Notes under the pieces: generated by a model
Databases searched by the model: none
Seen by the model: only the letters and a program-made list of their open reading frames with translations
What the model was told of the DNA's origin: nothing
Assembly: GCF_036924745.1 (NCBI RefSeq)
Contig: NZ_JAZHSD010000001.1
Span: forward strand, 6,695,001-6,759,000
Reading direction: 5' to 3'
Length of the DNA: 64,000 bases
From: Bradyrhizobium sp. AZCC 1693
GTDB taxonomy: Bacteria; Pseudomonadota; Alphaproteobacteria; Rhizobiales; Xanthobacteraceae
Program-made: the position numbers and the translations under genes
Part shown: positions 1 through 64,000 of the stretch, one piece after another
Layout: each line of letters begins with the position of its first letter
Numbering within the stretch: the stretch's first letter is position 1

Positions 1-11
1 CCATCGTAATT

Positions 12-111
12 GTCATTCCGGGGCGCGCGAAGCGCGAACCCGGAATCTCGAGATTCCCCGGTGTGCAATTGCACACCTGAGGTCTGCTCCTTCGGAGCAT
101 CCCGGAATGAC
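12..111. repeat. Palindromic intergenic repeat, family A (copy 1)
   Basis: About 100 bp bounded by perfect 11-bp inverted ends (GTCATTCCGGG / CCCGGAATGAC), with inner palindromes such as GTGTGCAATTGCACAC. It lies just upstream of the ddl start. A longer copy of the same family lies inside the uvrD coding sequence at 28513-28635. Short palindromes of this kind are scattered in intergenic spaces of Bradyrhizobium-type genomes; no transposase is present. Confidence 0.8.
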
Positions 112-127
112 GGATAGGTAGAGGCTG

Positions 128-1120
128 ATGCGGATTACCATTCTCTTTGGCGGCACTAACACGGAGCGGCTGGTCTCGGTCGCGAGCGGCCAGGCGCTGC
201 ATCGGGCGTTGCCGGAAGCCGATCTCTGGTTCTGGGATGTTGCCGATACCGTGCATGAGGTCGCCTCGCAGCAACTGCTCGGGCACGCGCGTCCATTCGA
301 GGATGAATTCAAACCCGGCAACCGCGGCCTGTCCCTCGAAGCGGCGCTCGACAAGGCCAGGGCTGAGGATCGCGTGCTGGTGCTCGGCCTGCATGGCGGC
401 CGGGCCGAGAACGGCGAGTTGCAGGCGATGTGCGAACTGCGCGGGATTCCCTTCACCGGCTCCGGCTCGGCGTCGTCCAATCTCGCCCTGGACAAGGTGG
501 CGGCCAAACGATTCGTGGCGATTGCGGGCGTCGCGGCACCGGCCGGTGTCGCCCTGGAAAACCTCGACGCGGCGTTTGCCGAATACGGCAGGCTGATCGC
601 AAAGCCGGCGCGGGATGGATCGAGCTATGGCCTGATCTTCGTCAATGCGAAGCAGGATCTCGTCGCCGTACGCAACGCCGCAAAAACAGAGGAATATCTG
701 ATCGAGCCGTTCATCTCGGGCGTGGAAGCGACCTGCGGCGTGCTGGAGCAGTCGGACGGCTCGATGTTTTCGCTGCCGCCGATCGAGATCGTGCCCGCGG
801 ATGGCGCGTTCGATTACGCGGCGAAATACCTGCTGAAATCGACCCAGGAGATCTGCCCTGGGCGTTTTTCGCCCGAGATCACAGCCGCGCTCATGGACCA
901 GGCGCTGCGAGCGCACAAAGCGTTGTCCTGCAGCGGCTATTCCCGGACCGACTTCATCGTCTCGGCGAAGGGGCTGGTTTATCTGGAAACCAACACGCTG
1001 CCGGGCCTGACCGCCGCATCGCTCTACCCGAAGGCGCTGAAGGCGCAGGGGATCGAATTTGCGGATTTTCTGCGTGATCAGATCGCGCTGGCCGAACGGC
1101 GGAACCGGGAACGGGTTTGA
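128..1120 (+). CDS. ddl: D-alanine--D-alanine ligase family protein
   Basis: ATP-grasp ligase that joins two D-alanines for the peptidoglycan stem peptide in the cytoplasm. The 330-residue product has the N-terminal GG..TER segment holding the family glutamate, the LHGGRAENGELQ and GIPFTGSGSASS motifs, an ATP-grasp lid (AKPARDGSSYGL, with the catalytic Ser) and FDYAAKY with the catalytic Tyr. The C-terminal LETNTLPG supplies magnesium ligands. The N-terminal half departs from E. coli DdlB, so it belongs to a divergent Ddl branch; a second Ddl elsewhere in the genome is possible. Its place just ahead of ftsQ fits the dcw cell-wall/division cluster. The ATG at 128 follows the repeat directly, with no strong ribosome binding site seen. 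Confidence 0.88.
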   Translation: MRITILFGGTNTERLVSVASGQALHRALPEADLWFWDVADTVHEVASQQLLGHARPFEDEFKPGNRGLSLEAALDKARAEDRVLVLGLHGGRAENGELQAMCELRGIPFTGSGSASSNLALDKVAAKRFVAIAGVAAPAGVALENLDAAFAEYGRLIAKPARDGSSYGLIFVNAKQDLVAVRNAAKTEEYLIEPFISGVEATCGVLEQSDGSMFSLPPIEIVPADGAFDYAAKYLLKSTQEICPGRFSPEITAALMDQALRAHKALSCSGYSRTDFIVSAKGLVYLETNTLPGLTAASLYPKALKAQGIEFADFLRDQIALAERRNRERV

Positions 1121-1430
1121 CCGGCCGGACAAGCGATTAACAGGCCGTTAACCCGGAACTAACCTCGCCACGAGAATTGTTGCTAAAATCCTAAGAATTG
1201 TCCGGCAAACCACTCAAAAGACGCGCCAAAGCGCGTCCGCAGCGCCGCGAATTTACACTTTGTTTACCAGGAAGTCCGAAGGTTAACGCTGGCGGCGCAT
1301 GTTGCGCTTGGCTCCGGGGCGTGCGCTGTTCCGACTTCAGATCAGCACCAAGTCCGGCAAGACCGAGGCGTCATATGGGCCGGAACCCGCGAAAATGCTT
1401 GCGGGAACAACACTTGGACAGGCTCGTGCA
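1121..1430. other. Intergenic region between ddl and ftsQ
   Basis: About 310 bases with no supported gene. It contains the CtrA-type box at 1137-1151 and in-frame upstream start codons for ftsQ at 1299 and 1395. It is probably the regulated promoter region of the ftsQ-ftsA-ftsZ genes. Confidence 0.6.
1137..1151 (+). promoter_or_regulatory. CtrA-type binding site upstream of ftsQ
   Basis: The sequence reads TTAA, seven bases, TTAA and is followed by C, an exact match to the alphaproteobacterial CtrA consensus TTAA-N7-TTAAC. CtrA is the cell-cycle master regulator and acts on division genes in Caulobacter. The site is 17 bases past the ddl stop and about 290 bases before the preferred ftsQ start. 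Binding is inferred, not shown. Confidence 0.6.
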
Positions 1431-2417
1431 ATGGATGGTGCAGGACGCCTCGCTCGGTCGCTGAGATCGCTGGGGCCCCAAGCTGACCTGAAGGCGGCCG
1501 CTATTGGAGCGGCCGTGCTGCTGCGCGAGCGGCTGGGCCTTCGTGCCCGCGTCCCGGCCAGGTCCGTGATCGATCGCGCGCCGCCGAATCGCCTGGTCCT
1601 TCTGGTCGAACGTTACCTTCCGAACCGCGCAGGCGTCGCCTTGACCGTGCTGATGCTGCTCGGCAGCGCAGGCTTGGGCATCGTCAAGGGCGGCCATGTC
1701 GACGACTTCATGGTGGCGCTCAGCGATACCCGTAATGCGCTCGCCAATTCCGCCGGGTTCCGCATCACCACCGTTGCCATCAACGGCCGCAAGCACTTGA
1801 GCCAGGACGAGGTGCTCGCGATCGGCGGCGTCAATGGCCGCTCCTCGCTGCTGTTCCTCGACGCCGCCACCGTGCGCGACAAGCTCAAGGCCAATCCCTG
1901 GATATCGGACGCGACCATCCTGAAACTCTATCCCGGCCAGTTGCAGATCGACATCGTCGAGCGCACGGCGTTCGCGCTGTGGCAGCAGGACGGCCGGCTG
2001 TCCGTGATATCGGAGGATGGCGCGGTGCTGGAGCCCAACGTGTCGCGCCGCTTCGTGACATTGCCGCTGGTGGTGGGCAAGGGCGCCGACGTCAGGGCCC
2101 GTGATTTCCTCGCCCTTCTGGACCGCTATCCGCAGGTTCGTATCGCGACCAAGGCTGCGATCCTGGTTGGCGAACGGCGCTGGAATCTGCGGCTGAAGGA
2201 CGGCCTCGACATTCGTCTGCCGGAGAACGACGTCGGCAATGCGCTTGCCGTGCTGAGCAAGCTCGACAAGGAGGACCGGCTGTTCTCGCGCGACATCGTC
2301 GCCGTCGACATGCGCTTGCCGGACCGGTTGACGGTGCAATTGTCTGATGATGCGGCCAAGGCCCGCGAAGAACTGTTCAAGGACAAGAAGACCAAGAAGA
2401 AGGCCGGTGACGCATGA
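1431..2417 (+). CDS. ftsQ: Cell division protein FtsQ
   Basis: Bitopic inner-membrane divisome protein linking early and late division proteins through its periplasmic domains. From the ATG at 1431 the product has 328 residues. It has a cytoplasmic N-terminal tail, one membrane segment around VALTVLMLLGSAGLGIV, a POTRA domain (FRITTVAINGRKHLSQDEVL, NPWISDATILKLYPGQLQI) and the FtsQ beta domain (ERTAFALWQQDGRLSVI). The frame is open back to ATGs at 1299 and 1395; 1431 is preferred because the homologue N-terminus, as remembered, begins MDGAGRLARSL, but the start remains uncertain. The stop overlaps the ftsA start (ATGA), so the two are translationally coupled. Confidence 0.9.
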   Translation: MDGAGRLARSLRSLGPQADLKAAAIGAAVLLRERLGLRARVPARSVIDRAPPNRLVLLVERYLPNRAGVALTVLMLLGSAGLGIVKGGHVDDFMVALSDTRNALANSAGFRITTVAINGRKHLSQDEVLAIGGVNGRSSLLFLDAATVRDKLKANPWISDATILKLYPGQLQIDIVERTAFALWQQDGRLSVISEDGAVLEPNVSRRFVTLPLVVGKGADVRARDFLALLDRYPQVRIATKAAILVGERRWNLRLKDGLDIRLPENDVGNALAVLSKLDKEDRLFSRDIVAVDMRLPDRLTVQLSDDAAKAREELFKDKKTKKKAGDA

Positions 2418-3733
2418 CCGGCCTCGATCGCAACCAGACCCCGAAGACGCGTCCCGTCGACCACAAGCGCACGGCGCTGGTGGCGTCGCTCGACGTCGGC
2501 ACCAGCAAGATCGCCTGCATGATCGCGCGGCTGAAGCCGTCGCCGCCGAGCGAGGCGCTGCGCGGCCGCACCCATGCGGTGGAATTGATCGGCTACAGCC
2601 AGATCCAGTCGCGCGGCGTCAAGGCAGGCGCCGTGGTCGATCTCGCCGAATGCGAGCAGGCGGTGCGGCAGGCCGTGGCGCTGGCCGAGCGCATGGCCAA
2701 GGTCCGAGTTGAGTCAGTATTGCTGTCGGTTTCCGGCGGCCGGCTGCAAGGCGCCCTGGTCGAGGCCGCCGCCGATATCAGAGGCGGCGCCGTTACCGCC
2801 GATGACGTCACCCGGGTGACCTCCACCGGCATGCGCCACGCCACCGGCGAGGGCCGCACCGTGCTCCACGCGCTGCCGGTCGGCTACGCGCTCGATGGCG
2901 TCAAGGGCATCCGCGACCCCCGCGGCATGGTGGCCCGGCAATTCGGCGTCGACATGAACGTCGTGACGGCAGATGCAACCGTTGCCCGCAATTTGATGCT
3001 GGTGGTCGAACGCTGCCACCTCAATGTCGAGGCCATGGCGGCGAGTCCTTATGTCGCAGGCCTTTCCGTGTTGACCGACGACGAGGCCGATCTCGGCGCC
3101 GCCGTGATCGAAATGGGGGCCGGATCGACCACGATTGCGACCTATTCTGCCGGCCGCTTCGTGCACGCCTCGGGTTTTGCGCTCGGCGGCCAGCACGTGA
3201 CCATGGATCTTGCACGCGGCGTCGGCGCATGCATTGCGGATGCCGAGCGAATCAAGACTTTATACGGGACCGTGCTGACCGGCGGGTCCGACGCGCGCGA
3301 GTTGATGTCTGTTCCGACTGCAGGCGAGGAACACGATGCGCCGCAGATCGTCTCGCGCGCCACGATCGCGAACATCGTCCGGCATCGCGCCGAGGAGATT
3401 TTTGAAATGGTCCGGGACCGGCTCGCGGATTCCCCCTTTGCGGCAGAGCCGCGGGCGCGGGTTGTCTTGAGCGGCGGGGCGTCCCAGCTCACCGGCACCG
3501 TCGAACTCGCCACCCGCATTCTCAACCGGCCGGTCCGGATCGGCCGGCCGCTCGGATTCGGCCGGCTGCCCAACGAGGCCAAGAGCGCCTCGTTCGCGGT
3601 GCCCGCAGGCCTCCTGGTCTATCCGCAATACGCTCATCTGGAACACGTAGAACCGCGGCATACGCGGCAGCTCAGGACAGGGACTGACGGCTATTTCGGA
3701 AAGGTCGGACGATGGCTTCGCGAGGGCTTCTGA
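2414..3733 (+). CDS. ftsA: Cell division protein FtsA
   Basis: Actin-like ATPase that tethers FtsZ filaments to the inner membrane and recruits late divisome proteins. The 439-residue product carries the phosphate-1 motif SLDVGTSKIACMI near residue 28, the SHS2/1C region (LSVSGGRLQG), the phosphate-2 segment AAVIEMGAGSTTIATY, the adenosine motif VVLSGGASQLTG and a C-terminal basic amphipathic tail (GKVGRWLREGF) suited to membrane binding. It overlaps ftsQ by four bases and precedes ftsZ by about 90 bases, the conserved order. Confidence 0.95.
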   Translation: MTGLDRNQTPKTRPVDHKRTALVASLDVGTSKIACMIARLKPSPPSEALRGRTHAVELIGYSQIQSRGVKAGAVVDLAECEQAVRQAVALAERMAKVRVESVLLSVSGGRLQGALVEAAADIRGGAVTADDVTRVTSTGMRHATGEGRTVLHALPVGYALDGVKGIRDPRGMVARQFGVDMNVVTADATVARNLMLVVERCHLNVEAMAASPYVAGLSVLTDDEADLGAAVIEMGAGSTTIATYSAGRFVHASGFALGGQHVTMDLARGVGACIADAERIKTLYGTVLTGGSDARELMSVPTAGEEHDAPQIVSRATIANIVRHRAEEIFEMVRDRLADSPFAAEPRARVVLSGGASQLTGTVELATRILNRPVRIGRPLGFGRLPNEAKSASFAVPAGLLVYPQYAHLEHVEPRHTRQLRTGTDGYFGKVGRWLREGF

Positions 3734-3823
3734 TGACCGGTCCAGTAACCAAACGATTTTCACCAAATCCCGCGGCCGCCGGCCGGGGCGAACCAAAGCG
3801 CGCGTCGTAATCGAGAGGCAACC

Positions 3824-5614
3824 ATGGCACTCAATCTGACCCCCCCTGACATCAGCGAGCTGAAACCGCGGATTACCGTCTTCGGCGTCGGTGGAGCAGG
3901 CGGCAATGCCGTCAATAACATGATCACTGCCGGGTTGCAGGGCGTCGATTTCGTCGTCGCCAACACCGACGCGCAGGCGCTGACCATGTCGAAGGCGCAG
4001 CGCATCGTGCAGATGGGCACCCAGGTGACGCAGGGCCTCGGCGCGGGGTCCCAGCCTGATGTCGGCGCGGCGGCGGCGCAGGAGGTCATCGACGAGCTTC
4101 GCGACCATCTCTCGGGCGCCAACATGGTGTTCGTCACCGCCGGCATGGGCGGCGGCACCGGCACCGGCGCAGCCCCCGTCATCGCCAAGACCGCGCGCGA
4201 AATGGGCATCCTCACCGTCGGCGTCGTGACCAAGCCGTTCCACTTCGAAGGCATGCGCCGCATGCGCACCGCCGAGTCCGGCATCGCCGAACTGCACAAG
4301 GTGGTCGACACGCTCTTGATCATCCCGAACCAGAACCTGTTCCGGGTCGCCAACGAAAAGACCACCTTCGCCGACGCCTTCGCGATGGCCGACCAGGTGC
4401 TCTATTCGGGCGTTGCCTGCATCACCGACCTGATGGTCAAGGAAGGCCTGATCAACCTCGACTTCGCCGACGTAAGGGCGGTGATGAAGGAGATGGGCAA
4501 GGCGATGATGGGCACCGGCGAAGCCACCGGCGAGAAGCGGGCGCTGACCGCGGCCGAAGCTGCGATCGCCAACCCGCTGATCGACGACTCGTCGATGAAG
4601 GGCGCGCGCGGCCTGTTGATCTCGATCACCGGCGGCAAGGACCTCACGCTGTTCGAAGTCGACGAAGCTGCCACCCGGATTCGCGAGGAAGTGGATCAGG
4701 ACGCCAACATCATCGTCGGCGCCACCTTCGACGAAACGCTCGACGGCATCATCCGCGTCTCCGTCGTTGCCACCGGCATCGAGCAGGCGCAGATCGCGCG
4801 CAATGCCGCTGCCGCCCCGGCGGTCGCGACCACTGCCACCGCCGCGGCCGCCACGTCTTCGCCCGACAACCGTCTGGCCGAACTGACCGCTCGCCTTCGC
4901 GCCGACAATGCGCGGCTGGCCGAACGCGCCCAGAAGGTCGAGCCGCAGGCGGCTCCCGCGCAGGCCACTGCCGCCGCGCCGGCGCAACGTTCGTCCAGCA
5001 ATGTCGAGCGTGCGGCGCTCGCCGCGATCGCAGCTGCGGTTGAGACGCCGCAGCAGGCTCCGATCCAGCCGGCGTCCTATGGCGACGTCACGGTCCGCCC
5101 GATCGCGCAGAAGCCGACCCTGTTCCCGGATCATAACGAGGCCGCCGGCGCCGAGCCCGACCAGCCTGCGACACCCGAGACCTTCATCCCGCAGGCGGCC
5201 GAACGTGCGCCGGCCCGCTCGCCGCGGATGCCGAAATTCGAGGATCTCCCGATGCCGGCGCAGGCCGAAATCCGGCAGGCCCGCGGCGAGGCCGAGGAAG
5301 AGCACCCGCAGAAGTCCAAGCTCTCGCTCTTGCAGCGGCTCGCCAATGTCGGCCTCGGCCGCCGCGACGAAGAGACCGAGCCGCCGATCGCGGCCCGCGC
5401 CTCCGGTCCTGCGATGGCGCCGCTGCCCGATCGAAAGCCGCAGCGTACCGTCGCCCAGCAAATGGCGGCGAATCACGAGCCGGTATCGGAGTACGCAAAA
5501 CGCCCGGCGCCGCAAGGTTTGGACGTCCATGGCCGCCCGGCACCTGTTGCCCCGACGCCACAGGGCGACGATCATCTTGATATCCCGGCCTTCCTCCGAC
5601 GCCAGGCCAACTGA
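3824..5614 (+). CDS. ftsZ: Cell division protein FtsZ
   Basis: Tubulin-like GTPase that polymerises into the Z ring. The 596-residue product has the nucleotide-binding [13 protein letters not shown] near residue 21, the tubulin signature GGGTGTG at 109-115 and the T7 synergy loop NLDFADV. A very long Ala/Pro/Gln-rich linker runs from about residue 320, and the end has a conserved C-terminal peptide ([11 protein letters not shown]) that binds FtsA and other partners. The linker makes it about 200 residues longer than E. coli FtsZ, as is usual in this group. A strong hairpin terminator follows, closing the ftsQAZ block. Confidence 0.97.
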
Positions 5615-5641
5615 GGTTTTGTAACATTTGAGACGAGCCAA

Positions 5642-5676
5642 GGGGCCCCGGCTGACCCAGCCGGGGCCCCTCTCTT
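5642..5676 (+). terminator. Rho-independent-type terminator after ftsZ
   Basis: A perfect 12-bp stem (GGGGCCCCGGCT paired with AGCCGGGGCCCC) with a GACCC loop is followed by a pyrimidine-rich TCTCTTT run, 28 bases after the ftsZ stop. Confidence 0.85.
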
Positions 5677-5967
5677 TGGTTGGGTGCCGAGGCGCGGTTG
5701 TCCGTCCAACCAACTGATTTTGAATGATTAATTACTCATTCCGTGATCAGCTATTGCAGCTGAAACGGCCTTCGGCCGTGCCGGAATTTGGTTAACCCTT
5801 GGCGCGATTGCGGCAGAGATAGGGTAACAATCCGTAAAGAAGCGTGAGTTGGCGCGCTTTGGGAAATGATTATGGTCTGCCGTGACTTGGGGATGCCTAG
5901 AACGCGAATCGCCATCTACGCGCGGTTCCCGTCTTTGGGTTAAGTCAGGGTAGTGGGCAGTTAATCG
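5677..5967. other. Intergenic region upstream of lpxC
   Basis: Roughly 290 bases between the ftsZ terminator and lpxC, AT-richer than the flanking genes. Reading frames here look like chance. It likely holds the lpxC promoter; no regulator site could be assigned. Confidence 0.5.
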
Positions 5968-6927
5968 ATGAAATTCAGCCGGCAAACCACGCTTCGGTCG
6001 CAAGCCACCGTAACGGGCGTTGGCGTTCATTCCGGTTTACCTGTCAGCCTCACGCTTGGCCCTGCTCCTGTGGATGCGGGTTTTATTTTTGTCCGCACCG
6101 GCCTTGATGAGGCCGACCGCGAAGTTCCCGCACTCGCAGAATCGGTTACCGCCACCGATCTCGCGACCGTTCTCGGCGACCGCGAAGGCCCGCTGGTTTC
6201 CACTGCGGAACATGTGCTCGCTGCCTTGCGCGGCATGGGCGTCGACAACGCCATCATCGAAGTCGACGGCCCCGAAGTTCCGATCATGGACGGCAGCGCG
6301 GCGGCCTTCGTTGCCGCCATCGATCAGGCCGGCATTGTCACCCAGTCGGCCTCCCGCCGCTTCATTCAGATCTTGAAGCCGGTGCAGGTCGCAATCGGCG
6401 ACAGCTTCGGCGAGCTGCGCCCGCATGCAGGTGGGTTCCGCGTCGAGGTCGAGATCGACTTCGCCAATCCGGTGATCGGCCGTCAGAATTTCTCGCTCGA
6501 TCTCAACCCCGAAAGCTTCCGCCGCGAGGTTTCCCGCGCCCGGACTTTTGGCTTCATGAATGACGTGGCGCGGCTCTGGAGCGCCGGTTTTGCGCGCGGC
6601 GCCTCGTTTGAGAATACCGTAGTGCTCGACGACGCCCGTCTGCTCAACACCGAAGGGCTGCGCTTCAGTGACGAATGCGCCCGCCACAAGGCGCTGGACG
6701 CGGTTGGTGATCTTACCCTGGCCGGCTTGCCGCTGCTCGGCGCCTATCGCTCGGTGCGTGGCGGCCACAAGCTGAACCACGCCGTGCTGACGGCTCTGCT
6801 GGCCGATCGCAGCGCCTGGCGGGTGGTCGAGGCTGAACCGGCACGCCGTCCCCGCGGCTATGCCGAGGCCGGCGCGGGCATGGTGGGTGGCTTGATCGCC
6901 CCGGCCTATGGTCCGGATATTTCCTGA
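5968..6927 (+). CDS. lpxC: UDP-3-O-acyl-N-acetylglucosamine deacetylase LpxC
   Basis: Zinc-dependent deacetylase performing the committed step of lipid A synthesis in the cytoplasm. The 319-residue product has the N-terminal QTTLRSQATVTGVGVHSG motif, the zinc-binding TAEHVLAALRGMGVDNA segment, IMDGSAAAFV, the ARTFGFMND segment, and the second zinc and catalytic motif ARHKALDAVGDL with the closing HKLNHAVL. Its position after ftsZ matches proteobacterial gene order. The ATG at 5968 gives the expected N-terminus. Confidence 0.95.
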   Translation: MKFSRQTTLRSQATVTGVGVHSGLPVSLTLGPAPVDAGFIFVRTGLDEADREVPALAESVTATDLATVLGDREGPLVSTAEHVLAALRGMGVDNAIIEVDGPEVPIMDGSAAAFVAAIDQAGIVTQSASRRFIQILKPVQVAIGDSFGELRPHAGGFRVEVEIDFANPVIGRQNFSLDLNPESFRREVSRARTFGFMNDVARLWSAGFARGASFENTVVLDDARLLNTEGLRFSDECARHKALDAVGDLTLAGLPLLGAYRSVRGGHKLNHAVLTALLADRSAWRVVEAEPARRPRGYAEAGAGMVGGLIAPAYGPDIS

Positions 6928-7210
6928 TCTGACCGCGGCTGCAAAAGGCCGGGCTTTTCGCGCTGTAGAGGCGCGTTTTCCGTAGTAACCACAATTGGTA
7001 ACGCCGCCGTTCAGCCGCCTTAATCCGGGCGAATTGGCTGCGTATTCGGTTGGTCGAGGACCATTTTTCGGCTACAGAGGCCCGCGGTTGCACGAGAAGC
7101 GCCACGGGCTCATGAAGAGTTGGCACGGGGAATATGGCATCCATGACCGCGGTTCGTGGACGGGCGGGCTCAGTCATCAACCGCATCAAAGGCGTCAGGT
7201 CACAGATTCC

Positions 7211-8119
7211 ATGTCGGCACAGCGTATGACGCTTGAATCACGCAAATCACTTAGGCTTTTCAGCCTCGCCGGGGCCGGACGCTCGCTGCGGCTGGCGGCG
7301 GGCCTGATTGCGCTCGCCATTCCCTTGAGCGGGTGCGGCACCGGCGCGCTCTGGGACAAGTTCACCGCCAAGGACGACACCTTCAACGAGGAACCCGCGG
7401 ACAAGCTCTACAATGAGGGCTTGTACCTGATGAACCAGCGCAAGGATAACAAGGCGGCCTCGAAGAAGTTCGAGGAAGTCGATCGCCAGCATCCTTATTC
7501 CGACTGGGCGCGCAAATCGCTGCTGATGTCGGCCTATTCCTTCTACAATCAGGGCGACTATGACAGCTGCATCGGCGCTGCGACCCGTTACGTCACGCTG
7601 CATCCCGGCAGTGCCGATGCGGCTTACGCGCAATATCTGATCGCGGCCTCGCATTACGACCAGATCCCGGACATCTCCCGCGACCAGGGCCGCACCGAAA
7701 AGGCGATCGCGGCGCTGGAAGAGGTGATTCGCAAATATCCGACCTCGGAATATGCCAACTCCGCCAAGGCCAAGCTCGAAGGCGCGCGCGACCAGCTTGC
7801 CGGCAAGGAAATGGACGTCGGCCGCTATTATTTGGATAAGCGCGACTTCACTCCGGCGATCAACCGTTTCAAGACCGTGGTCACGCGCTATCAGACCACC
7901 CGCCACGTCGAGGAAGCGCTCTACCGCCTCACCGAGGCCTATATGGCGATCGGCATCGTCGGCGAGGCGCAGACGGCGGCGGCCGTACTTGGGCACAACT
8001 TTCCTGACAGCAAGTGGTACAAGGACGCCTATAATCTTGTAAAGTCCGGCGGTCTCGAGCCGAGCGAGAACAAGGGTTCCTATATTTCCAGGGCCTTCAA
8101 GAAATTGGGTCTCGGCTAG
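7211..8119 (+). CDS. bamD: Outer membrane protein assembly factor BamD (ComL-type lipoprotein)
   Basis: Lipoprotein of the BAM complex that inserts beta-barrel proteins into the outer membrane. From the ATG at 7211 the product has 302 residues with a signal peptide ending in the lipobox IPLSGC around residue 37. It is followed by five TPR-like helical pairs (for example LYNEGLYLMNQRKDNKAA and EKAIAALEEVIRKYPTSEYA). The reading frame is open back to 6995, but only the 7211 start puts the lipobox at a normal distance. recN starts 13 bases after the stop, so the two are probably co-transcribed. Confidence 0.93.
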   Translation: MSAQRMTLESRKSLRLFSLAGAGRSLRLAAGLIALAIPLSGCGTGALWDKFTAKDDTFNEEPADKLYNEGLYLMNQRKDNKAASKKFEEVDRQHPYSDWARKSLLMSAYSFYNQGDYDSCIGAATRYVTLHPGSADAAYAQYLIAASHYDQIPDISRDQGRTEKAIAALEEVIRKYPTSEYANSAKAKLEGARDQLAGKEMDVGRYYLDKRDFTPAINRFKTVVTRYQTTRHVEEALYRLTEAYMAIGIVGEAQTAAAVLGHNFPDSKWYKDAYNLVKSGGLEPSENKGSYISRAFKKLGLG

Positions 8120-8132
8120 GAATACACTTCGC

Positions 8133-11965
<3,833 letters not shown>

Positions 11966-11979
11966 GTGACTTTCTCCAC

Positions 11980-12056
11980 GTCATTGCGAGCGAAGCGAAG
12001 CAATCCATCTCGCGGCATAAAGAAAGAATGGATTGCTTCGCTTCACTCGCAATGAC
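11980..12056. repeat. Palindromic intergenic repeat, family B
   Basis: 77 bp with 29-bp inverted arms differing at one position, beginning GTCATTGCGAGCGAAGCGAA and ending with its complement, around a loop of about 19 bases. It sits between the convergent ligA and MFS genes and could fold into a long hairpin in the RNA of either, but no U-tract follows. Confidence 0.85.
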
Positions 12057-12078
12057 AGTAGCGGCCATTTCGGGCCCC

Positions 12079-13362
12079 TCACAACATCCCGCTTTCTTCC
12101 TCCTCCGCCTTCGCCATCAATTCCTCGCTGACCACGACCGTTGGCCGCGGCACGAGAAAGAACATCGCCGACGCGCAGGCGATCGAGAGCGCGAAGATCG
12201 CGGCCGTCAACGGCAGCGTGGTGGTGGAGTGGCCGCCGAGATAGGCGCCGAATTGCGAGACCAGCGCGCCGATGCCCTGCTGCAGGAAACCCATCGCGCC
12301 CGCCGCGGTGCCGGCGGCCTCAGGGCGGACGCTGATGGCGCCGGCTGCGGCGTTGTTCATCACGAAGGCGTTGGCGACCATGACGATCATCTGGGTGCCG
12401 AACAGCCAGAGCGGCGTCTGGTTGGTCCCGACGATGCTGAAGATGAGGTTCAGCAGCGCGCCGCCGAATTGCAGCGCCAGCCCGAACCAGATCAGCTTCT
12501 CCAGCGAATGGCGCGGCGCGAAGCGGACGCAGAACAGGTTGCCGACCAGATACGCAAATCCGGTGGTCGCAAACCAGGCGCCATATTCGGCGGTGGTCCG
12601 GCCCATCTGCGTCACCACGATGTAGGGCCCGCCGCCGGCGAACGTGAAGATGATCTGGGAAGCCAGCACCTGGCACAGCACATAGCCGAGAAAGGCGCGG
12701 TCGCGGATCAGCTTGCCGACGTCGCCGCGGAAGCTGCCGCGCACGCCGCGGTCGCGCCGCGTCTCGGGCAGCGCAACTGATATCAGCACGGCGACACCGA
12801 GCGAAGCCGCGGTGATGAAATAGAAGATTGCGCGCCAGCCGAACGCGGTCTCCAGGAGGCCGCCGGCGAGCGCGCTCAGCATTTGCGCCACCATCATGAC
12901 CCCGATGACGAGGCTGATCATGGAGCTGATGCGGTCGCGGCTGTAGAGATCGCGGATGATGGCGCGGCTCACCACCATGCCGGTGGCGCCGCCGAGCGCC
13001 TGCAGGAAGCGCGCGGCGATCAGTTGCGGCAGCGTCTGGGCCAGCGAGCAGCCGATGCTGGCCGCTACCATCAAGGCCAGGCCCGCCAGCAGCACCGGGC
13101 GGCGGCCGAACCTGTCCGACAGCGGCCCCATGACGAGCTGCGAGCAGGCGATGCCGACCATGTAGAGCGACACCGTCATCTGCGCGACCGAGATATCGCC
13201 GTTGAACGTCGTCGCCAGCACGGGCAGCGCCGGCACCAGCATGTAGAGCGAGATCGGCGCGACGCCGGTCATCGCGACCAGCATCAGCAGCATGATTTTC
13301 GATGTCGCGACGGCGCTATTGTTCGCCGCCGCGCCGGGCGGCTTGCCCACGACGCCGTGCAT
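12079..13362 (-). CDS. Bcr/CflA-type multidrug efflux MFS transporter
   Basis: Predicted 12-helix drug:proton antiporter of the inner membrane (DHA1 family). The 427-residue protein has the Bcr/CflA N-terminal pattern (SLYMLVPALPVLATTF), the MFS loop 2-3 motif GPLSDRFGRRPVLLAG and the antiporter motif region RFLQALGGATGMVVSRAII. A hydrophilic acidic tail (EELMAKAEEEESGML) ends it. The start could be the ATG at 13362 or an internal Met near residue 24. The substrate is unknown. The gene stands alone, convergent to ligA. Confidence 0.85.
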   Translation of the reverse strand: MHGVVGKPPGAAANNSAVATSKIMLLMLVAMTGVAPISLYMLVPALPVLATTFNGDISVAQMTVSLYMVGIACSQLVMGPLSDRFGRRPVLLAGLALMVAASIGCSLAQTLPQLIAARFLQALGGATGMVVSRAIIRDLYSRDRISSMISLVIGVMMVAQMLSALAGGLLETAFGWRAIFYFITAASLGVAVLISVALPETRRDRGVRGSFRGDVGKLIRDRAFLGYVLCQVLASQIIFTFAGGGPYIVVTQMGRTTAEYGAWFATTGFAYLVGNLFCVRFAPRHSLEKLIWFGLALQFGGALLNLIFSIVGTNQTPLWLFGTQMIVMVANAFVMNNAAAGAISVRPEAAGTAAGAMGFLQQGIGALVSQFGAYLGGHSTTTLPLTAAIFALSIACASAMFFLVPRPTVVVSEELMAKAEEEESGML

Positions 13363-13471
13363 TCAGTCCGATCCTCTGTTGGTTGAATCAGACTGTAGCG
13401 CGATGGCTCATGGCGGATACGGATGTTTCAGCATGCGGCCATGCCGAATTCGTACAACAAACTCCGCTGTC

Positions 13472-13566
13472 GTCATCCGCGAAGGCGGGTGACCCAGTAC
13501 GCCGGGCAGCCTCGGCTCAATCGCTGACGTCTCTGGAATACTGGGTCCCCCGCCTTCGCGGGGGAC
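13472..13566. repeat. Palindromic intergenic repeat, family C
   Basis: About 95 bp with arms GTCATCCGCGAAGGCGGGTG and, at the other end, the near-complement; the inner ends read ACCCAGTA / TACTGGGT. It lies in the 230-base spacer between two minus-strand genes. It is distinct in sequence from the family A, B and D repeats in this window. Confidence 0.8.
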
Positions 13567-13592
13567 GACGACTGTGCGTTAGGCAATAGTGA

Positions 13593-15428
13593 TCAAAGCG
13601 GCAGCATCGCCGCCGTCGCCTCATCCAGCCACAGTTTCGTGGCGTTGTCGTCGAGATGCGGGCGCACCGCGCGGTTGACGCGCTCGTGGTAATCGTTCAG
13701 CCATTTCAGCTCTGTCGCGCTCAGCATATTCACATCGATCAGGCGGCGGTCGATCGGCGCCAGCGTCAGCGTCTCGAACGCGTTCACCGGCTTCTCGGCA
13801 CCTGGCACGTCGGTGCCGATGACGAGTTCGAGGTTTTCGATCCGGATGCCATAGGCGTCGGTCTTGTAATAGCCGGGCTCGTTGGAAAGGATCATGCCGC
13901 GTTTCAGCGGCGTGGTGCCGAGTTTCGAAATCCGCGCCGGGCCTTCATGCACCGAGAGATAGCTGCCGACGCCATGGCCGGTGCCGTGCTCGAAATCGAG
14001 GCCGGCCTGCCACAAAAATTGCCGCGCAAAGGAATCGAGTTGTGCGCCGGTGGTGCCGTCGGGAAAGATCGCGCGTGTGATCGCGATGTGGCCGCGCAGC
14101 ACACGCGTGAAGCGGTCGCGCATTTCGTCGGTAGGGTTGCCGATCGCGATCGTGCGGGTGACGTCGGTGGTGCCGTCTTCATACTGCGCGCCGGAATCGA
14201 TCAGCAGCAGATCGCCGGGCGAAATCCGCCGGTTGCTCTTGCGGGTGACGCGGTAATGCACGATGGCGCCGTTCGGCCCGGTCCCGGCGATAGTCGGAAA
14301 CGAAACATCCTTCAGCGCGCAGGTCTGGCGCCGAAAGGTTTCCAGCGCCTCGACGGTGTCGATCTCCGTCAGCGCGCCGGATGGCGCCTCGCGGTCGATC
14401 CAGGCGAGGAAGCGCGTCAGCGCCACCGCATCGCGCCGGTGTGCGGTCCGCGTACCCTCGATCTCGGTGATGTTCTTCACCGCCTTCAACAGGCTCACCG
14501 GATCGTTGCCGCGCACCGGTTTTCCCCCGGCGCCCGCGATCAGGCGGCTCAGCGCGTCCGCGGCGGTGGCGCTGTCGAGCGCGATCGTGATGCCGCTGCG
14601 CGCGAGCTCGGTCAGATCGGGCACCAGCGCGCCGGGCTCCCGGACATCGGCCGATTGTTCGAGATGGTCGCGCGTCAGGTTGGAAAGCTTGCGGTGATCG
14701 ATGAACAGGGTGGGGCGGCCGTCCTTCGGCACCAGCGCGTAGGACAATGGCAGCGGCGTGTGGGAGACGTCGGCGCCGCGGATGTTGAAGGTCCAGGCCA
14801 CCGCGTGACTGTCCGACAGCACCAGCGCCTCGGCCCCGAGCTTGGCGATCTCAAGCCGGATCCGCTTGAGTTTTTCGGCTTCGATCTCGCCGGAAAACTG
14901 CACGCCATGAACGGAAACGGGGCCGAGCGGCGGGGCCGGGCGCTCGGTCCACACCGAATCCAGCGGGTTGCTGTCGACCGCGACCAGCTCCGCGCCCGCG
15001 TTGGTGCAGGCGGCCGCCAGCCGCTCGGCTGCCGCGGAAGTGTGCAGCCACGGGTCAAAACCGAGGCGGTCGCCGGCGGCCAGATGCTTGGCCAGCCAGT
15101 GTTCCGGTGGCGGATCGGCCAGCGGCTCGATGTGCCAGGCCTTGCGGTCGACCTGCTTGGCGGCCTGCAGCGTATAGCGGCCATCGACGAAAATGGCGGC
15201 CTCGCGCGTCAGGACGATCGCGATGCCGGCCGAACCGGTGAAGCCGGTGAGCCAGGCCAGCCGCTCTTCGGAGGCCGCCACATACTCGTTCTGCTGCTGA
15301 TCGGCGCGGGGAATTACGAATCCTGTCAGCTTCCGGCGCGCGAGCTCCTCGCGGAAGATGCCCAGCCGAGCGGTCAGCGCGACGCCGCTCTCGGGATCTT
15401 CGAATGTCTGGAAATGGGCTTCGAACAT
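13593..15428 (-). CDS. Aminopeptidase P family protein (Xaa-Pro aminopeptidase)
   Basis: Metallopeptidase predicted to remove an N-terminal residue before proline. The 611-residue length and three-domain layout match the long, eukaryote-like aminopeptidase P branch: two creatinase-type N-terminal domains, then the pita-bread catalytic domain. Metal-ligand segments are visible: LLLIDSGAQYEDGTTDVTRT (two Asp), GTGHGVGSYLSVHEGP (His), ILSNEPGYY (Glu) and IRIENLELV (Glu). No signal peptide, so cytoplasmic. It is followed downstream, after a repeat, by the exporter gene on the same strand. Confidence 0.92.
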   Translation of the reverse strand: MFEAHFQTFEDPESGVALTARLGIFREELARRKLTGFVIPRADQQQNEYVAASEERLAWLTGFTGSAGIAIVLTREAAIFVDGRYTLQAAKQVDRKAWHIEPLADPPPEHWLAKHLAAGDRLGFDPWLHTSAAAERLAAACTNAGAELVAVDSNPLDSVWTERPAPPLGPVSVHGVQFSGEIEAEKLKRIRLEIAKLGAEALVLSDSHAVAWTFNIRGADVSHTPLPLSYALVPKDGRPTLFIDHRKLSNLTRDHLEQSADVREPGALVPDLTELARSGITIALDSATAADALSRLIAGAGGKPVRGNDPVSLLKAVKNITEIEGTRTAHRRDAVALTRFLAWIDREAPSGALTEIDTVEALETFRRQTCALKDVSFPTIAGTGPNGAIVHYRVTRKSNRRISPGDLLLIDSGAQYEDGTTDVTRTIAIGNPTDEMRDRFTRVLRGHIAITRAIFPDGTTGAQLDSFARQFLWQAGLDFEHGTGHGVGSYLSVHEGPARISKLGTTPLKRGMILSNEPGYYKTDAYGIRIENLELVIGTDVPGAEKPVNAFETLTLAPIDRRLIDVNMLSATELKWLNDYHERVNRAVRPHLDDNATKLWLDEATAAMLPL

Positions 15429-15618
15429 CGCCGGGTCACTTTAGAGTTCGGTGGAGCGATCCGCAATGCGGCGGAGTTGGCCACAATTTGGCATAATCCG
15501 TGCTTCAATATATCCGTCCGCGTTAGTCGGATCGAATGGTTTTACAGTGCAGGCTGTTCGGCTCAAGGTTACCGGGAGGCCCGAGGAGTGTTTCAACTCA
15601 ACGAAGAGGGGATACACC

Positions 15619-15807
15619 ATGCCAGCTTTCACGTTTGAGAGGATTTCGCCACCGGCCGACCGCGGCCCGATCCCGCCGGTCGCCAACAAGAAGCAGCGCG
15701 GCGTCATCGTCCAGATCTTGGACCGGTTGGTGGAAGCGCGGGTCAAGCGGACGTTGAGGGAAGAAAACGGCGTCACCGCCCGCAATCCTCGTAGACCAGC
15801 CGATTGA
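15619..15807 (+). CDS. Small hypothetical basic protein
   Basis: A 62-residue protein starting MPAFTFERISPP, with a good ribosome binding site (GAGGGG) seven bases before the ATG at 15619. It is rich in Arg and Lys, contains the helix-like segment GVIVQILDRLVEARVKR, and has no signal peptide. The family looks conserved in Bradyrhizobium relatives as far as I recall, but its function is unknown. It converges on prmA, with only three bases between the stop codons. Confidence 0.6.
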   Translation: MPAFTFERISPPADRGPIPPVANKKQRGVIVQILDRLVEARVKRTLREENGVTARNPRRPAD

Positions 15808-15810
15808 GTT

Positions 15811-16701
15811 TCAATTCACCTTGCGCAGCAACAGGCTGCTCCAACCGTCGATACGCAGGTGCCGCACCGGCACCAGTCCACGGGCGCGATAGGCGGCGAT
15901 GACGGCGGGCGCCTGGTGCGTCAGCAAGCCCGACAGAATGACCAGCGCCGATGGCGCCAGATGCCGCGCCATCGGCCCTGCCAGTTGCCGCAACGGATTG
16001 GCGAGGATATTCGCGAGCACCAGATCGAACGGCGCAGCAGCCACGAATTGGGGCGCGGAAAAACCGGTGGCGCGGATCGCCTGCACCAGATGCCCCGCCA
16101 CGTTCAGCCGCGCGTTTTCGCGGGCGACCTGCACCGAGGGCGGATCGATATCGCTCGCCAGCACCTTTCCATGCAGCGCCCTGGCGGCGGCGATCGCCAG
16201 CACGCCGGTGCCGGTGCCGAGATCGAGCACGCGGCGCGGACGCCAGGCTTTCAGGACATGATCGAGCAACAGCAGGCAGCCGCGCGTGGTGCCGTGGTGG
16301 CCGGTGCCGAACGCCAGCGCCGCCTCGATTTCGATGCCGAGCTTATTGGGCGCGATCCGCTCGCGGTCATGCTGGCCGTGGACGATGAAGCGTCCGGCCG
16401 GCACGGGGACGAGGTCTTCGAGGCTGGCCTTGACCCAATCCTTGGCCTCGACCGTGTCGAAGGCGATGCCCTCGGCGATGTCAGCACCGGCAGCATTGGC
16501 GACGAGTTCGCGCACCAGCGCCTGATCGGGCGGGTCGGCGAAGTGCACGGTAACGTCCCATCGGCCATCCGGCCGCTCAAATGCGGCGATCGCGGCCTGA
16601 CCTTCAAAAAAAAATTCGGTTAGAGCATCGACGACACCTTTAGCTGCGTGCTCGTCACCGACTGCAAAGCTGACGCGGTGTGTAGGGGCGGTGGAAGCCA
16701 T
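15811..16701 (-). CDS. prmA: Ribosomal protein L11 methyltransferase
   Basis: S-adenosylmethionine-dependent enzyme that methylates ribosomal protein L11 at several amino groups. The 296-residue protein has an N-terminal substrate-recognition domain, the family segment ALAFGTGHHGTTRGCLLLLD, SAM motif I VLDLGTGTGVLAIAA, and the later motif LVLANILANPL. Length and motif order match PrmA. The start ATG at 16701 gives a typical N-terminus. It is monocistronic here. Confidence 0.92.
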   Translation of the reverse strand: MASTAPTHRVSFAVGDEHAAKGVVDALTEFFFEGQAAIAAFERPDGRWDVTVHFADPPDQALVRELVANAAGADIAEGIAFDTVEAKDWVKASLEDLVPVPAGRFIVHGQHDRERIAPNKLGIEIEAALAFGTGHHGTTRGCLLLLDHVLKAWRPRRVLDLGTGTGVLAIAAARALHGKVLASDIDPPSVQVARENARLNVAGHLVQAIRATGFSAPQFVAAAPFDLVLANILANPLRQLAGPMARHLAPSALVILSGLLTHQAPAVIAAYRARGLVPVRHLRIDGWSSLLLRKVN

Positions 16702-16900
16702 TGAAGAACCTGGAGAAAAGAAGAGAGGCGCGATCGGGGACAGGATGATTCATTCAAATTTGAGCAAATTTCACATTGTAATACTCGGAAAAGTTGCAGA
16801 GCCGACGTTAGGGCTGCCTTAGATTCATTTCCGTAGGTTCCCGGATAGGAACTGCAGGGGGAAGCCTCGGTTCCAGGAACACAAACCCAGGTCGGAACCA

Positions 16901-17062
16901 ATGTCGGTCATCAAGTCATTCTTTAAGGACGAATCGGGAGCCACGGCCATCGAGTATGGCCTGATTGCAGCGGGTATCTCGATTGCGATCATCTCTGTTG
17001 TGAACGGTCTCGGCTCAACGCTGAGCACGAAGTTCTCTGACATCAGCAGCTCACTGAAGTAA
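16901..17062 (+). CDS. Flp family type IVb pilin
   Basis: A 53-residue pilin precursor, MSVIKSFFKDESG then ATAIEYGLIAAGISIAII. The basic leader, the Gly just before the hydrophobic helix and the Glu at mature position 5 of the pattern (ATAIEYGLI) are the Flp/Fap pilin signature recognised by a CpaA-type prepilin peptidase. In related bacteria the protein forms thin adhesive Tad pili. No cpa/tad genes are nearby, so assembly would depend on genes elsewhere. A clean terminator follows at 17088. Confidence 0.9.
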   Translation: MSVIKSFFKDESGATAIEYGLIAAGISIAIISVVNGLGSTLSTKFSDISSSLK

Positions 17063-17494
17063 CCGCCCATTTCGGGGTCATTTTCGGGACCGGGCGCGCC
17101 AAGCGCCCGGTCTCTTTCGTTTCGGGCCAGCGTTGCTGCGGTGGCATATCCACCTTCTATCCACAACCGGCGGGGGCATTGCCGATCCGGTTATGCGCGG
17201 TAGATACCCGTTTTTTCCACAGCCGCCGCGGCGAGTTTTCGACAATCAATCCACAGGCTTTTCCTGTCATTACCCACCGGCTTTGCACATTGTCTGAATC
17301 CGGTCCGTCTTTGTAGGCCGAAGGCGAACCGAGGGACTTGGTTAAAACCCCGTTCACGACAGTCGTACACCCCCGATTTACCGCGCTCTCAGACGGTTCC
17401 CTCCAACCGGGCCGAATGGAGCCGCACATTAAGTGGCCAGGCCTAAGAACAGGGCACGCTGAAAACAGCGACAACAACAGGGGGAATTTTCAAC
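17063..17494. other. Intergenic region between the pilin and small exported peptide genes
   Basis: About 430 bases. It holds the pilin terminator, then a stretch with three DnaA-box-like matches (CTATCCACA near 17158, TTTTCCACA near 17213, CAATCCACA near 17248) and a presumed promoter for the gene at 17495. The open frames across it have no recognisable content. Confidence 0.5.
17088..17116 (+). terminator. Terminator after the Flp pilin gene
   Basis: A perfect 10-bp stem GACCGGGCGC / GCGCCCGGTC with a five-base loop is followed by TCTTTCG, 25 bases after the pilin stop. Confidence 0.8.
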
Positions 17495-17644
17495 ATGACG
17501 AAGATTACTGCGGTTATTGCCTTGATGTGCGCCCTGAGCGCGTATGTGAGCTATCCGTCGGCCAACGGCGGCGCGACGCCTTCGCTGGCGCTGTCGATGC
17601 AGGAATCCCGTTCGCTTCCGATCGAAGCCTACGACGCCGTTTGA
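17495..17644 (+). CDS. Small secreted or membrane-anchored peptide of unknown function
   Basis: A 49-residue protein starting MTKITAVIALMCALSAYVS, with a GGGGAAT ribosome binding site about ten bases upstream. The first 20 residues form a signal-peptide-like hydrophobic stretch, followed by a short polar tail ending PIEAYDAV. It is bounded by its own long hairpin terminator, which argues that it is a real transcription unit. I do not recognise the family; it has no cysteines beyond the signal region. Confidence 0.6.
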   Translation: MTKITAVIALMCALSAYVSYPSANGGATPSLALSMQESRSLPIEAYDAV

Positions 17645-17665
17645 TTTGACAATCTGATCGTTTCG

Positions 17666-17699
17666 CAAGGCGCAACGCCGGTCCCGGCGTTGCGCCTTG
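17666..17699 (+). terminator. Hairpin terminator after the small peptide gene
   Basis: A perfect 16-bp stem (CAAGGCGCAACGCCGG with its complement) around a two-base loop, 22 bases past the stop codon at 17644. It also faces the end of the convergent flavoprotein gene at 17714, so it could serve both strands. Confidence 0.8.
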
Positions 17700-17713
17700 T
17701 GCGTTTCATCAGC

Positions 17714-19315
17714 CTATCCGAACAGTGCGCGGTGATCGCCCAGGATCACGCGCGCAGCGTTGTGGCCGGGGGCGCCGGTGACGCCGCCGCCGGGGTGGGC
17801 GCCGGAGCCGCAATGGTAGAGGCCCTTCAGGGGGCCGCGATAATCGGCATGGCCCAGCATCGGCCGCGCCGAAAACAATTGGTTGAGCGTCAAGGCGCCG
17901 TGGAAGATGTCTCCGCCGAGCAGGCCGAACTGACGCTCGAGGTCGAGCGGCGACAGCACCTGGCGGCCGATCACGCTGGCTGCAAAGCCCGGCGCGAATT
18001 TGTCCACCGTCGCGATCATGAGGTCGGCGACTTCGTCGCGGTGATCGTCCCACGATTTTCCATCCGGCAATTCCGGCGCGACATGCTGGCAGAACAGGCT
18101 CGCGACATGCCGGCCTTCCGGAGCGAGGGAATCGTCGAGCGTGGAGGGGATCAGCACTTCCACCACGGGCTCGCGGCTCCAGCCATGGCTGCGCGCGTCC
18201 TGCCAGGCGCGATCCATGTAGCCGAGGCTCGGCGCGAGGATGATGCCGGCGGTGAGATGGTCGCCGGCGCCGGGCAATGCGGTGAAGGAGGGCAGGGCAT
18301 CCAACGCGACATTCATGCGAAAAGTACCTGATGCATTGCGCCAGCGCGAGATGCGTCCGAGGAATTCCGGCGCCAGCGCGCCCGACGGCACAAGCCGCGT
18401 ATACAGCAGTTTCGGATTGACGCCGGAGACGACGTATTTCGCGCGGATGGTCTCGCCATTGTCGAGGATCACGCCCGCGGCGCGCCCGCCCTCGACAATC
18501 ACTTCGCGCACGCCGGCTTCCGTTTCGATCTCCACGCCATGCCCGCGCGCGACGCGCGCCATCGCTTGCGTGATCGCGCCCATGCCGCCGATCGCGTGGC
18601 CCCATACGCCCTTCTTGCCGTTCACCTCGCCGAACGCATGGTGCAGCATGACGTAGGCCGAGCCCGCCGCGTAGGGACTGGCATAATTGCCGACGATGGC
18701 GTCGAAGCCGAACAGCGCCTTCACAAGGTTGTTCTCGAAGCGCTCGTCCAGCATCTCGCCGGCCGAGCGCGTGAACAGGTCGAGCAGATTGCGCTGCTGT
18801 TCGAGCGAGAGCTTGCGCAGGATGCCGGCTGTGCCCATCGCATTGAAGGCCTCGCGGATCGCACCGATCCCAAACCCCTCGACGATGTTCGGCGGAGGGC
18901 GCAGCACGAGCTGCCGCAGCACGTCGGCGATGGCCTCCAGCTCGCGCGAGAAGACATCAATAGTGGCCGCATCGCGCTCGCTGAGTTTTGCCACCGATGC
19001 CTGCGTGCGGCCCTCGCCGGTCAGGAGATAGCTGCCGTCGGGCGCGGGCAGAAAATTCTGTGCGCGGCGCTCGACGATGCGCAGGCCGTGATCGGCGAGC
19101 TTCAGGTCGGCAACGATCTGTGGATTGAGCAGGCTGACAGTATAGGCGGCCACCGAGTTGCGGAAGCCGGGGTGGAATTCCTCGGTCACGGCGGCGCCGC
19201 CGACCGCCTTGCGGCGCTCTACTACTTTTACGCGCAGGCCGGCCATCGCGAGATAGGCCGCGCAGGTGAGGCCGTTATGCCCCGCCCCAATGATGACAAC
19301 GTCCGTCTCGTTCAT
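17714..19315 (-). CDS. Phytoene-desaturase-like FAD-dependent oxidoreductase
   Basis: Flavoprotein of the amine-oxidase/phytoene-dehydrogenase superfamily. From the ATG at 19315 it has 533 residues, beginning with the dinucleotide-binding fold VVIIGAGHNGLTCAAYLA and the ERRKAVGGAAVTEE motif. It ends with the CGSGAHPGGGVTGAPGHNAA motif that closes over FAD. It resembles the PYROXD2-like branch rather than true carotenoid desaturases, and no carotenoid genes are nearby, so the substrate is unknown. An ATG at 19357 is an alternative start, but it adds residues before the Rossmann strand. Confidence 0.85.
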   Translation of the reverse strand: MNETDVVIIGAGHNGLTCAAYLAMAGLRVKVVERRKAVGGAAVTEEFHPGFRNSVAAYTVSLLNPQIVADLKLADHGLRIVERRAQNFLPAPDGSYLLTGEGRTQASVAKLSERDAATIDVFSRELEAIADVLRQLVLRPPPNIVEGFGIGAIREAFNAMGTAGILRKLSLEQQRNLLDLFTRSAGEMLDERFENNLVKALFGFDAIVGNYASPYAAGSAYVMLHHAFGEVNGKKGVWGHAIGGMGAITQAMARVARGHGVEIETEAGVREVIVEGGRAAGVILDNGETIRAKYVVSGVNPKLLYTRLVPSGALAPEFLGRISRWRNASGTFRMNVALDALPSFTALPGAGDHLTAGIILAPSLGYMDRAWQDARSHGWSREPVVEVLIPSTLDDSLAPEGRHVASLFCQHVAPELPDGKSWDDHRDEVADLMIATVDKFAPGFAASVIGRQVLSPLDLERQFGLLGGDIFHGALTLNQLFSARPMLGHADYRGPLKGLYHCGSGAHPGGGVTGAPGHNAARVILGDHRALFG

Positions 19316-19483
19316 GCCAGCTTCAGCTTCAAGAAGGTTTGATCGGGATGGGCGCAAAGCGCCCTATCCGTGCTTTCTTATCCCGCATTGCTCGCCGTGT
19401 CGCCCTATGCTCCATTGCGCCCCGCCGGCGGCCCTGCCGGGCATCCCGCCACCGGCGCCCGCCGGTTTCCAGCCGGAGTTTTG

Positions 19484-21769
19484 ATGTCTTCTCCCGATCT
19501 GTCCGTTTCAGCGGACCAGCCTTCCGAAAGTCGGAACCTGTTAGTCCTGGTCGTCTACACCGCCGCGATCTTCGTCAGCGCGCTGCTGCTGTTCTCGGTG
19601 CAGCCTCTGTTCACCAAGATGGTGCTGCCGCGGCTCGGCGGCTCGCCGGCGGTGTGGTCGGTGGCGATGGTGTTCTTCCAGTCGCTGCTGCTCGGCGGCT
19701 ATGCCTATGCGCATTTCCTGATGCAGCTGCGCAACCGCACGATTCCCGTGGCGGCCCATCTGCTGCTGCTCGCTTGTGCGATGCTGACGCTGCCGCTGTC
19801 GATCTCGAGCGGATGGGGCGATCCGCCGACGTCAGGCTATGCGCCCTGGCTGCTCGGCCTGTTTGCGGTGTCGATCGGGCTGCCGTTCTTTGCGCTCGCC
19901 GCCAACAATCCGCTGCTGCAGGCCTGGTTCGTCCGCACCGGCCACCCCAACGGTCCTGACCCGTACTTCCTCTACGCTTCCTCGAATATCGGCAGCTTCC
20001 TGGCGCTGTTGTCCTATCCGGTGCTGCTGGAGCCGATGTTCACGCTGCGCACGCAGAACCTGATCTGGACCGGCGGCTATGGCCTCTTGATCGTGCTGAT
20101 CGCAACCTGCGGCGTATTGCTGCTGCGCTCGCCGGCGAAGGCGGCGGAACTGAACATGCCGGCCGACGATAGCGCCGCGCCGGCGCCGCCATCGATTTTG
20201 CGCGCCCGCTGGATCTTCCTTGCCGCCGTTCCGTCGGGGCTGCTGATCGCGGTGACCGCGCATATTTCCACCGATGTCGCGGCGGCGCCGCTGCTGTGGG
20301 TGCTGCCGCTGTCGCTTTATCTCCTGACCTGGGTGCTGGTGTTCCAGTCACGCCCGCTGTTGCCGCACAAGTTCATGCTGATGCTGCAACCGCTGGCGAT
20401 CATGGGGGTGATCCTGCTGTTGGCGATAGGCGGCGAGCAGAACCTGTTGCTGACGCTCGGCGGCCACCAGCTTTGCTTCTTCATCATTGCGATGGCCTGT
20501 CATGGCGAGTTGGCGCGCACCCGCCCCGCCGCGAAATATCTCACGGGTTTCTATGTCGCGCTGTCGTTCGGCGGCATGGTCGGCGGACTATTCGCGGGGC
20601 TGATCGCGCCGTTCACGTTCTCCTGGGTCGCGGAATATCCGATCCTGGTGGCGCTGGCGGTGCTGTGCCGGCCGCCGGCCGACGAGCGGTGGCCGCAATG
20701 GAGCCGCTGGTTCTGGCCGCTGCTAGCCATCGCCGCGGCGGCGCTGATCGCGCCGTCCTACAGCAGCGGCAAAATCTTCACATGGCTGGATACCAATCGA
20801 GTCTACGTGGTAGCCGCAGTTGCGGTCGTCTCGATGATATTGGCGATCCTGCTCAAGGCGGATCGCTGGAAGCTGGCCGCTGTGGTGACCTTGGCGCTGG
20901 TGTTGATCCGGATGTATCCCTCCGACGACGGGCGCGTGGAGACCGTGCGCAGCTTCTTCGGCGTCCACAAGATCGTGGTGACGCCGAACGGCCAATATCA
21001 TGTGCTGATGCACGGCACCACGATCCACGGCGCCGAGAAATTCAAGAACGACGATGGCACGCCGGTCACCAGCCAGCCGGAGCCGATCACCTATTATCAC
21101 AAGGACGGCGGCATCGGCCAGGCGATCACCGCGATCCGCGAGCGCAAGGGCGCGCCGCTGCGGGTCGCCGTGATCGGGCTCGGCTCCGGCACGCTGGTCT
21201 GCGCGTCCGAACCTGGAGAGGACTGGAAGTTCTTCGAGATCGACCAGTCGATGGTCGATACCGCGCGCGACCCGAAATATTTCACCTACATCCAGGTTTG
21301 CCAGCCGAACCTGGAACCCGTGATCGGCGATGCGCGGCTGACCTTCGCGCGCGAGCCCGACGGCGTCTACGATCTGATCATCGTCGACGCCTATTCCTCG
21401 GATGCGATTCCGATTCATCTGGCGACCGAAGAGGCGATGGAGATCTACAAGTCCAAGCTGGCGCCGCAGGGGGCGGTGGTGATGCACGTCTCCAACCGGC
21501 ATCTGGAGCTGTCGAGCGTCGTCGTCGGCATCGCCGACGCCAACGATATGAAGAGCTGGGTCTACAGCGAGGATTCCGGCCGCGACAATGAATACATCTT
21601 CTCGACCTCGGTCGTGGTCTCGGCGCGCGAAGAGGCCGACGTCGGCAAGCTGGCATCGTCGGACCAATGGGCGCTGACGGAAGCCGAAGACAACCAGCGG
21701 GTCTGGACCGACGATTATTCCAACGTGCTGGGCGCGGTGTGGCGGCGGCTCAGAAGGGGCGAGGAATAG
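19484..21769 (+). CDS. Polytopic membrane protein fused to a spermidine-synthase-like domain
   Basis: A 761-residue fusion. The first ~450 residues hold about twelve hydrophobic helices (for example LLVLVVYTAAIFVSALLLFS); the C-terminal third is an aminopropyltransferase-like Rossmann domain (RVAVIGLGSGTLVCAS, WKFFEIDQSMVD, YDLIIVDAYSSDAIP). Such fused spermidine synthases are widespread in bacteria, but their reaction is unproven. The start at 19484 has GGAGTTTT upstream and avoids a Pro-rich leader found if the frame is extended to 19370. Confidence 0.85.
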   Translation: MSSPDLSVSADQPSESRNLLVLVVYTAAIFVSALLLFSVQPLFTKMVLPRLGGSPAVWSVAMVFFQSLLLGGYAYAHFLMQLRNRTIPVAAHLLLLACAMLTLPLSISSGWGDPPTSGYAPWLLGLFAVSIGLPFFALAANNPLLQAWFVRTGHPNGPDPYFLYASSNIGSFLALLSYPVLLEPMFTLRTQNLIWTGGYGLLIVLIATCGVLLLRSPAKAAELNMPADDSAAPAPPSILRARWIFLAAVPSGLLIAVTAHISTDVAAAPLLWVLPLSLYLLTWVLVFQSRPLLPHKFMLMLQPLAIMGVILLLAIGGEQNLLLTLGGHQLCFFIIAMACHGELARTRPAAKYLTGFYVALSFGGMVGGLFAGLIAPFTFSWVAEYPILVALAVLCRPPADERWPQWSRWFWPLLAIAAAALIAPSYSSGKIFTWLDTNRVYVVAAVAVVSMILAILLKADRWKLAAVVTLALVLIRMYPSDDGRVETVRSFFGVHKIVVTPNGQYHVLMHGTTIHGAEKFKNDDGTPVTSQPEPITYYHKDGGIGQAITAIRERKGAPLRVAVIGLGSGTLVCASEPGEDWKFFEIDQSMVDTARDPKYFTYIQVCQPNLEPVIGDARLTFAREPDGVYDLIIVDAYSSDAIPIHLATEEAMEIYKSKLAPQGAVVMHVSNRHLELSSVVVGIADANDMKSWVYSEDSGRDNEYIFSTSVVVSAREEADVGKLASSDQWALTEAEDNQRVWTDDYSNVLGAVWRRLRRGEE

Positions 21770-21814
21770 ATGAGGTGCGGCCTCCGAGCGCCATGACCTC
21801 CGAGCGGGACCTTG

Positions 21815-22216
21815 TCATTCGAGACGAATTTCATCGTCATTGCGAACTGGAATTCGTCTGCCCAATGGTTTCGCCGTACCGGCCTCGAATTGCGTGAACG
21901 CTTCCAGCGCGTGGCTCGCGTACATCACCGAGGGGCCGGCGCCCATATAGATCGCCATTCCCAGCGTTTCGCTGACTTCCTCCTTCGTGGCGCCCTGCTC
22001 CACGCAAGCCTTGACGTGAAAGGCGATGCAATCGTCGCATCGAACGGCCACCGCGATGCCGAGCGCGATCAGTTCCTTGGTCTTGGCATCCAGCGCCTTC
22101 GAAACCGTCGCTGCCTTCGCAATGCCCGCGAACGCCTTCATGACGTCGGGGGCCGATCCGCGAAGGCTACGCAGGAGAATGCTCAAATCGGTGGTCTGTT
22201 GCGGCCAATTGGTCAT
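21815..22216 (-). CDS. Carboxymuconolactone decarboxylase / AhpD-like protein
   Basis: A 133-residue all-helical protein of the CMD family. The redox motif CDDCIAFH (CxxC plus His) matches AhpD-type alkylhydroperoxidase centres, and EEVSETLGMAIYMG is the family's second conserved helix. It probably has disulfide-linked antioxidant activity in the cytoplasm. The ATG at 22216 gives MTNWPQQ; the frame is open to 22273 without support. It is divergent from the YeeE/YedE pair. Confidence 0.85.
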   Translation of the reverse strand: MTNWPQQTTDLSILLRSLRGSAPDVMKAFAGIAKAATVSKALDAKTKELIALGIAVAVRCDDCIAFHVKACVEQGATKEEVSETLGMAIYMGAGPSVMYASHALEAFTQFEAGTAKPLGRRIPVRNDDEIRLE

Positions 22217-22365
22217 CGATTTTGCCCTGTGGTTTACTGGCACAGCATATCCGGCAGCGCGCCTGGCCGGCATTGCGATGGATCAAGGCGGCCGCCGCCG
22301 GCCCATTGCGATCATGCGCAGTCCGCCTATGATCTGAGCGTACCCATCGAGCCCTGGAAACCCTC

Positions 22366-22791
22366 ATGGCCAATTTCACTCCCGTGTCGGCCGCAATCGG
22401 CGGCGTCCTGATCGGGCTTTCCGCGGTGCTGCTGATGTTGTCGACCGGCCGGATCGCGGGGATCAGTGGCATCTTCAGCGGCCTGTTGAATATGCGCGGC
22501 GAGGACAAGGGCTGGCGCATCGCCTTTATCGCCGGGCTTATTCTGGCGCCCGTCATCGCCGGTCTTGTCGGATACGGAATGTCGCCGCCGAAACTGCCAT
22601 CGAACTGGGCCGTCATTATCGCAGCGGGACTGCTGGTCGGCTTCGGCACCCGTCTCGGCGGCGGCTGCACCTCCGGTCACGGCATTTGCGGAATAGGGCG
22701 GCTGTCGCCGCGTTCCATCGCCGCCACAGTCGTCTTCATGGCCACGGCGGTCGTTACCGTGGCAGTTACCCGCCACGTGTTGGGAGGTTGA
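22366..22791 (+). CDS. YeeE/YedE family membrane protein, first half
   Basis: A 141-residue membrane protein with about four helices and the family motif GTRLGGGCTSGHGICG, which holds the conserved cysteines. Members of the YeeE/YedE (TsuA-like) family carry sulfur compounds such as thiosulfate across the inner membrane, and two half-size proteins often pair up. Its partner starts three bases after this stop. Confidence 0.88.
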   Translation: MANFTPVSAAIGGVLIGLSAVLLMLSTGRIAGISGIFSGLLNMRGEDKGWRIAFIAGLILAPVIAGLVGYGMSPPKLPSNWAVIIAAGLLVGFGTRLGGGCTSGHGICGIGRLSPRSIAATVVFMATAVVTVAVTRHVLGG

Positions 22792-22794
22792 GCC

Positions 22795-23253
22795 ATGTGG
22801 ATCATCGCCCCCTTGATTTGCGGCCTGATCTTCGGTGCGGGCCTGCTGATTTCAGGCATGGTGCAGCCGACCAAGGTTTTTGGTTTTCTGGATATCTTCG
22901 GCGCATGGGATCCGAGCCTTGCCGTGGTGATGGCTGCGGCGCTCGCGGTGTCGGTGCCGGGCTTCAGGCTGGCCGATCGCGCTGCGCGGCCGTGGTTTGC
23001 CGGGCAGTATTTTCGGCCGGGCAAGTCGGGGATCGATCTGCCGCTGGTAAGCGGTGCGGCGCTGTTCGGTGTCGGGTGGGGCCTTGTCGGCCTGTGCCCG
23101 GGGCCGGCGCTGGAAAGCCTTGCGACCCTGTCGCCCGGCATCATTGTTTTCGTCGCGGCGATGGCGGCCGGGATGATTGCGCACGACGCCTGGCAACAGG
23201 CGCGGCTGACGGCGCAACGCGACCGCACGCTGGCGAGCGCGACGGACGGTTAG
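22795..23253 (+). CDS. YeeE/YedE family membrane protein, second half (DUF6691-like)
   Basis: A 152-residue membrane protein paired with the preceding gene. The visible motif GVGWGLVGLCPGPAL holds the conserved Cys of the second half, and GLIFGAGLLISGMVQPTKVFG is the typical N-terminal helix pair. Together the two genes make a complete split sulfur-compound carrier. No rhodanese or ArsR-type sulfur sensor gene is adjacent. Confidence 0.88.
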   Translation: MWIIAPLICGLIFGAGLLISGMVQPTKVFGFLDIFGAWDPSLAVVMAAALAVSVPGFRLADRAARPWFAGQYFRPGKSGIDLPLVSGAALFGVGWGLVGLCPGPALESLATLSPGIIVFVAAMAAGMIAHDAWQQARLTAQRDRTLASATDG

Positions 23254-23298
23254 GATCGCGGTCACGGATAATGCCGCGACCGCGAAAAATTCGCCCAG

Positions 23299-24081
23299 TT
23301 AATCCTGATAGCCGAACAGCCCGCGCGGCTGATACGACTGCCGCGGCTGGTAGTAGTAGCCCTGCGGCGCCGGCGCATAGCCGCGGTTGTCGTAATATTG
23401 CGGCTGTTGCTGCTGATAGGCCTGGGTCTCGTAGGCGCGGCGGCCGGGCGCGGGATAACGCGCTTCGTTGGAAGAACCGTCGGCGGGATAGATGTAGCCG
23501 TCGTCGGCCCGTGCAACCGGCGCTGTGCGCTGCTGCGGCGGTGTGATCACGATGGGATCTCCGGCGGAATCGTATTGCTGCTCATATTGCGGCAGCGGGG
23601 CGCGGCGTGCGACCGCCGTATTGGCGCGCCGCGGATTGCGCGCCAGCGCCACCTGGGAGGAGCCGGTCAGCGTCACCGTGGTATTGAGAACGCCTTGCTC
23701 CTGAACCAGCGCCCAGAGCTTTGAGGCGTTCTCGCGCGACAGCCGCACGCAGCCATGTGAGGCCGGGCTGCCGAGACGGTTGACGGAATCGGTGCCGTGG
23801 ATGGCGTGGCCGATCTTGGTAAAGAAGATCGAGTGCGGCATCGGCGCGTCGTCGAATTCCTTGGAGTAGTGGTCTTCCTCCATCCGGAAGGCGCGGAAGC
23901 TGCCGCTCGGCGTTTCGTAGGAGGGGATGCCTGTCGATACCGGCCAGTTGTAACGCTCGACACCGTCGACCGCGACGGTCATCTGCTGGTTATCCTTATC
24001 AACGGTGATGGCGACTTTGGCTTGGGCTGCGCCCGAGGCAAACAGCGTCAGGGCGGTGACGGCAATGAGGAAGGAACGCAT
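23299..24081 (-). CDS. L,D-transpeptidase (YkuD domain)
   Basis: Periplasmic enzyme that forms 3-3 peptidoglycan crosslinks or attaches proteins to it. The 260-residue protein has an N-terminal signal peptide ending near ASGAAQA and a YkuD domain with the active-site pattern HGTDSVNRLGSPASHGCVRL, containing the catalytic His and Cys. A C-terminal tail of about 90 residues rich in Gln, Tyr and Pro follows, which could be extended and surface-interacting. Confidence 0.92.
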   Translation of the reverse strand: MRSFLIAVTALTLFASGAAQAKVAITVDKDNQQMTVAVDGVERYNWPVSTGIPSYETPSGSFRAFRMEEDHYSKEFDDAPMPHSIFFTKIGHAIHGTDSVNRLGSPASHGCVRLSRENASKLWALVQEQGVLNTTVTLTGSSQVALARNPRRANTAVARRAPLPQYEQQYDSAGDPIVITPPQQRTAPVARADDGYIYPADGSSNEARYPAPGRRAYETQAYQQQQPQYYDNRGYAPAPQGYYYQPRQSYQPRGLFGYQD

Positions 24082-24440
24082 TTTACCTTTGGCCTCCAGA
24101 CCCCTGTACTAAAAGCGCCGGCTCTCCCGTCCCCCGGGCATCACTATGCCCGGAAACCGGCACTGGTTCCAGTGGCCGCTCGCAATCGTTAACGGCTCCC
24201 GCGGCGCAAACAAGGCGACGGGACGGCACAATGGGTCATGAATTGCTGACTTTTTCGCGAGTGGAAGATGCGGCGGTGCCTGAGGTACCGGGGGTTCGTC
24301 ATGCCCGGGCTTGTCCCGGGCATCCACGTCTTTGCGGCATTGGGAAAGAAACGTGGATGGCCGGGCATAGGCGAGCGGAAGCGACGCCGTCCTTCCAGAC
24401 GGCTATGCCCGGCCATGACGGTGGAATAACATTTCCGGCG
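24082..24440. other. Intergenic region between L,D-transpeptidase and ABC permease genes
   Basis: About 360 bases without a supported gene. The part next to the permease gene is the family D palindromic repeat (24298-24419); the rest probably carries the transpeptidase promoter. Confidence 0.5.
24298..24419. repeat. Palindromic intergenic repeat, family D
   Basis: About 122 bp beginning GTCATGCCCGGGC and ending GCCCGGCCATGAC (one mismatch between the arms), with a second nested stem CATCCACGT / ACGTGGATG. It lies just downstream of the ABC permease stop. Confidence 0.8.
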
Positions 24441-25198
24441 TCAATTCTTCAGCCGGTAACCGGTCCGGAAAATCCACCACACCAGGGCGATGCAGATGGC
24501 GAGGAAGCCGAGCGTCATGCCGAGGCTCAAGCCCACGCTGACGTCGGCGATCTCGTAAAAACTCCAGCGGAAGCCCGAGATCAGATAGACCACGGGATTG
24601 AGCAGCGTGACGGTGCGCCAGCCCGACGGCAGCATGTTCACCGAGTAGAAGCTGCCGCCGAGGAAGGTCAGCGGCGTCACTACCAGCATCGGGATCATCT
24701 GCAGCTTCTCGAACCCGTCGGCCCATATGCCGATGATGAAGCCGAACAGGCTGAACGTCACCGCCGTCAGCACCAGGAAGGTCAGCATCCACAGGGGATG
24801 ATGGATGTGCAGCGGCACGAACAGCGCGGCGGTGGCGAGAATAATCAGGCCAAGGATGATGGATTTGGTCGCGGCCGCCCCGACATAGCCGATCACGATT
24901 TCGAGATAGGAAATCGGCGCCGACAATATTTCATAAATGGTGCCGACGAATTTCGGAAAATAGATGCCGAACGAGGCGTTGGCGATGCTCTGCGTCAACA
25001 CCGACAGCATGACGAGCCCCGGCACGATGAAAGTGCCGTAGCTGACGCCCTCGACCTCGGTGATGCGCGAGCCGATCGCGGCGCCGAACACCACGAAATA
25101 GAGCGAGGTGGAAACCACCGGCGAGACGATGCTCTGCAGCAGCGTGCGCCAGGTGCGGGCCATTTCGAACAGATAGATGGCGCGGATCGCACGGTAAT

Positions 25199-25202
<4 letters not shown>
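24441..25202 (-). CDS. ABC-2 type transporter permease
   Basis: A 253-residue inner-membrane protein with six predicted helices and the ABC-2 signature region around [20 protein letters not shown]. It forms the membrane part of an exporter with the ATPase encoded just upstream; the two genes overlap by four bases. It resembles YadH/NodJ-like permeases. The substrate is not known and no nodulation genes are present. Confidence 0.9.
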
Positions 25203-26131
<929 letters not shown>

Positions 26132-26260
26132 GGCAGTCTGAAACGGAAATGGGCGAACGACACAGCGGCGCTTTCGGCCGGAATCGACGCGGGGAGGGGT
26201 GGGAACCGGGAGATAGGAACGCGGAAGGTCTTTCGCAATGCGTCGGACCGAGAAAAGCGC

Positions 26261-26551
26261 CTATTCCGCGGCGTGAGCGCGCGCGGGCAGTTCGATCAGG
26301 GCGACCATGTAGGTCTTAAGATCATCAGCGATTGCGGGATCGGATTTTAATTCAGTTAGCGTTCGCGGACGTGGCAGTAGCTTGCCGTCTCCTTCGACGC
26401 TTTCTGCATAAAGCTCCAGGGCTTCCGGCGCGTTGCGCAGCGCCTGATCGATATCATCGCCGCCCGAAGTGCAGCCGGGCAGGTCCGGAAACCAGACGCC
26501 AACAGCGTGCTCTGGTCCGGCATCTTCAATAAGGGCGATGTAGTGGGCCAT
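26261..26551 (-). CDS. hicB: Antitoxin HicB family
   Basis: A 96-residue protein with the partial RNase H fold of HicB: N-terminal MAHYIALIEDA, then VWFPDLPGCTSGGDDIDQAL, the conserved antitoxin core. It neutralises HicA and commonly represses the operon through its C-terminus; here the tail lacks an obvious helix-turn-helix and is short, so DNA binding is uncertain. It follows hicA by eight bases on the same strand. Confidence 0.9.
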   Translation of the reverse strand: MAHYIALIEDAGPEHAVGVWFPDLPGCTSGGDDIDQALRNAPEALELYAESVEGDGKLLPRPRTLTELKSDPAIADDLKTYMVALIELPARAHAAE

Positions 26552-26559
26552 GGCTAATC

Positions 26560-26754
26560 TCAGTCAGGTTTCCATCCTGCGCCCTCATAAATGGCACGGA
26601 CTAGGCCTTTTCCCAAGTCCTTCTTGGGGTGCGGAACGACAAGTGTTTCACCCGAGATTGGGTTTTTGAACACGTGATGAGAGCCGGTGATGCGAACAAG
26701 TGTCCATCCCTCCCGCTCTAGGCGCCGAACAATCTCTCGGCTGTTGGTCAACAT
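26560..26754 (-). CDS. hicA: mRNA interferase toxin HicA family
   Basis: A 64-residue double-stranded-RNA-binding-like toxin. The catalytic histidine motif GSHHVFKNP and the strand LVVPHPKKDLGKGLVRAI are intact, so the toxin appears functional. The order hicA then hicB on one transcript matches the standard arrangement. It sits between an ABC exporter operon and uvrD. Confidence 0.9.
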   Translation of the reverse strand: MLTNSREIVRRLEREGWTLVRITGSHHVFKNPISGETLVVPHPKKDLGKGLVRAIYEGAGWKPD

Positions 26755-26838
26755 GAATGTCTCCTGAGATCATGTGACCTGGAACGCTAGAGCCGATTCG
26801 GTAGCGTTAAGTGAGCGCTCGGCAGAAATATTCGCGCC

Positions 26839-29502
26839 TTACGCCCGCTCCACAAAACTATCCACCACTTTTTTCTCGCCCGCCTTCTCGAACGCGATCG
26901 TCAGCTTGTTGCCGTCGATCTTCACCACGTTGCCGTAGCCGAATTTCTGGTGGAACACGCGGTCATCGAGCGAGAATTCCGAAACGGTGCCCGTGGATTT
27001 CGCGACCAGTTCGCCTTCGATCACCATCGGGCCGCGCTTGTTGCGCGAAAATCCGCCGCCTGAGAAGGCATCGCCACGCGAGCCTGCATCGCTGCGCGAG
27101 CCTGAGAATGACGACTGGCTTTCGTCAAAACCGCCGCGGGCCTGTCCGCGACCACCCTGGCCGCGGTTGCGGTTGGCCTGCGCGCGCTGCCAGCCCGGCG
27201 TGCTGTAGCTGGAGCCGAAGGATTCGACATTGTCGAAGCGCGACGGGCCGTAACCGCCGCTGCCGCCCCAGCCGGAGCCGCCTTTCGACTCCGTGATCTC
27301 GACATTTTGCGACGGCAGTTCGTCGAGGAAGCGCGAGGGGATCGTGGTCGACCACGTGCCGTGAATGCGGCGGTTGGTGGCGAAATAGAGCTTTGCGCGA
27401 CGGCGTGCCCGCGTGAGCCCGACATGGGCGAGGCGGCGCTCCTCTTCGAGGCCGGCGCGGCCCTGTTCGTCGAGGGTGCGCTGGCTCGGAAACAGGCCTT
27501 CCTCCCAGCCGGGCAGGAACACATTGTCGAATTCGAGTCCCTTGGCCGAATGCAGCGTCATCAACGAAACCGCTTCTTCCTCGGCGCCGCCGTCGCGGTC
27601 CATCACCAGTGAGATGTGTTCGAGAAAACCTTGCAGGTTCTCGAACTCCTCCATCGAGCGCACCAGTTCCTTCAAGTTATCCAGCCGGCCCGCAGCGTCG
27701 GCGGAGCGGTCCTTCTGCCACATCTCGGTGTAGCCGCTCTCGTCGAGCACGATTTCGGCCAGATCCGTATGCGCGGTGACCTCGCGCTGGGCGCGCCAGC
27801 GATCGAATTGCGCGACGAGATCGCGCAGGCTCCCGCGTGCCTTCGGCTTCAACTCGTCGGTCTCGACCATGGCTCGCGCCGCCTCGAACAGGGGAATGCG
27901 GCGCTTGCGGGCGTGGTCGTGCAGCATCTGCACGGTGGCGTCGCCAAGCCCGCGCTTCGGGACATTGATGATGCGCTCGAAGGCAAGATCGTCGGCCGGC
28001 GAATTGATCGTGCGCAGGTAAGCCAGCGCGTCGCGGATTTCGGCGCGCTCATAAAACCGCGGACCGCCGATCACGCGATAGGGCAGGCCGAGCGTGACGA
28101 AACGATCTTCGAACTCGCGCATCTGGAACGAGGCCCGCACCAGGATCGCGACCTCGTTGAGGTTCTCGCCGGCGCGCTGCAGCTCCTCGATCTCCTCGCC
28201 GATGGCGCGGGCTTCCTCTTCCGAATCCCAGGAGCCGGTGACGGTGACTTTCTCGCCGTCGACATCCTCGGTGCGCAACGTCTTGCCGAGACGGCCCTCA
28301 TTGTGCGCGATCAGATGCGAGGCGGCGGCGAGGATATGGCCGGTCGAGCGGTAATTGCGCTCGAGGCGAATGACTTTTGCGCCGGGAAAATCGTGCTCGA
28401 AGCGCAGGATGTTGTCGACCTCCGCGCCGCGCCAGCCATAGATCGACTGGTCGTCGTCGCCGACGCAGCAGATGTTTTTGGGGGGAGAGGGCTGAGCGAC
28501 GGCATTTCCAGCGTCATTCCGGGGCGCACCGGCAGGTGCGAACCCGGAATCTCGAGCTGAGTCCTCATTATCTCCAGATTCTCCGATGTGCGATTGCACA
28601 TCGGAGTTCGCATCTTCGATGCGCCCCGGAATGACGGGAGAGTCGGTGTGTCCCGGAATGGTCGCCGAGAGCGGCACGCCCGGCCGCGACGGCGCCTGCG
28701 ACAACAGCCGCAGCCAGAGATACTGCGCGACGTTGGTGTCCTGATATTCGTCGACCAGAATGAACTTGAAGCGGTTCTGGTATTGCCGCAGCACATCAGG
28801 GTTTTCGCGGAACAGCCGGATGTTCTCCAGCAGCAGATCGCCGAAATCGGCGGCGTTGAGAATCTTCAGCCGCTCCTGGTAGCTGGCGTAAAGCTTGCCG
28901 CCCTTGCCGTTGCCGAACATCGCGGCTTCGCCTGCCGGCACCTGGCTAGGCGTCAGGCCACGGTTTTTCCAGCCGTCGATCAGTCCGGCCAGCATGCGCG
29001 CCGGCCAGCGCTTGTCGTCGATGTTCTCGGCCTGCAGGAGTTGCTTCAAGAGCCGCACCTGGTCGTCGACGTCGAGCACGGTGAAATTGGATTTGAGCTG
29101 CACCAGTTCGGCGTGAATGCGCAGGATGCGTCCGCCGATCGAATGGAAGGTGCCGAGCCACGGCATGCCTTCCACGGCCTGGCCGAGCATCTGGCCGAGG
29201 CGGAGCTTCATCTCGCGCGCGGCCTTGTTGGTGAAGGTCACCGACAGGATTTCGTGCGGCCGCGCCCGGCCCTGGCTCAGGATGTGGGCGATCCGCGTGG
29301 TCAGCACCCGCGTCTTGCCGGTGCCGGCGCCGGCCAGCACCAGGACCGGCCCATCCAGCGTCACAACAGCTTCGCGCTGTTCGGGATTGAGCCCGTTCAG
29401 ATATTGCGGACCGGCTGCCGCCCGCGCACGCGCGGCGATGCCGCCAGCCGCAGGCTGGTGCTCGGGGACGCCGTGATGGGGCAGTTTGCTCGGCTCGGTC
29501 AT
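26839..29502 (-). CDS. uvrD: UvrD/PcrA-type superfamily 1 DNA helicase
   Basis: ATP-dependent 3'-5' helicase in excision repair and replication restart. The ~887-residue protein has Walker A LAGAGTGKTRVLTTRI, motif Ia VTFTNKAAREMK, motif II VDEYQDTN, motif III GDDDQSIYGWRGAE, motif IV NYRSTGHIL, motif V TLHSAKGLEFDNV and motif VI GLTRARRRA. A Gly/Ser/Arg-rich linker and a C-terminal Tudor-like tail (VFHQKFGYGNVVKIDG) follow. Residues 290-330, between motifs II and III, are encoded by a complete palindromic repeat. The frame is open to 29676; ATG 29502 gives MTEPSKLPHHG. Confidence 0.93.
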   Translation of the reverse strand: MTEPSKLPHHGVPEHQPAAGGIAARARAAAGPQYLNGLNPEQREAVVTLDGPVLVLAGAGTGKTRVLTTRIAHILSQGRARPHEILSVTFTNKAAREMKLRLGQMLGQAVEGMPWLGTFHSIGGRILRIHAELVQLKSNFTVLDVDDQVRLLKQLLQAENIDDKRWPARMLAGLIDGWKNRGLTPSQVPAGEAAMFGNGKGGKLYASYQERLKILNAADFGDLLLENIRLFRENPDVLRQYQNRFKFILVDEYQDTNVAQYLWLRLLSQAPSRPGVPLSATIPGHTDSPVIPGRIEDANSDVQSHIGESGDNEDSARDSGFAPAGAPRNDAGNAVAQPSPPKNICCVGDDDQSIYGWRGAEVDNILRFEHDFPGAKVIRLERNYRSTGHILAAASHLIAHNEGRLGKTLRTEDVDGEKVTVTGSWDSEEEARAIGEEIEELQRAGENLNEVAILVRASFQMREFEDRFVTLGLPYRVIGGPRFYERAEIRDALAYLRTINSPADDLAFERIINVPKRGLGDATVQMLHDHARKRRIPLFEAARAMVETDELKPKARGSLRDLVAQFDRWRAQREVTAHTDLAEIVLDESGYTEMWQKDRSADAAGRLDNLKELVRSMEEFENLQGFLEHISLVMDRDGGAEEEAVSLMTLHSAKGLEFDNVFLPGWEEGLFPSQRTLDEQGRAGLEEERRLAHVGLTRARRRAKLYFATNRRIHGTWSTTIPSRFLDELPSQNVEITESKGGSGWGGSGGYGPSRFDNVESFGSSYSTPGWQRAQANRNRGQGGRGQARGGFDESQSSFSGSRSDAGSRGDAFSGGGFSRNKRGPMVIEGELVAKSTGTVSEFSLDDRVFHQKFGYGNVVKIDGNKLTIAFEKAGEKKVVDSFVERA
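28513..28635. repeat. Palindromic repeat family A inserted in frame within uvrD
   Basis: 123 bp with perfect 15-bp inverted ends GTCATTCCGGGGCGC / GCGCCCCGGAATGAC. It shares the GCGAACCCGGAATCTCGAG block and the GTGCNATTGCAC core with the intergenic copy at 12-111. Its length is exactly 41 codons; its uvrD-frame reading runs from VIPGRIEDAN to GAPRND without a stop. Confidence 0.85.
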
Positions 29503-29791
29503 TCTCGAATCGTCTCGTCCCCACGATGGCACCGTGAGGCGGTAAAGGGGAGCCTTCATAGCAAGGATTAAGGGCCATATAGGGCCTGGCCGGCCGTTTT
29601 GACAGGTTTTATCCCGGCGCTTTTGCGGGCCCGATTTCGCGGCCAGCCTGCGATTTTGTTCCGCCGGAATCGTCAAATTTCGTCGTTTTGCCGCCAGGAA
29701 CCATCATTCCCAGCCCGGATTGGTCCTGCAGGCGATGCGCGGAGCGTCAGTCGCCGCCATCGCGAGCGCAACAGCCAATTGAGGTCGTGTC

Positions 29792-29965
29792 ATGCTGAGC
29801 TGGGTCGTTACGTTTCTGATCATCGCGCTGATCGCGGGCGTTCTGGGCTTCGGCGGCATCGCCGGCGCTTCCGTCGAAATCGCGAGGGCAATCTTCTTCA
29901 TTGCCGTGATTCTGTTTCTGGTCTCGGCAGTGGTCGGATTGGTTCGTGGACGCAGCAACGTCTAG
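29792..29965 (+). CDS. DUF1328 family small membrane protein
   Basis: A 57-residue protein, [20 protein letters not shown] followed by [15 protein letters not shown] and a second hydrophobic helix ending LVRGRSNV. Two membrane segments and the conserved GFGGIAG turn identify the DUF1328/UPF0391 family. Members are often stress-induced in alphaproteobacteria, but the function is unknown. The ATG at 29792 follows GAGGTCGTGTC. Confidence 0.9.
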
Positions 29966-30034
29966 CAGGCGCGGCTGATGCGCAACAACGGGCGGCGACG
30001 CCCCGCTACGGAGCGTCGGCGCCGCCACGCATCG

Positions 30035-30562
30035 CTATTTCTGGGGCATCGCAACCGTGCGGCCGATCCCCTCGGGCCGCGGCACGGCGGCATGCGAAGC
30101 CACGACCGCCTGGATGCGGGCGCGAATGTCCGGCGGGAAGGGCGCAACTTTGCGCGCCTTCATGTCCATATGCAGCGTCATGTTTTCCGACGTCGCGGAG
30201 AGCCAGCCTTCGGTCGCGTGCCGCAATTCCTCGAACGTGTGCAGCCGCTTCTCATCGTGACCTAACAGATAAACCGAAATCTGAACGGGATCGCCGAGAT
30301 GAATTTCACGTATGTACCGTACATGGCATTCGGCGGTGAAGGTCGAGCTGTGGCGTTCCTTCATGTAGGCTGGCCCGATCCCGAGTTGCAGCCACATTTC
30401 GTCGATCGCGCGGTCCATCATGACGTTGTAGTAGGCCATGTTGAGGTGGCCGTTATAGTCGATCCATTGCGGTTCGATCTGCATCACCGACGACAGGAAC
30501 GGGGCAGGCGGCAGCGGCATAGTCTTCAGTCGGTCGCCGGCGGCGGCAGCGGTCGTCATCAT
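30035..30562 (-). CDS. Thioesterase family protein (hotdog fold)
   Basis: A 175-residue acyl-CoA thioesterase-like protein. The hotdog active-site segment QWIDYNGHLNMAYYNVMMDR holds the catalytic Asp of the 4-hydroxybenzoyl-CoA thioesterase type, and the central helix is followed by beta strands such as ECHVRYIREIHLGDPVQI. It may start at either of two adjacent ATGs (30562 or 30559). It is divergent from the FAD dehydrogenase gene across about 80 bases. The substrate is unknown. Confidence 0.85.
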   Translation of the reverse strand: MMTTAAAAGDRLKTMPLPPAPFLSSVMQIEPQWIDYNGHLNMAYYNVMMDRAIDEMWLQLGIGPAYMKERHSSTFTAECHVRYIREIHLGDPVQISVYLLGHDEKRLHTFEELRHATEGWLSATSENMTLHMDMKARKVAPFPPDIRARIQAVVASHAAVPRPEGIGRTVAMPQK

Positions 30563-30641
30563 CCATCCCTTTGTTTTTGCGGATCTCTTGACCCCCCTTA
30601 TATCCTTTGCCACGGTCCGCTCAAATCCGGAGGAATTTGGC

Positions 30642-32060
30642 GTGGCGATGACGGTATCAGGTAATTTGAAGCGGCCGGAGCCGCAGGCGCTGGCCAGCGC
30701 GGTCGAGGCGCTGGCGGCGCGATTCGGCAACCGGCTGATTACCTCGCAGGCGGTGCGCGAGCAGCACGCCCATACCACCACGTGGCTGCCGACGCAGCCG
30801 CCGGACGCGGTGGTGATGGCGCAGGAAACCCAGGACATCCAGGACGTGGTGCGGATCTGCGCCAAACATAGCGTTCCCGTGATCGCCTTCGGCACCGGCA
30901 CCTCGCTGGAAGGTCAGGTCAACGCGCCGGCCGGCGGCGTCTGCATCGATTTGCGCGACATGAACCGGATTCTTGACGTTCACGCCGAGGATCTGGATTG
31001 CGTGATCCAGCCGGGCGTCACCCGCAAGGCGCTGAACGAGCATCTGCGCGACCAGGGATTGTTCTTCCCGATCGACCCCGGCGCCGACGCTTCGCTCGGC
31101 GGCATGGCCTCGACGCGGGCCTCCGGCACCAATGCGGTGCGCTACGGCACCATGCGCGACAACGTGCTGGCGCTCAAGGTGGTGCGCGGCGACGGCGAGA
31201 TCATCACGACCGGCACGCGGGCGAAAAAATCATCGGCCGGTTACGACCTCACGCACCTGTTCGTCGGCGCCGAGGGTACGCTCGGTATCATCTCCGAACT
31301 CACCATGAAGCTGCGCGGTATCCCCGAGACGATCGCAGCCGCCGCCTGTTCGTTCGAGACCGTGCGCGGCGCCTGTCAGGCCACGATCCTCGCCATCCAG
31401 ACCGGCATTCCGCTCGCGCGGATCGAACTGCTCAACGCCGAGCAGGTCCGCGCCTGCAACGCCTATTCCAAGCTGACCTTGCCGGAAACGCCACTGCTGC
31501 TGCTGGAATTCCACGGCAGCGAGATCGAGGTCGCCGAGCAGTCGAAGAACTTTGACGAAATCGCCAGGGAGTGCGGCGGCGGCGATTTCACCTGGACCAC
31601 CAAGCCGGAGGACCGCACCAAACTCTGGCAGGCGCGGCATGACGCCTATTGGTCGGTCAAGGCGCTGCGGCCCGGTGCGGGCGTGGTGGCGACCGACGTC
31701 TGCGTGCCGATCTCACGGCTCGCGGACTGCGTCACCGAGACCGAGGACGATCTGAAGCGGCTCAACCTGCTGTCGCCGATCGTCGGCCATGTCGGCGATG
31801 GCAATTTCCATTGCTCGCTGGTCTGCGACGTCGACAACAAGGAAGAAATGGCGCGCGGCGAGGACTTCATGCATCGCCTGGTCGAACGCGCGCAGTCGAT
31901 GGGCGGCACCTGCACCGGCGAGCACGGCATCGGGCAGGGCAAGCAGAAATACCTCGAGGCCGAGCTTGGCCCCGAGGCGATCGACGCCATGCGCGCGCTG
32001 AAGCACGCGCTCGATCCGCAGAACATCTTCAACCCCGGCAAGATCGTGCCGGTGGGGTAG
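30642..32060 (+). CDS. FAD-binding oxidoreductase, GlcD / D-lactate dehydrogenase type
   Basis: Flavoprotein that oxidises a 2-hydroxyacid such as D-lactate or glycolate. The ~472-residue product has an FAD_binding_4 domain (FGTGTSLEGQVNAPAGGVCI, PGADASLGGMASTRASGTNA, FVGAEGTLGIISELTMKL) and a C-terminal FAD-oxidase domain ending TCTGEHGIGQGKQKYL and NPGKIVPVG. The GGAGGA ribosome binding site lies six bases before a GTG at 30642; the ATG two codons later (30648) is the alternative. No GlcE/GlcF subunits are adjacent, so it is probably a stand-alone Dld-like enzyme. Confidence 0.9.
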   Translation: MAMTVSGNLKRPEPQALASAVEALAARFGNRLITSQAVREQHAHTTTWLPTQPPDAVVMAQETQDIQDVVRICAKHSVPVIAFGTGTSLEGQVNAPAGGVCIDLRDMNRILDVHAEDLDCVIQPGVTRKALNEHLRDQGLFFPIDPGADASLGGMASTRASGTNAVRYGTMRDNVLALKVVRGDGEIITTGTRAKKSSAGYDLTHLFVGAEGTLGIISELTMKLRGIPETIAAAACSFETVRGACQATILAIQTGIPLARIELLNAEQVRACNAYSKLTLPETPLLLLEFHGSEIEVAEQSKNFDEIARECGGGDFTWTTKPEDRTKLWQARHDAYWSVKALRPGAGVVATDVCVPISRLADCVTETEDDLKRLNLLSPIVGHVGDGNFHCSLVCDVDNKEEMARGEDFMHRLVERAQSMGGTCTGEHGIGQGKQKYLEAELGPEAIDAMRALKHALDPQNIFNPGKIVPVG

Positions 32061-32106
32061 GGGGTGGACTCATCAATGCGGAGCGGACGTCAGCGGTGAC
32101 GCACCT

Positions 32107-33030
32107 TCATTGAAAGGATGTTCTTGCCGCTTCCTTGACAACCCAGTCAACAAACAGTGCGACGCGCTTGTCATTCGCCAGGGCGGCAGGCCAGCGGATG
32201 ATGTGCGCCTTGCTGGATGTCATATCCCAGTTTGCCGACACGACGCGGCAAAGCCGCTTTTCCGCGAGTGCATCATGAACAAGCAAAGACCTGGCTAGAA
32301 CGACGCCGTTACCCTGCAAAGCGGCTGCGATTGCCGTACCGAGATTATCGAAGCGAAGCCCGCCCTGAACGGGAGCCGTGACGCCCAGCCGCTCGAACCA
32401 CACCGGCCACGACCATTCCGCGCCGTCGTTCCGGCCAACGAGGCCCTTGTGCAGTATTGGTAAGGTGCCGAGCACGTGCGGCTCCCGCAATGGCCGCCCA
32501 CGTGGCAGCAGAGACGGGATCGCAACCGGGAAAACCATCTCGTCGAACAGCAGGCGTTGGGTCGACGTAGCACGCGCGCCAACCTTGGGAATCCATCGGA
32601 TCTGCACGTCGAGATCGAGGGCGCGCGCTTGAACATCGCTTTCGATGATGCAGAGTTCGATCGCAATATCGGGATATGCTGACGCAAACGCCGTCAGACG
32701 CTGTACCAGCCAGTAGTTCGCAAGGGCGGAGCCGAGTCCGATCTTGAGTGTCACCGGCCGCACCGACGCACGCGAGCGGGCGCGTAGCTCTGCCATCTCG
32801 TCAAGCATCCGCCCCAGCCCCTCGGCCAAGCTAACGCCAGCTGCGGTCGGCAACAGACCGCCCCCTGTACGATCAAGCAACCGCGTACCCACAAAGCTCT
32901 CAAGTTTCTTCAGCCGATGGCTGATTGCGCTCTGTGTGAGCCCTAGCTCACCGGCCGCGAGCGTCATGCTGCGATGGCGCAGCGCCGCGTCGAACGCAAT
33001 CAGACCATCAAAAGGCGGAAGAGCACGCAT
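32107..33030 (-). CDS. LysR family transcriptional regulator
   Basis: A 307-residue regulator with an N-terminal winged helix-turn-helix (LAAGELGLTQSAISHRLKKLE) and a periplasmic-binding-like effector domain (KIGLGSALANYWLVQRL). The start at 33030 (MRALPPFDGLIAF) matches the GcvA-like N-terminus; ATGs at 33054 and 33096 are possible. It is divergent from an MFS exporter gene and probably controls it, the usual arrangement. Codon use here is less GC-biased than in the core genes, which suggests acquisition. Confidence 0.88.
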   Translation of the reverse strand: MRALPPFDGLIAFDAALRHRSMTLAAGELGLTQSAISHRLKKLESFVGTRLLDRTGGGLLPTAAGVSLAEGLGRMLDEMAELRARSRASVRPVTLKIGLGSALANYWLVQRLTAFASAYPDIAIELCIIESDVQARALDLDVQIRWIPKVGARATSTQRLLFDEMVFPVAIPSLLPRGRPLREPHVLGTLPILHKGLVGRNDGAEWSWPVWFERLGVTAPVQGGLRFDNLGTAIAAALQGNGVVLARSLLVHDALAEKRLCRVVSANWDMTSSKAHIIRWPAALANDKRVALFVDWVVKEAARTSFQ

Positions 33031-33114
33031 GCCAGCACTATGAAGGATATTCATGGCGATGTGAACAATTGGCGTTGGCAAAAAGCGGCAATCCAAGACA
33101 CGAGTAGCCGCGCG

Positions 33115-34515
33115 ATGACACAGCCAACAAATATCGCAGACAGCGACTCCGGTCGGTCTGCACAGTCCATGATGCCGGCCCTGCTCTTGGGGATGGCGCC
33201 CTTCCTCGCCAATTTTGATGTGACGGCGGTGGCCATCGCGTTGCCGACGGTCGCACGTGAACTCGGGTTCGACGTTGCCGGGTATGCGTGGGTCATGGAT
33301 GCCTACAGTTTGGCCTTCACCGCCTGCTTGTTGTTTGCGGGAGCGTTGGCGGATCGGTATGGGCGACGGCGGGCGATGCTCGTCGGCAATGGCATCTTCG
33401 CACTCGCGTCTTTGGCGTGCGGGATGACATGGGACGGACCGACGCTATTGGCCGCTCGCGCACTGCAGGGAATTGGAGCCGCATTCATCGTGACTGGCGG
33501 CTTCGCGCTGATCGCCAGCGTCTATGTGCAGGCAAGGGCGCGCACAGACGCGTTTGCCTTGCTTGGTGTCATGTCCGGCGTCGCCATGGCATTTGGCCCG
33601 ACGGTTGGCGGACTTGTCTCATCGTGGATCGGCTGGCGCTGGATTTTCCTCATCAACTTGCCAGCCTGCGCTTTGGTCGCGTGGGGCGTACCGCGGTTGG
33701 TCGCGGAAGCGCGCGAGGCGGTGCCCCGGCGGCTCGACATGCTGGGCGTCGTATTGTTTACCTCCGCGCTTACTGCGCTTGTCGAGGCGCTGTTGCATGG
33801 CCGCACGTCAACGCCACATTTGGTGGCGGGTCTCGCGCTGAGTGCGGTGTTTCTAGCTGTATTCGGCATGCAGCAGAGAAGCCGCGCCGACCCGATCCTC
33901 GATCCCGGCATATTCGTTCAACGGGCCATGATCGGAATTGCGATCCTCCTGTGCGCCGTATCGATCGGCTACTGGGCGATCCTCGTCTACTTGCCACTCT
34001 TCTTTGCTGCCGCTTTCGACTGGTCCTCGGAAGTAGCCGGCATCGCACTGCTGACGGCCACGCTGCCGATGCTGTTCCTGCCGCCATTGGGCGGCCGGCT
34101 TGTCGATCGTCTGGGATGGCGGCTTCACTTCGCCTTGGCGCTCGCGATTTTGGCAGCCGGCAATGCCACCGTTGTGATCGCGCTGATCTCGGATGGTTCA
34201 GCGCCGCCGCTAATTCCGATCTTCTGCGGGATTGTTGCTGTTGGGGTCGGCGTCGCTTTGGCGCACCCGCAACTGTCCGGCGCGGCCGTGTCGCTTGTGC
34301 CGCCGGATCTTGCTGGCCTGGCATCCGCCGTGACGGTCGTCGTGCGCCAAGCCGGCTTCGCGGTCGGCATCGCAGCTCTCGGCGCGCTGCTTCATACCCA
34401 GGGATCGGCGGTCAGCTACATCTGGCTGTTCTCAGCAGCGGCAATGGCTTCAGCGGCGGGACTGCTCGCGGCGCTCGTCTTGCTGCCCGCACCAACGGCC
34501 GCGTCAAAAAAGTAG
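33115..34515 (+). CDS. MFS transporter, DHA2 (EmrB/QacA-like) family
   Basis: A 466-residue inner-membrane exporter with about 14 hydrophobic helices. It shows the DHA2 start (ANFDVTAVAIALPTVARELG), the motif WVMDAYSLAFTACLLFAGALAD with RYGRRRAMLVG, and the helix-5 region ARALQGIGAAFIVTGGFALI. Likely substrates are drugs or other toxic organics. The ATG at 33115 lies 84 bases from the divergent LysR start. The frame extends upstream to 32974 but into the regulator's coding region. Confidence 0.88.
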   Translation: MTQPTNIADSDSGRSAQSMMPALLLGMAPFLANFDVTAVAIALPTVARELGFDVAGYAWVMDAYSLAFTACLLFAGALADRYGRRRAMLVGNGIFALASLACGMTWDGPTLLAARALQGIGAAFIVTGGFALIASVYVQARARTDAFALLGVMSGVAMAFGPTVGGLVSSWIGWRWIFLINLPACALVAWGVPRLVAEAREAVPRRLDMLGVVLFTSALTALVEALLHGRTSTPHLVAGLALSAVFLAVFGMQQRSRADPILDPGIFVQRAMIGIAILLCAVSIGYWAILVYLPLFFAAAFDWSSEVAGIALLTATLPMLFLPPLGGRLVDRLGWRLHFALALAILAAGNATVVIALISDGSAPPLIPIFCGIVAVGVGVALAHPQLSGAAVSLVPPDLAGLASAVTVVVRQAGFAVGIAALGALLHTQGSAVSYIWLFSAAAMASAAGLLAALVLLPAPTAASKK

Positions 34516-34880
34516 CAGCGCCAGGAATGTCAGAATCTGTGCCCATCGCGTCATTTCGCTGCTGCGCAGCAATCGCGTCGCTTCAGGAGCAAGCCGGACA
34601 TCAACTTCGTCGCGTCACGCCACCGGGCTTATTGGCATGCGGCCTGGCCGCGTCCGCGGTCCGCCGCCTTCGCGTTGAAACCGCAGGTGGTGGGCGAGGG
34701 CCCGCAACGGCGTTTTTCGCTCAAGGGTTGTACATTGTGGCGGCCGTCGCAGTTTGGTTCCAAACATAGCCTCGTTTCACCACAGCGCCGCCTGACTTAA
34801 ACATCGTCGCGCCCGAAGTTCCCTCTTCAGCTTGGTTCCGCAACATGTGTTGCGTGTGTCGTGCGTGATGAGGTGCGTTG
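34516..34880. other. Intergenic region before the porin-like gene
   Basis: About 365 bases with no supported gene. It is moderately AT-rich near 34770-34880, where the porin promoter should lie. No repeat or recognisable operator was seen. Confidence 0.45.
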
Positions 34881-35579
34881 ATGCGTTTTGTTTCCTGGGG
34901 GATCGTTGCCGCTTGTGGCTTTTTACTGGCAGGATCGGCAGCTAAGGCTACCGATCTTCGTATTCCGGACTTGCCCTCGCCTCAGTACAACTGGACGGGG
35001 TTCTATGCAGGCGTTTACGGCGGTGGGGCGTATGCGGCGTGGGCATCTGACTACTGCCGAAATGGTGCTTGCCGTCATGCAGAGGGGCAGGCGAGCGGCT
35101 TCGCCGTCGGCGTCTATGGTGGCTACAACCATCAGTTCGCCAACCGCTTTGTGATCGGCGGCGAACTCGATTGGGGCAAATCCTCCTCGTCGCGGGACGA
35201 ACTGATCTTTGGCGACAGTGCGCTACTGTCGAGCTTCGGCGCATTCGGCTCCGCGCGGTTGCGCGCAGGCTACGCGTTCGACCGCCTGCTGGCGTTTGGC
35301 GCCGTCGGCGTCGGCTTCGCCAGCATCAGCAACGGCTACCGCTATACGATCCAGAAAGGGTGCGACACCCTGCAGCAGGCGATTTGGGACGAACAGGTCA
35401 AGGCCGGACTGATCGTCGGCGGCGGCTTCGAGTATGCCTTCACCAAGCATTTTGTCGGACGCGGCGAATATCTCTACGCCGATTATGGGAGCGTCACGCT
35501 GTCCAGCAAGGATCGCACGCGGGCCGAATTTCGCAACGAGATGCATCTCGTGCGCGTCGGCGCCAGCTACCGGTTCTGA
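34881..35579 (+). CDS. Outer membrane beta-barrel protein (Omp25/Omp31-like porin family)
   Basis: A 232-residue protein with a signal peptide (MRFVSWGIVAACGFLLAG, cleavage near AAKA) and the characteristic N-terminal strand YNWTGFYAGVYGGGAY. Alternating beta strands follow, ending in aromatic Phe (VGASYRF), the outer-membrane assembly signal. It probably forms an eight-stranded barrel. Many paralogues exist in this group; its role is structural or unknown. Two cysteines (DYCRNGAC) could form a loop disulfide. Confidence 0.88.
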   Translation: MRFVSWGIVAACGFLLAGSAAKATDLRIPDLPSPQYNWTGFYAGVYGGGAYAAWASDYCRNGACRHAEGQASGFAVGVYGGYNHQFANRFVIGGELDWGKSSSSRDELIFGDSALLSSFGAFGSARLRAGYAFDRLLAFGAVGVGFASISNGYRYTIQKGCDTLQQAIWDEQVKAGLIVGGGFEYAFTKHFVGRGEYLYADYGSVTLSSKDRTRAEFRNEMHLVRVGASYRF

Positions 35580-35593
35580 TGCTTCTCTCAATG

Positions 35594-35626
35594 GATGGTC
35601 CGGCGGCGATTGGCTGCCGGATCATC
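35594..35626. terminator. Possible bidirectional hairpin terminator between porin and metallopeptidase genes
   Basis: An 11-bp stem GATGGTCCGGC / GCCGGATCATC with one G-U wobble around an 11-base loop, lying between two convergent stop codons. There is no strong U-tract on either side. Confidence 0.4.
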
Positions 35627-35636
35627 AAGTCACGCT

Positions 35637-36626
35637 CTATTGTCCGCGCGGTGCGGTGATCGCCTTGCGGATCGCCGCGAGCGGCGCGCTGTCGTCGAAT
35701 TCAATATCTTCGCCAATCCGCTTCAATCCGAGGTCGCGCCATAGCGCGGCGAGATCGGGGGTCACGGGCTTCGGCCCCATCTCGTTGTGGAGCCGGGTCA
35801 GCACGCCGACGCCGACGGCCTTGTCGGCGGTTGCGAGAATGCGCTCGATCGGCCAGTCCTGCTCGTGACTGCCGCCGGCGGCGAGCACGCCGCGCATCGC
35901 GTCCTGCAAGCCGAGGCGATTATTCGTCGCTTTGCGGATTTCGATATCGGCCAGCAGGCAGAACATCGCGCCGCCCCAGTATTTGCGCCCCCAGGTGGGC
36001 GTGTTGTCGAGGCCCTGATCGCCGGCCTGTGGCAGACCTTTCGGCATGTCGCGCATCATCGCCTGCCAGATTTCCCGCGCGTTAAGGTCTCCGGCCTGCA
36101 CCCGCGCGACAGGCTCGATATAGACGGCCAATCCCTCCGACAGCCAGGCGTAGCGATCGGGCATATCGGGCAGGGCGGTGTGCACCATCTCGTGCACCAT
36201 CACCCAGTCGCGCTGCAAAACATCCTCGGTGGAGTCGCGGCCGAGCGGAATGCGAATGGCGGCGCCGCGATAGCCCCACGTGGTGCCGCCGCGGATGCGC
36301 CCGCCATCGACGGGCACCAATAGCAGCCGCAGCGAGGTGACGGGAAACCGCCCATAATAGGTCGTGATGGCCCGGGCGCACATCCTGATCCAGTCGAGCA
36401 GTTTTTCCTTGGGCAGCGCGATCTCGCCCGGAGCGAACGCGACATGGATGGTGCCGCCGGGCACTTCGAGATCGGTCCTGGGCAGCAGGTCGAACGCATC
36501 GTAGGGCATTCGGTTGCCGCGCATGTATTCCGATTGCGCGTCGGCGCGGAACGATAGGGCGCCTGCCAGCATCGCGGCGAGGAGGGCTACGGCAACGGTC
36601 CAGCGAAAGGCGCGGGCGGCTTTCAT
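35637..36626 (-). CDS. Secreted HExxH (gluzincin-type) metallopeptidase-like protein
   Basis: A 329-residue protein with an N-terminal signal peptide (VAVALLAAMLAGALS, cleavage near RADA), so it is likely periplasmic or anchored. The zinc motif HEMVH is followed after about 18 residues by LSEGLAVYIEP, giving the third Glu ligand expected of the MA/M61 gluzincins. No family name can be given with confidence. Its start overlaps the creatininase stop (ATGA), so it is the last gene of the run that contains the MNIO maturase. The substrate is unknown; processing of the co-encoded peptides is one hypothesis. Confidence 0.75.
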   Translation of the reverse strand: MKAARAFRWTVAVALLAAMLAGALSFRADAQSEYMRGNRMPYDAFDLLPRTDLEVPGGTIHVAFAPGEIALPKEKLLDWIRMCARAITTYYGRFPVTSLRLLLVPVDGGRIRGGTTWGYRGAAIRIPLGRDSTEDVLQRDWVMVHEMVHTALPDMPDRYAWLSEGLAVYIEPVARVQAGDLNAREIWQAMMRDMPKGLPQAGDQGLDNTPTWGRKYWGGAMFCLLADIEIRKATNNRLGLQDAMRGVLAAGGSHEQDWPIERILATADKAVGVGVLTRLHNEMGPKPVTPDLAALWRDLGLKRIGEDIEFDDSAPLAAIRKAITAPRGQ

Positions 36627-37411
36627 CGCAGCACGCCTTGGACCGTAGCCGATCGATGCTCGCCGGCGCCTTGTGCGATGAAGGCGGCGGCCTGTTCGTG
36701 GAGATCGTCAAGCATGGCGGCGAGCAAGACTTCGCCCTTGGCCGATGTCGCCCGTGTCGGATCGCCATAGCTGCCGGAGCGGCTGTAGTTCGGTGAATTC
36801 GGGTCCGACGGCGTCAATGCGCCCGGCATCTCCTGTTTCAACTCGGGGCTGGCTTCGGCGCGCGCCATGTCGACCAGATGCGGCGCCAGCGCCAGCATCA
36901 GCGACGTTTCCAGTTCGTCGGCATGGCTGCCATGGCTCTGCTCGGCCAATTGCCTGGCGACGCGGGGATAGCGCGGACCTTCGTGGATCCACAAATGCTT
37001 GATCCGCTCGCTCGCGAGGCGCGCCAGCGCGCGGTCGACCGGGGCCAATGTGCTGATCCCGGTATTGAGCACGAGCAGCTTTGCGCAGCCGCTGCCGAGT
37101 ATCTGCCCCGCAACCTCGCGCACCAGCGCCTCGAAGGTCGAGATCGACAGGCTGCTGCTGCCGGCATATTCGACGAAGGCGGGGTAGTGGCCGTAGGTCA
37201 GCGTCGGCCAGATCAACGCGTCGATCTTTTCCGCCATCCGGCCGGCGAGCCACTCGGCCTGAATGCGGTCGGTATTGAGAGGGAGGTGGAAGCCGTGCTG
37301 CTGGGCTGCGGCGCCGATCGGCAATATTGCCACCGCGCCGTCAGCGATGCGCCGCGCGACTTCGTCCCAATGCATGCGCTCGATGAAATGGCGATCGGTG
37401 TCTATTCCCAT
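36623..37411 (-). CDS. Creatininase family protein
   Basis: A 262-residue metal-dependent amidohydrolase-like protein. It has the family N-terminus MHWDEVARRIADGAVAILPIGAAAQQHGFHLPLNTD (metal-binding Glu replaced by Gln in the usual GSxEQHG motif, His kept), the YGHYPAFVEYAGSSSLS segment and HGSHADELETSLMLAL with the later metal ligands. The family includes creatininase, FAPy deformylase and MftE, the peptidase that trims the mycofactocin precursor. It begins 16 bases after the stop of the DUF2063 gene and overlaps the metallopeptidase gene, so it is very likely co-transcribed with the RiPP maturase. Confidence 0.88.
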   Translation of the reverse strand: MGIDTDRHFIERMHWDEVARRIADGAVAILPIGAAAQQHGFHLPLNTDRIQAEWLAGRMAEKIDALIWPTLTYGHYPAFVEYAGSSSLSISTFEALVREVAGQILGSGCAKLLVLNTGISTLAPVDRALARLASERIKHLWIHEGPRYPRVARQLAEQSHGSHADELETSLMLALAPHLVDMARAEASPELKQEMPGALTPSDPNSPNYSRSGSYGDPTRATSAKGEVLLAAMLDDLHEQAAAFIAQGAGEHRSATVQGVLR

Positions 37412-37427
37412 TCGCCGGGCGCCCCTC

Positions 37428-38213
37428 TTATGAGCCGACGGAAACATCCGTCAAAAGTCCTGCCGTGATCCAGCCGTGCAGATAGCCCGCGCCACGGCCC
37501 GCCGCGCTGTCGGGGTCGTCATAAGTAGCTAACATTTCGCAGAGCACGCCGAACGGAATGCCGTTTGCGGCCTCGTCCCACATCATCGCCTCCTCCGCCG
37601 AAATTTCGCGGAACATCGGCGTGACGTCCTGGCGCCAGATCAGGAGATGCGCGGGCTGCTCCAGCCCGGTCGCATCCGGCGGCGCTTCGTCGTTCTTGAG
37701 CGCAAGCCAGATCGCAGCCGCGTTGGTCGCCAGCTCGAGCCTGGATGCGCTGGGATGCGGCCGGAACCTGAGGCCCGACCATGCTTCGGGCGCAAAGCCC
37801 GCCATGTCGGTCAGCTCGACGACCTCGCCTTCGGCGGCGTCGAAGGCGTCGTTGAGCGCCTTTTCGAGTGCTGCGAGATCGGACAGCTCGGGGTGCTCGG
37901 AATAGGGTGCGGTCGATTTCAGGAACGCCGGCAGGCCTTGCGAGAACCAGCGCAGGTTCGGATGCCCGGACGGGCGCGCCTTGACGTAAGCGTGGCCCAT
38001 CTCATCGAATGTCTCGTCGCCGAGATAAAGATGCAGCAGCTCATGGTCGTTGCGCATGGCCTCGACCAGCCGCGAACCATAGGCATAGCGATAGACCCCG
38101 AACAGCACCTCGCGCTTCTCGCGCGGGCTGTCCAGGATTTCAGCCAGCACCTTTTCGTCGCCATCAAGAATGCCGCGCTGAAACGCGGCCTGCTGTCGCG
38201 CGAAGTCGCTCAT
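37428..38213 (-). CDS. bufC: DUF2063 family partner protein of the MNIO maturase (HvfC/BufC-like)
   Basis: A 261-residue protein. The N-terminal ~95 residues form the DUF2063 domain (FARQQAAFQRGILDG, EVLFGVYRYAYGSRLVEAM), and the rest (WRQDVTPMFREISAEEAMMW) matches the second domain of HvfC/BufC proteins. In characterised systems this partner recognises the precursor leader and presents the cysteine core to the MNIO enzyme. Its start overlaps the maturase stop by four bases (ATGA), the classical coupling. Confidence 0.9.
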   Translation of the reverse strand: MSDFARQQAAFQRGILDGDEKVLAEILDSPREKREVLFGVYRYAYGSRLVEAMRNDHELLHLYLGDETFDEMGHAYVKARPSGHPNLRWFSQGLPAFLKSTAPYSEHPELSDLAALEKALNDAFDAAEGEVVELTDMAGFAPEAWSGLRFRPHPSASRLELATNAAAIWLALKNDEAPPDATGLEQPAHLLIWRQDVTPMFREISAEEAMMWDEAANGIPFGVLCEMLATYDDPDSAAGRGAGYLHGWITAGLLTDVSVGS

Positions 38214-39115
38214 CCCGTCTGCTTGCCTGCCGGCAAAATTTTCTCGGCCATCTCGCGGGTCCTGGCCACCTCAATCAGCAATTCGTCGAGCGGCGGAATG
38301 TTGTCATCGCGCTCAATCATGGTCGAGACCCGGCCGAAGCGCTTCAGCGCCGCGGCATAGAGCTCCCAGACATCCTCGCACACCGGATGGTCGTGGGTGT
38401 CGATGATATGGGTGCCCATGTGGCTGTGGCCGGCCATGTGAAACTGCACCACCCAGTCCGCCGGAATTCCATCGAGGAAGGTCATGGGATCGTAGCCATG
38501 GTTGAAGGCGCTGACATAGACGTTGTTGACGTCGAACAGGAGCCAGCATCCGGAACGTCGCGACAACTCGGACAGGAATTCCCATTCCGTCATTTCGGAA
38601 CTGTTGAACTGGACGTAGGTCGAGACATTCTCGAGCACGATGGCGCGGCCGAGAAAATCCTGCACCAGCTGGACGCGGCTGACGACGTGATCGAGCGCCT
38701 CCCTGGTGTAGGGGATCGGCAGCAGATCATGCAGGTTCTTGCCGTGCACGCCGGTCCAGCACATATGGTCCGACACCCATTTCGGTTCGACGCGCTTGGC
38801 GAGGTCCTTCAAGGCTTGCAGATATTCGAAATTCGGCGGCGCGGTGGAGGCGATCGACATCGACACGCCATGCATCACCACGGGATAGCGTTCGCAAATG
38901 CGATCGAGCGTGCGCAGCGGCTGGCCGCCGGGCAGCATGTAGTTTTCGCTGATGACCTCGAACCAGTCGATCGGCGGATTGCCGCTCAGGATTTCGTCGT
39001 AGTGCTGATGGCGCAGGCCGAGACCGAAGCCGAGGAAGGGCGGCTTGGCCGATTCTATCGGACGGTCTGCAAGCGCGGCCGCCGAAGTATCTGGCAATCT
39101 GCTCGCGACGTTCAT
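38210..39115 (-). CDS. bufB: DUF692 / MNIO family RiPP-modifying oxidase (bufferin maturase-like)
   Basis: Multinuclear non-heme iron-dependent oxidase with a TIM-barrel fold that rewrites cysteines of a peptide substrate, as MbnB, TglH, ChrH and HvfB do. The 301-residue protein shows the likely metal ligands in FEVISENYM (Glu), VVMHGVSMSI (His), WVSDHMCW (Asp/His), LENVSTYV (Glu/Asn), FDVNNVYVSA (Asp), FHMAGHSH (His) and IDTHDHPV (Asp/His). The preferred ATG is 39115; 39175 is an in-frame alternative. It lies about 110 bases after the nearer precursor gene and overlaps the DUF2063 gene. Confidence 0.93.
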   Translation of the reverse strand: MNVASRLPDTSAAALADRPIESAKPPFLGFGLGLRHQHYDEILSGNPPIDWFEVISENYMLPGGQPLRTLDRICERYPVVMHGVSMSIASTAPPNFEYLQALKDLAKRVEPKWVSDHMCWTGVHGKNLHDLLPIPYTREALDHVVSRVQLVQDFLGRAIVLENVSTYVQFNSSEMTEWEFLSELSRRSGCWLLFDVNNVYVSAFNHGYDPMTFLDGIPADWVVQFHMAGHSHMGTHIIDTHDHPVCEDVWELYAAALKRFGRVSTMIERDDNIPPLDELLIEVARTREMAEKILPAGKQTG

Positions 39116-39225
39116 CTCGTCTCCACTGGCGCCGCCAAACGAGGCGTGTCCCAAACTACGCCACGAAACTATCATGGAAACGAGGCCCGGCCTACACCGG
39201 GCCCCGATTGAACCATACCAGGTAA

Positions 39226-39483
39226 CTAGGACGGCGTGAACTTGCCCTTGGCCGCGGCACACTTCTCCTTGGTCATCTCCGAGAAGCCCTGCCCCTTGCA
39301 GGCGTTCTGTCCCTTGCAGGCATGATTGCCGCCCTTGCAGGCGCTCTGGCCCTTGCAGGCGTTGGCGCCGACGCACTTTCCTTCGCCGGCGGCATAGGTC
39401 ACGGTCGACATGGTGGCGCCCGCCAGGAACAGGGTGGCTGCAGCGGCGGCAATGGCGGCGCCGGACTTGGAAGTCATCTTCAT
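39226..39483 (-). CDS. Bufferin-like RiPP precursor with ACKGQ repeats (proximal copy)
   Basis: An 85-residue precursor: a Sec signal peptide (SGAAIAAAAATLFLAGAT, cleavage near VTYA) and then a core with six cysteines, AGEGKC, GANACKGQSACKGG, HACKGQNACKGQGF and a final EKC. The EGKC and repeated ACKG units resemble the cysteine motifs of HvfA/BufA2 copper-chelating peptides modified by MNIO enzymes. It has a strong ribosome binding site (GGAGGATACAA) and its own GTAACC-N16-CGTA promoter. Periplasmic copper buffering is inferred from the families, not shown here. Confidence 0.87.
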   Translation of the reverse strand: MKMTSKSGAAIAAAAATLFLAGATMSTVTYAAGEGKCVGANACKGQSACKGGNHACKGQNACKGQGFSEMTKEKCAAAKGKFTPS

Positions 39484-39566
39484 TTGTATCCTCCAAAAAG
39501 AAGTGTGAGGGTGCATCGCCCGCAAGCAGCGACAGTTCCAGCCGACAAACGGCACCCAGAAGCAGT

Positions 39567-39592
39567 TACGCGGTGGGTCTGGCTTTGGTTAC
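39567..39592 (-). promoter_or_regulatory. ECF-sigma-type promoter of the proximal precursor gene
   Basis: Reading the minus strand: GTAACC, exactly 16 bases, CGTA. The CGTA is about 84 bases before the start codon at 39483. The same hexamer, spacing and tetramer occur before the distal precursor (40105-40130). The form agrees with the GTAACC-N16-CGAA type motif reported for Caulobacter SigF, a heavy-metal-responsive ECF factor; that attribution is from memory. Confidence 0.7.
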
Positions 39593-39676
39593 ACGCGCGG
39601 CCCGATTTATTTCAGCCGCCGGGTCGAAACAAAGAGGGCCCGGGAGCGCCGGGCCCTCCGCGCACCTATGCGCCGA

Positions 39677-39940
39677 TCAACCCTTGACGAACTTGGCGCC
39701 CATGGCGGCGCACTGCTTTTCGCCAGCCATCGAGAAGCCGGTGCCCTTGCAGGCGTTCTGGCCCTTGCAGGCATTCGCGGAGCCCTTGCAGGCGCTCTGG
39801 CCCTTGCAGGCGTTGCCGGCCATGCACTTGCCCTGGGCGGCGTTCGCCGGCGTCGACACCGTCGACACCACCGAGCCCGCGAGGAACAGGGTGGCGGCGG
39901 CAGCGGCGAGCGTCGCACCGGATTTGGAATTCAACTTCAT
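39677..39940 (-). CDS. Bufferin-like RiPP precursor with ACKGQ repeats (distal copy)
   Basis: An 87-residue paralogue of the precursor at 39226. The signal peptide (LAAAAATLFLAGSVVST, cleavage near PANA) is followed by AQGKCMAGNACKGQSACKG, NACKGQNACKGTGF and a final KQC. It again has six cysteines at matching positions, but the first motif is QGKC instead of EGKC. The ATG at 39940 has GGAGAT upstream. It is the first peptide gene of the run and has its own promoter about 165 bases upstream. The near-identical cysteine spacing means both copies are likely substrates of the same MNIO enzyme. Confidence 0.87.
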   Translation of the reverse strand: MKLNSKSGATLAAAAATLFLAGSVVSTVSTPANAAQGKCMAGNACKGQSACKGSANACKGQNACKGTGFSMAGEKQCAAMGAKFVKG

Positions 39941-40313
39941 GACGATCTCCTCGATGATTGTTTAAAGACAAGACGCCGCAAGCATCCGTTTATCGTTCGA
40001 TCACGGACCCCCACAACGCAAGCGATGTGATGGATGGCAATCGGGTCGCGGGGGCTTGCCGGAAACGTCAAGTCTCCGTGACCGAGTGCTCATCCGAAAC
40101 CAGCTACGGGGCATCAGGCGATTTGGTTACAGAGTTTCAAAAGAAAATTTTCTTTTTTTGGCATTGGACATCCCGTCCATGTCTAACCCCGGCGGCTCCA
40201 GAGTATTTCGTTGCGCGCAGCAGCGACCGCGCGCCGCTCAGAAAGCGCGGCGCTTCAACGGATTAGCCTGGGTGTCTGCGGTCGGTTGCGTTGCACAACG
40301 AGATTCGATCGAG
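39941..40313. other. Intergenic region upstream of the precursor genes
   Basis: About 370 bases. It contains the ECF-type promoter at 40105-40130, a leader of about 150 bases before the precursor start, and an AT-rich tract (near 40140-40165). No further gene is supported. Confidence 0.55.
40105..40130 (-). promoter_or_regulatory. ECF-sigma-type promoter of the distal precursor gene
   Basis: Minus strand reads CT-GTAACC, 16 bases (AAATCGCCTGATGCCC), CGTA. It lies 165 bases upstream of the distal precursor start. The match in both boxes and exact spacing to the promoter at 39567-39592 makes chance unlikely. Confidence 0.7.
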
Positions 40314-42101
40314 CTATCCACGCACAGGCTTCAGCTTTGCCATCTGCGCCACCGTGGCGCGCAGCTCCTCGGCGTTGAAGGAGGGAAACGAACAGATGCG
40401 GTTGCTGCAGGCGAATGCCGCGGGTTCGCCGAGGTCGGGATATTCGACGTCGGGGTTGGGTAATTTGCCCTCGCGCAGATCCAGCCACTCCAGCCGCTTG
40501 TAGCGGGCCGGCAGCGCACGGGCCAGGGCATGAAGGTTTTTCGCGCGGGCGTCGTCCTTGTGTCCGACGATTGTCATGTGGGTGGGCTCGACCGCGAGCT
40601 CTTCGTCGGCGAGCAAAATGCCGGGCAGCGGGCGCATCATCCCGGCCGAGGCGCTGGCGAGATAGCGCATCGCGTGCGCGGCCTGCTCGCGATAGCCTTC
40701 GTTGCCGAAGTAGCGGTTGAGCAGGTTCATGAATCTTGCGACCTGCACCTGGTCGTCGATCAGCTTGGCGGGTTTTGCGAGCACGCCGGTCTTGCCTTCG
40801 GCGGTCTTCGAGGTCGCGAAGCCGCCGGCCTCATCGCGGAAGGTCGCGACGAAATCGCCGGCCTTGGCGGCTGCCGTGAGCCAGTCGCGATTTCCGGTGG
40901 CGGCATAGAGATCGAGGAAGGCCTGGCCCATCGCGAGCGTATCGCCGAGAAATGGCCCGCCGCGATCCTTCTCGCCGTGACGGAAACCGCCATCCGGCAG
41001 CGCGCGGTTGTCGATCACCCATTTCGCCGCGCGTTCGGCGATCGCCAGCGCCTTGGGATCGTTGGTGACGTTGTAGTAGGCGGCAAGTCCTGAAATGGCC
41101 CAGCCATTTTCGCGCGCGTATAAATTCTTGTCGATGCGCGGCATGCCCAGTTTGCGGCGCTCGCTGTCCGATAGCGCGTAGTATTTGTGCCCGTCGGTAT
41201 CGTGGTTGAGATCGGCGTCCTGGCTGACATGGAACGCACCGTCAGGGCTGGTCAGAAATTCCGCGAGATAGCGTTCGATGTTGCGCGCGGCGGCAAGATA
41301 TTTCGGATCCTTCCACAGCGCGTAGGCCTGGCTGTACTGCCGGAGATATTGCGCCTGAAACGACATGATCTTTTCGAAATGCGCATGGGTCCAGGAGCCC
41401 GCTTCGGAATACTGGTACACGCCGCCCCAGACCGGATCGATCAACGCAATGGCGGCATCCAAGGTCTGCCGGGCGCGCTTGATCGCGGTGGCGTCGCCGG
41501 CTTCGGCGCGGGTGATCGCCAGATCCATGCTGTCGGCGTCGATGTATTTCTGGTTCTCGCCCCAGCCGCCGAGTTTTTCCTCGTAGGATTCGTCGACATT
41601 CTTGGTCAACGCGGCGCGCTGTTCTTTGTCGAGGAAGGCGGAGGTCGACGGCTTCACCTCGAAGGCTTCGCCGACCGACGGTCCGGGCGACGGATCGTCG
41701 ATGATGGCTTTCAGCAGCGCCTGCATCCGCTCCGGCTCGATATATCCCCTGATCTTGGCGATCTCGGTGCCGTCGGGGCCGAACACGATGGTCGCCGGCC
41801 AGCCCCAGTCGCCGTAGCGGCTCGACAGATCGGGGTTGGCGTCCTGATCGACCCGCACCGGCAGATATTTCGCGGCCAGCAATTCCCTGACTTCGGGATT
41901 GGCGTAGGTCGTCTTCTCCATGACATGGCACCAGTGGCACCACACCGCCTCGAGATCGAGAATGACGAAGCGCTGCTCGGCCTGCGCGCGGGTGAACAGG
42001 TCGTCGCTCCATTCACTCCATCTGGGTCCGTCCGAAGCGAACGACGGAGACACGGCAAATGCGGCGAGGGCGACGAAGTCGGCAAGGCGGACGAGTTTCA
42101 T
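40314..42101 (-). CDS. Secreted DUF255 / thioredoxin-domain protein (SSP411/YyaL-like)
   Basis: A 595-residue protein. It starts with a signal peptide (VRLADFVALAAFAVSPSFA) and a thioredoxin-like domain with the redox motif AVWCHWCHVMEKTTY and the cis-Pro loop GWPATIVFGPDG, then an alpha/alpha six-hairpin-like domain of about 400 residues (for example YALSDSERRKLGMPRIDKN, GGPFLGDTLAMGQAFLDLY). Most DUF255 proteins are cytoplasmic, so the signal peptide is notable. It follows doxX by about 90 bases on the same strand and precedes the precursor genes. A periplasmic thiol-redox role is inferred; ATG 42101 is chosen to keep the signal peptide. Confidence 0.85.
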   Translation of the reverse strand: MKLVRLADFVALAAFAVSPSFASDGPRWSEWSDDLFTRAQAEQRFVILDLEAVWCHWCHVMEKTTYANPEVRELLAAKYLPVRVDQDANPDLSSRYGDWGWPATIVFGPDGTEIAKIRGYIEPERMQALLKAIIDDPSPGPSVGEAFEVKPSTSAFLDKEQRAALTKNVDESYEEKLGGWGENQKYIDADSMDLAITRAEAGDATAIKRARQTLDAAIALIDPVWGGVYQYSEAGSWTHAHFEKIMSFQAQYLRQYSQAYALWKDPKYLAAARNIERYLAEFLTSPDGAFHVSQDADLNHDTDGHKYYALSDSERRKLGMPRIDKNLYARENGWAISGLAAYYNVTNDPKALAIAERAAKWVIDNRALPDGGFRHGEKDRGGPFLGDTLAMGQAFLDLYAATGNRDWLTAAAKAGDFVATFRDEAGGFATSKTAEGKTGVLAKPAKLIDDQVQVARFMNLLNRYFGNEGYREQAAHAMRYLASASAGMMRPLPGILLADEELAVEPTHMTIVGHKDDARAKNLHALARALPARYKRLEWLDLREGKLPNPDVEYPDLGEPAAFACSNRICSFPSFNAEELRATVAQMAKLKPVRG

Positions 42102-42190
42102 GGCGGCTCCCGGAAACGCTGGCGTTTCGCCAGCTACGCGGCAGGCGAAATCCGGGCTCAGCTTTTCGGCGCTGTCACAGGATTGTGAGA

Positions 42191-42655
42191 TCAGGTCGAT
42201 TTCTCGCTGTGGCCGGCCGCATTCACCAGCAGCCGGTCCAGTGACGCCGCGCCGGGACCGCAGATCGCCAACCACATGAAGCCGGCGAAGTAGGCCGCCT
42301 CCTCGAAGCCGAGCAGCGTCTCCAGCGAATCGACGTCGCCCCATTTCGCCGACCTGATGGCGACCACCATGACCACCGCCAGCATCGCGGCCGGGATTCG
42401 CGTGAACAGGCCGAGGATCAGCATCGCACCGCCGAAAAATTCGACGCCCGACACAAAAGGAGTAAGTATTTTGGGAAGCGGAATGCCCCAACTGATAAAG
42501 TTTTCGGTCACCTGCGCCAGATTATTGAGCTTGCCCCAGCCGGTCAGCATGAAGGTGTAACCGACGATGAGCCGCATGATCAGGGGGCCGACCCAGGAAA
42601 AATGCGACGCGATCTGCGCAGGCAGCAGGATGAGCAGATGGACGATGAAATACAT
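42191..42655 (-). CDS. DoxX family membrane protein (HvfD/BufD-like)
   Basis: A 154-residue inner-membrane protein with four helices and the DoxX motifs LIMRLIVGYTFMLTGWGKL and SGVEFFGGAMLILGLFTRIPA. DoxX proteins are the usual fourth component of Hvf/Buf bufferin operons, so its presence two genes upstream of the precursors supports the assignment. The frame is open far upstream (to 43141), but ATG 42655 gives the family N-terminus. It is preceded by a GTAACA-N16-CGAA promoter-like element. Confidence 0.85.
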   Translation of the reverse strand: MYFIVHLLILLPAQIASHFSWVGPLIMRLIVGYTFMLTGWGKLNNLAQVTENFISWGIPLPKILTPFVSGVEFFGGAMLILGLFTRIPAAMLAVVMVVAIRSAKWGDVDSLETLLGFEEAAYFAGFMWLAICGPGAASLDRLLVNAAGHSEKST

Positions 42656-42761
42656 GCGAACCCCCCTTTTATTGGCGATGCCGCGACCTGCGGCTTCTTT
42701 CAATCCAGTGCGCGCAAATAAGCCGCGGCCGCGATCGCGGCGATCTGGTCCTGAAAGCAAT

Positions 42762-42787
42762 TTCGCAATGGCCCGCCCCCTTGTTAC
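42762..42787 (-). promoter_or_regulatory. ECF-type promoter-like element upstream of the DoxX gene
   Basis: Minus strand: GTAACA, 16 bases, CGAA, about 107 bases before the doxX start and just past the ccdA stop. It has one mismatch in the first box relative to the precursor promoters, but its CGAA box equals the one recalled for Caulobacter SigF. Confidence 0.5.
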
Positions 42788-42792
42788 AGGGC

Positions 42793-43524
42793 CTAACCGA
42801 AATTTTGCAGTGCGGGGAAAGTCTCCAGCAGCCAGATGCTGATGCTGGTGACGGAGCCGGTCAGGAAGCCGATGCCGGTGATCACCATCAGGATGCCCAT
42901 GGCATGCTCGACCTTGCCGAGATGTCGCTTCATCCGCGCAAAGAGCGAGGAGAACTGTTCGATCATGAAGGCCGCCAGCAGGAACGGGATTCCGAGGCCT
43001 GCGGAATAGACTGCGAGCAGGCCAGCGCCCTTGGTGACCGTGGCCTCGGCCGCTGCGATCGACAGGATCGCCGCCAGAATGGGCCCGATGCAGGGCGTCC
43101 AGCCGAAGGCGAAGGCGAGCCCCATGGCATAGGCGCCCCACAGCCCGACCGGCTTCGGCATCGTCATCCGTCCCTCGCGCATCAACAGCCCGATCCGGGT
43201 CAGGCCGAGGAAATGCAGGCCCATGATAATGATGACGATGCCGGCCAGGATCGAGAGCTCGGCCGACCAGGCGCGGATCAGGCCGCCGATCAGGGAAGCG
43301 CTGGCGCCGAGCGCCACGAAGACGGTGGAAAAGCCGAGCACGAATATCACCGCCGATGCCATCACCGCCCGCTTGGAGGTCTGCGTCGTCTCCTCATTGG
43401 CGACATGCTCGATGGTCGCGCCGGTGAGATAGATCAGATAGGGCGGCACCAAAGGCAGCACGCAGGGGGACAGGAAGCTGACGAGACCGGCAATCAGGGC
43501 CGCCGGGATGGAAACATCGTGCAT
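42793..43524 (-). CDS. ccdA: CcdA / DsbD-type cytochrome c biogenesis thiol transporter
   Basis: A 243-residue inner-membrane protein with six helices that passes reducing power from cytoplasmic thioredoxin to periplasmic thiols. Both redox cysteines are visible in their motifs: FLSPCVLPLVPPYL in helix 1 and GWTPCIGPILAAIL in helix 4. The start is placed at ATG 43524 (MHDVSIPAAL); 43566 is an alternative. It is the first gene of the minus-strand run that continues through doxX, the DUF255 protein and the RiPP genes. Confidence 0.9.
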   Translation of the reverse strand: MHDVSIPAALIAGLVSFLSPCVLPLVPPYLIYLTGATIEHVANEETTQTSKRAVMASAVIFVLGFSTVFVALGASASLIGGLIRAWSAELSILAGIVIIIMGLHFLGLTRIGLLMREGRMTMPKPVGLWGAYAMGLAFAFGWTPCIGPILAAILSIAAAEATVTKGAGLLAVYSAGLGIPFLLAAFMIEQFSSLFARMKRHLGKVEHAMGILMVITGIGFLTGSVTSISIWLLETFPALQNFG

Positions 43525-43723
43525 TGCATGACCTTCGAGAATTGCCACAAGGCATAGCGCCGTCATGGCCTATACGGAACAGACAATCGATAAGTTTCGT
43601 CGTCATTACGGCTCAAGTTCGGTCACAGAGCCGTGTCCGGGACGCCGAAATGGCCTCGCCGCTGAAACAGACGCTGGTATGGTCGCGTAATGCCGGTAAC
43701 GGCCCCGCGACACAGGACCCCTC

Positions 43724-45763
43724 ATGCGCCTTGGCATCCGCACCGCCATTTCCGCCCTCGTGCTGACGTCCATCGTCGTCAGCGCCGTCGGCGTGCATCT
43801 GTTGTGGTGGCGCACCGCCCATCAGGTCAGCCAGACGCTCGCCAACACCATCAACGACCAGATCGTTTCGGCCGTGGGCGACGAATTGCAGTCGGTGACG
43901 ACGGAGGCGCGGTCGTCGATGATGGCGGTGCGAACGCTGCTGGCCGAAAAAGTGTTCGAGCCGCGCGACGCCGGGAAACGCGAAGTCGTTTTCCGGTCGC
44001 AATTGTTGTCGCAGCCGACCATCTCCTGGGTGGCGTTCGGATGGCCGGATGGATCGTTCTTTGCCGGGCACAAGGCCGGCGATGGCGTCATCGAAATGCT
44101 GGAGATCACCCCGGATCGCAAGCTGCGGACCAACCGCTACGAATTCGTCGGCAACGATCTTCAACTCAAGAACAGCTACGTCGAGGACACCAAATATTCT
44201 GTCACCGATCAGGAATGGTTTCGCACCGCCATCGAGACCAACGACGAACTCTGGGCAACCTTCACGACGCATCCCAAGGGCGAGCGGCTGGCGGCGGCGT
44301 TCGCGGCGCCGATCGATATCGACCAGAAGCCTGCCGGCGTCATCGCCATCATCATCGAACTGACGCGGGTATCGAATTTCCTGTCGCAGCTCACCGTTGG
44401 AAAATCGGCCGGCGCCTTCATCCTTGAACGCAACGGCAAGGTGGTCGCAGCCCCCGATCCGAACGCCAACGAAGCGGTGGCGTTGAAAACCGATCATCCG
44501 CTGTTTCCCATCGCGGTCGAAGCGATCCAGAACGCCAGCGCCTACGAACCAGGCGAAGGGCAGCCGTTCAATACAAAGGTGGTTCGCGACGGCAAGGCCT
44601 ATCAGGCGGTGCTGACGCCGATCTCGTTTCCGGGCTGGTCGCTGGTGACGGTGGTGCCGGAATCGGAATTTCTCGGGCCGGTGCAGATGACGATCCGTAA
44701 TTTGCTGGTCGGCCTTGCGGTTCTGATCGTTTTCGCCGGGCTATTATCGGCATGGCTGGCCCAGCGCCTGATCGCCGCGCCGCTGATCAAGGTGGTGAAC
44801 GAGATCAGGCATGTCGAGCGTTTTGACCTCGACAAGGTGCAGCGGCACCCGTCGCGGCTGACCGAGATCGGGAATCTCTCCGGCGCGATCGGTGACATGG
44901 CGCAGGGACTTGCCGCGTTCCGCAAATACATTCCGGCCGACCTGGTGAAGCGGCTGATCAGCGATGGCAACGGGGCGCGCCTCGGCGGTGCGATACGGCC
45001 GATGAGCGTGATGTTCATCGATCTCGCCGGCTTTACCGGGATGTCGGAGCGGCTCGGCGACCGCATCATTCCGCTGCTGTCGCGCTATTTCGACAGCGTC
45101 TCGGTGCAGATTCAAAACCAGAATGGCACCATCGACAAATTCATCGGCGATGCCGTGATGGCGTTCTGGGGCGCGCCGGCGCCCAACCCGGATCATGCCG
45201 TCGATTGCTGCCGGGCGGCCTTGGCATGCCGGCGCGCGGTGGAGGAGGCGGGCCTGGTCGATGACCACGGCGAGAGCGTCAAGATTCGCATCGGCATCAA
45301 TTCCGGCGACATGCTGGTCGGCAATATCGGGTCGGAAGTGCGGCTGAACTACACCGTGATCGGCGATGCCGTGAATATTGCGAGCCGGCTTGAGAGCACC
45401 AACAAGGCGTATGGTTCTACGATCATCATCGGCCCCGAAACGCGCCGGCTGGCGGGGAAAAGCATCGTGGTTCGCGAACTCGACCGGCTGGCGGTCTATG
45501 GCCGCGCGGGTGGATTGCAGATCTATGAATTGCTTGGAATGGCGGACGAGTTCGACGGGACGCTCGATTGGGTGACTTCCTATGAGGCCGGCCTGGCCGC
45601 CTGGCGCGCGCGTGATTTCAAGTCCGCGATCGCTGCGTTCGAGAACGTGCTGGAAATCCGTCATGATACCGCGTCGTCCGCGATGATCGAACGCTGCCGG
45701 CAGCAGCTCGAAAATCCCGCCGGCGACGAGTGGGACGGCACGACGGTCGCCCGGACCAAGTAG
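43724..45763 (+). CDS. Adenylate/guanylate cyclase with periplasmic dCache-like sensor
   Basis: A 679-residue inner-membrane class III nucleotidyl cyclase. It has an N-terminal helix (AISALVLTSIVVSAVGVHLL), a periplasmic sensing domain of about 300 residues, a second helix (LLVGLAVLIVFAGLLSAWLA), a HAMP-like linker and a C-terminal catalytic domain. Metal-binding Asp residues lie in MFIDLAGFTGMSE and FIGDAVMAFWG, and the transition-state Asn/Arg in GDAVNIASRLE. Ligand and nucleotide specificity are unknown. Confidence 0.9.
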   Translation: MRLGIRTAISALVLTSIVVSAVGVHLLWWRTAHQVSQTLANTINDQIVSAVGDELQSVTTEARSSMMAVRTLLAEKVFEPRDAGKREVVFRSQLLSQPTISWVAFGWPDGSFFAGHKAGDGVIEMLEITPDRKLRTNRYEFVGNDLQLKNSYVEDTKYSVTDQEWFRTAIETNDELWATFTTHPKGERLAAAFAAPIDIDQKPAGVIAIIIELTRVSNFLSQLTVGKSAGAFILERNGKVVAAPDPNANEAVALKTDHPLFPIAVEAIQNASAYEPGEGQPFNTKVVRDGKAYQAVLTPISFPGWSLVTVVPESEFLGPVQMTIRNLLVGLAVLIVFAGLLSAWLAQRLIAAPLIKVVNEIRHVERFDLDKVQRHPSRLTEIGNLSGAIGDMAQGLAAFRKYIPADLVKRLISDGNGARLGGAIRPMSVMFIDLAGFTGMSERLGDRIIPLLSRYFDSVSVQIQNQNGTIDKFIGDAVMAFWGAPAPNPDHAVDCCRAALACRRAVEEAGLVDDHGESVKIRIGINSGDMLVGNIGSEVRLNYTVIGDAVNIASRLESTNKAYGSTIIIGPETRRLAGKSIVVRELDRLAVYGRAGGLQIYELLGMADEFDGTLDWVTSYEAGLAAWRARDFKSAIAAFENVLEIRHDTASSAMIERCRQQLENPAGDEWDGTTVARTK

Positions 45764-45864
45764 ACCGACGCTGCCTGTCGCCTTGCGCGACGTGGCGGTT
45801 TGGCCATAGATGTACCCGCCGTGATGTTACACGCCTTGGCGATCGATAGGGAAGCTGCCCTGCG

Positions 45865-46854
45865 TTGAAAGTCCTGTTGACCCACACGCCGCAATCTCGC
45901 GCCCAGTATTATGGCGCGCGCAGCCTCGAGGGATTGCAAGCCATCGCGCAGGTGAAGCTGCATGAATCGAACGTTGCGCTCGACGCCACCGGCCTGATCG
46001 AGGCCGCAAACGATGTCGACATCATCGTGGCCGACCGCCTCACCGCCGGACCAGGCGAGATATTTCCGGCACTGCCGAAATTGCGCGCCTTCGTTCGCTG
46101 CGCGGTCGATATCCGCAACATCGACGTCGGCGCCGCATCGGCCACCGGCGTGCTGGTCACGCGGGCCGGGCCGGGATTCGTCCAGTCGGTCGCCGAACTG
46201 GCGCTCGGCTTCATGGTCGATCTGTCGCGCGGCGTGTCACGCGCCACGGCCGACTATCATTCGGAGCGCAAGCCCGAGATCATCATGGGCCGGCAACTGG
46301 CCGGCAGCCGTCTGGGCATCATCGGCTATGGCAGCATCGGCCGTTATCTGGCCCAGATCGCCATGGTGCTAGGCATGGAGGTTCTGATTGCCGATCCCTT
46401 TGCGACCGTCAGCGAACAGGGTCTTCAGCATGTGCCGCTCGACGATCTGCTTGTCCGATCCGACTTTGTCGTCTGTCTCGCTGTGGCCAACGAGCAAACC
46501 GAAAACCTGATCGGGCAGGCGGCGCTGGCGCGCATGCAGAGGCGTGCCTTCTTCATCAACCTGTCGCGCGGCAATCTCGTCGACGAGGCGGCGTTGTCAG
46601 CGGCGCTCCGCGAGAACCGCATCGCAGGCGCCGCGATGGATGTCGGCCGCGCACTGGACCAGATGCCATCGCCGGAGCTGGCGAAACTGCCGAACGTCAT
46701 CGCGACGCCGCATATCGGCGGCCTGACGCCGCCGGCGATCGAGAGCCAGTCGCTGCAAACGGTGCGGCAGGTGGAGGCCATTATCGCCGGCGAGGTGCCG
46801 GCGGGCGCGGTCAACGCCGAGTATTGGAAGCGCAATCGTCCAACGCGGCGGTGA
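45865..46854 (+). CDS. D-isomer specific 2-hydroxyacid dehydrogenase family protein
   Basis: A 329-residue NAD-dependent dehydrogenase. It has the catalytic-domain VADRLTAGPGEIFPALPKLR, the Rossmann motif LGIIGYGSIGRYLAQIA, RRAFFINLSRGNLVDEAAL with the NAD contacts, and the catalytic His in ATPHIGGLTPPAI. It resembles phosphoglycerate/glyoxylate reductases. The start codon appears to be TTG at 45865 (giving MKVLLTHTPQ): no nearby in-frame ATG or GTG preserves the N-terminal strand. The substrate is unknown. Confidence 0.88.
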   Translation: MKVLLTHTPQSRAQYYGARSLEGLQAIAQVKLHESNVALDATGLIEAANDVDIIVADRLTAGPGEIFPALPKLRAFVRCAVDIRNIDVGAASATGVLVTRAGPGFVQSVAELALGFMVDLSRGVSRATADYHSERKPEIIMGRQLAGSRLGIIGYGSIGRYLAQIAMVLGMEVLIADPFATVSEQGLQHVPLDDLLVRSDFVVCLAVANEQTENLIGQAALARMQRRAFFINLSRGNLVDEAALSAALRENRIAGAAMDVGRALDQMPSPELAKLPNVIATPHIGGLTPPAIESQSLQTVRQVEAIIAGEVPAGAVNAEYWKRNRPTRR

Positions 46855-46953
46855 CTATCGCGATCGCCTTGAGGCTGGCCACCGCTCCGTTGACCATTGC
46901 CGATTCACACCCCGCGTTGCGGCGGCCTGGTAGTGCCGAGATGGCGTGCACTG

Positions 46954-48936
46954 TTATGGCGCTTCAAGGTCGCCGTATCCCGTTTCCTCCGGCGGGTTGG
47001 TCGTATTTATCGGTGTCGGAATCGCCGACCCAACATATCGTGCCAGTTGTGGTGCCGCGACGCTGGTGCCGACGAGACGAAAAATACCGCCGCTTCGGTT
47101 GCCGCCGGCGGCGATGCCCTGGAGCGCATGCGACTCGTCACAGGGAAGGGCGAAGTCAGGACCGATGCGAGAACCGCCGCGCGCCGGGCCCGCCGATGCA
47201 TAGGAGGACTTGCGTTCATCTGAAAGAATGTAGCCGCCGGCAACGTGCACGCTGGCGTCGTCGGCCGTGGCAATCCCGTTGAGGGTGCCTTGGCTCGCGA
47301 TCAGCGACCCGGCCCTGTTGAACTTCCCTTGGTCGTATTCGCAGCCGGCCGCAGCCGACAGCGTTCGCTCCCACGTCGGATCGGAAAAACGTGAAAGCTT
47401 GGCGCCCGTACGCAAGTTCATGTTGGGATCGGTGCGTGCCACATAGGCATGAACTTCCGCGCGCTGGGGGATGTTGCTGACTTCGATCGTCCAGTCTCCG
47501 TGTTCGACAACCAAACCGTCGGTCGCGATGGTCGGCTCCACGTGAAGCCGCCACATCGTATTGTCGGTACCCCATGGGATCGGTACATCCACTCCGGCAG
47601 GGGGCAAAACAGCGGGAGGCGGCGTGACAGGTGCGGTCGGCATGTATTTTTTCCCGCTCGGTGATGTCAGGGTGACGATGACCGGGCCAGCGTCGTATTT
47701 TTTCATCCATACTTCGACGAAGCACAGGGTGGTATTGTCGGGAGGGAGGCGCCATGTCCATGCGATGCAGTCAGGCTGGCCACTGCTCCTGCAGACATGG
47801 ACGTGCCCGTCGGTCAGAAAAGCATTGCCGGCAGCGAGCACGATGTCGAGCTTCGGCTGTCCCGCGGAGTACTGCGCAACAAGGTCTTTCAACGCGTCCT
47901 CCAGTTCCGCCGTGCCATCGTGCGGTCCGGTCGTCGGCCCGTAACTGAGGTTGATGATTACCCTCGTCGTTTTGCTCGGGTCGACAAAGGACATGATGTA
48001 GTAAACGGCATCCACCACATACGACTTGAGCCAGACGCCCGTCGCATCGCGCAGGCAGTTCTCTGCAAACTGCACGAACACCACGTCGGCGCCGGAGGCG
48101 TCGTCGGTGCCCGGCCGCCAACTCGGCGGACCGCGGCGGCCGATACGTGACGACAACGGGATGCTCCCTGCGAACACATCCATCACATGCGCGCCATGGG
48201 ACGCCCGATACTTGAGGCTTTTGAATTCCGCCTCCGCGTAACAGCCTTCCTCGTCTATGATACCTGTATTCGTCGAGTGCAACGTGATCCAGTCGTTAAG
48301 CCCGATAATCCGCGAAGCAGCGGTCGGCGATTGGGTGTCGCGCAGGAACTCAAGGCCATACTTGAAGTCGATCAAGCGCTCGCCAAACTCGGTGTTGCCG
48401 TCCACCGGGATCGGATCTCTGCCCGGGTCCTGGTCTTGGTCCCAGATGCCGCGCACCCGGGTGCTGACCCCGGTGCTTGAAATAGTTTTAAGGAAATGCG
48501 CGGCGGCGAATGGGCAACCGTCGTCGATCACGCCGATCAGAAGATCCGTGGGCGGATCGGCGCTTGCCGTACGATCGCGCAGAATGATCCTCTCGGGTGA
48601 TATTTCGACGTTTGGCATTACCGGCAGCGATAGTTCGACTCTGGAAACATAATTGTTCCATTGGGGGTACGTTGGCTGCCCGATCGCCGCCTTGGATCCG
48701 CGCATGGTGGCGTAACGTGAGTTCCGATCGGTCGGACCGAACTCGATACCTGGCTTATCGTCATGTCTGTCATCAGCCATTTCCCGCGCGAACGCCGCCG
48801 CCTTCTTGGCGTCCTTGAATTCCACGAGCAGGAACAGCTTGAAGCTCTTATTGTCGAAGGACGCGAAGTTCTTGAAATCCGTCGAGATCGCGTACCGCAG
48901 GTACGGACCAAAGCAGCCCGGCAATTGCTCGGCCAT
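46954..48936 (-). CDS. S8 family (subtilisin-like) serine peptidase
   Basis: A 660-residue predicted cytoplasmic protease with no signal peptide. The catalytic triad is visible: Asp in LLIGVIDDGCPFA (residue 138 or 139), His in ASHGAHVMDVFAG (about 247) and Ser in GTSVAAPQLAR (about 625). Residues 1-120 form an unassigned N-terminal domain, and a beta-rich insert lies before the Ser. It is 39 bases downstream of the PAP2-like gene, so the two are probably co-transcribed. Base composition is lower in GC than the flanking core genes. Confidence 0.88.
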   Translation of the reverse strand: MAEQLPGCFGPYLRYAISTDFKNFASFDNKSFKLFLLVEFKDAKKAAAFAREMADDRHDDKPGIEFGPTDRNSRYATMRGSKAAIGQPTYPQWNNYVSRVELSLPVMPNVEISPERIILRDRTASADPPTDLLIGVIDDGCPFAAAHFLKTISSTGVSTRVRGIWDQDQDPGRDPIPVDGNTEFGERLIDFKYGLEFLRDTQSPTAASRIIGLNDWITLHSTNTGIIDEEGCYAEAEFKSLKYRASHGAHVMDVFAGSIPLSSRIGRRGPPSWRPGTDDASGADVVFVQFAENCLRDATGVWLKSYVVDAVYYIMSFVDPSKTTRVIINLSYGPTTGPHDGTAELEDALKDLVAQYSAGQPKLDIVLAAGNAFLTDGHVHVCRSSGQPDCIAWTWRLPPDNTTLCFVEVWMKKYDAGPVIVTLTSPSGKKYMPTAPVTPPPAVLPPAGVDVPIPWGTDNTMWRLHVEPTIATDGLVVEHGDWTIEVSNIPQRAEVHAYVARTDPNMNLRTGAKLSRFSDPTWERTLSAAAGCEYDQGKFNRAGSLIASQGTLNGIATADDASVHVAGGYILSDERKSSYASAGPARGGSRIGPDFALPCDESHALQGIAAGGNRSGGIFRLVGTSVAAPQLARYVGSAIPTPINTTNPPEETGYGDLEAP

Positions 48937-48975
48937 GGGAAGTCCTCCGCTTCGGATTGCACCACGAGGTTCGGC

Positions 48976-50082
48976 TTAAGGGAACTTGTTCGCCCATTCC
49001 ATCTTGGCCGCATCCCACATGTGCTTCATCAAAAGAGATTGGGTGACGGAACCTCCCGTGGATTCCGAATAGAACTTGTTCGCGGCGAGATCCTGGTCGG
49101 CATTGAATGGATTGAAGTCCGTGCGGGGATGGCTGTCCATATGGGCGGCGTTGAACGTCCGGCTCTTGGATGACGTGCTTCCAAGGCAACGCCCGACGAA
49201 ATACTCGGCCAGCGCCACGCCCAACATGCGTCCCGCTATGCTGTCGACCGGGAAATGGACTCCCGCCACGACACGATTGGTCGCGATGCGCGCCGCCTGC
49301 CGATTGAGCTGTGTGGCCACCGTCGGATATGCATTCAGGTTCAGCAGTGCTTTCAACAAGAACGCCACCGCGTGGGCCTGGGTTGAGTGTCCGCTCGGGA
49401 AGGATCCGTGCCCGGGCGTCGTGATCATCGGCTGGACCTGCGCGTTGTATTCGACCGGACGCCAGCACGCCAGCGCATGCTTGAAGCGCATTTCCACGAA
49501 GACGCAGAGCTGCAGCATGAGATTGACGAGCTCAAAGGTGCGCCTGGTCCGATCGGGATGCATGTAGACGATCGACGACCAGAACGCGTATTGCGGATCG
49601 ATCTGCGCCAGAATTTCGGTCGCGCGTTCGTCGCGCAGCTCTGCCCAGCTGAGCACCTTCGGAATCTGCTTTTCGAAAGTATCCTGGCTCGGCCGTCCGA
49701 TTGTGGCGATCACGGATCCGGACTGCGAGACTTGGAATCCGTCGCTCGTCTTTTGATAGGAAATGCCCTGAAGTAGCTCACCGACCGCAATATGGGCGCG
49801 AACCCACGGCTCCCAGCGATCCAGTGGCGGTGCGTTGTCTATGTCGATAGGGTTCGGCAACGGCGGCGCGTAGTAATTGGTATCAGGGCGGACGATCGTT
49901 CCTTCGCGCCCGAGGATGAGCGCATCCACCATGATCGGATTGGCGTAGACATCGCCAAGCGTGCCAAGGACTGAACCACCCGCTCCGCCGGCACCACCCG
50001 CGCCGCCAGCGCCTCCAGCCCCACCCGCTCCACCAGCACCACCCGCTCCGCCCGCTCCGCCTGCTCCGCCCAGTTGGCCCAT
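48976..50082 (-). CDS. PAP2 / vanadium haloperoxidase-like protein with Gly-Gly-Ala tract
   Basis: A 368-residue protein of the acid phosphatase/vanadium haloperoxidase superfamily. The three active-site motifs are present: KHALACWRP (Lys, Arg), PGHGSFPSGHSTQ (Ser, Gly, His) and RIATNRVVAGVHFPVDS (Arg, His). Residues 5-36 are an uninterrupted run of about ten Gly-Gly-Ala units, giving a flexible or collagen-like start. No signal peptide or membrane segments are evident, so it is not a typical membrane lipid phosphatase. It precedes the S8 peptidase. Confidence 0.85.
   Translation of the reverse strand: MGQLGGAGGAGGAGGAGGAGGAGGAGGAGGAGGAGGSVLGTLGDVYANPIMVDALILGREGTIVRPDTNYYAPPLPNPIDIDNAPPLDRWEPWVRAHIAVGELLQGISYQKTSDGFQVSQSGSVIATIGRPSQDTFEKQIPKVLSWAELRDERATEILAQIDPQYAFWSSIVYMHPDRTRRTFELVNLMLQLCVFVEMRFKHALACWRPVEYNAQVQPMITTPGHGSFPSGHSTQAHAVAFLLKALLNLNAYPTVATQLNRQAARIATNRVVAGVHFPVDSIAGRMLGVALAEYFVGRCLGSTSSKSRTFNAAHMDSHPRTDFNPFNADQDLAANKFYSESTGGSVTQSLLMKHMWDAAKMEWANKFP
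49979..50067. repeat. Nine-base periodic tract encoding Gly-Gly-Ala repeats
   Basis: About ten degenerate copies of a 9-bp unit (plus strand pattern NGCNCCNCC), lying within the start of the PAP2-like gene. Third-position variation shows the protein repeat is kept while the DNA drifts. Confidence 0.75.
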
Positions 50083-50201
50083 TCCTGCCTCCTCTGTGAG
50101 TAAGTCAGCTTTCCGCCAGTAAGCGCGTCATTGCAATTTGTCCGGTGGTGCTCGTTCCGAATGTGTACTACTTCACACGAGCGAGATATTTTTCTCCAGG
50201 A

Positions 50202-52127
50202 TCAATGCCGGTTCGAGTTGCCGTTTCCCGAAGGTAACCCCGCCATTGCCAAGCAGCACGCCCATTGCCGGCCGGTTTCGAGCTCCGCATTCGGCATGCG
50301 CGCAAGATATCGCTCAACCGTCAACTGCGGCTCGAGCTGTCGCACCTTGGCGAGCGCATCGCGCGCCTCATCCATTCGCTCCTGCGCCACGAGCGAGATC
50401 GTCAGAGCCCTCCACGTGGAGGGGTGCATGCGGTGGAGCACAAGCGACGAGCGCGCGAGCCTTTCGGCATTCTCGTATTGATGCGCGGAAAGTTCTGCTG
50501 TCGCGCCAAGGGACTCGAAATAGTAGCGTTGCGGATCGAGCGGAGAGAGCTCTATCGCGCGGCGAGTCGCGTCCACAGCCGCTTTCCCTTCCCCCATGAA
50601 TGCGTTAACGGTGCCGAGATAGAGCCAGCCGAGGGCATGGCTGGGGTTGGCATTCACAGCCTCGCTGCAGCGCTTGCGCGCGGTCTCCAGGTCCTTCAAC
50701 AAGTGACAATAGACAAACCCTTCGGTCGCCAGCGCAAGCGCGTCCGACGGATCCCGGTCGAGGGCGGCGTGGGTTGTGCTTAAAGCCTCGACCGCCTCGC
50801 GCTTGCGGTCCTCAGACCAGCCGCGCGTCACCTGCAAGATGTACCAGTTGCCAAGCCAGGCGCGCGGGGCAGCGATCCGACTATGCCGGTTAATCAGTTC
50901 GTCAAGGATTTTGCGCGTCTGAAGAAACTCCTCCTTGCTGGAGCGGTGCATCAACTTGATGCTGCCAAGCAGCAGCGAGTAGCTCTCGAGAGTTGGCAGC
51001 GGCTGGGTCAGAATATGCTCAACCTCGGCGTCGAGTACGGACAAATGCACAGCTTGGGCGATACGATCCGCCAGTTCGCTTTCCGGCCTCAGCAGATCGC
51101 CGATTTCGCCGTTCAATCGGCCAGTCCAAACCACCTGGTTGTTGCGCGCTTCGGAGAGTTCGGCAGTCACCATGATCTTGCCGGCATCCGCAACATATGC
51201 CCCGCTGAGGACATAGGTGGCGCCAAGATGTGCTGATACCTCTCCGACGTTGTTCGCGCGGCCGCGGAATACGGCAGTCGACAGGCGTGAAATCACCTTC
51301 AGGTCTGCTGTCTTCGACAGTCGCCAGATCACGCTGTCGGCAATCAGGTTGCCGACATCGAAAAGCGCCGGGCTGTCGCTCCTCGCAGAGAAGGGGATCA
51401 CGGCAATGGTCGGCTGCATGGCCGTTCCATAGTCGTGCCGCCGGGTAAGGCTTGGACGCGGACTAGCCGGGCCAACGCGATATGCCCGAACCGGCTTGTC
51501 AAAATGCTTGAGAATGCATTCGCCAAGGTCTTCGCACGACGCATCGACCCCGTGCGTTAGTTCGTCGCGCGCCGCGGCGCTGCCGATGGTCTCTCCGGGA
51601 TTCGCCAGCGTGGCCAGGGCCGCCGCCAGTTGCTCGTGGGCCGACGCGCTGGCAATCGTCTCGCCGGGGCCGGCCAGTGTCGCCAGCCGTGCTGCCAGGT
51701 TTACGCCGGTCCCGTAGATATCGATCCCGTCGCTCCACGCCATCGCGGCGTTGATTCCGGCGCGCAGTTCGAAATGCTGGTCTTCGGGCATGCCGGCGTT
51801 CTGCGCGGCAAGTGTCCGGTGCATCGCCGCGGCGGCATCAGCGGCGTCAGGCACCGTCTCGAAACGCGCCAAGAGGCCGTCACCCAGACTCTTTACCAGG
51901 ACACCGCGATAGCGCGGCAGTATCTCAGTGGTGACGACCCCGACAAAGTCTGCCCATCGGCGCACTGTGAAGGCTTCGTGCTCTCGCATGAGCCGCACCG
52001 ATTCCACGAGATCGACCAGCAGCACGACGGTCTCTTGGCGCACGAGTGCGACGCCCGCGCCCTGAACAACAAATCGCCCAGTCTGGGCGGCCTGTTCTTC
52101 GCCTTTGTCCACCGCCCTATCGTTCAT
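50202..52127 (-). CDS. Class III cyclase domain fused to TolB-like and TPR domains
   Basis: A 641-residue regulator-like protein with three parts. Residues 30-205 are a nucleotidyl cyclase catalytic domain, with metal Asp residues in LLVDLVESVRL and KSLGDGLLARF and the Asn/Arg in GVNLAARL. Residues ~235-370 are a TolB/CadC-like domain (IAVIPFSARSDSPALFDVG, LGATYVLSGAYV). The C-terminal half is TPR repeats. Residues 148-170 and 171-193 are a direct tandem duplication. No membrane helix is seen. It is upstream of the PAP2 and S8 genes on the same strand. Confidence 0.87.
   Translation of the reverse strand: MNDRAVDKGEEQAAQTGRFVVQGAGVALVRQETVVLLVDLVESVRLMREHEAFTVRRWADFVGVVTTEILPRYRGVLVKSLGDGLLARFETVPDAADAAAAMHRTLAAQNAGMPEDQHFELRAGINAAMAWSDGIDIYGTGVNLAARLATLAGPGETIASASAHEQLAAALATLANPGETIGSAAARDELTHGVDASCEDLGECILKHFDKPVRAYRVGPASPRPSLTRRHDYGTAMQPTIAVIPFSARSDSPALFDVGNLIADSVIWRLSKTADLKVISRLSTAVFRGRANNVGEVSAHLGATYVLSGAYVADAGKIMVTAELSEARNNQVVWTGRLNGEIGDLLRPESELADRIAQAVHLSVLDAEVEHILTQPLPTLESYSLLLGSIKLMHRSSKEEFLQTRKILDELINRHSRIAAPRAWLGNWYILQVTRGWSEDRKREAVEALSTTHAALDRDPSDALALATEGFVYCHLLKDLETARKRCSEAVNANPSHALGWLYLGTVNAFMGEGKAAVDATRRAIELSPLDPQRYYFESLGATAELSAHQYENAERLARSSLVLHRMHPSTWRALTISLVAQERMDEARDALAKVRQLEPQLTVERYLARMPNAELETGRQWACCLAMAGLPSGNGNSNRH
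51549..51686. repeat. 69-bp direct tandem duplication in the cyclase gene
   Basis: Two diverged copies, 51549-51617 and 51618-51686, encode LATLANPGETIGSAAARDEL and LATLAGPGETIASASAHEQL type units. The frame is kept. Confidence 0.75.
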
Positions 52128-52451
52128 GTTGAACCAATTTCGCGATCCCGGCTCCTACATCTTAGATGGTATGGAACCGCACGCAAGAGCCGCGCGAAAA
52201 GCACTCTGAATCGAGTGCCGCCAGCTACGACGGGCCACGGCGCGCAAGACCGATTGAGTATGCGTCGCAATTCTAAAGCGATTGATACGTGCAATGCCGG
52301 ATAAGGTTGTGCATCGAAACCACATCCCGGTACGGTCCCGGAGAAATTCGTGTCATTCTGAGCCATCAATGCGAAGGTGCGTCTGATTAGACTATTGCTA
52401 ACCATCCGAATTACCGAGACATCGAAGCAATCCACGCGATAAGCCAACCTG
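52128..52451. other. Divergent intergenic region between cyclase-TPR and MFS genes
   Basis: About 324 bases, AT-richer than the surroundings, without a supported gene. It must hold promoters for the minus-strand cyclase block and the plus-strand carrier. No clear operator or repeat was noted. Confidence 0.45.
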
Positions 52452-53753
52452 ATGCGTCTTCCCTTCTTCTACGGCTGGCTGATCGTTGCGGTGACGTTCG
52501 TCACCATGGCGATCGGGGTCAATGCGCGGACGGCGTTCTCGCTGTTCTTTCCGCCGATCATCGGCGAGTTCGGATGGGAGCGCGGCGTCACGGCGGGCGC
52601 GTTTTCGTTCGGCTTCGTGGTGTCAGGCGGCGTCAGTCCGCTGATCGGGCGCATGATGGATCGCTTCGGTCCGCGCGGGGTGATGGAGCTCGGCGTCTTG
52701 CTGATGGGCGGCGGGCTGTTGCTCGCGCCGCTGACGACGCAGCCCTGGCATCTCTATCTCACCATCGGCGTGCTGGTCGGCGCGGGCAGCGTGTGCCTTG
52801 GCTATTCCGGACAATCGCTGTTTCTGCCGAACTGGTTCATTCGCCGCCGCGGGCTCGCCATGGGGCTCGCCTTTGCCGGCGTCGGCATCGGCTCGGTGAC
52901 CCTGCTGCCGTGGGTGCAGCATTTGATCGAGCAGACCGGCTGGCGCACCGCCTGCACCGCGATGGGCATCCTGGTAATCGCCGTGCTCGCGCCGATCAAT
53001 TTCTTGCTGCGCAAACGCCCCGAGGATATCGGGCTGTTGCCGGATGGCGATGCGGCGCCGTCGGCGACATCGGCCGCGCCTCGCTCGAACGTCGTCGATC
53101 CCGTGTGGGCCGGCACCGACTGGACGCTTAGCCGCGCGTTGCGTACCGCGCGTTTCTGGTGGATCTCGCTCGGCTATTTCTGCGGCCTCTACATCTGGTA
53201 CGCGGTGCAGGTGCACCAGACCAAATTCCTGCTCGACATCGGCTTCAGCGCCAACGTCGCGGTGTGGGCGCTCGGCGTCGTCAGCCTGCTCGGCATCCCC
53301 GGCCAGATCTGGCTCGGGCATCTTTCCGACCGGATCGGGCGCGAATGGATCTGGGCCATCAGCTGCACCGGCTTTGCAATCTGTTTCGCCGCGCTGATCG
53401 CCTTGAAGTTCGCGCCGGTGTTGCCGCTGGTCTATCTCATGATCTTCGCGCAAGGCGCGCTCGGCTACGGCCTGACCTCGATCATGGGCGCGGTAGTGCT
53501 CGAAATCTTTCAGGGCAGGCAATATGGCAGCATCTTTGGCACCATCATGCTGGCCGCATTGGCCGGCGGCGCGGCGGGCCCATGGGCGACCGGGCTGCTG
53601 TACGATCTTTCAGGCAGCTATACGCTGGCGTTTGCGATCGGCATCGCCGTCAGCATCCTGTCGGCGTTTGGGATCTGGCGGGCGTCGCCGGGCAAGGTGA
53701 GGGCGGTCGCGGGACAAATGCACAAGGCGCATATCGGGAGCGGCGCGGGCTAG
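52452..53753 (+). CDS. MFS transporter, OFA/monocarboxylate-like family
   Basis: A 433-residue 12-helix carrier. The N-terminus MRLPFFYGWLIVAVTFVTMA with GVNARTAFSLFFPPIIGEFG and the loop motif GRMMDRFGPRGVMELG are typical of the oxalate/formate or monocarboxylate-type MFS branch. A second conserved loop is IWLGHLSDRIGREWIW. Uptake of a small organic acid is likely but the substrate is unknown. It is monocistronic, convergent to the M23 gene. Confidence 0.87.
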   Translation: MRLPFFYGWLIVAVTFVTMAIGVNARTAFSLFFPPIIGEFGWERGVTAGAFSFGFVVSGGVSPLIGRMMDRFGPRGVMELGVLLMGGGLLLAPLTTQPWHLYLTIGVLVGAGSVCLGYSGQSLFLPNWFIRRRGLAMGLAFAGVGIGSVTLLPWVQHLIEQTGWRTACTAMGILVIAVLAPINFLLRKRPEDIGLLPDGDAAPSATSAAPRSNVVDPVWAGTDWTLSRALRTARFWWISLGYFCGLYIWYAVQVHQTKFLLDIGFSANVAVWALGVVSLLGIPGQIWLGHLSDRIGREWIWAISCTGFAICFAALIALKFAPVLPLVYLMIFAQGALGYGLTSIMGAVVLEIFQGRQYGSIFGTIMLAALAGGAAGPWATGLLYDLSGSYTLAFAIGIAVSILSAFGIWRASPGKVRAVAGQMHKAHIGSGAG

Positions 53754-53776
53754 CCGCAATTACTCTCGACCACGGC

Positions 53777-54853
53777 TCATCGAGGCCGCGCCTCAATGTC
53801 GAACGTCTTTCGCAGCACTTCCGCACCGTCTCTGGTCACGCGATACGTCGCGGCGTAGCGTCCGGCGGGCCACGCTGCCGCGTTACGCTTCTTTCCAGCG
53901 ATGACAAGGAATTGCGCCTTGTCCCGGTCGAGCGCTGGAAGATTGTTGGCGGAGACGGAAGCGCCATCGGGGCCTTGCACCGCGAGGAATTGCTGGTCGC
54001 CGGCCTGCAGGCCGATGGTCCTGACATAAGCGACGAGTGCATCCGACCCCGGCGTGACGGGATGCTTGCCGATTTCGCCGGACTCGATCAGCTCCATGGT
54101 CGGGGCGATGCCGGCAAAGCCGTAATCGATGATTTCGCGCGGACGGTATTGCGTCTGTTCGGCAAGGGACGCGGCCCAGAGCGACCGGCCGCCGCCGCAG
54201 GAATTCTCAGGTGCGCCATAGGCAAAGGGATCCACGATCTTTCCTTGATGCCGCACCGTGAAGTGAAGATGAAAGAATTCGGTATCGCCGGACAGGCCGA
54301 CCAGGCCGATCGGCTGTCCGGTGGTCGTTTGATCGCCGACCTTGACCCGAACACTGCCCTTGGCCATGTGGCAATATTGGGTGTGCCAGCCGCTCTCATG
54401 TTCGATGACCACGCCGTTGCCGCATTCCTTTCCGGCGATGGCGGCCTTGCCTGCGGTCTTGACCGAGATGTCCTCCATGTCGTTTCGCGCCCCGATCACG
54501 CGTCCGGGCGCCGCGGCGAGCACCTCTATTCCCTGTTTCTGTATTTCCAGATTCCGAATTCTGATGTCGGTGCCGTCGTGACCGTCATAGCTGCGTCCGC
54601 CGCAGCGATAGTCACGGACCTTGTCCGAGGCGTCGTGATCGACATAGTTCTGAAAGAAGCAGGTCAGGCCCGGCTGGCACTTGATCGGCAGCGCGAGCGA
54701 AACGACTTCCTCGGCCTCGGCGTCGATCGCACCAGCAAGACACAGCAATATCAAGATCAGGTATTTCAGGCGCGACCATCCAAGTGCAGCGAGGCGACGC
54801 ATAAGTTGGCGCGCCGAATGTGTCGAATATCCGGTGTCGGCGTTCGCAGGCAT
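53777..54853 (-). CDS. M23 family metallopeptidase (LytM-like)
   Basis: A 358-residue periplasmic protein. A signal peptide or anchor (LKYLILILLCLAGAIDAEA) precedes a LytM/M23 domain with metal ligands in GHDGTDIRI (His, Asp), QYCHM (His) and FFHLHFTV (HLH). M23 enzymes cleave peptidoglycan crosslinks. The extra ~100-residue C-terminal beta domain (GPDGASVSANNLPALDRDKA) is not assigned. Eight cysteines after the signal suggest disulfides. An internal Met near residue 18 could be the true start. Confidence 0.87.
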   Translation of the reverse strand: MPANADTGYSTHSARQLMRRLAALGWSRLKYLILILLCLAGAIDAEAEEVVSLALPIKCQPGLTCFFQNYVDHDASDKVRDYRCGGRSYDGHDGTDIRIRNLEIQKQGIEVLAAAPGRVIGARNDMEDISVKTAGKAAIAGKECGNGVVIEHESGWHTQYCHMAKGSVRVKVGDQTTTGQPIGLVGLSGDTEFFHLHFTVRHQGKIVDPFAYGAPENSCGGGRSLWAASLAEQTQYRPREIIDYGFAGIAPTMELIESGEIGKHPVTPGSDALVAYVRTIGLQAGDQQFLAVQGPDGASVSANNLPALDRDKAQFLVIAGKKRNAAAWPAGRYAATYRVTRDGAEVLRKTFDIEARPR

Positions 54854-54904
54854 CCGCGCACGGTATCGATTTGCGACGCATCGCGCGAGGCGGATATTTC
54901 CGTC

Positions 54905-55516
54905 TCAGGCCGATGAAATTCCCATCGTCCTCTGCAGGTCTCCGATAGCGCGAAAAAAGCTGTCGGGCGGCGTGGTCTCGGGATCGATCAGGCGGTGCAG
55001 ACGGAAGCCGTCCTCCAGCGCCAGCACCAGCGCGCCGGCCCATGTCGGATTGAGGATTGTCGTCCTGCCGCTGTTCCTGGCCGTGGTCTCGATGATGTCG
55101 GTGACCAGTTTTCGCCGGGCGCGCAGCCGCTTGGCAAGTTCGGGCCGGCGCTTTTCGGCGCGCGCCACGAACAGGATCATTTCCATGTGCAGCAGGGGAG
55201 AGCGGCCGAGCGGATCCTGCTGGCTGCGGTTCATGGTCTTCAGCGCATCGATGAAATCCGCAAGGTTCTTGTGCCGCTCGAGCAGATCACGGATGCGCCC
55301 GATGGATTGCTCGACGTGATCCTCGAGCATGGCGATGATCAGTTCGTCCTTGCTCTTGAAGTTCGAATAGAACGCCCCGCGTGTGAAGCCGGCCGCCGCC
55401 GCGATCGCCTCGATGCTGGCGCCGCCGATGCCCTGTTCCTCGAACACGCGCGCCGCCGCCTCGAACAGTTTTTCGCGGGTGTCGTCCCTTGTGGGTCTGG
55501 TTCGCACTCTTGACAT
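54905..55516 (-). CDS. TetR family transcriptional regulator
   Basis: A 203-residue repressor with the TetR N-terminal helix-turn-helix (AAARVFEEQGIGGASIEAIA, GFTRGAFYSNFKSKDELI) and an all-helical ligand domain. It is divergent from a cytochrome P450 gene, with a 26-bp palindrome between them, so it likely represses both. The C-terminal domain is of the unassigned TetR_C type and the ligand is unknown. Confidence 0.92.
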   Translation of the reverse strand: MSRVRTRPTRDDTREKLFEAAARVFEEQGIGGASIEAIAAAAGFTRGAFYSNFKSKDELIIAMLEDHVEQSIGRIRDLLERHKNLADFIDALKTMNRSQQDPLGRSPLLHMEMILFVARAEKRRPELAKRLRARRKLVTDIIETTARNSGRTTILNPTWAGALVLALEDGFRLHRLIDPETTPPDSFFRAIGDLQRTMGISSA

Positions 55517-55539
55517 CCGGCCAGTTTAGGCGAGAATGC

Positions 55540-55565
55540 AACTCAATACAATAATGTATCGAGTT
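55540..55565. promoter_or_regulatory. Likely TetR operator between the regulator and P450 genes
   Basis: An inverted repeat AACTCAATACA, ATAA, TGTATCGAGTT with 10 of 11 paired positions matching, lying 24 bases from the regulator start and 60 bases before the P450 start. Size and form fit a TetR dimer site. Confidence 0.65.
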
Positions 55566-55624
55566 TCGATCGACCGGCCCGGGGAAACGCGCTGAACTGC
55601 GCACAGCAACCAGTTGAGGTCACC

Positions 55625-56857
55625 ATGAACGAGCATGTTCAGCCTGCCAGTAGCGCGCCGTTGTTCAATCCGCTGTCCCCGGAATTCATTCGCAATCCCT
55701 ATCCGCATTACGAGCGGATGCGCGCCACCGATCCGGTGCACCTGACACCGCTCGGCGTGTATGTCGCCAGCCGCCACGCCGAGGTCAGCCTCGTGGTGCG
55801 CGACAAGCGGTTCGGCAAGGATTACGTCGAGCGCACGATCCGGCGTTACGGCCCCAAGATCATGGACGAGCCGGTGTTCCGCAGCATGAGCCACTGGATG
55901 CTGCAGCAGGATCCGCCGGACCACACCCGCCTGCGCGGGCTGGTGGTGAAGGCCTTCACTGCGCGCCGGGTCGAGGACATGCGCCCGCGCATCCAGCAGA
56001 TCGTCGATGAGACGCTCGACCGCGTCATCCCGCAGGGGAAGATGGACCTTATCGAGGATTTCGCCTTCCGCCTGCCGGTCACCATCATCTGCGACATGCT
56101 CGGAATCCCCGAGGAGCATCGCGAGGTGTTTTATACAAGTTCGCGCGACGGCGGGCGTCTGCTCGATCCGGTGCCGCTGACGCCGGACGAGATCAAGCAG
56201 GGCAACGCCGGCAATGCGATGGCGGCGATGTATTTCCAGCAGATGTTCGAGCTGCGGCGGAAGACCCCCGGTGACGACCTGATCACGCAGCTGGTGCAGG
56301 CCGAGGAGGACGGCCACAAGCTCTCCAACGAGGAACTGACCGCCAATATCATTCTGTTGTTCGGCGCGGGCCACGAGACCACCGTTAATTTGATCGGCAA
56401 TGGCCTGCTGGCGCTGCATCGCAATCCCGACCAGCTCGCGCTGCTCAAGGCCAGGCCCGAGCTCATCACCAACGCCATCGAGGAATTCCTGCGCTACGAT
56501 TCGTCGGTTCAGCTCACCGGCCGGGTGGCGCTGGAGGACATCGACGATCTCGGCGGAAAACGCATCCCCAAGGGCGAGAGCGTGCTGTGTCTGCTGGGCT
56601 CGGCCAACCACGACCCCGCGGTCTATCCCGACCACCCGGAACGCCTCGATATCGTCAGGCCGAATGTAAGGCCGCTGTCCTTTGGCGGCGGCATCCATTT
56701 CTGCCTCGGCGCCCAGTTGGCGCGGATCGAAGCCGAGATCGCGATTTCGACCCTGCTTCGGCGGATCCCGGACCTGCGGCTGGATGACGCGCTCAATCCG
56801 GAATGGCGGCCGACCTTCGTGCTGCGCGGCCTGAAGCGCCTGCCGGCGAGCTGGTAA
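55625..56857 (+). CDS. Cytochrome P450
   Basis: A 410-residue soluble bacterial P450. Motifs: oxygen-binding helix I FGAGHETTVNLIGNGLLAL, the ExxR helix as EFLRYDSSVQLTGR (Glu and Arg), and the haem loop FGGGIHFCLGAQLAR with the axial cysteine. The sequence resembles the CYP107-like hydroxylases. No ferredoxin or reductase gene is adjacent, so electrons would come from partners elsewhere. Expression is probably induced when the divergent TetR regulator binds its ligand. Confidence 0.95.
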   Translation: MNEHVQPASSAPLFNPLSPEFIRNPYPHYERMRATDPVHLTPLGVYVASRHAEVSLVVRDKRFGKDYVERTIRRYGPKIMDEPVFRSMSHWMLQQDPPDHTRLRGLVVKAFTARRVEDMRPRIQQIVDETLDRVIPQGKMDLIEDFAFRLPVTIICDMLGIPEEHREVFYTSSRDGGRLLDPVPLTPDEIKQGNAGNAMAAMYFQQMFELRRKTPGDDLITQLVQAEEDGHKLSNEELTANIILLFGAGHETTVNLIGNGLLALHRNPDQLALLKARPELITNAIEEFLRYDSSVQLTGRVALEDIDDLGGKRIPKGESVLCLLGSANHDPAVYPDHPERLDIVRPNVRPLSFGGGIHFCLGAQLARIEAEIAISTLLRRIPDLRLDDALNPEWRPTFVLRGLKRLPASW

Positions 56858-56877
56858 CGCCTTGGCGGCGGTTTTGA

Positions 56878-56916
56878 GCCCCTGGCTCCGGTGCTTGGAG
56901 CCGGGGTGGGGCTCCT
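56878..56916 (+). terminator. Hairpin terminator after the P450 gene
   Basis: Two stacked stems, GAGCCCC / GGGGCTC outside and GGCTCC / GGAGCC inside, with a GGTGCTT loop, 21 bases past the stop. No clear U-run follows. Confidence 0.5.
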
Positions 56917-57027
56917 GTCAGTATGACGCTGTGACTTCGCCATACTTCTCTCTATATTCCGGGCTGCTCCGGGGCCGGATTCGGCGTAGCGCGGCCTGCG
57001 CGCCGGGGCGGTTCAAAGGGAGATACC

Positions 57028-60000
57028 GTGCAGACGACGCTGCTCGGCCTGGCAATCGCCTTCATCATTGCGCTGATTGCCGCGCTCGTCGGGCCATACT
57101 TCATCGACTGGAACCAGTTCCGGCCGCAATTCGAGGCTGAGGCGACGCGGATCATCGGCGCGCCGGTCCGTGTCGGCGGCAAGCTCGACGCGCGGCTGTT
57201 GCCGGCGCCGTCGCTGCAACTGCACTCGGTCGCGGTCGGCGGCGCCAACGATCTCGGCAAGGTTCGCGCCGACAAGCTCGACGTGGAATTCAGCCTGAGC
57301 TCGCTGATGCGCGGCGAGGTGCGCGCGACCGAATTGACGATCAACGGGATGTCGCTCGATCTCGGGCTCGACGCGAAGGGGCGCATCGATTGGCCGGCAT
57401 CGACCGGGACGGTCAATCTGGGCTCGCTGGCGATCGACCGGCTCAATCTCACCGGCCGCATCGCCCTGCATGATGCGACGAGCCGCAGCACGCTCGAACT
57501 GAACGATATCGCCTTCAGTGGCGACGTGCGGTCACTGGCCGGCTCGGTCCGCGGCGACGGCAGTTTTATGCTGTCCGGCACGCGCTACCCGTTTCGGGTC
57601 TCTTCCGGGCAGGGGCCTGACGGCAACGGCACCCGCGTTCATCTCAATGTCGATCCGGGCCAGCGCGCGCTCGCAATCGACCTCGACGGGGTCCTGAATT
57701 TCGATGCGCGCGCGCCGCGCTTCGAAGGCGCGATGATGCTCGTCGCTCCTCCCGGTCAGAAGGGCAAGGGCAACGATCCACCGTGGCGTATCGCTGCGAA
57801 GGTCAAGACCGATTACTCGGCGGCGCGGCTCGATCAAATCGAGGTGACCTATGGCGCCGAGGAGCGCGCGCTGAAACTTTCAGGCAATGGCGACATCCGT
57901 TTCGGGGCGACGCCGCTGTTGCACGCGGCATTGTCGGCGCGTCAGCTCGATGCCGACAGGTTCGTCGCCAAGGATAATGCTAAGGATAATGCTACTGAGC
58001 CGGTTCGCGCGTTACCGACGCTGCGGGCGCTCTCGTCAGTCATTCCGCATCTGCCGATATCAGCGCAGATCGAACTTGCTTCCGAGCAGGTCATGCTGGG
58101 CGGACGCCCGTTGCAGGACATCGCGGCCGAGCTGCATGGCGACGACAAATCCTGGAGCCTGCGAAGACTGGAGTTCCGCGCGCCCGGCGCGACCAGGGTT
58201 TCGCTCAGCGAGGCCAGTGAGAAGAGCGTTTCGCTGGACCGCTTCAAGGCCGCGCTCAGCGTCGAATCCTCCGATCCCGAGGCGCTGCTTGACCTGGCTG
58301 CAGGGCCGCGGCGAGATCGCTTATCGCAGCCAGAGGCCGCTTCGGCTGCGCGGCGATGTGACCGTGGCGCCTGAGGGCTTTGCCATCGACGCCATGAAAG
58401 CCGACATCGAGGGCGGCACGGTGGAGGGGCGGGTGGTGGTGTCGCACCGGCAAGCCATTCACGGCTCCCGGGTCGATGCGGAACTGAAGGCCGAGCGGCT
58501 CGATCTCGATGCCGCCACGGCCTTTGCGCGGTCGCTGGCTGGGCCGCAAGGCGAGTGGCCGGATGAGGCAAGGCTTTCGCTCGACATCGGCCGCGCCACC
58601 TCCGCCGGCCAGGAGCTGAGTCCGCTGCTCGCCAGACTGGCCTACTCGCCGACAAAAATATCGCTCGAGCAGTTGAAGATCGGCCAGCTTGAAGGCGTGA
58701 CGCTGGATGGCGCGGGCAATTTCGACCGCGTCAACGCGACCGGATGGTTCGCGCTCAATTCGAGCGCCGCCTCGCTCAGCCGGTTGACCAGTCTGATCGT
58801 CCCCTTTTCGCCGGCGCTGGCCGCGCGGCTCAATGCGATGGGGGCCGGCCCGGGCCCGGCGCGCCTGAAACTGGCGCTCGACCTCACCAGGAATGCCGGG
58901 CAGTCCGATCGCGTCCAGGCGCGCGCCACAGCCGACCTCGACTCGGCGCTGCTCAAGGGCGTCACCACGATCACCGCAAGGCCGGCGGTTGCGGCCATCC
59001 AGGGCATCGATCTCACAGCGCTCCGGAGCAGCGACGTCGGAATCGAGTCGAAATTGTCGTCCGAGCAAGGCCGCGCCCTGCTGGTCCTGCTCGGCCTCGA
59101 TCGCACGGTGGCGGCGGGCGACGGCCCGGCGCAATTCGAAGGCGGCGCTGCGGGTGCGTGGGGCGGGCCGTTGCGGCTCAAGGCAAAGATCTCGGGAACG
59201 GGACTTGAGGCCGAAGCGGAAGGCTCCGCCGAGCCTTGGGCACAGGAGGCCAAGGCCAGTCTCTCCTTGAAAGTTCGCCGCGCCGATTTCGGGCCGCTGC
59301 TCGATCTCAAGCCGGCGGACACGCTGGCGCAGAACATCGGCCTGTCGTCGCGCGTGCAACTCGCCGGCAACAGGCTGACGTTCGACGACCTCGACAGCAG
59401 CCTCGGCGGTTCGCGCCTGCGCGGCGGCCTGGCGGTGACGCTCGGCGAGGAGAAGGAGATCGAGGGCGAAATCGGCACCGACCAGCTCGCGCTGGCGCCG
59501 GCCTTTGCCCTGGCGCTCGGCGCCGCCGGACACGATGCCGCCGAGCCGCTCGGCACCGGGCTGGCGAAGGGCTGGCGCGGCAGGATCGCGTTTCAGGCGT
59601 TGCGCGGCCTGCTGCCGGGCGGAAGCGAGTTGCGGCCGGTGAGCGGCGTGGTCAAGAGCGACGGCCACTCGCTGACCTTCGATGCCATCAAGGGCAAGAT
59701 CGGCGGCGGCGATGTCACGGCCAGCATGGATGCGAAGCCAGGCGCGAACGGCATTGCGTTGAACGCGAGCGTCCAGCTCTCTGATGTCGACGGCACGGCG
59801 CTGCGATATCGCAATCTCGCGATGCCCGCCGGCCGCGCGTCGATGCAGATGACGCTGACGAGCCAGGGCCGCAGCGCCTCGGCGCTGGCGGGCGCGCTGT
59901 CCGGCAGCGGAACGCTGACACTGGAGGCGGCCAGGATTTCAGGCCTCGATCCGCGCGCGTTCGAGGTCGCGGTCCGCGCCAATGACAGCGGGCAGGCCAA

Positions 60001-60682
60001 GGACGATGTCCGGCTGAAGCAGATCGTCGAAGCCACCCTGCCGGCCGGCGCGCTTGCGGTCCCTTCCGCGCAAATTCCGTTCACCGTCAGGGACGGCCGG
60101 CTTCGCGTGGGCGCCACGACGCTGGACGGCAACGGTGTAAAGGCCATCGTCTCCGGCGGATACGATATCGCCGCCGATCAGGCCGATATCCGCGCCGCCC
60201 TTTCCCTGACGATGACGACCGGGCGTCCGGAGATTCAACTGCTTGCCGTGGGCACGCCCGACGCGCTCAGCCGCAGCGTCGACGTTGCCCCCTTGTCGTC
60301 GTGGCTGGCGGTGCGCGCGATCGATCACGAGACCCGAAGGCTCGATGCCATCGAGCGTGGCGAACCGCCGCCGCCGGCGCCGCCGCCGATCGTGCTGCCC
60401 GCGGATGGACAAGCGCCGCTTCCGGAGGCGGCGCTCCCGCCTGCGCCGGCGACCACAAAGGGTCGCGAGCCACGGCGGCCGCCGGCAAAGAAGGCGGTCG
60501 CGCCGCGTCCGCCCGTGGTCAATGCGCCGCCGGCGCCCGTCGCCGGCCAGCCGCAGGTTGCGCCGCTGCCGCCGCCGATCGACGTCAGGCCCGCGCCGGG
60601 CACAGCCAAGCAGAAGCCGCCGCCGCGTCCGCCGCTGGCGCTGACCCCGCAGGTCGCGAATCCGCCGCCGCGCTCCAACTAG
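57028..60682 (+). pseudogene. asmA: AsmA family protein interrupted by a one-base frameshift
   Basis: A ~1,217-residue AsmA-like protein split across two frames. The first part, from GTG 57028 (AAAGGGAG upstream), has the N-terminal membrane helix and AsmA start (IALIAALVGPYFIDWNQFRP, FEAEATRIIGAPVRV). It runs to about 58293; the second frame continues LQGRGEIAYRSQRPLRLRGD through to a Pro-rich C-terminus ending at 60682. Removing one C at 58293-58294 would restore EALLDWLQGRGE, the expected family wording. AsmA-like proteins span the periplasm and are linked to lipid transport and outer-membrane homeostasis. Either a true lesion or a sequencing error. Confidence 0.85.
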
Positions 60683-60717
60683 GGCGGGACACATTGGCGT
60701 GCAGCCCTACGCGAATT

Positions 60718-61428
60718 TCACCTGATGCCTTGAAATACGAGGTTTCGGATATGACGCGTCAAGGCAGGACCTTCACGTAGGAAGCATTCGCGCGACGAAA
60801 ACTTCACCCGCATTTCGATTTCTGGAGGAATGATGATGTCCATCAGTATCACTGATGGCGTATCGGGAAACACGTTCTTGGCGTCTATGAACACCTGCTT
60901 CCGGTTCACATGGTCTCGCAGATCGTCGCTTTCAAATTGATAGTAATCAATTTTTTGATTTTCCTCTGGGGGAGTAATGAACTTCACAATTTCTGGATTT
61001 TCTGTTCGCGATTGCTCCCAATCGCGAAAAGCCCCCCGACCAGGAGGCATATCAACGGGCCGCCTGTGCTTAAGAAAGATCGTCTTCAGATACTGACGGC
61101 AGCCAAGCGCCGGTGGAATTGTCTCGCCAAGCCTCAGCGCAATTGTATTCCCGTGGGCGACTTCGTACTCAGGCGTAGCGGACCAAGCAATGTCGGCGAG
61201 TTTCCTGGGACTGGACGCATAATCGATCAGTGCCCGATCGATCGTGAAGGACGTCCCGCCGAAATGCAGCTTGATTACCCGGCCGTACTCTACCTGTGCG
61301 TAGGCGCCAAAAGAGAATGCAATCAGGATCAACGCCACGAGAACGGCAAGCGACCACATGGGACGAGAGAAATGCCTACTCGCCTCGTGCGCTGAAGCTA
61401 CATTTTTATTCTGACTGACGATCATCAT
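60718..61428 (-). CDS. Hypothetical membrane-anchored protein
   Basis: A 236-residue protein I do not recognise. One hydrophobic segment near residues 25-45 (MWSLAVLVALILIAFSFGAY) could be a signal anchor with the rest in the periplasm. The remainder is polar and mixed alpha/beta, with two cysteines (ALGCRQYL and SRECFLRE). The adjacent ATGs at 61428 and 61425 are both possible starts. The base composition is lower in GC than the neighbours, and AT-rich stretches such as 60950-60970 suggest a recent arrival. It converges on asmA. Confidence 0.6.
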   Translation of the reverse strand: MMIVSQNKNVASAHEASRHFSRPMWSLAVLVALILIAFSFGAYAQVEYGRVIKLHFGGTSFTIDRALIDYASSPRKLADIAWSATPEYEVAHGNTIALRLGETIPPALGCRQYLKTIFLKHRRPVDMPPGRGAFRDWEQSRTENPEIVKFITPPEENQKIDYYQFESDDLRDHVNRKQVFIDAKNVFPDTPSVILMDIIIPPEIEMRVKFSSRECFLREGPALTRHIRNLVFQGIR

Positions 61429-61658
61429 CTGTGCACTGAACTTTGGATCGGATGGCTAGGCTAAACCGCCTCCCTTGCACAAGGCCTATGGCTACCGGGT
61501 TTCGTTCGCACGATAGTTTACGGCCGGTAAAGGGCAGCAGATTGCTTTGGCCGCATTCTGGCCCTTCGCGTCGTTTCGCTGCCGTGAGGTAACAGCGTCG
61601 CTCTAAGGGCAGAGCAGGCATTGCTTTTGTCCGTCACGCCGGTTTGTGAGTACACGGC

Positions 61659-63236
61659 CTAGCCAAGTGCAATCTCTCGGCTGATCCCGATCGCCCGCAT
61701 GAACGCCTCGTCGTGGCTCACCACGATCAGCACGCCGTCGAATCCTTTCAATGCATTTTCCAGTTCCTCGATGGAAGCGAGATCGAGATGGTTGGTCGGC
61801 TCGTCGAGCAGCAGGACGAACGGCGGCTGCGGACGTGCGAACACGCAGGCGAGACCCGCGCGCAGCCGCTCGCCGCCGCTAAGTGTTCTCGCGATCTGCA
61901 GCGCCGCCCGGTTACGGAACGCAAACCGCGCCAGCGCCGCGTGGGCCTCGTTGGCGGTAAGCTCCGGATTCAGGCGACGCAGATTGTCGAGAATGCTTAA
62001 GCAGGGATCGAGCAGGCCGATGTGCTGATCGAGCACGGCAATGCGGTCAGTGCGGCGGCCGATGTCGCCGCGCGCAGGTTTCTCTTCGCCGGTGATCAGG
62101 CGGAACAAGGTGGTCTTGCCACTCCCGTTGGCGCCGCGGATGGCGATCCGCTCGGGTCCGCGAACGTCGAATGACAGCGGTCCGAACAGATGGCGCTCCC
62201 CGATGGCCATCACCACTTCCTTGAAGGCGATGAGTTCGCGCCCGCCGGGCAGGTGGGTGCGCGGCAGATCGATCGAAAGCGGCGTCAGGATCTCGACTTG
62301 GGCCTTGGCCATCTCCAGCGCCTCGGCGCGCTCGCCGATCAGGCGGGCGGCGAGTTGGCTTGCGCGCGCGGCGCTGTTCTCGGCGCGCTCCTTCTCGCGG
62401 TCCATGAACATCTTGTCCTCGATGCCCTTGGCGCGCCAGGCGCGGCCGGCCTTGTCGCGGCGCGCCTTCTTTTCCCGCGCCTTCTGCAGCGTGCGCTCGG
62501 TATTGCGCAAGGCATCCGAGGCGCGCTCGAGATCGTCAGCGGCGCGGACGCGGGCCGCCTCGCGCGCTTGCGTAAAGGCCGACCACGCGCCGCCGAACAG
62601 GCTGATACCGATCGGCGTCAGCTCGACGATGCGGTCGACGCGTTCCAATAGCGCGCGGTCGTGGCTGGCGACGAGGACGCCGCCCTGCCAGCGTTCGAGC
62701 AACTGCGCCACGGCCTGCCGTCCGTCCGTGTCGAGATTGTTGGTGGGCTCGTCCAGCAGCAGCAGGTCCGGCGCCTCGATCAGGAGGCGCGCCAGCGCGA
62801 CCCGCGTTCGCTCGCCGCCGCTCAAGGAGACGATCGGGCGGTGCAGGGGCAACGACGGCAACCCGGCTTCGGCCAACGCCGCCTGTATCCTCGTTTCAAG
62901 CATCCAATCCGCGTGCGTAGCGTCATCAAGCGAACCTTCGCCGCGTTCGAGCCGGCGCAGGCGGGCAAGGCCGCCGGCGACGCCGAGCACCTCGTCGACC
63001 GTCAACCGTTCATCGGTCAGTTGCGCGAGCATGCCGATCGAGCCGATGCGTTGCAGCGATCCGCCTGCCGGTTCGATCTCGCCCGCGATCAGGCGAAGCA
63101 ATGTGGATTTGCCGCAGCCATTGCGGCCGACAACGCCGGTGCGCTCGCGCCCGATCGCGAGCGTCAATCCATCGAACAGCGAGCGTCCGTCAGGTGTGGC
63201 GAGGGAGATGGAATCCAGAACGAGAAAGGCAGGCAT
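61659..63236 (-). CDS. ABC-F family ATP-binding protein
   Basis: A 525-residue soluble protein with two ABC ATPase domains and no membrane part. The first has Walker [15 protein letters not shown], signature [16 protein letters not shown] and Walker [13 protein letters not shown]. The second has [29 protein letters not shown] and [12 protein letters not shown] charged linker ([17 protein letters not shown]) joins them. ABC-F proteins act on ribosomes, some giving antibiotic protection; the closest type here is not clear. It is not an exporter. Confidence 0.92.
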
Positions 63237-63527
63237 GGAGAGCTTCCGAAAATGGACTGAGTTCGCGAGGCGCGGTCAGCTTTGCGATGTCCATTTCTCT
63301 CTCCAGGGCTTCCAGGTTAAGGCTTCTCTGCGACTTCGTCGGGTTCCAGCCGCCGCGTGTGCGGGGAACTGCAACGATCAATCAATTAGATACGGGTTGC
63401 CGTCATTCGTCCAGCCACCGCAACGTGCGCTGCTTCTGCGCGCCTGGCGGGAATACTTCCCGCCCGGCGGGGTCTGTACCTGCGGCTGGACCATGGACTC
63501 GCTCAGGCAGGAAAACCGGAGGTTCGC

Positions 63528-64000
63528 ATGAAATCGGCAATCAAGCTCGCAACGCTGGCACTGTTTTCGGTGGCTTTGACCGCTTCGCCGCCATCCGTTC
63601 CGGCCTTTGCCGCGGGCGGCGGCAGCGATCCGCCTTCGGCCAGCCCGCCGCCGCCGGACACCAGGCCCGCTCCCCGGTCGAGCTCCAAATCCAAGAAGAA
63701 GCCCACCAAGCAGTCGAGCGCCGACGATGCCGCGTTCCGGCAGGGATACCGTGCCGCTCACGCGACGATCTACGAGCGCAACGATTATGCTGCCGCTATC
63801 GAGCAGCTAAAGGCGCTCGGCCACGACGACAACGCTGGCGTCGCCAACCTGATCGGCTACTCCTACCGCAAGCTCGGCGACTACAAGCTGTCGCAGACCT
63901 GGTACGAGCGCGCGCTGAAGGCGGACCCGAACCATGTGCTGACCTGGCAGTATTACGGGCTGTGGCAGATCGAGCAGGGCAATCGCGATCAGGCGTCGTA
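63528..64000 (+). CDS. TPR repeat protein, cut by the window end
   Basis: The first ~157 residues of a secreted tetratricopeptide protein. A signal peptide (IKLATLALFSVALTASPPSV, cleavage near AFA) is followed by a Pro/Ser/Lys-rich linker and TPR units (NDYAAAIEQLKALGHDDN, GYSYRKLGDYKLSQTWYERA). GGAGG lies a few bases before the ATG. The gene runs off the end, so its full length and domain content are unknown. Confidence 0.85.
   Translation, partial: MKSAIKLATLALFSVALTASPPSVPAFAAGGGSDPPSASPPPPDTRPAPRSSSKSKKKPTKQSSADDAAFRQGYRAAHATIYERNDYAAAIEQLKALGHDDNAGVANLIGYSYRKLGDYKLSQTWYERALKADPNHVLTWQYYGLWQIEQGNRDQAS

Follow-up and report, generated by a model that had tools for sequence, protein, structure and literature searches.

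The window analysed here, a stretch of 64,000 nucleotides, reads as part of a Bradyrhizobium-like genome and encodes an extended bufferin cluster lying entirely on the minus strand. The genes and features identified are the following.

42793..43566, minus strand: ccdA, CcdA/DsbD transmembrane-domain protein (PF02683, 54.9 bits against a cut-off of 27.1), part of the conserved block
42191..42655, minus strand: doxX, DoxX family membrane protein (PF07681, 74.8 against 23.6)
40314..42101, minus strand: DUF255-type thioredoxin protein, predicted secreted from a signal judged by eye (PF03190, 77.2 against 27)
39677..39940, minus strand: bufA2a, Buf2 bufferin precursor of 87 aa with six Cys (NF050166, 71.3 against 60)
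39633..39659, minus strand: terminator-like hairpin of 11 pairs after bufA2a (pattern scan)
39226..39483, minus strand: bufA2b, second Buf2 bufferin precursor, 85 aa, six Cys (NF050166, 82.9 against 60)
38210..39115, minus strand: bufB, MNIO (DUF692) enzyme (PF05114, 374 against 25; NF050167, 385.6 against 310)
37428..38213, minus strand: bufC, DUF2063 partner protein, PME type 1 (PF09836, 61.5 against 27.2), with an ATGA overlap with bufB
36623..37411, minus strand: creatininase-fold protein of the Lys clade, predicted cytoplasmic (PF02633, 165.8 against 31.3; alignments and structure model)
35637..36626, minus strand: M61/M1-like gluzincin peptidase, predicted secreted (HEMVH at residues 145-149 and Glu164; fold comparison)

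Feature positions, order and the single strand are as the first-pass annotation had placed them. Its ATGA overlaps and 16-base spacing among the last four genes are confirmed when the inner start of the creatininase-fold gene is used. The overlaps lie at 38210-38213 (bufB and the DUF2063 gene) and at 36623-36626 (the genes of the creatininase-fold and HExxH proteins), and the 16 bases separate the DUF2063 gene from that inner start. A longer alternative ATG start is present at 37447; database relatives of the protein, P0176 for example, start at the inner Met in the alignment. The pattern scan found 12 hairpin-type sites where shuffles lead one to expect 7.0, and is by itself no proof of function. 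The hairpin that follows bufA2a could raise precursor transcripts over enzyme transcripts.

The core of the locus is, on the curated models, of the Buf2 bufferin (captophorin) type, and the Hvf/Buf layout proposed earlier is thus borne out. The two precursors score 71 and 83 bits with the NCBIfam BufA2 model, whose cut-off is 60, and each has six cysteines in the mature part as read from the sequence and a Sec-type N-terminus judged by eye; the MNIO enzyme is above the BufB cut-off (386 against 310 bits) and the DUF2063 and DoxX proteins are above those of Pfam. The DoxX protein scores 62.6 with the HvfX-like NCBIfam model, under its cut-off of 80. The tandem precursors and their Sec-type signals are as in other Buf2 clusters, tandems being mentioned in a passage of the MNIO survey (PMC12452194), which also states that the Buf2 modification had not yet been identified by its authors. 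Cysteine-based 5-thiooxazoles, and binding of copper by the peptide, are further traits expected of this family. The locus differs from these clusters in its additional genes.

Three genes upstream of the precursors (thioredoxin/DUF255, doxX and ccdA) belong to the same conserved block and had been omitted from the first-pass annotation. The CcdA/DsbD-domain protein is likely to carry electrons toward the periplasm. The DUF255-type protein is comprised of a thioredoxin domain with a CHWC motif and a glycosidase-like part, with GH127 and GH88 matches above cut-off. In a hand-picked, non-random set of 48 genomes this protein was found (E<1e-100) in seven, all seven of which also encode the peptidase and a close BufB. 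Periplasmic thiol-reduction systems of the DsbD/Scs type are connected to copper. The present locus resembles them in having a DsbD-type membrane domain (CcdA) and a secreted thioredoxin domain and differs in that its thioredoxin belongs to the DUF255 kind and is joined to a glycosidase-like part.

For the secreted HExxH protein, no match to Pfam is listed up to an E-value of 10, and it is therefore filed as M61/M1-like only. Its catalytic-domain fold resembles M61 enzymes, including 7xyo of Myxococcus fulvus, and a distant relative (L216) has a weak PF01433 match under cut-off. The HExxH motif and the downstream Glu are invariant in all 20 aligned rows and likewise in every one of the 120 listed homologues. 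The protein is, on sequence and fold, a predicted gluzincin peptidase with an intact zinc site, which makes cleavage of the exported bufferin plausible. MfuP, the M61 enzyme of M. fulvus, is described as cleaving a modified RiPP core in a passage of PMC10885120. It differs from the present peptidase in sequence (14-19% identity), in length (524 residues in 7xyo against 329 aa) and in belonging to a lanthipeptide cluster, that is, to another RiPP class. When 18 BufA2 precursors of genomes with the peptidase were compared by eye with 11 of peptidase-less loci, three of which come from two genomes (G245 and G269) where only the retrieved stretch was checked, no clear difference was seen. Hence the precursors give no pointer to a cleavage site, and the idea of BufA2 features linked to the peptidase was rejected.

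The creatininase-fold protein is a clear member of PF02633 (166 against a cut-off of 31), and its structure model (mean pLDDT 78) matches creatininase 3a6e in Foldseek with an E-value of 1e-16, and also 1j2t. Glu34 and His120 of Pseudomonas creatininase are what we take to be canonical metal-ligand positions. At these positions all 51 orthologue rows from outside the window carry Lys in place of Glu and Gly in place of His, and the window protein has Gln and Gly. In the class set, the Glu position is occupied by 14 Lys, one Arg and the window's Gln among 16 readable sequences, and His is found at the other in none of 17. By alignment, then, this Lys clade has lost two canonical metal ligands, with other pocket motifs (HGxHLPxxTD and HxDExETS) kept in the 14 rows of alignment A3. 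The first-pass annotation had drawn an analogy with MftE of mycofactocin, which shares the fold family and an association with RiPPs. This analogy is not supported, as the protein scores far under the cut-offs of the MftE model (87.2 bits against 172) and of the curated creatininase model (97.8 against 235) and its clade is without the canonical Glu and His. The protein has lost the two ligand positions and yet its gene is under purifying selection (median Ka/Ks 0.16 for both the peptidase and the creatininase-fold genes), which makes MftE-type trimming unlikely. Of the roles that had been proposed for the two extra genes, periplasmic cutting by the peptidase thus gains in plausibility from the intact zinc site, and cytoplasmic trimming of the MftE type by the creatininase-fold protein is unlikely.

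Decay of the creatininase-fold gene was rejected on the open frames in the window and on the Ka/Ks value. Internal-stop flags were raised in eight genomes of the same genus, five of which were inspected, G252, G219 and G241 being left out. In three (G138, G246 and G152) the stop falls within the first eight matched residues, upstream of the inner start, and in G180 and G263 the flagged stop was not seen within the matched stretch.

The arrangement is not due to chance. Of 19 named loci, 16 have matches to all nine genes in an unchanged order, namely 15 of Bradyrhizobium and one of a Hyphomicrobiales MAG (L050); the thioredoxin gene of L036 is only partly matched. Two of the remaining three loci end at contig ends and one is rearranged. 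Among 146 genomes of the genus, the creatininase orthologue is encoded in 35, all of them within the 43 that encode a BufB orthologue. In 34 of the 35 the coordinates place it no more than about 1 kb from BufB. Of eight close BufB relatives in which the creatininase-fold gene is missing, six retain the bufferin genes and the peptidase, one of the six being cut by a contig end, and the reverse case, the creatininase-fold gene without the peptidase, is seen in G339. The two genes are separable. They are adjacent or near to each other in G538, G593, G594, G606, G648, G720 and G725.

The association extends beyond the genus. In the order sample (249 genomes) the peptidase is encoded in 17 and a close BufB in 34, with an overlap of 15 (Fisher p 5e-13); in the class sample (240 genomes) the corresponding numbers are 13, 15 and 12 (p 1e-16). 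The cut-off for a close BufB, 1e-100, was picked after viewing a gap in the order sample (1e-106 to 1e-78). As the gap is absent from the class sample, the BufB cut-off was varied; the link between peptidase and BufB keeps p <= 1.1e-12 over cut-offs of 1e-105 to 1e-70. Fisher tests ignore phylogeny, for which the count by taxonomic family is the sole guard: a close BufB is found in nine of ten other peptidase-bearing families. The peptidase is missing in 3 of 15 close-BufB genomes of the class and in 19 of 34 of the order. The linkage of the extra genes to bufferins that had been predicted is thus upheld at genome level (15 of 17 peptidase genomes in the order, 12 of 13 in the class), and it is supported that these genes are tied to bufferins and are not passengers.

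The physical linkage is looser. It had been proposed that the pair should not lie mostly away from DUF692 genes in relatives, which agrees with the arrangement in the genus but not with the order sample, where 12 of 17 peptidase genes have no close BufB within the flanks examined, two of these flanks being short because contigs end there. On balance this check, though mixed, speaks for the proposal. A BufB of another class lies about 8.5 kb from the peptidase gene in the flank of G288, and in class-sample genomes the peptidase is often at a separate locus from the close BufB. The Lys-clade creatininase, scored among at most 11 first-look candidates per genome, is present in 17 class genomes, 11 of which have the peptidase and, the same 11, a close BufB. 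The other six have neither, and the clade is therefore not bufferin-specific; their neighbouring genes include oligopeptide ABC-transporter parts, FAD dehydrogenases and nitronate monooxygenase. The notion of loci exclusive to bufferins was rejected on these two counts (12 of 17 flanks, 6 of 17 Lys-clade genomes). Two controls weaken the case for the creatininase-fold gene. The clade profile A3 contains seven rows from class genomes selected for the peptidase; with those genomes and the genome of the window removed, a close BufB (p 0.001) and the peptidase (p 4e-4) are each found in three of nine. Ordinary creatininases, too, lean toward genomes with a close BufB, if far more weakly (11 of 15 close-BufB genomes against 84 of 225 others, p 0.007).

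To the known Buf2 core the locus adds CcdA, a DUF255-type thioredoxin, a predicted secreted peptidase and a creatininase-fold protein of the Lys clade. According to a passage of the MNIO survey, conserved genes beyond the precursor, MNIO, DUF2063 and DoxX occur in extremely low proportions (PMC12452194), and its main text contains no word starting with creatinin or peptidase. Among the matches listed from open-licence literature, supplements excluded, no paper has creatininase together with MNIO, bufferin or DUF2063 terms. For related Microbulbifer clusters, a passage of PMC12538549 reports no nearby protease gene, an undigested peptide being deemed plausible by its authors.

The analysis shows the anatomy of the locus, the families of its genes, the state of the active sites, and the linkage and co-occurrence. 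The reading we favour, with confidence evenly balanced, is a Buf2 operon carrying a conserved accessory arm. As in the known family, BufB and its DUF2063 partner would modify the cysteines of BufA2a and BufA2b in the cytoplasm, and the peptides are predicted to be exported via Sec and to bind copper in the periplasm. The secreted peptidase would then cut BufA2 after export, to trim it or to remove copies that are metal-loaded or oxidised, and CcdA with the secreted thioredoxin protein would keep the bufferin thiols reduced. A modified thiooxazole peptide is described as aggregation-prone in a passage of PMC13097082, whose authors hypothesised disulfides as the cause. The creatininase-fold protein would be a member of its fold that has been retooled, Lys having taken the place of a metal ligand. 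Its most likely targets are cyclic amide-like fragments in the cytoplasm, either bufferin-derived or similar, unless it serves as a binding partner, and it is probably not an MftE-type leader-removing metallopeptidase. A more specific form, which we put forward as doubtful, is a dedicated processing or recycling of bufferins, in which the peptidase cuts the modified peptide outside and the lysine-rebuilt enzyme opens or hydrolyses the fragments in the cytoplasm. If true, thiooxazole peptides would have a first set of enzymes for their proteolysis or salvage, one found across Alphaproteobacteria.

MNIO-modified bufferins number in thousands, and in the present data one of their classes co-occurs, over the breadth of a bacterial class, with a peptidase, a thioredoxin protein and a creatininase-fold clade. 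The accessory genes point to an undescribed step in the life of bufferin peptides, and their co-occurrence opens a direct way to test what becomes of the modified peptide once it is exported. The analysis also brings to light a clade of the creatininase fold whose active site has been rebuilt.

The favoured reading has to be weighed against a shared regulon, in which the peptidase, the creatininase-fold protein and the thioredoxin answer the same copper or thiol stress and clear damaged proteins or imported peptides, leaving BufA2 untouched. This is a tentative but real possibility, consistent with the frequent separation of the peptidase and creatininase genes from bufferin genes, with the oligopeptide transporter parts beside some Lys-clade creatininases and with the likeness of BufA2 with or without the peptidase. 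The near-exclusive co-occurrence of the peptidase with a close BufB, together with the coupling of genes through ATGA and their fixed order within Bradyrhizobium, nevertheless argues for a tie closer than shared regulation. The creatininase-fold protein could also be non-catalytic, a binding partner of the precursor or of BufB-DUF2063 such as a chaperone or metal-delivery factor. The lost ligands amid otherwise conserved pocket residues and the Ka/Ks value agree with such a partner, which we still regard as unlikely, as conserved polar residues, including a near-invariant Lys and Ser-Thr, look catalytic and clade members occur in genomes without a close BufB.

The earlier model, in which an MftE-like cytoplasmic creatininase trims the modified precursor before export and a periplasmic protease follows, draws on the cleavage of a RiPP leader by MftE, a creatininase homologue (a passage of PMC10885120), and on the translational coupling of the gene here. 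It is now quite improbable, and MftE-type trimming was rejected on the ligand loss across the sampled clade, the low model scores and the separability of the gene from the bufferin genes and peptidase, as in the six relatives retaining these without it. Moreover, removal of the N-terminus of Sec-signalled Buf2 precursors in the cytoplasm would be expected to stop their export. Least probable, and strongly disfavoured, is hitchhiking, in which the extra genes came to lie here by chance and were kept through shared ancestry; common descent could by itself explain the conserved order within Bradyrhizobium, but peptidase and close BufB also co-occur in nine of ten other peptidase-bearing families, with differing gene orders.

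The window carries on its minus strand a bufferin cluster accompanied by redox, creatininase-fold and peptidase genes, transcribed in the following order.

42793-43566, minus strand, ccdA
42191-42655, minus strand, doxX
40314-42101, minus strand, secreted thioredoxin/DUF255 protein
39677-39940, minus strand, bufA2a, precursor
39226-39483, minus strand, bufA2b, precursor
38210-39115, minus strand, bufB (MNIO)
37428-38213, minus strand, bufC (DUF2063)
36623-37411, minus strand, creatininase-fold protein
35637-36626, minus strand, secreted HExxH peptidase (M61/M1-like)

The extra genes are the mark of an extended form of the Buf2 bufferin system. Both precursors and the MNIO protein pass the NCBIfam bufferin cut-offs, and an 11-pair terminator-like hairpin is situated 3' of bufA2a. 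The source genome is a single contig of 7.6 Mb, and its closest named relatives belong to Bradyrhizobium. Re-reading the sequence bears out the first-pass annotation in its coordinates, the six cysteines of each precursor, the ATGA overlaps and the gap of 16 bases.

A scan of named genomes for relatives of the creatininase-fold protein yielded 19 loci, in 16 of which the whole block is matched with its order unchanged. These 16 include a locus with three precursors (L050), one in which the thioredoxin gene is matched in part (L036) and one with a 3.3 kb gap, which in this Bradyrhizobium murdochi locus (L045, 4016-7353) separates the thioredoxin gene from bufA2a. Contig ends interrupt the block in two loci. 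The last (L049) is a MAG contig of 3.1 kb under the label Novosphingobium; its DUF2063, creatininase, peptidase, ccdA and doxX genes share about 70-87% identity with those of the window and are arranged differently, which may reflect a binning error or transfer. In the window, a plus-strand outer-membrane beta-barrel gene (34878-35579) converges on the 3' end of the peptidase gene, and nine of the 19 loci retain it immediately beside that end.

Among 146 genomes of the same genus, 43 encode a BufB orthologue (at least 81% identity, E < 1e-140); 35 of these, and no other genome, also encode the creatininase orthologue. The two genes lie at most about 1 kb apart in 34 of the 35, and the remaining pair is split over two contigs. 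In six of the eight genomes with BufB and without the creatininase, the peptidase gene directly follows DUF2063 (the copy in G189 is cut by a contig end); in the other two neither gene was found within the stretch around the bufferin genes. These two loci (L180 and L181) have divergent CcdA-like and thioredoxin-like genes near the bufferin genes (26-30% identity), possibly a substitute redox arm. In comparison with 15 relatives, the creatininase and the peptidase each have a median Ka/Ks of 0.16, BufB has 0.11, and the two precursors have 0.19 and 0.17.

The finding holds and is broader than the first-pass annotation could have shown. The peptidase is encoded in 17 of 249 order genomes, four of them within the genus. 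It lies inside a Buf2 cluster lacking the creatininase in G456, and close BufB (E < 1e-100) is absent from the examined flanks of the peptidase gene in the other 12. Genome-wide, close BufB is present in 15 of the 17 peptidase genomes vs 34 of 249 overall (Fisher p 5e-13, kinship ignored), and outside the genus in 11 of 13 (p 1e-9, kinship ignored); G424 has an additional partial BufB match. The class sample of 240 genomes contains 13 with the peptidase, 15 with close BufB and 12 with both (p 1e-16, kinship ignored), the peptidases outside the window's own genome sharing 31-46% identity with the query. Restricting the comparison to the 90 class genomes that have a BufB match of any kind at E 1e-30 leaves the overlap at 12 of 13 (p 2e-11), and on varying the BufB cut-off from 1e-105 to 1e-70 p stays at or below 1.1e-12, kinship again being ignored. 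Close BufB occurs in nine of the ten peptidase-bearing families other than the window's own. Three class-sample loci (L205, L207, L209) have two adjoining MNIO-DUF2063 pairs of different classes, which share about 40-43% and about 58-62% identity with the window BufB.

In the order sample, seven of the 249 genomes encode the thioredoxin/DUF255 protein, and each of the seven also has close BufB. Of 48 class genomes picked by hand, seven encode it at E < 1e-100; all seven belong to the 11 that combine the peptidase with close BufB, leaving none among the four with BufB alone and none among the remaining 33. G636 (BufB alone) falls just short of this threshold, and one of the 33 has a weak match. 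A passage of PMC13097082 describes a modified thiooxazole peptide as aggregation-prone, disulfide formation being hypothesised by its authors; a reducing arm beside the bufferin would therefore make sense.

The tie to bufferins is strongest for the peptidase and the thioredoxin; that of the creatininase is weaker, yet present. A profile (A3, 14 rows) of its clade, in which nearly all members have Lys at a canonical Glu position, identified 17 class-sample genomes at E < 1e-60, the best value among other creatininases found being 1e-37. Peptidase and close BufB are both encoded in 11 of these genomes and both missing from the other six, an overlap that is partly by construction because seven A3 rows come from class genomes found via the peptidase. 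With those seven and the window's own genome removed, the clade overlaps with close BufB in 3 of 9 (p 0.001) and with the peptidase in 3 of 9 (p 4e-4); ordinary creatininases likewise lean towards close-BufB genomes (p 0.007). The peptidase gene adjoins the creatininase gene in G593, G606, G648, G720 and G725, bufABC share a stretch with them in G538, G594 and G720, and the thioredoxin gene separates peptidase and creatininase in G538 and G594. The creatininase is absent from the examined bufferin stretch in 7 of the 10 shared genomes other than the window's own.

In a quick tree the Lys clade forms one side of a branch vs seven canonical creatininases (SH-aLRT 98). Its neighbours in genomes without close BufB include an oligopeptide-transporter ATPase and binding protein, an FAD dehydrogenase, a dienelactone-hydrolase-like protein, a nitronate monooxygenase and a PLP enzyme, and therefore suggest a catabolic hydrolase at origin, recruited later. 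The clade gene lies beside an FAD dehydrogenase-type gene in four loci (L256 and L210 by Pfam, L254 and L255 by clustering), and oligopeptide transporter components are also nearby in L254 and L256; these neighbourhoods may point to the original chemistry of the clade.

The best PDB match is a creatininase whose EQHGHHMCMNVD aligns with QQHGFHLPLNTD of the window protein, with one residue inserted just before, and whose NGH aligns with NTG. The canonical Glu and His are metal ligands. Among homologues of at least 63% identity, Lys replaces this Glu and Gly this His in 51 of 51 rows (the window's own excluded, a few genomes counted twice); at 36% identity or less, Glu is kept in 23 of 23 and His in 21 of 22 readable rows. 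Clade members of the class set have Lys in 14 of 16 readable cases, one Arg and one Gln (the window), and the canonical His in 0 of 17; other creatininases there keep Glu in 13 of 13 and His in 11 of 13. The HGxHLPxxTD and HxDExETS pocket residues show little or no variation across the 14 A3 rows, and deviate partly in G728 and G756. The predicted structure of the window protein (mean pLDDT 78) matches creatininases. Together with the substitutions, this argues for a protein that keeps the creatininase fold and the conserved pocket, with the canonical two-metal centre predicted to be lost. The best 120 database homologues listed have Lys in 119 and Gln in one. The window Gln is encoded by CAG at 37301-37303 (residue 49 when counted from the longer start at 37447), and the protein may be impaired in this strain.

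The first-pass annotation had proposed a maturation arm of cytoplasmic, MftE-like trimming by the creatininase and a periplasmic protease. A putative role of the peptidase on the bufferin is plausible; trimming by the creatininase is unlikely, the canonical Glu and His being replaced. The main text of the MNIO survey PMC12452194 has no word starting with creatinin or peptidase and mentions proteases in general once. No paper among the matches listed, supplements aside, joins bufferins with a creatininase or a dedicated peptidase. In a database protein of 517 residues (P0004), the N-terminal ~190 residues of the creatininase are joined to the peptidase, through a gene fusion, a deletion or faulty assembly.
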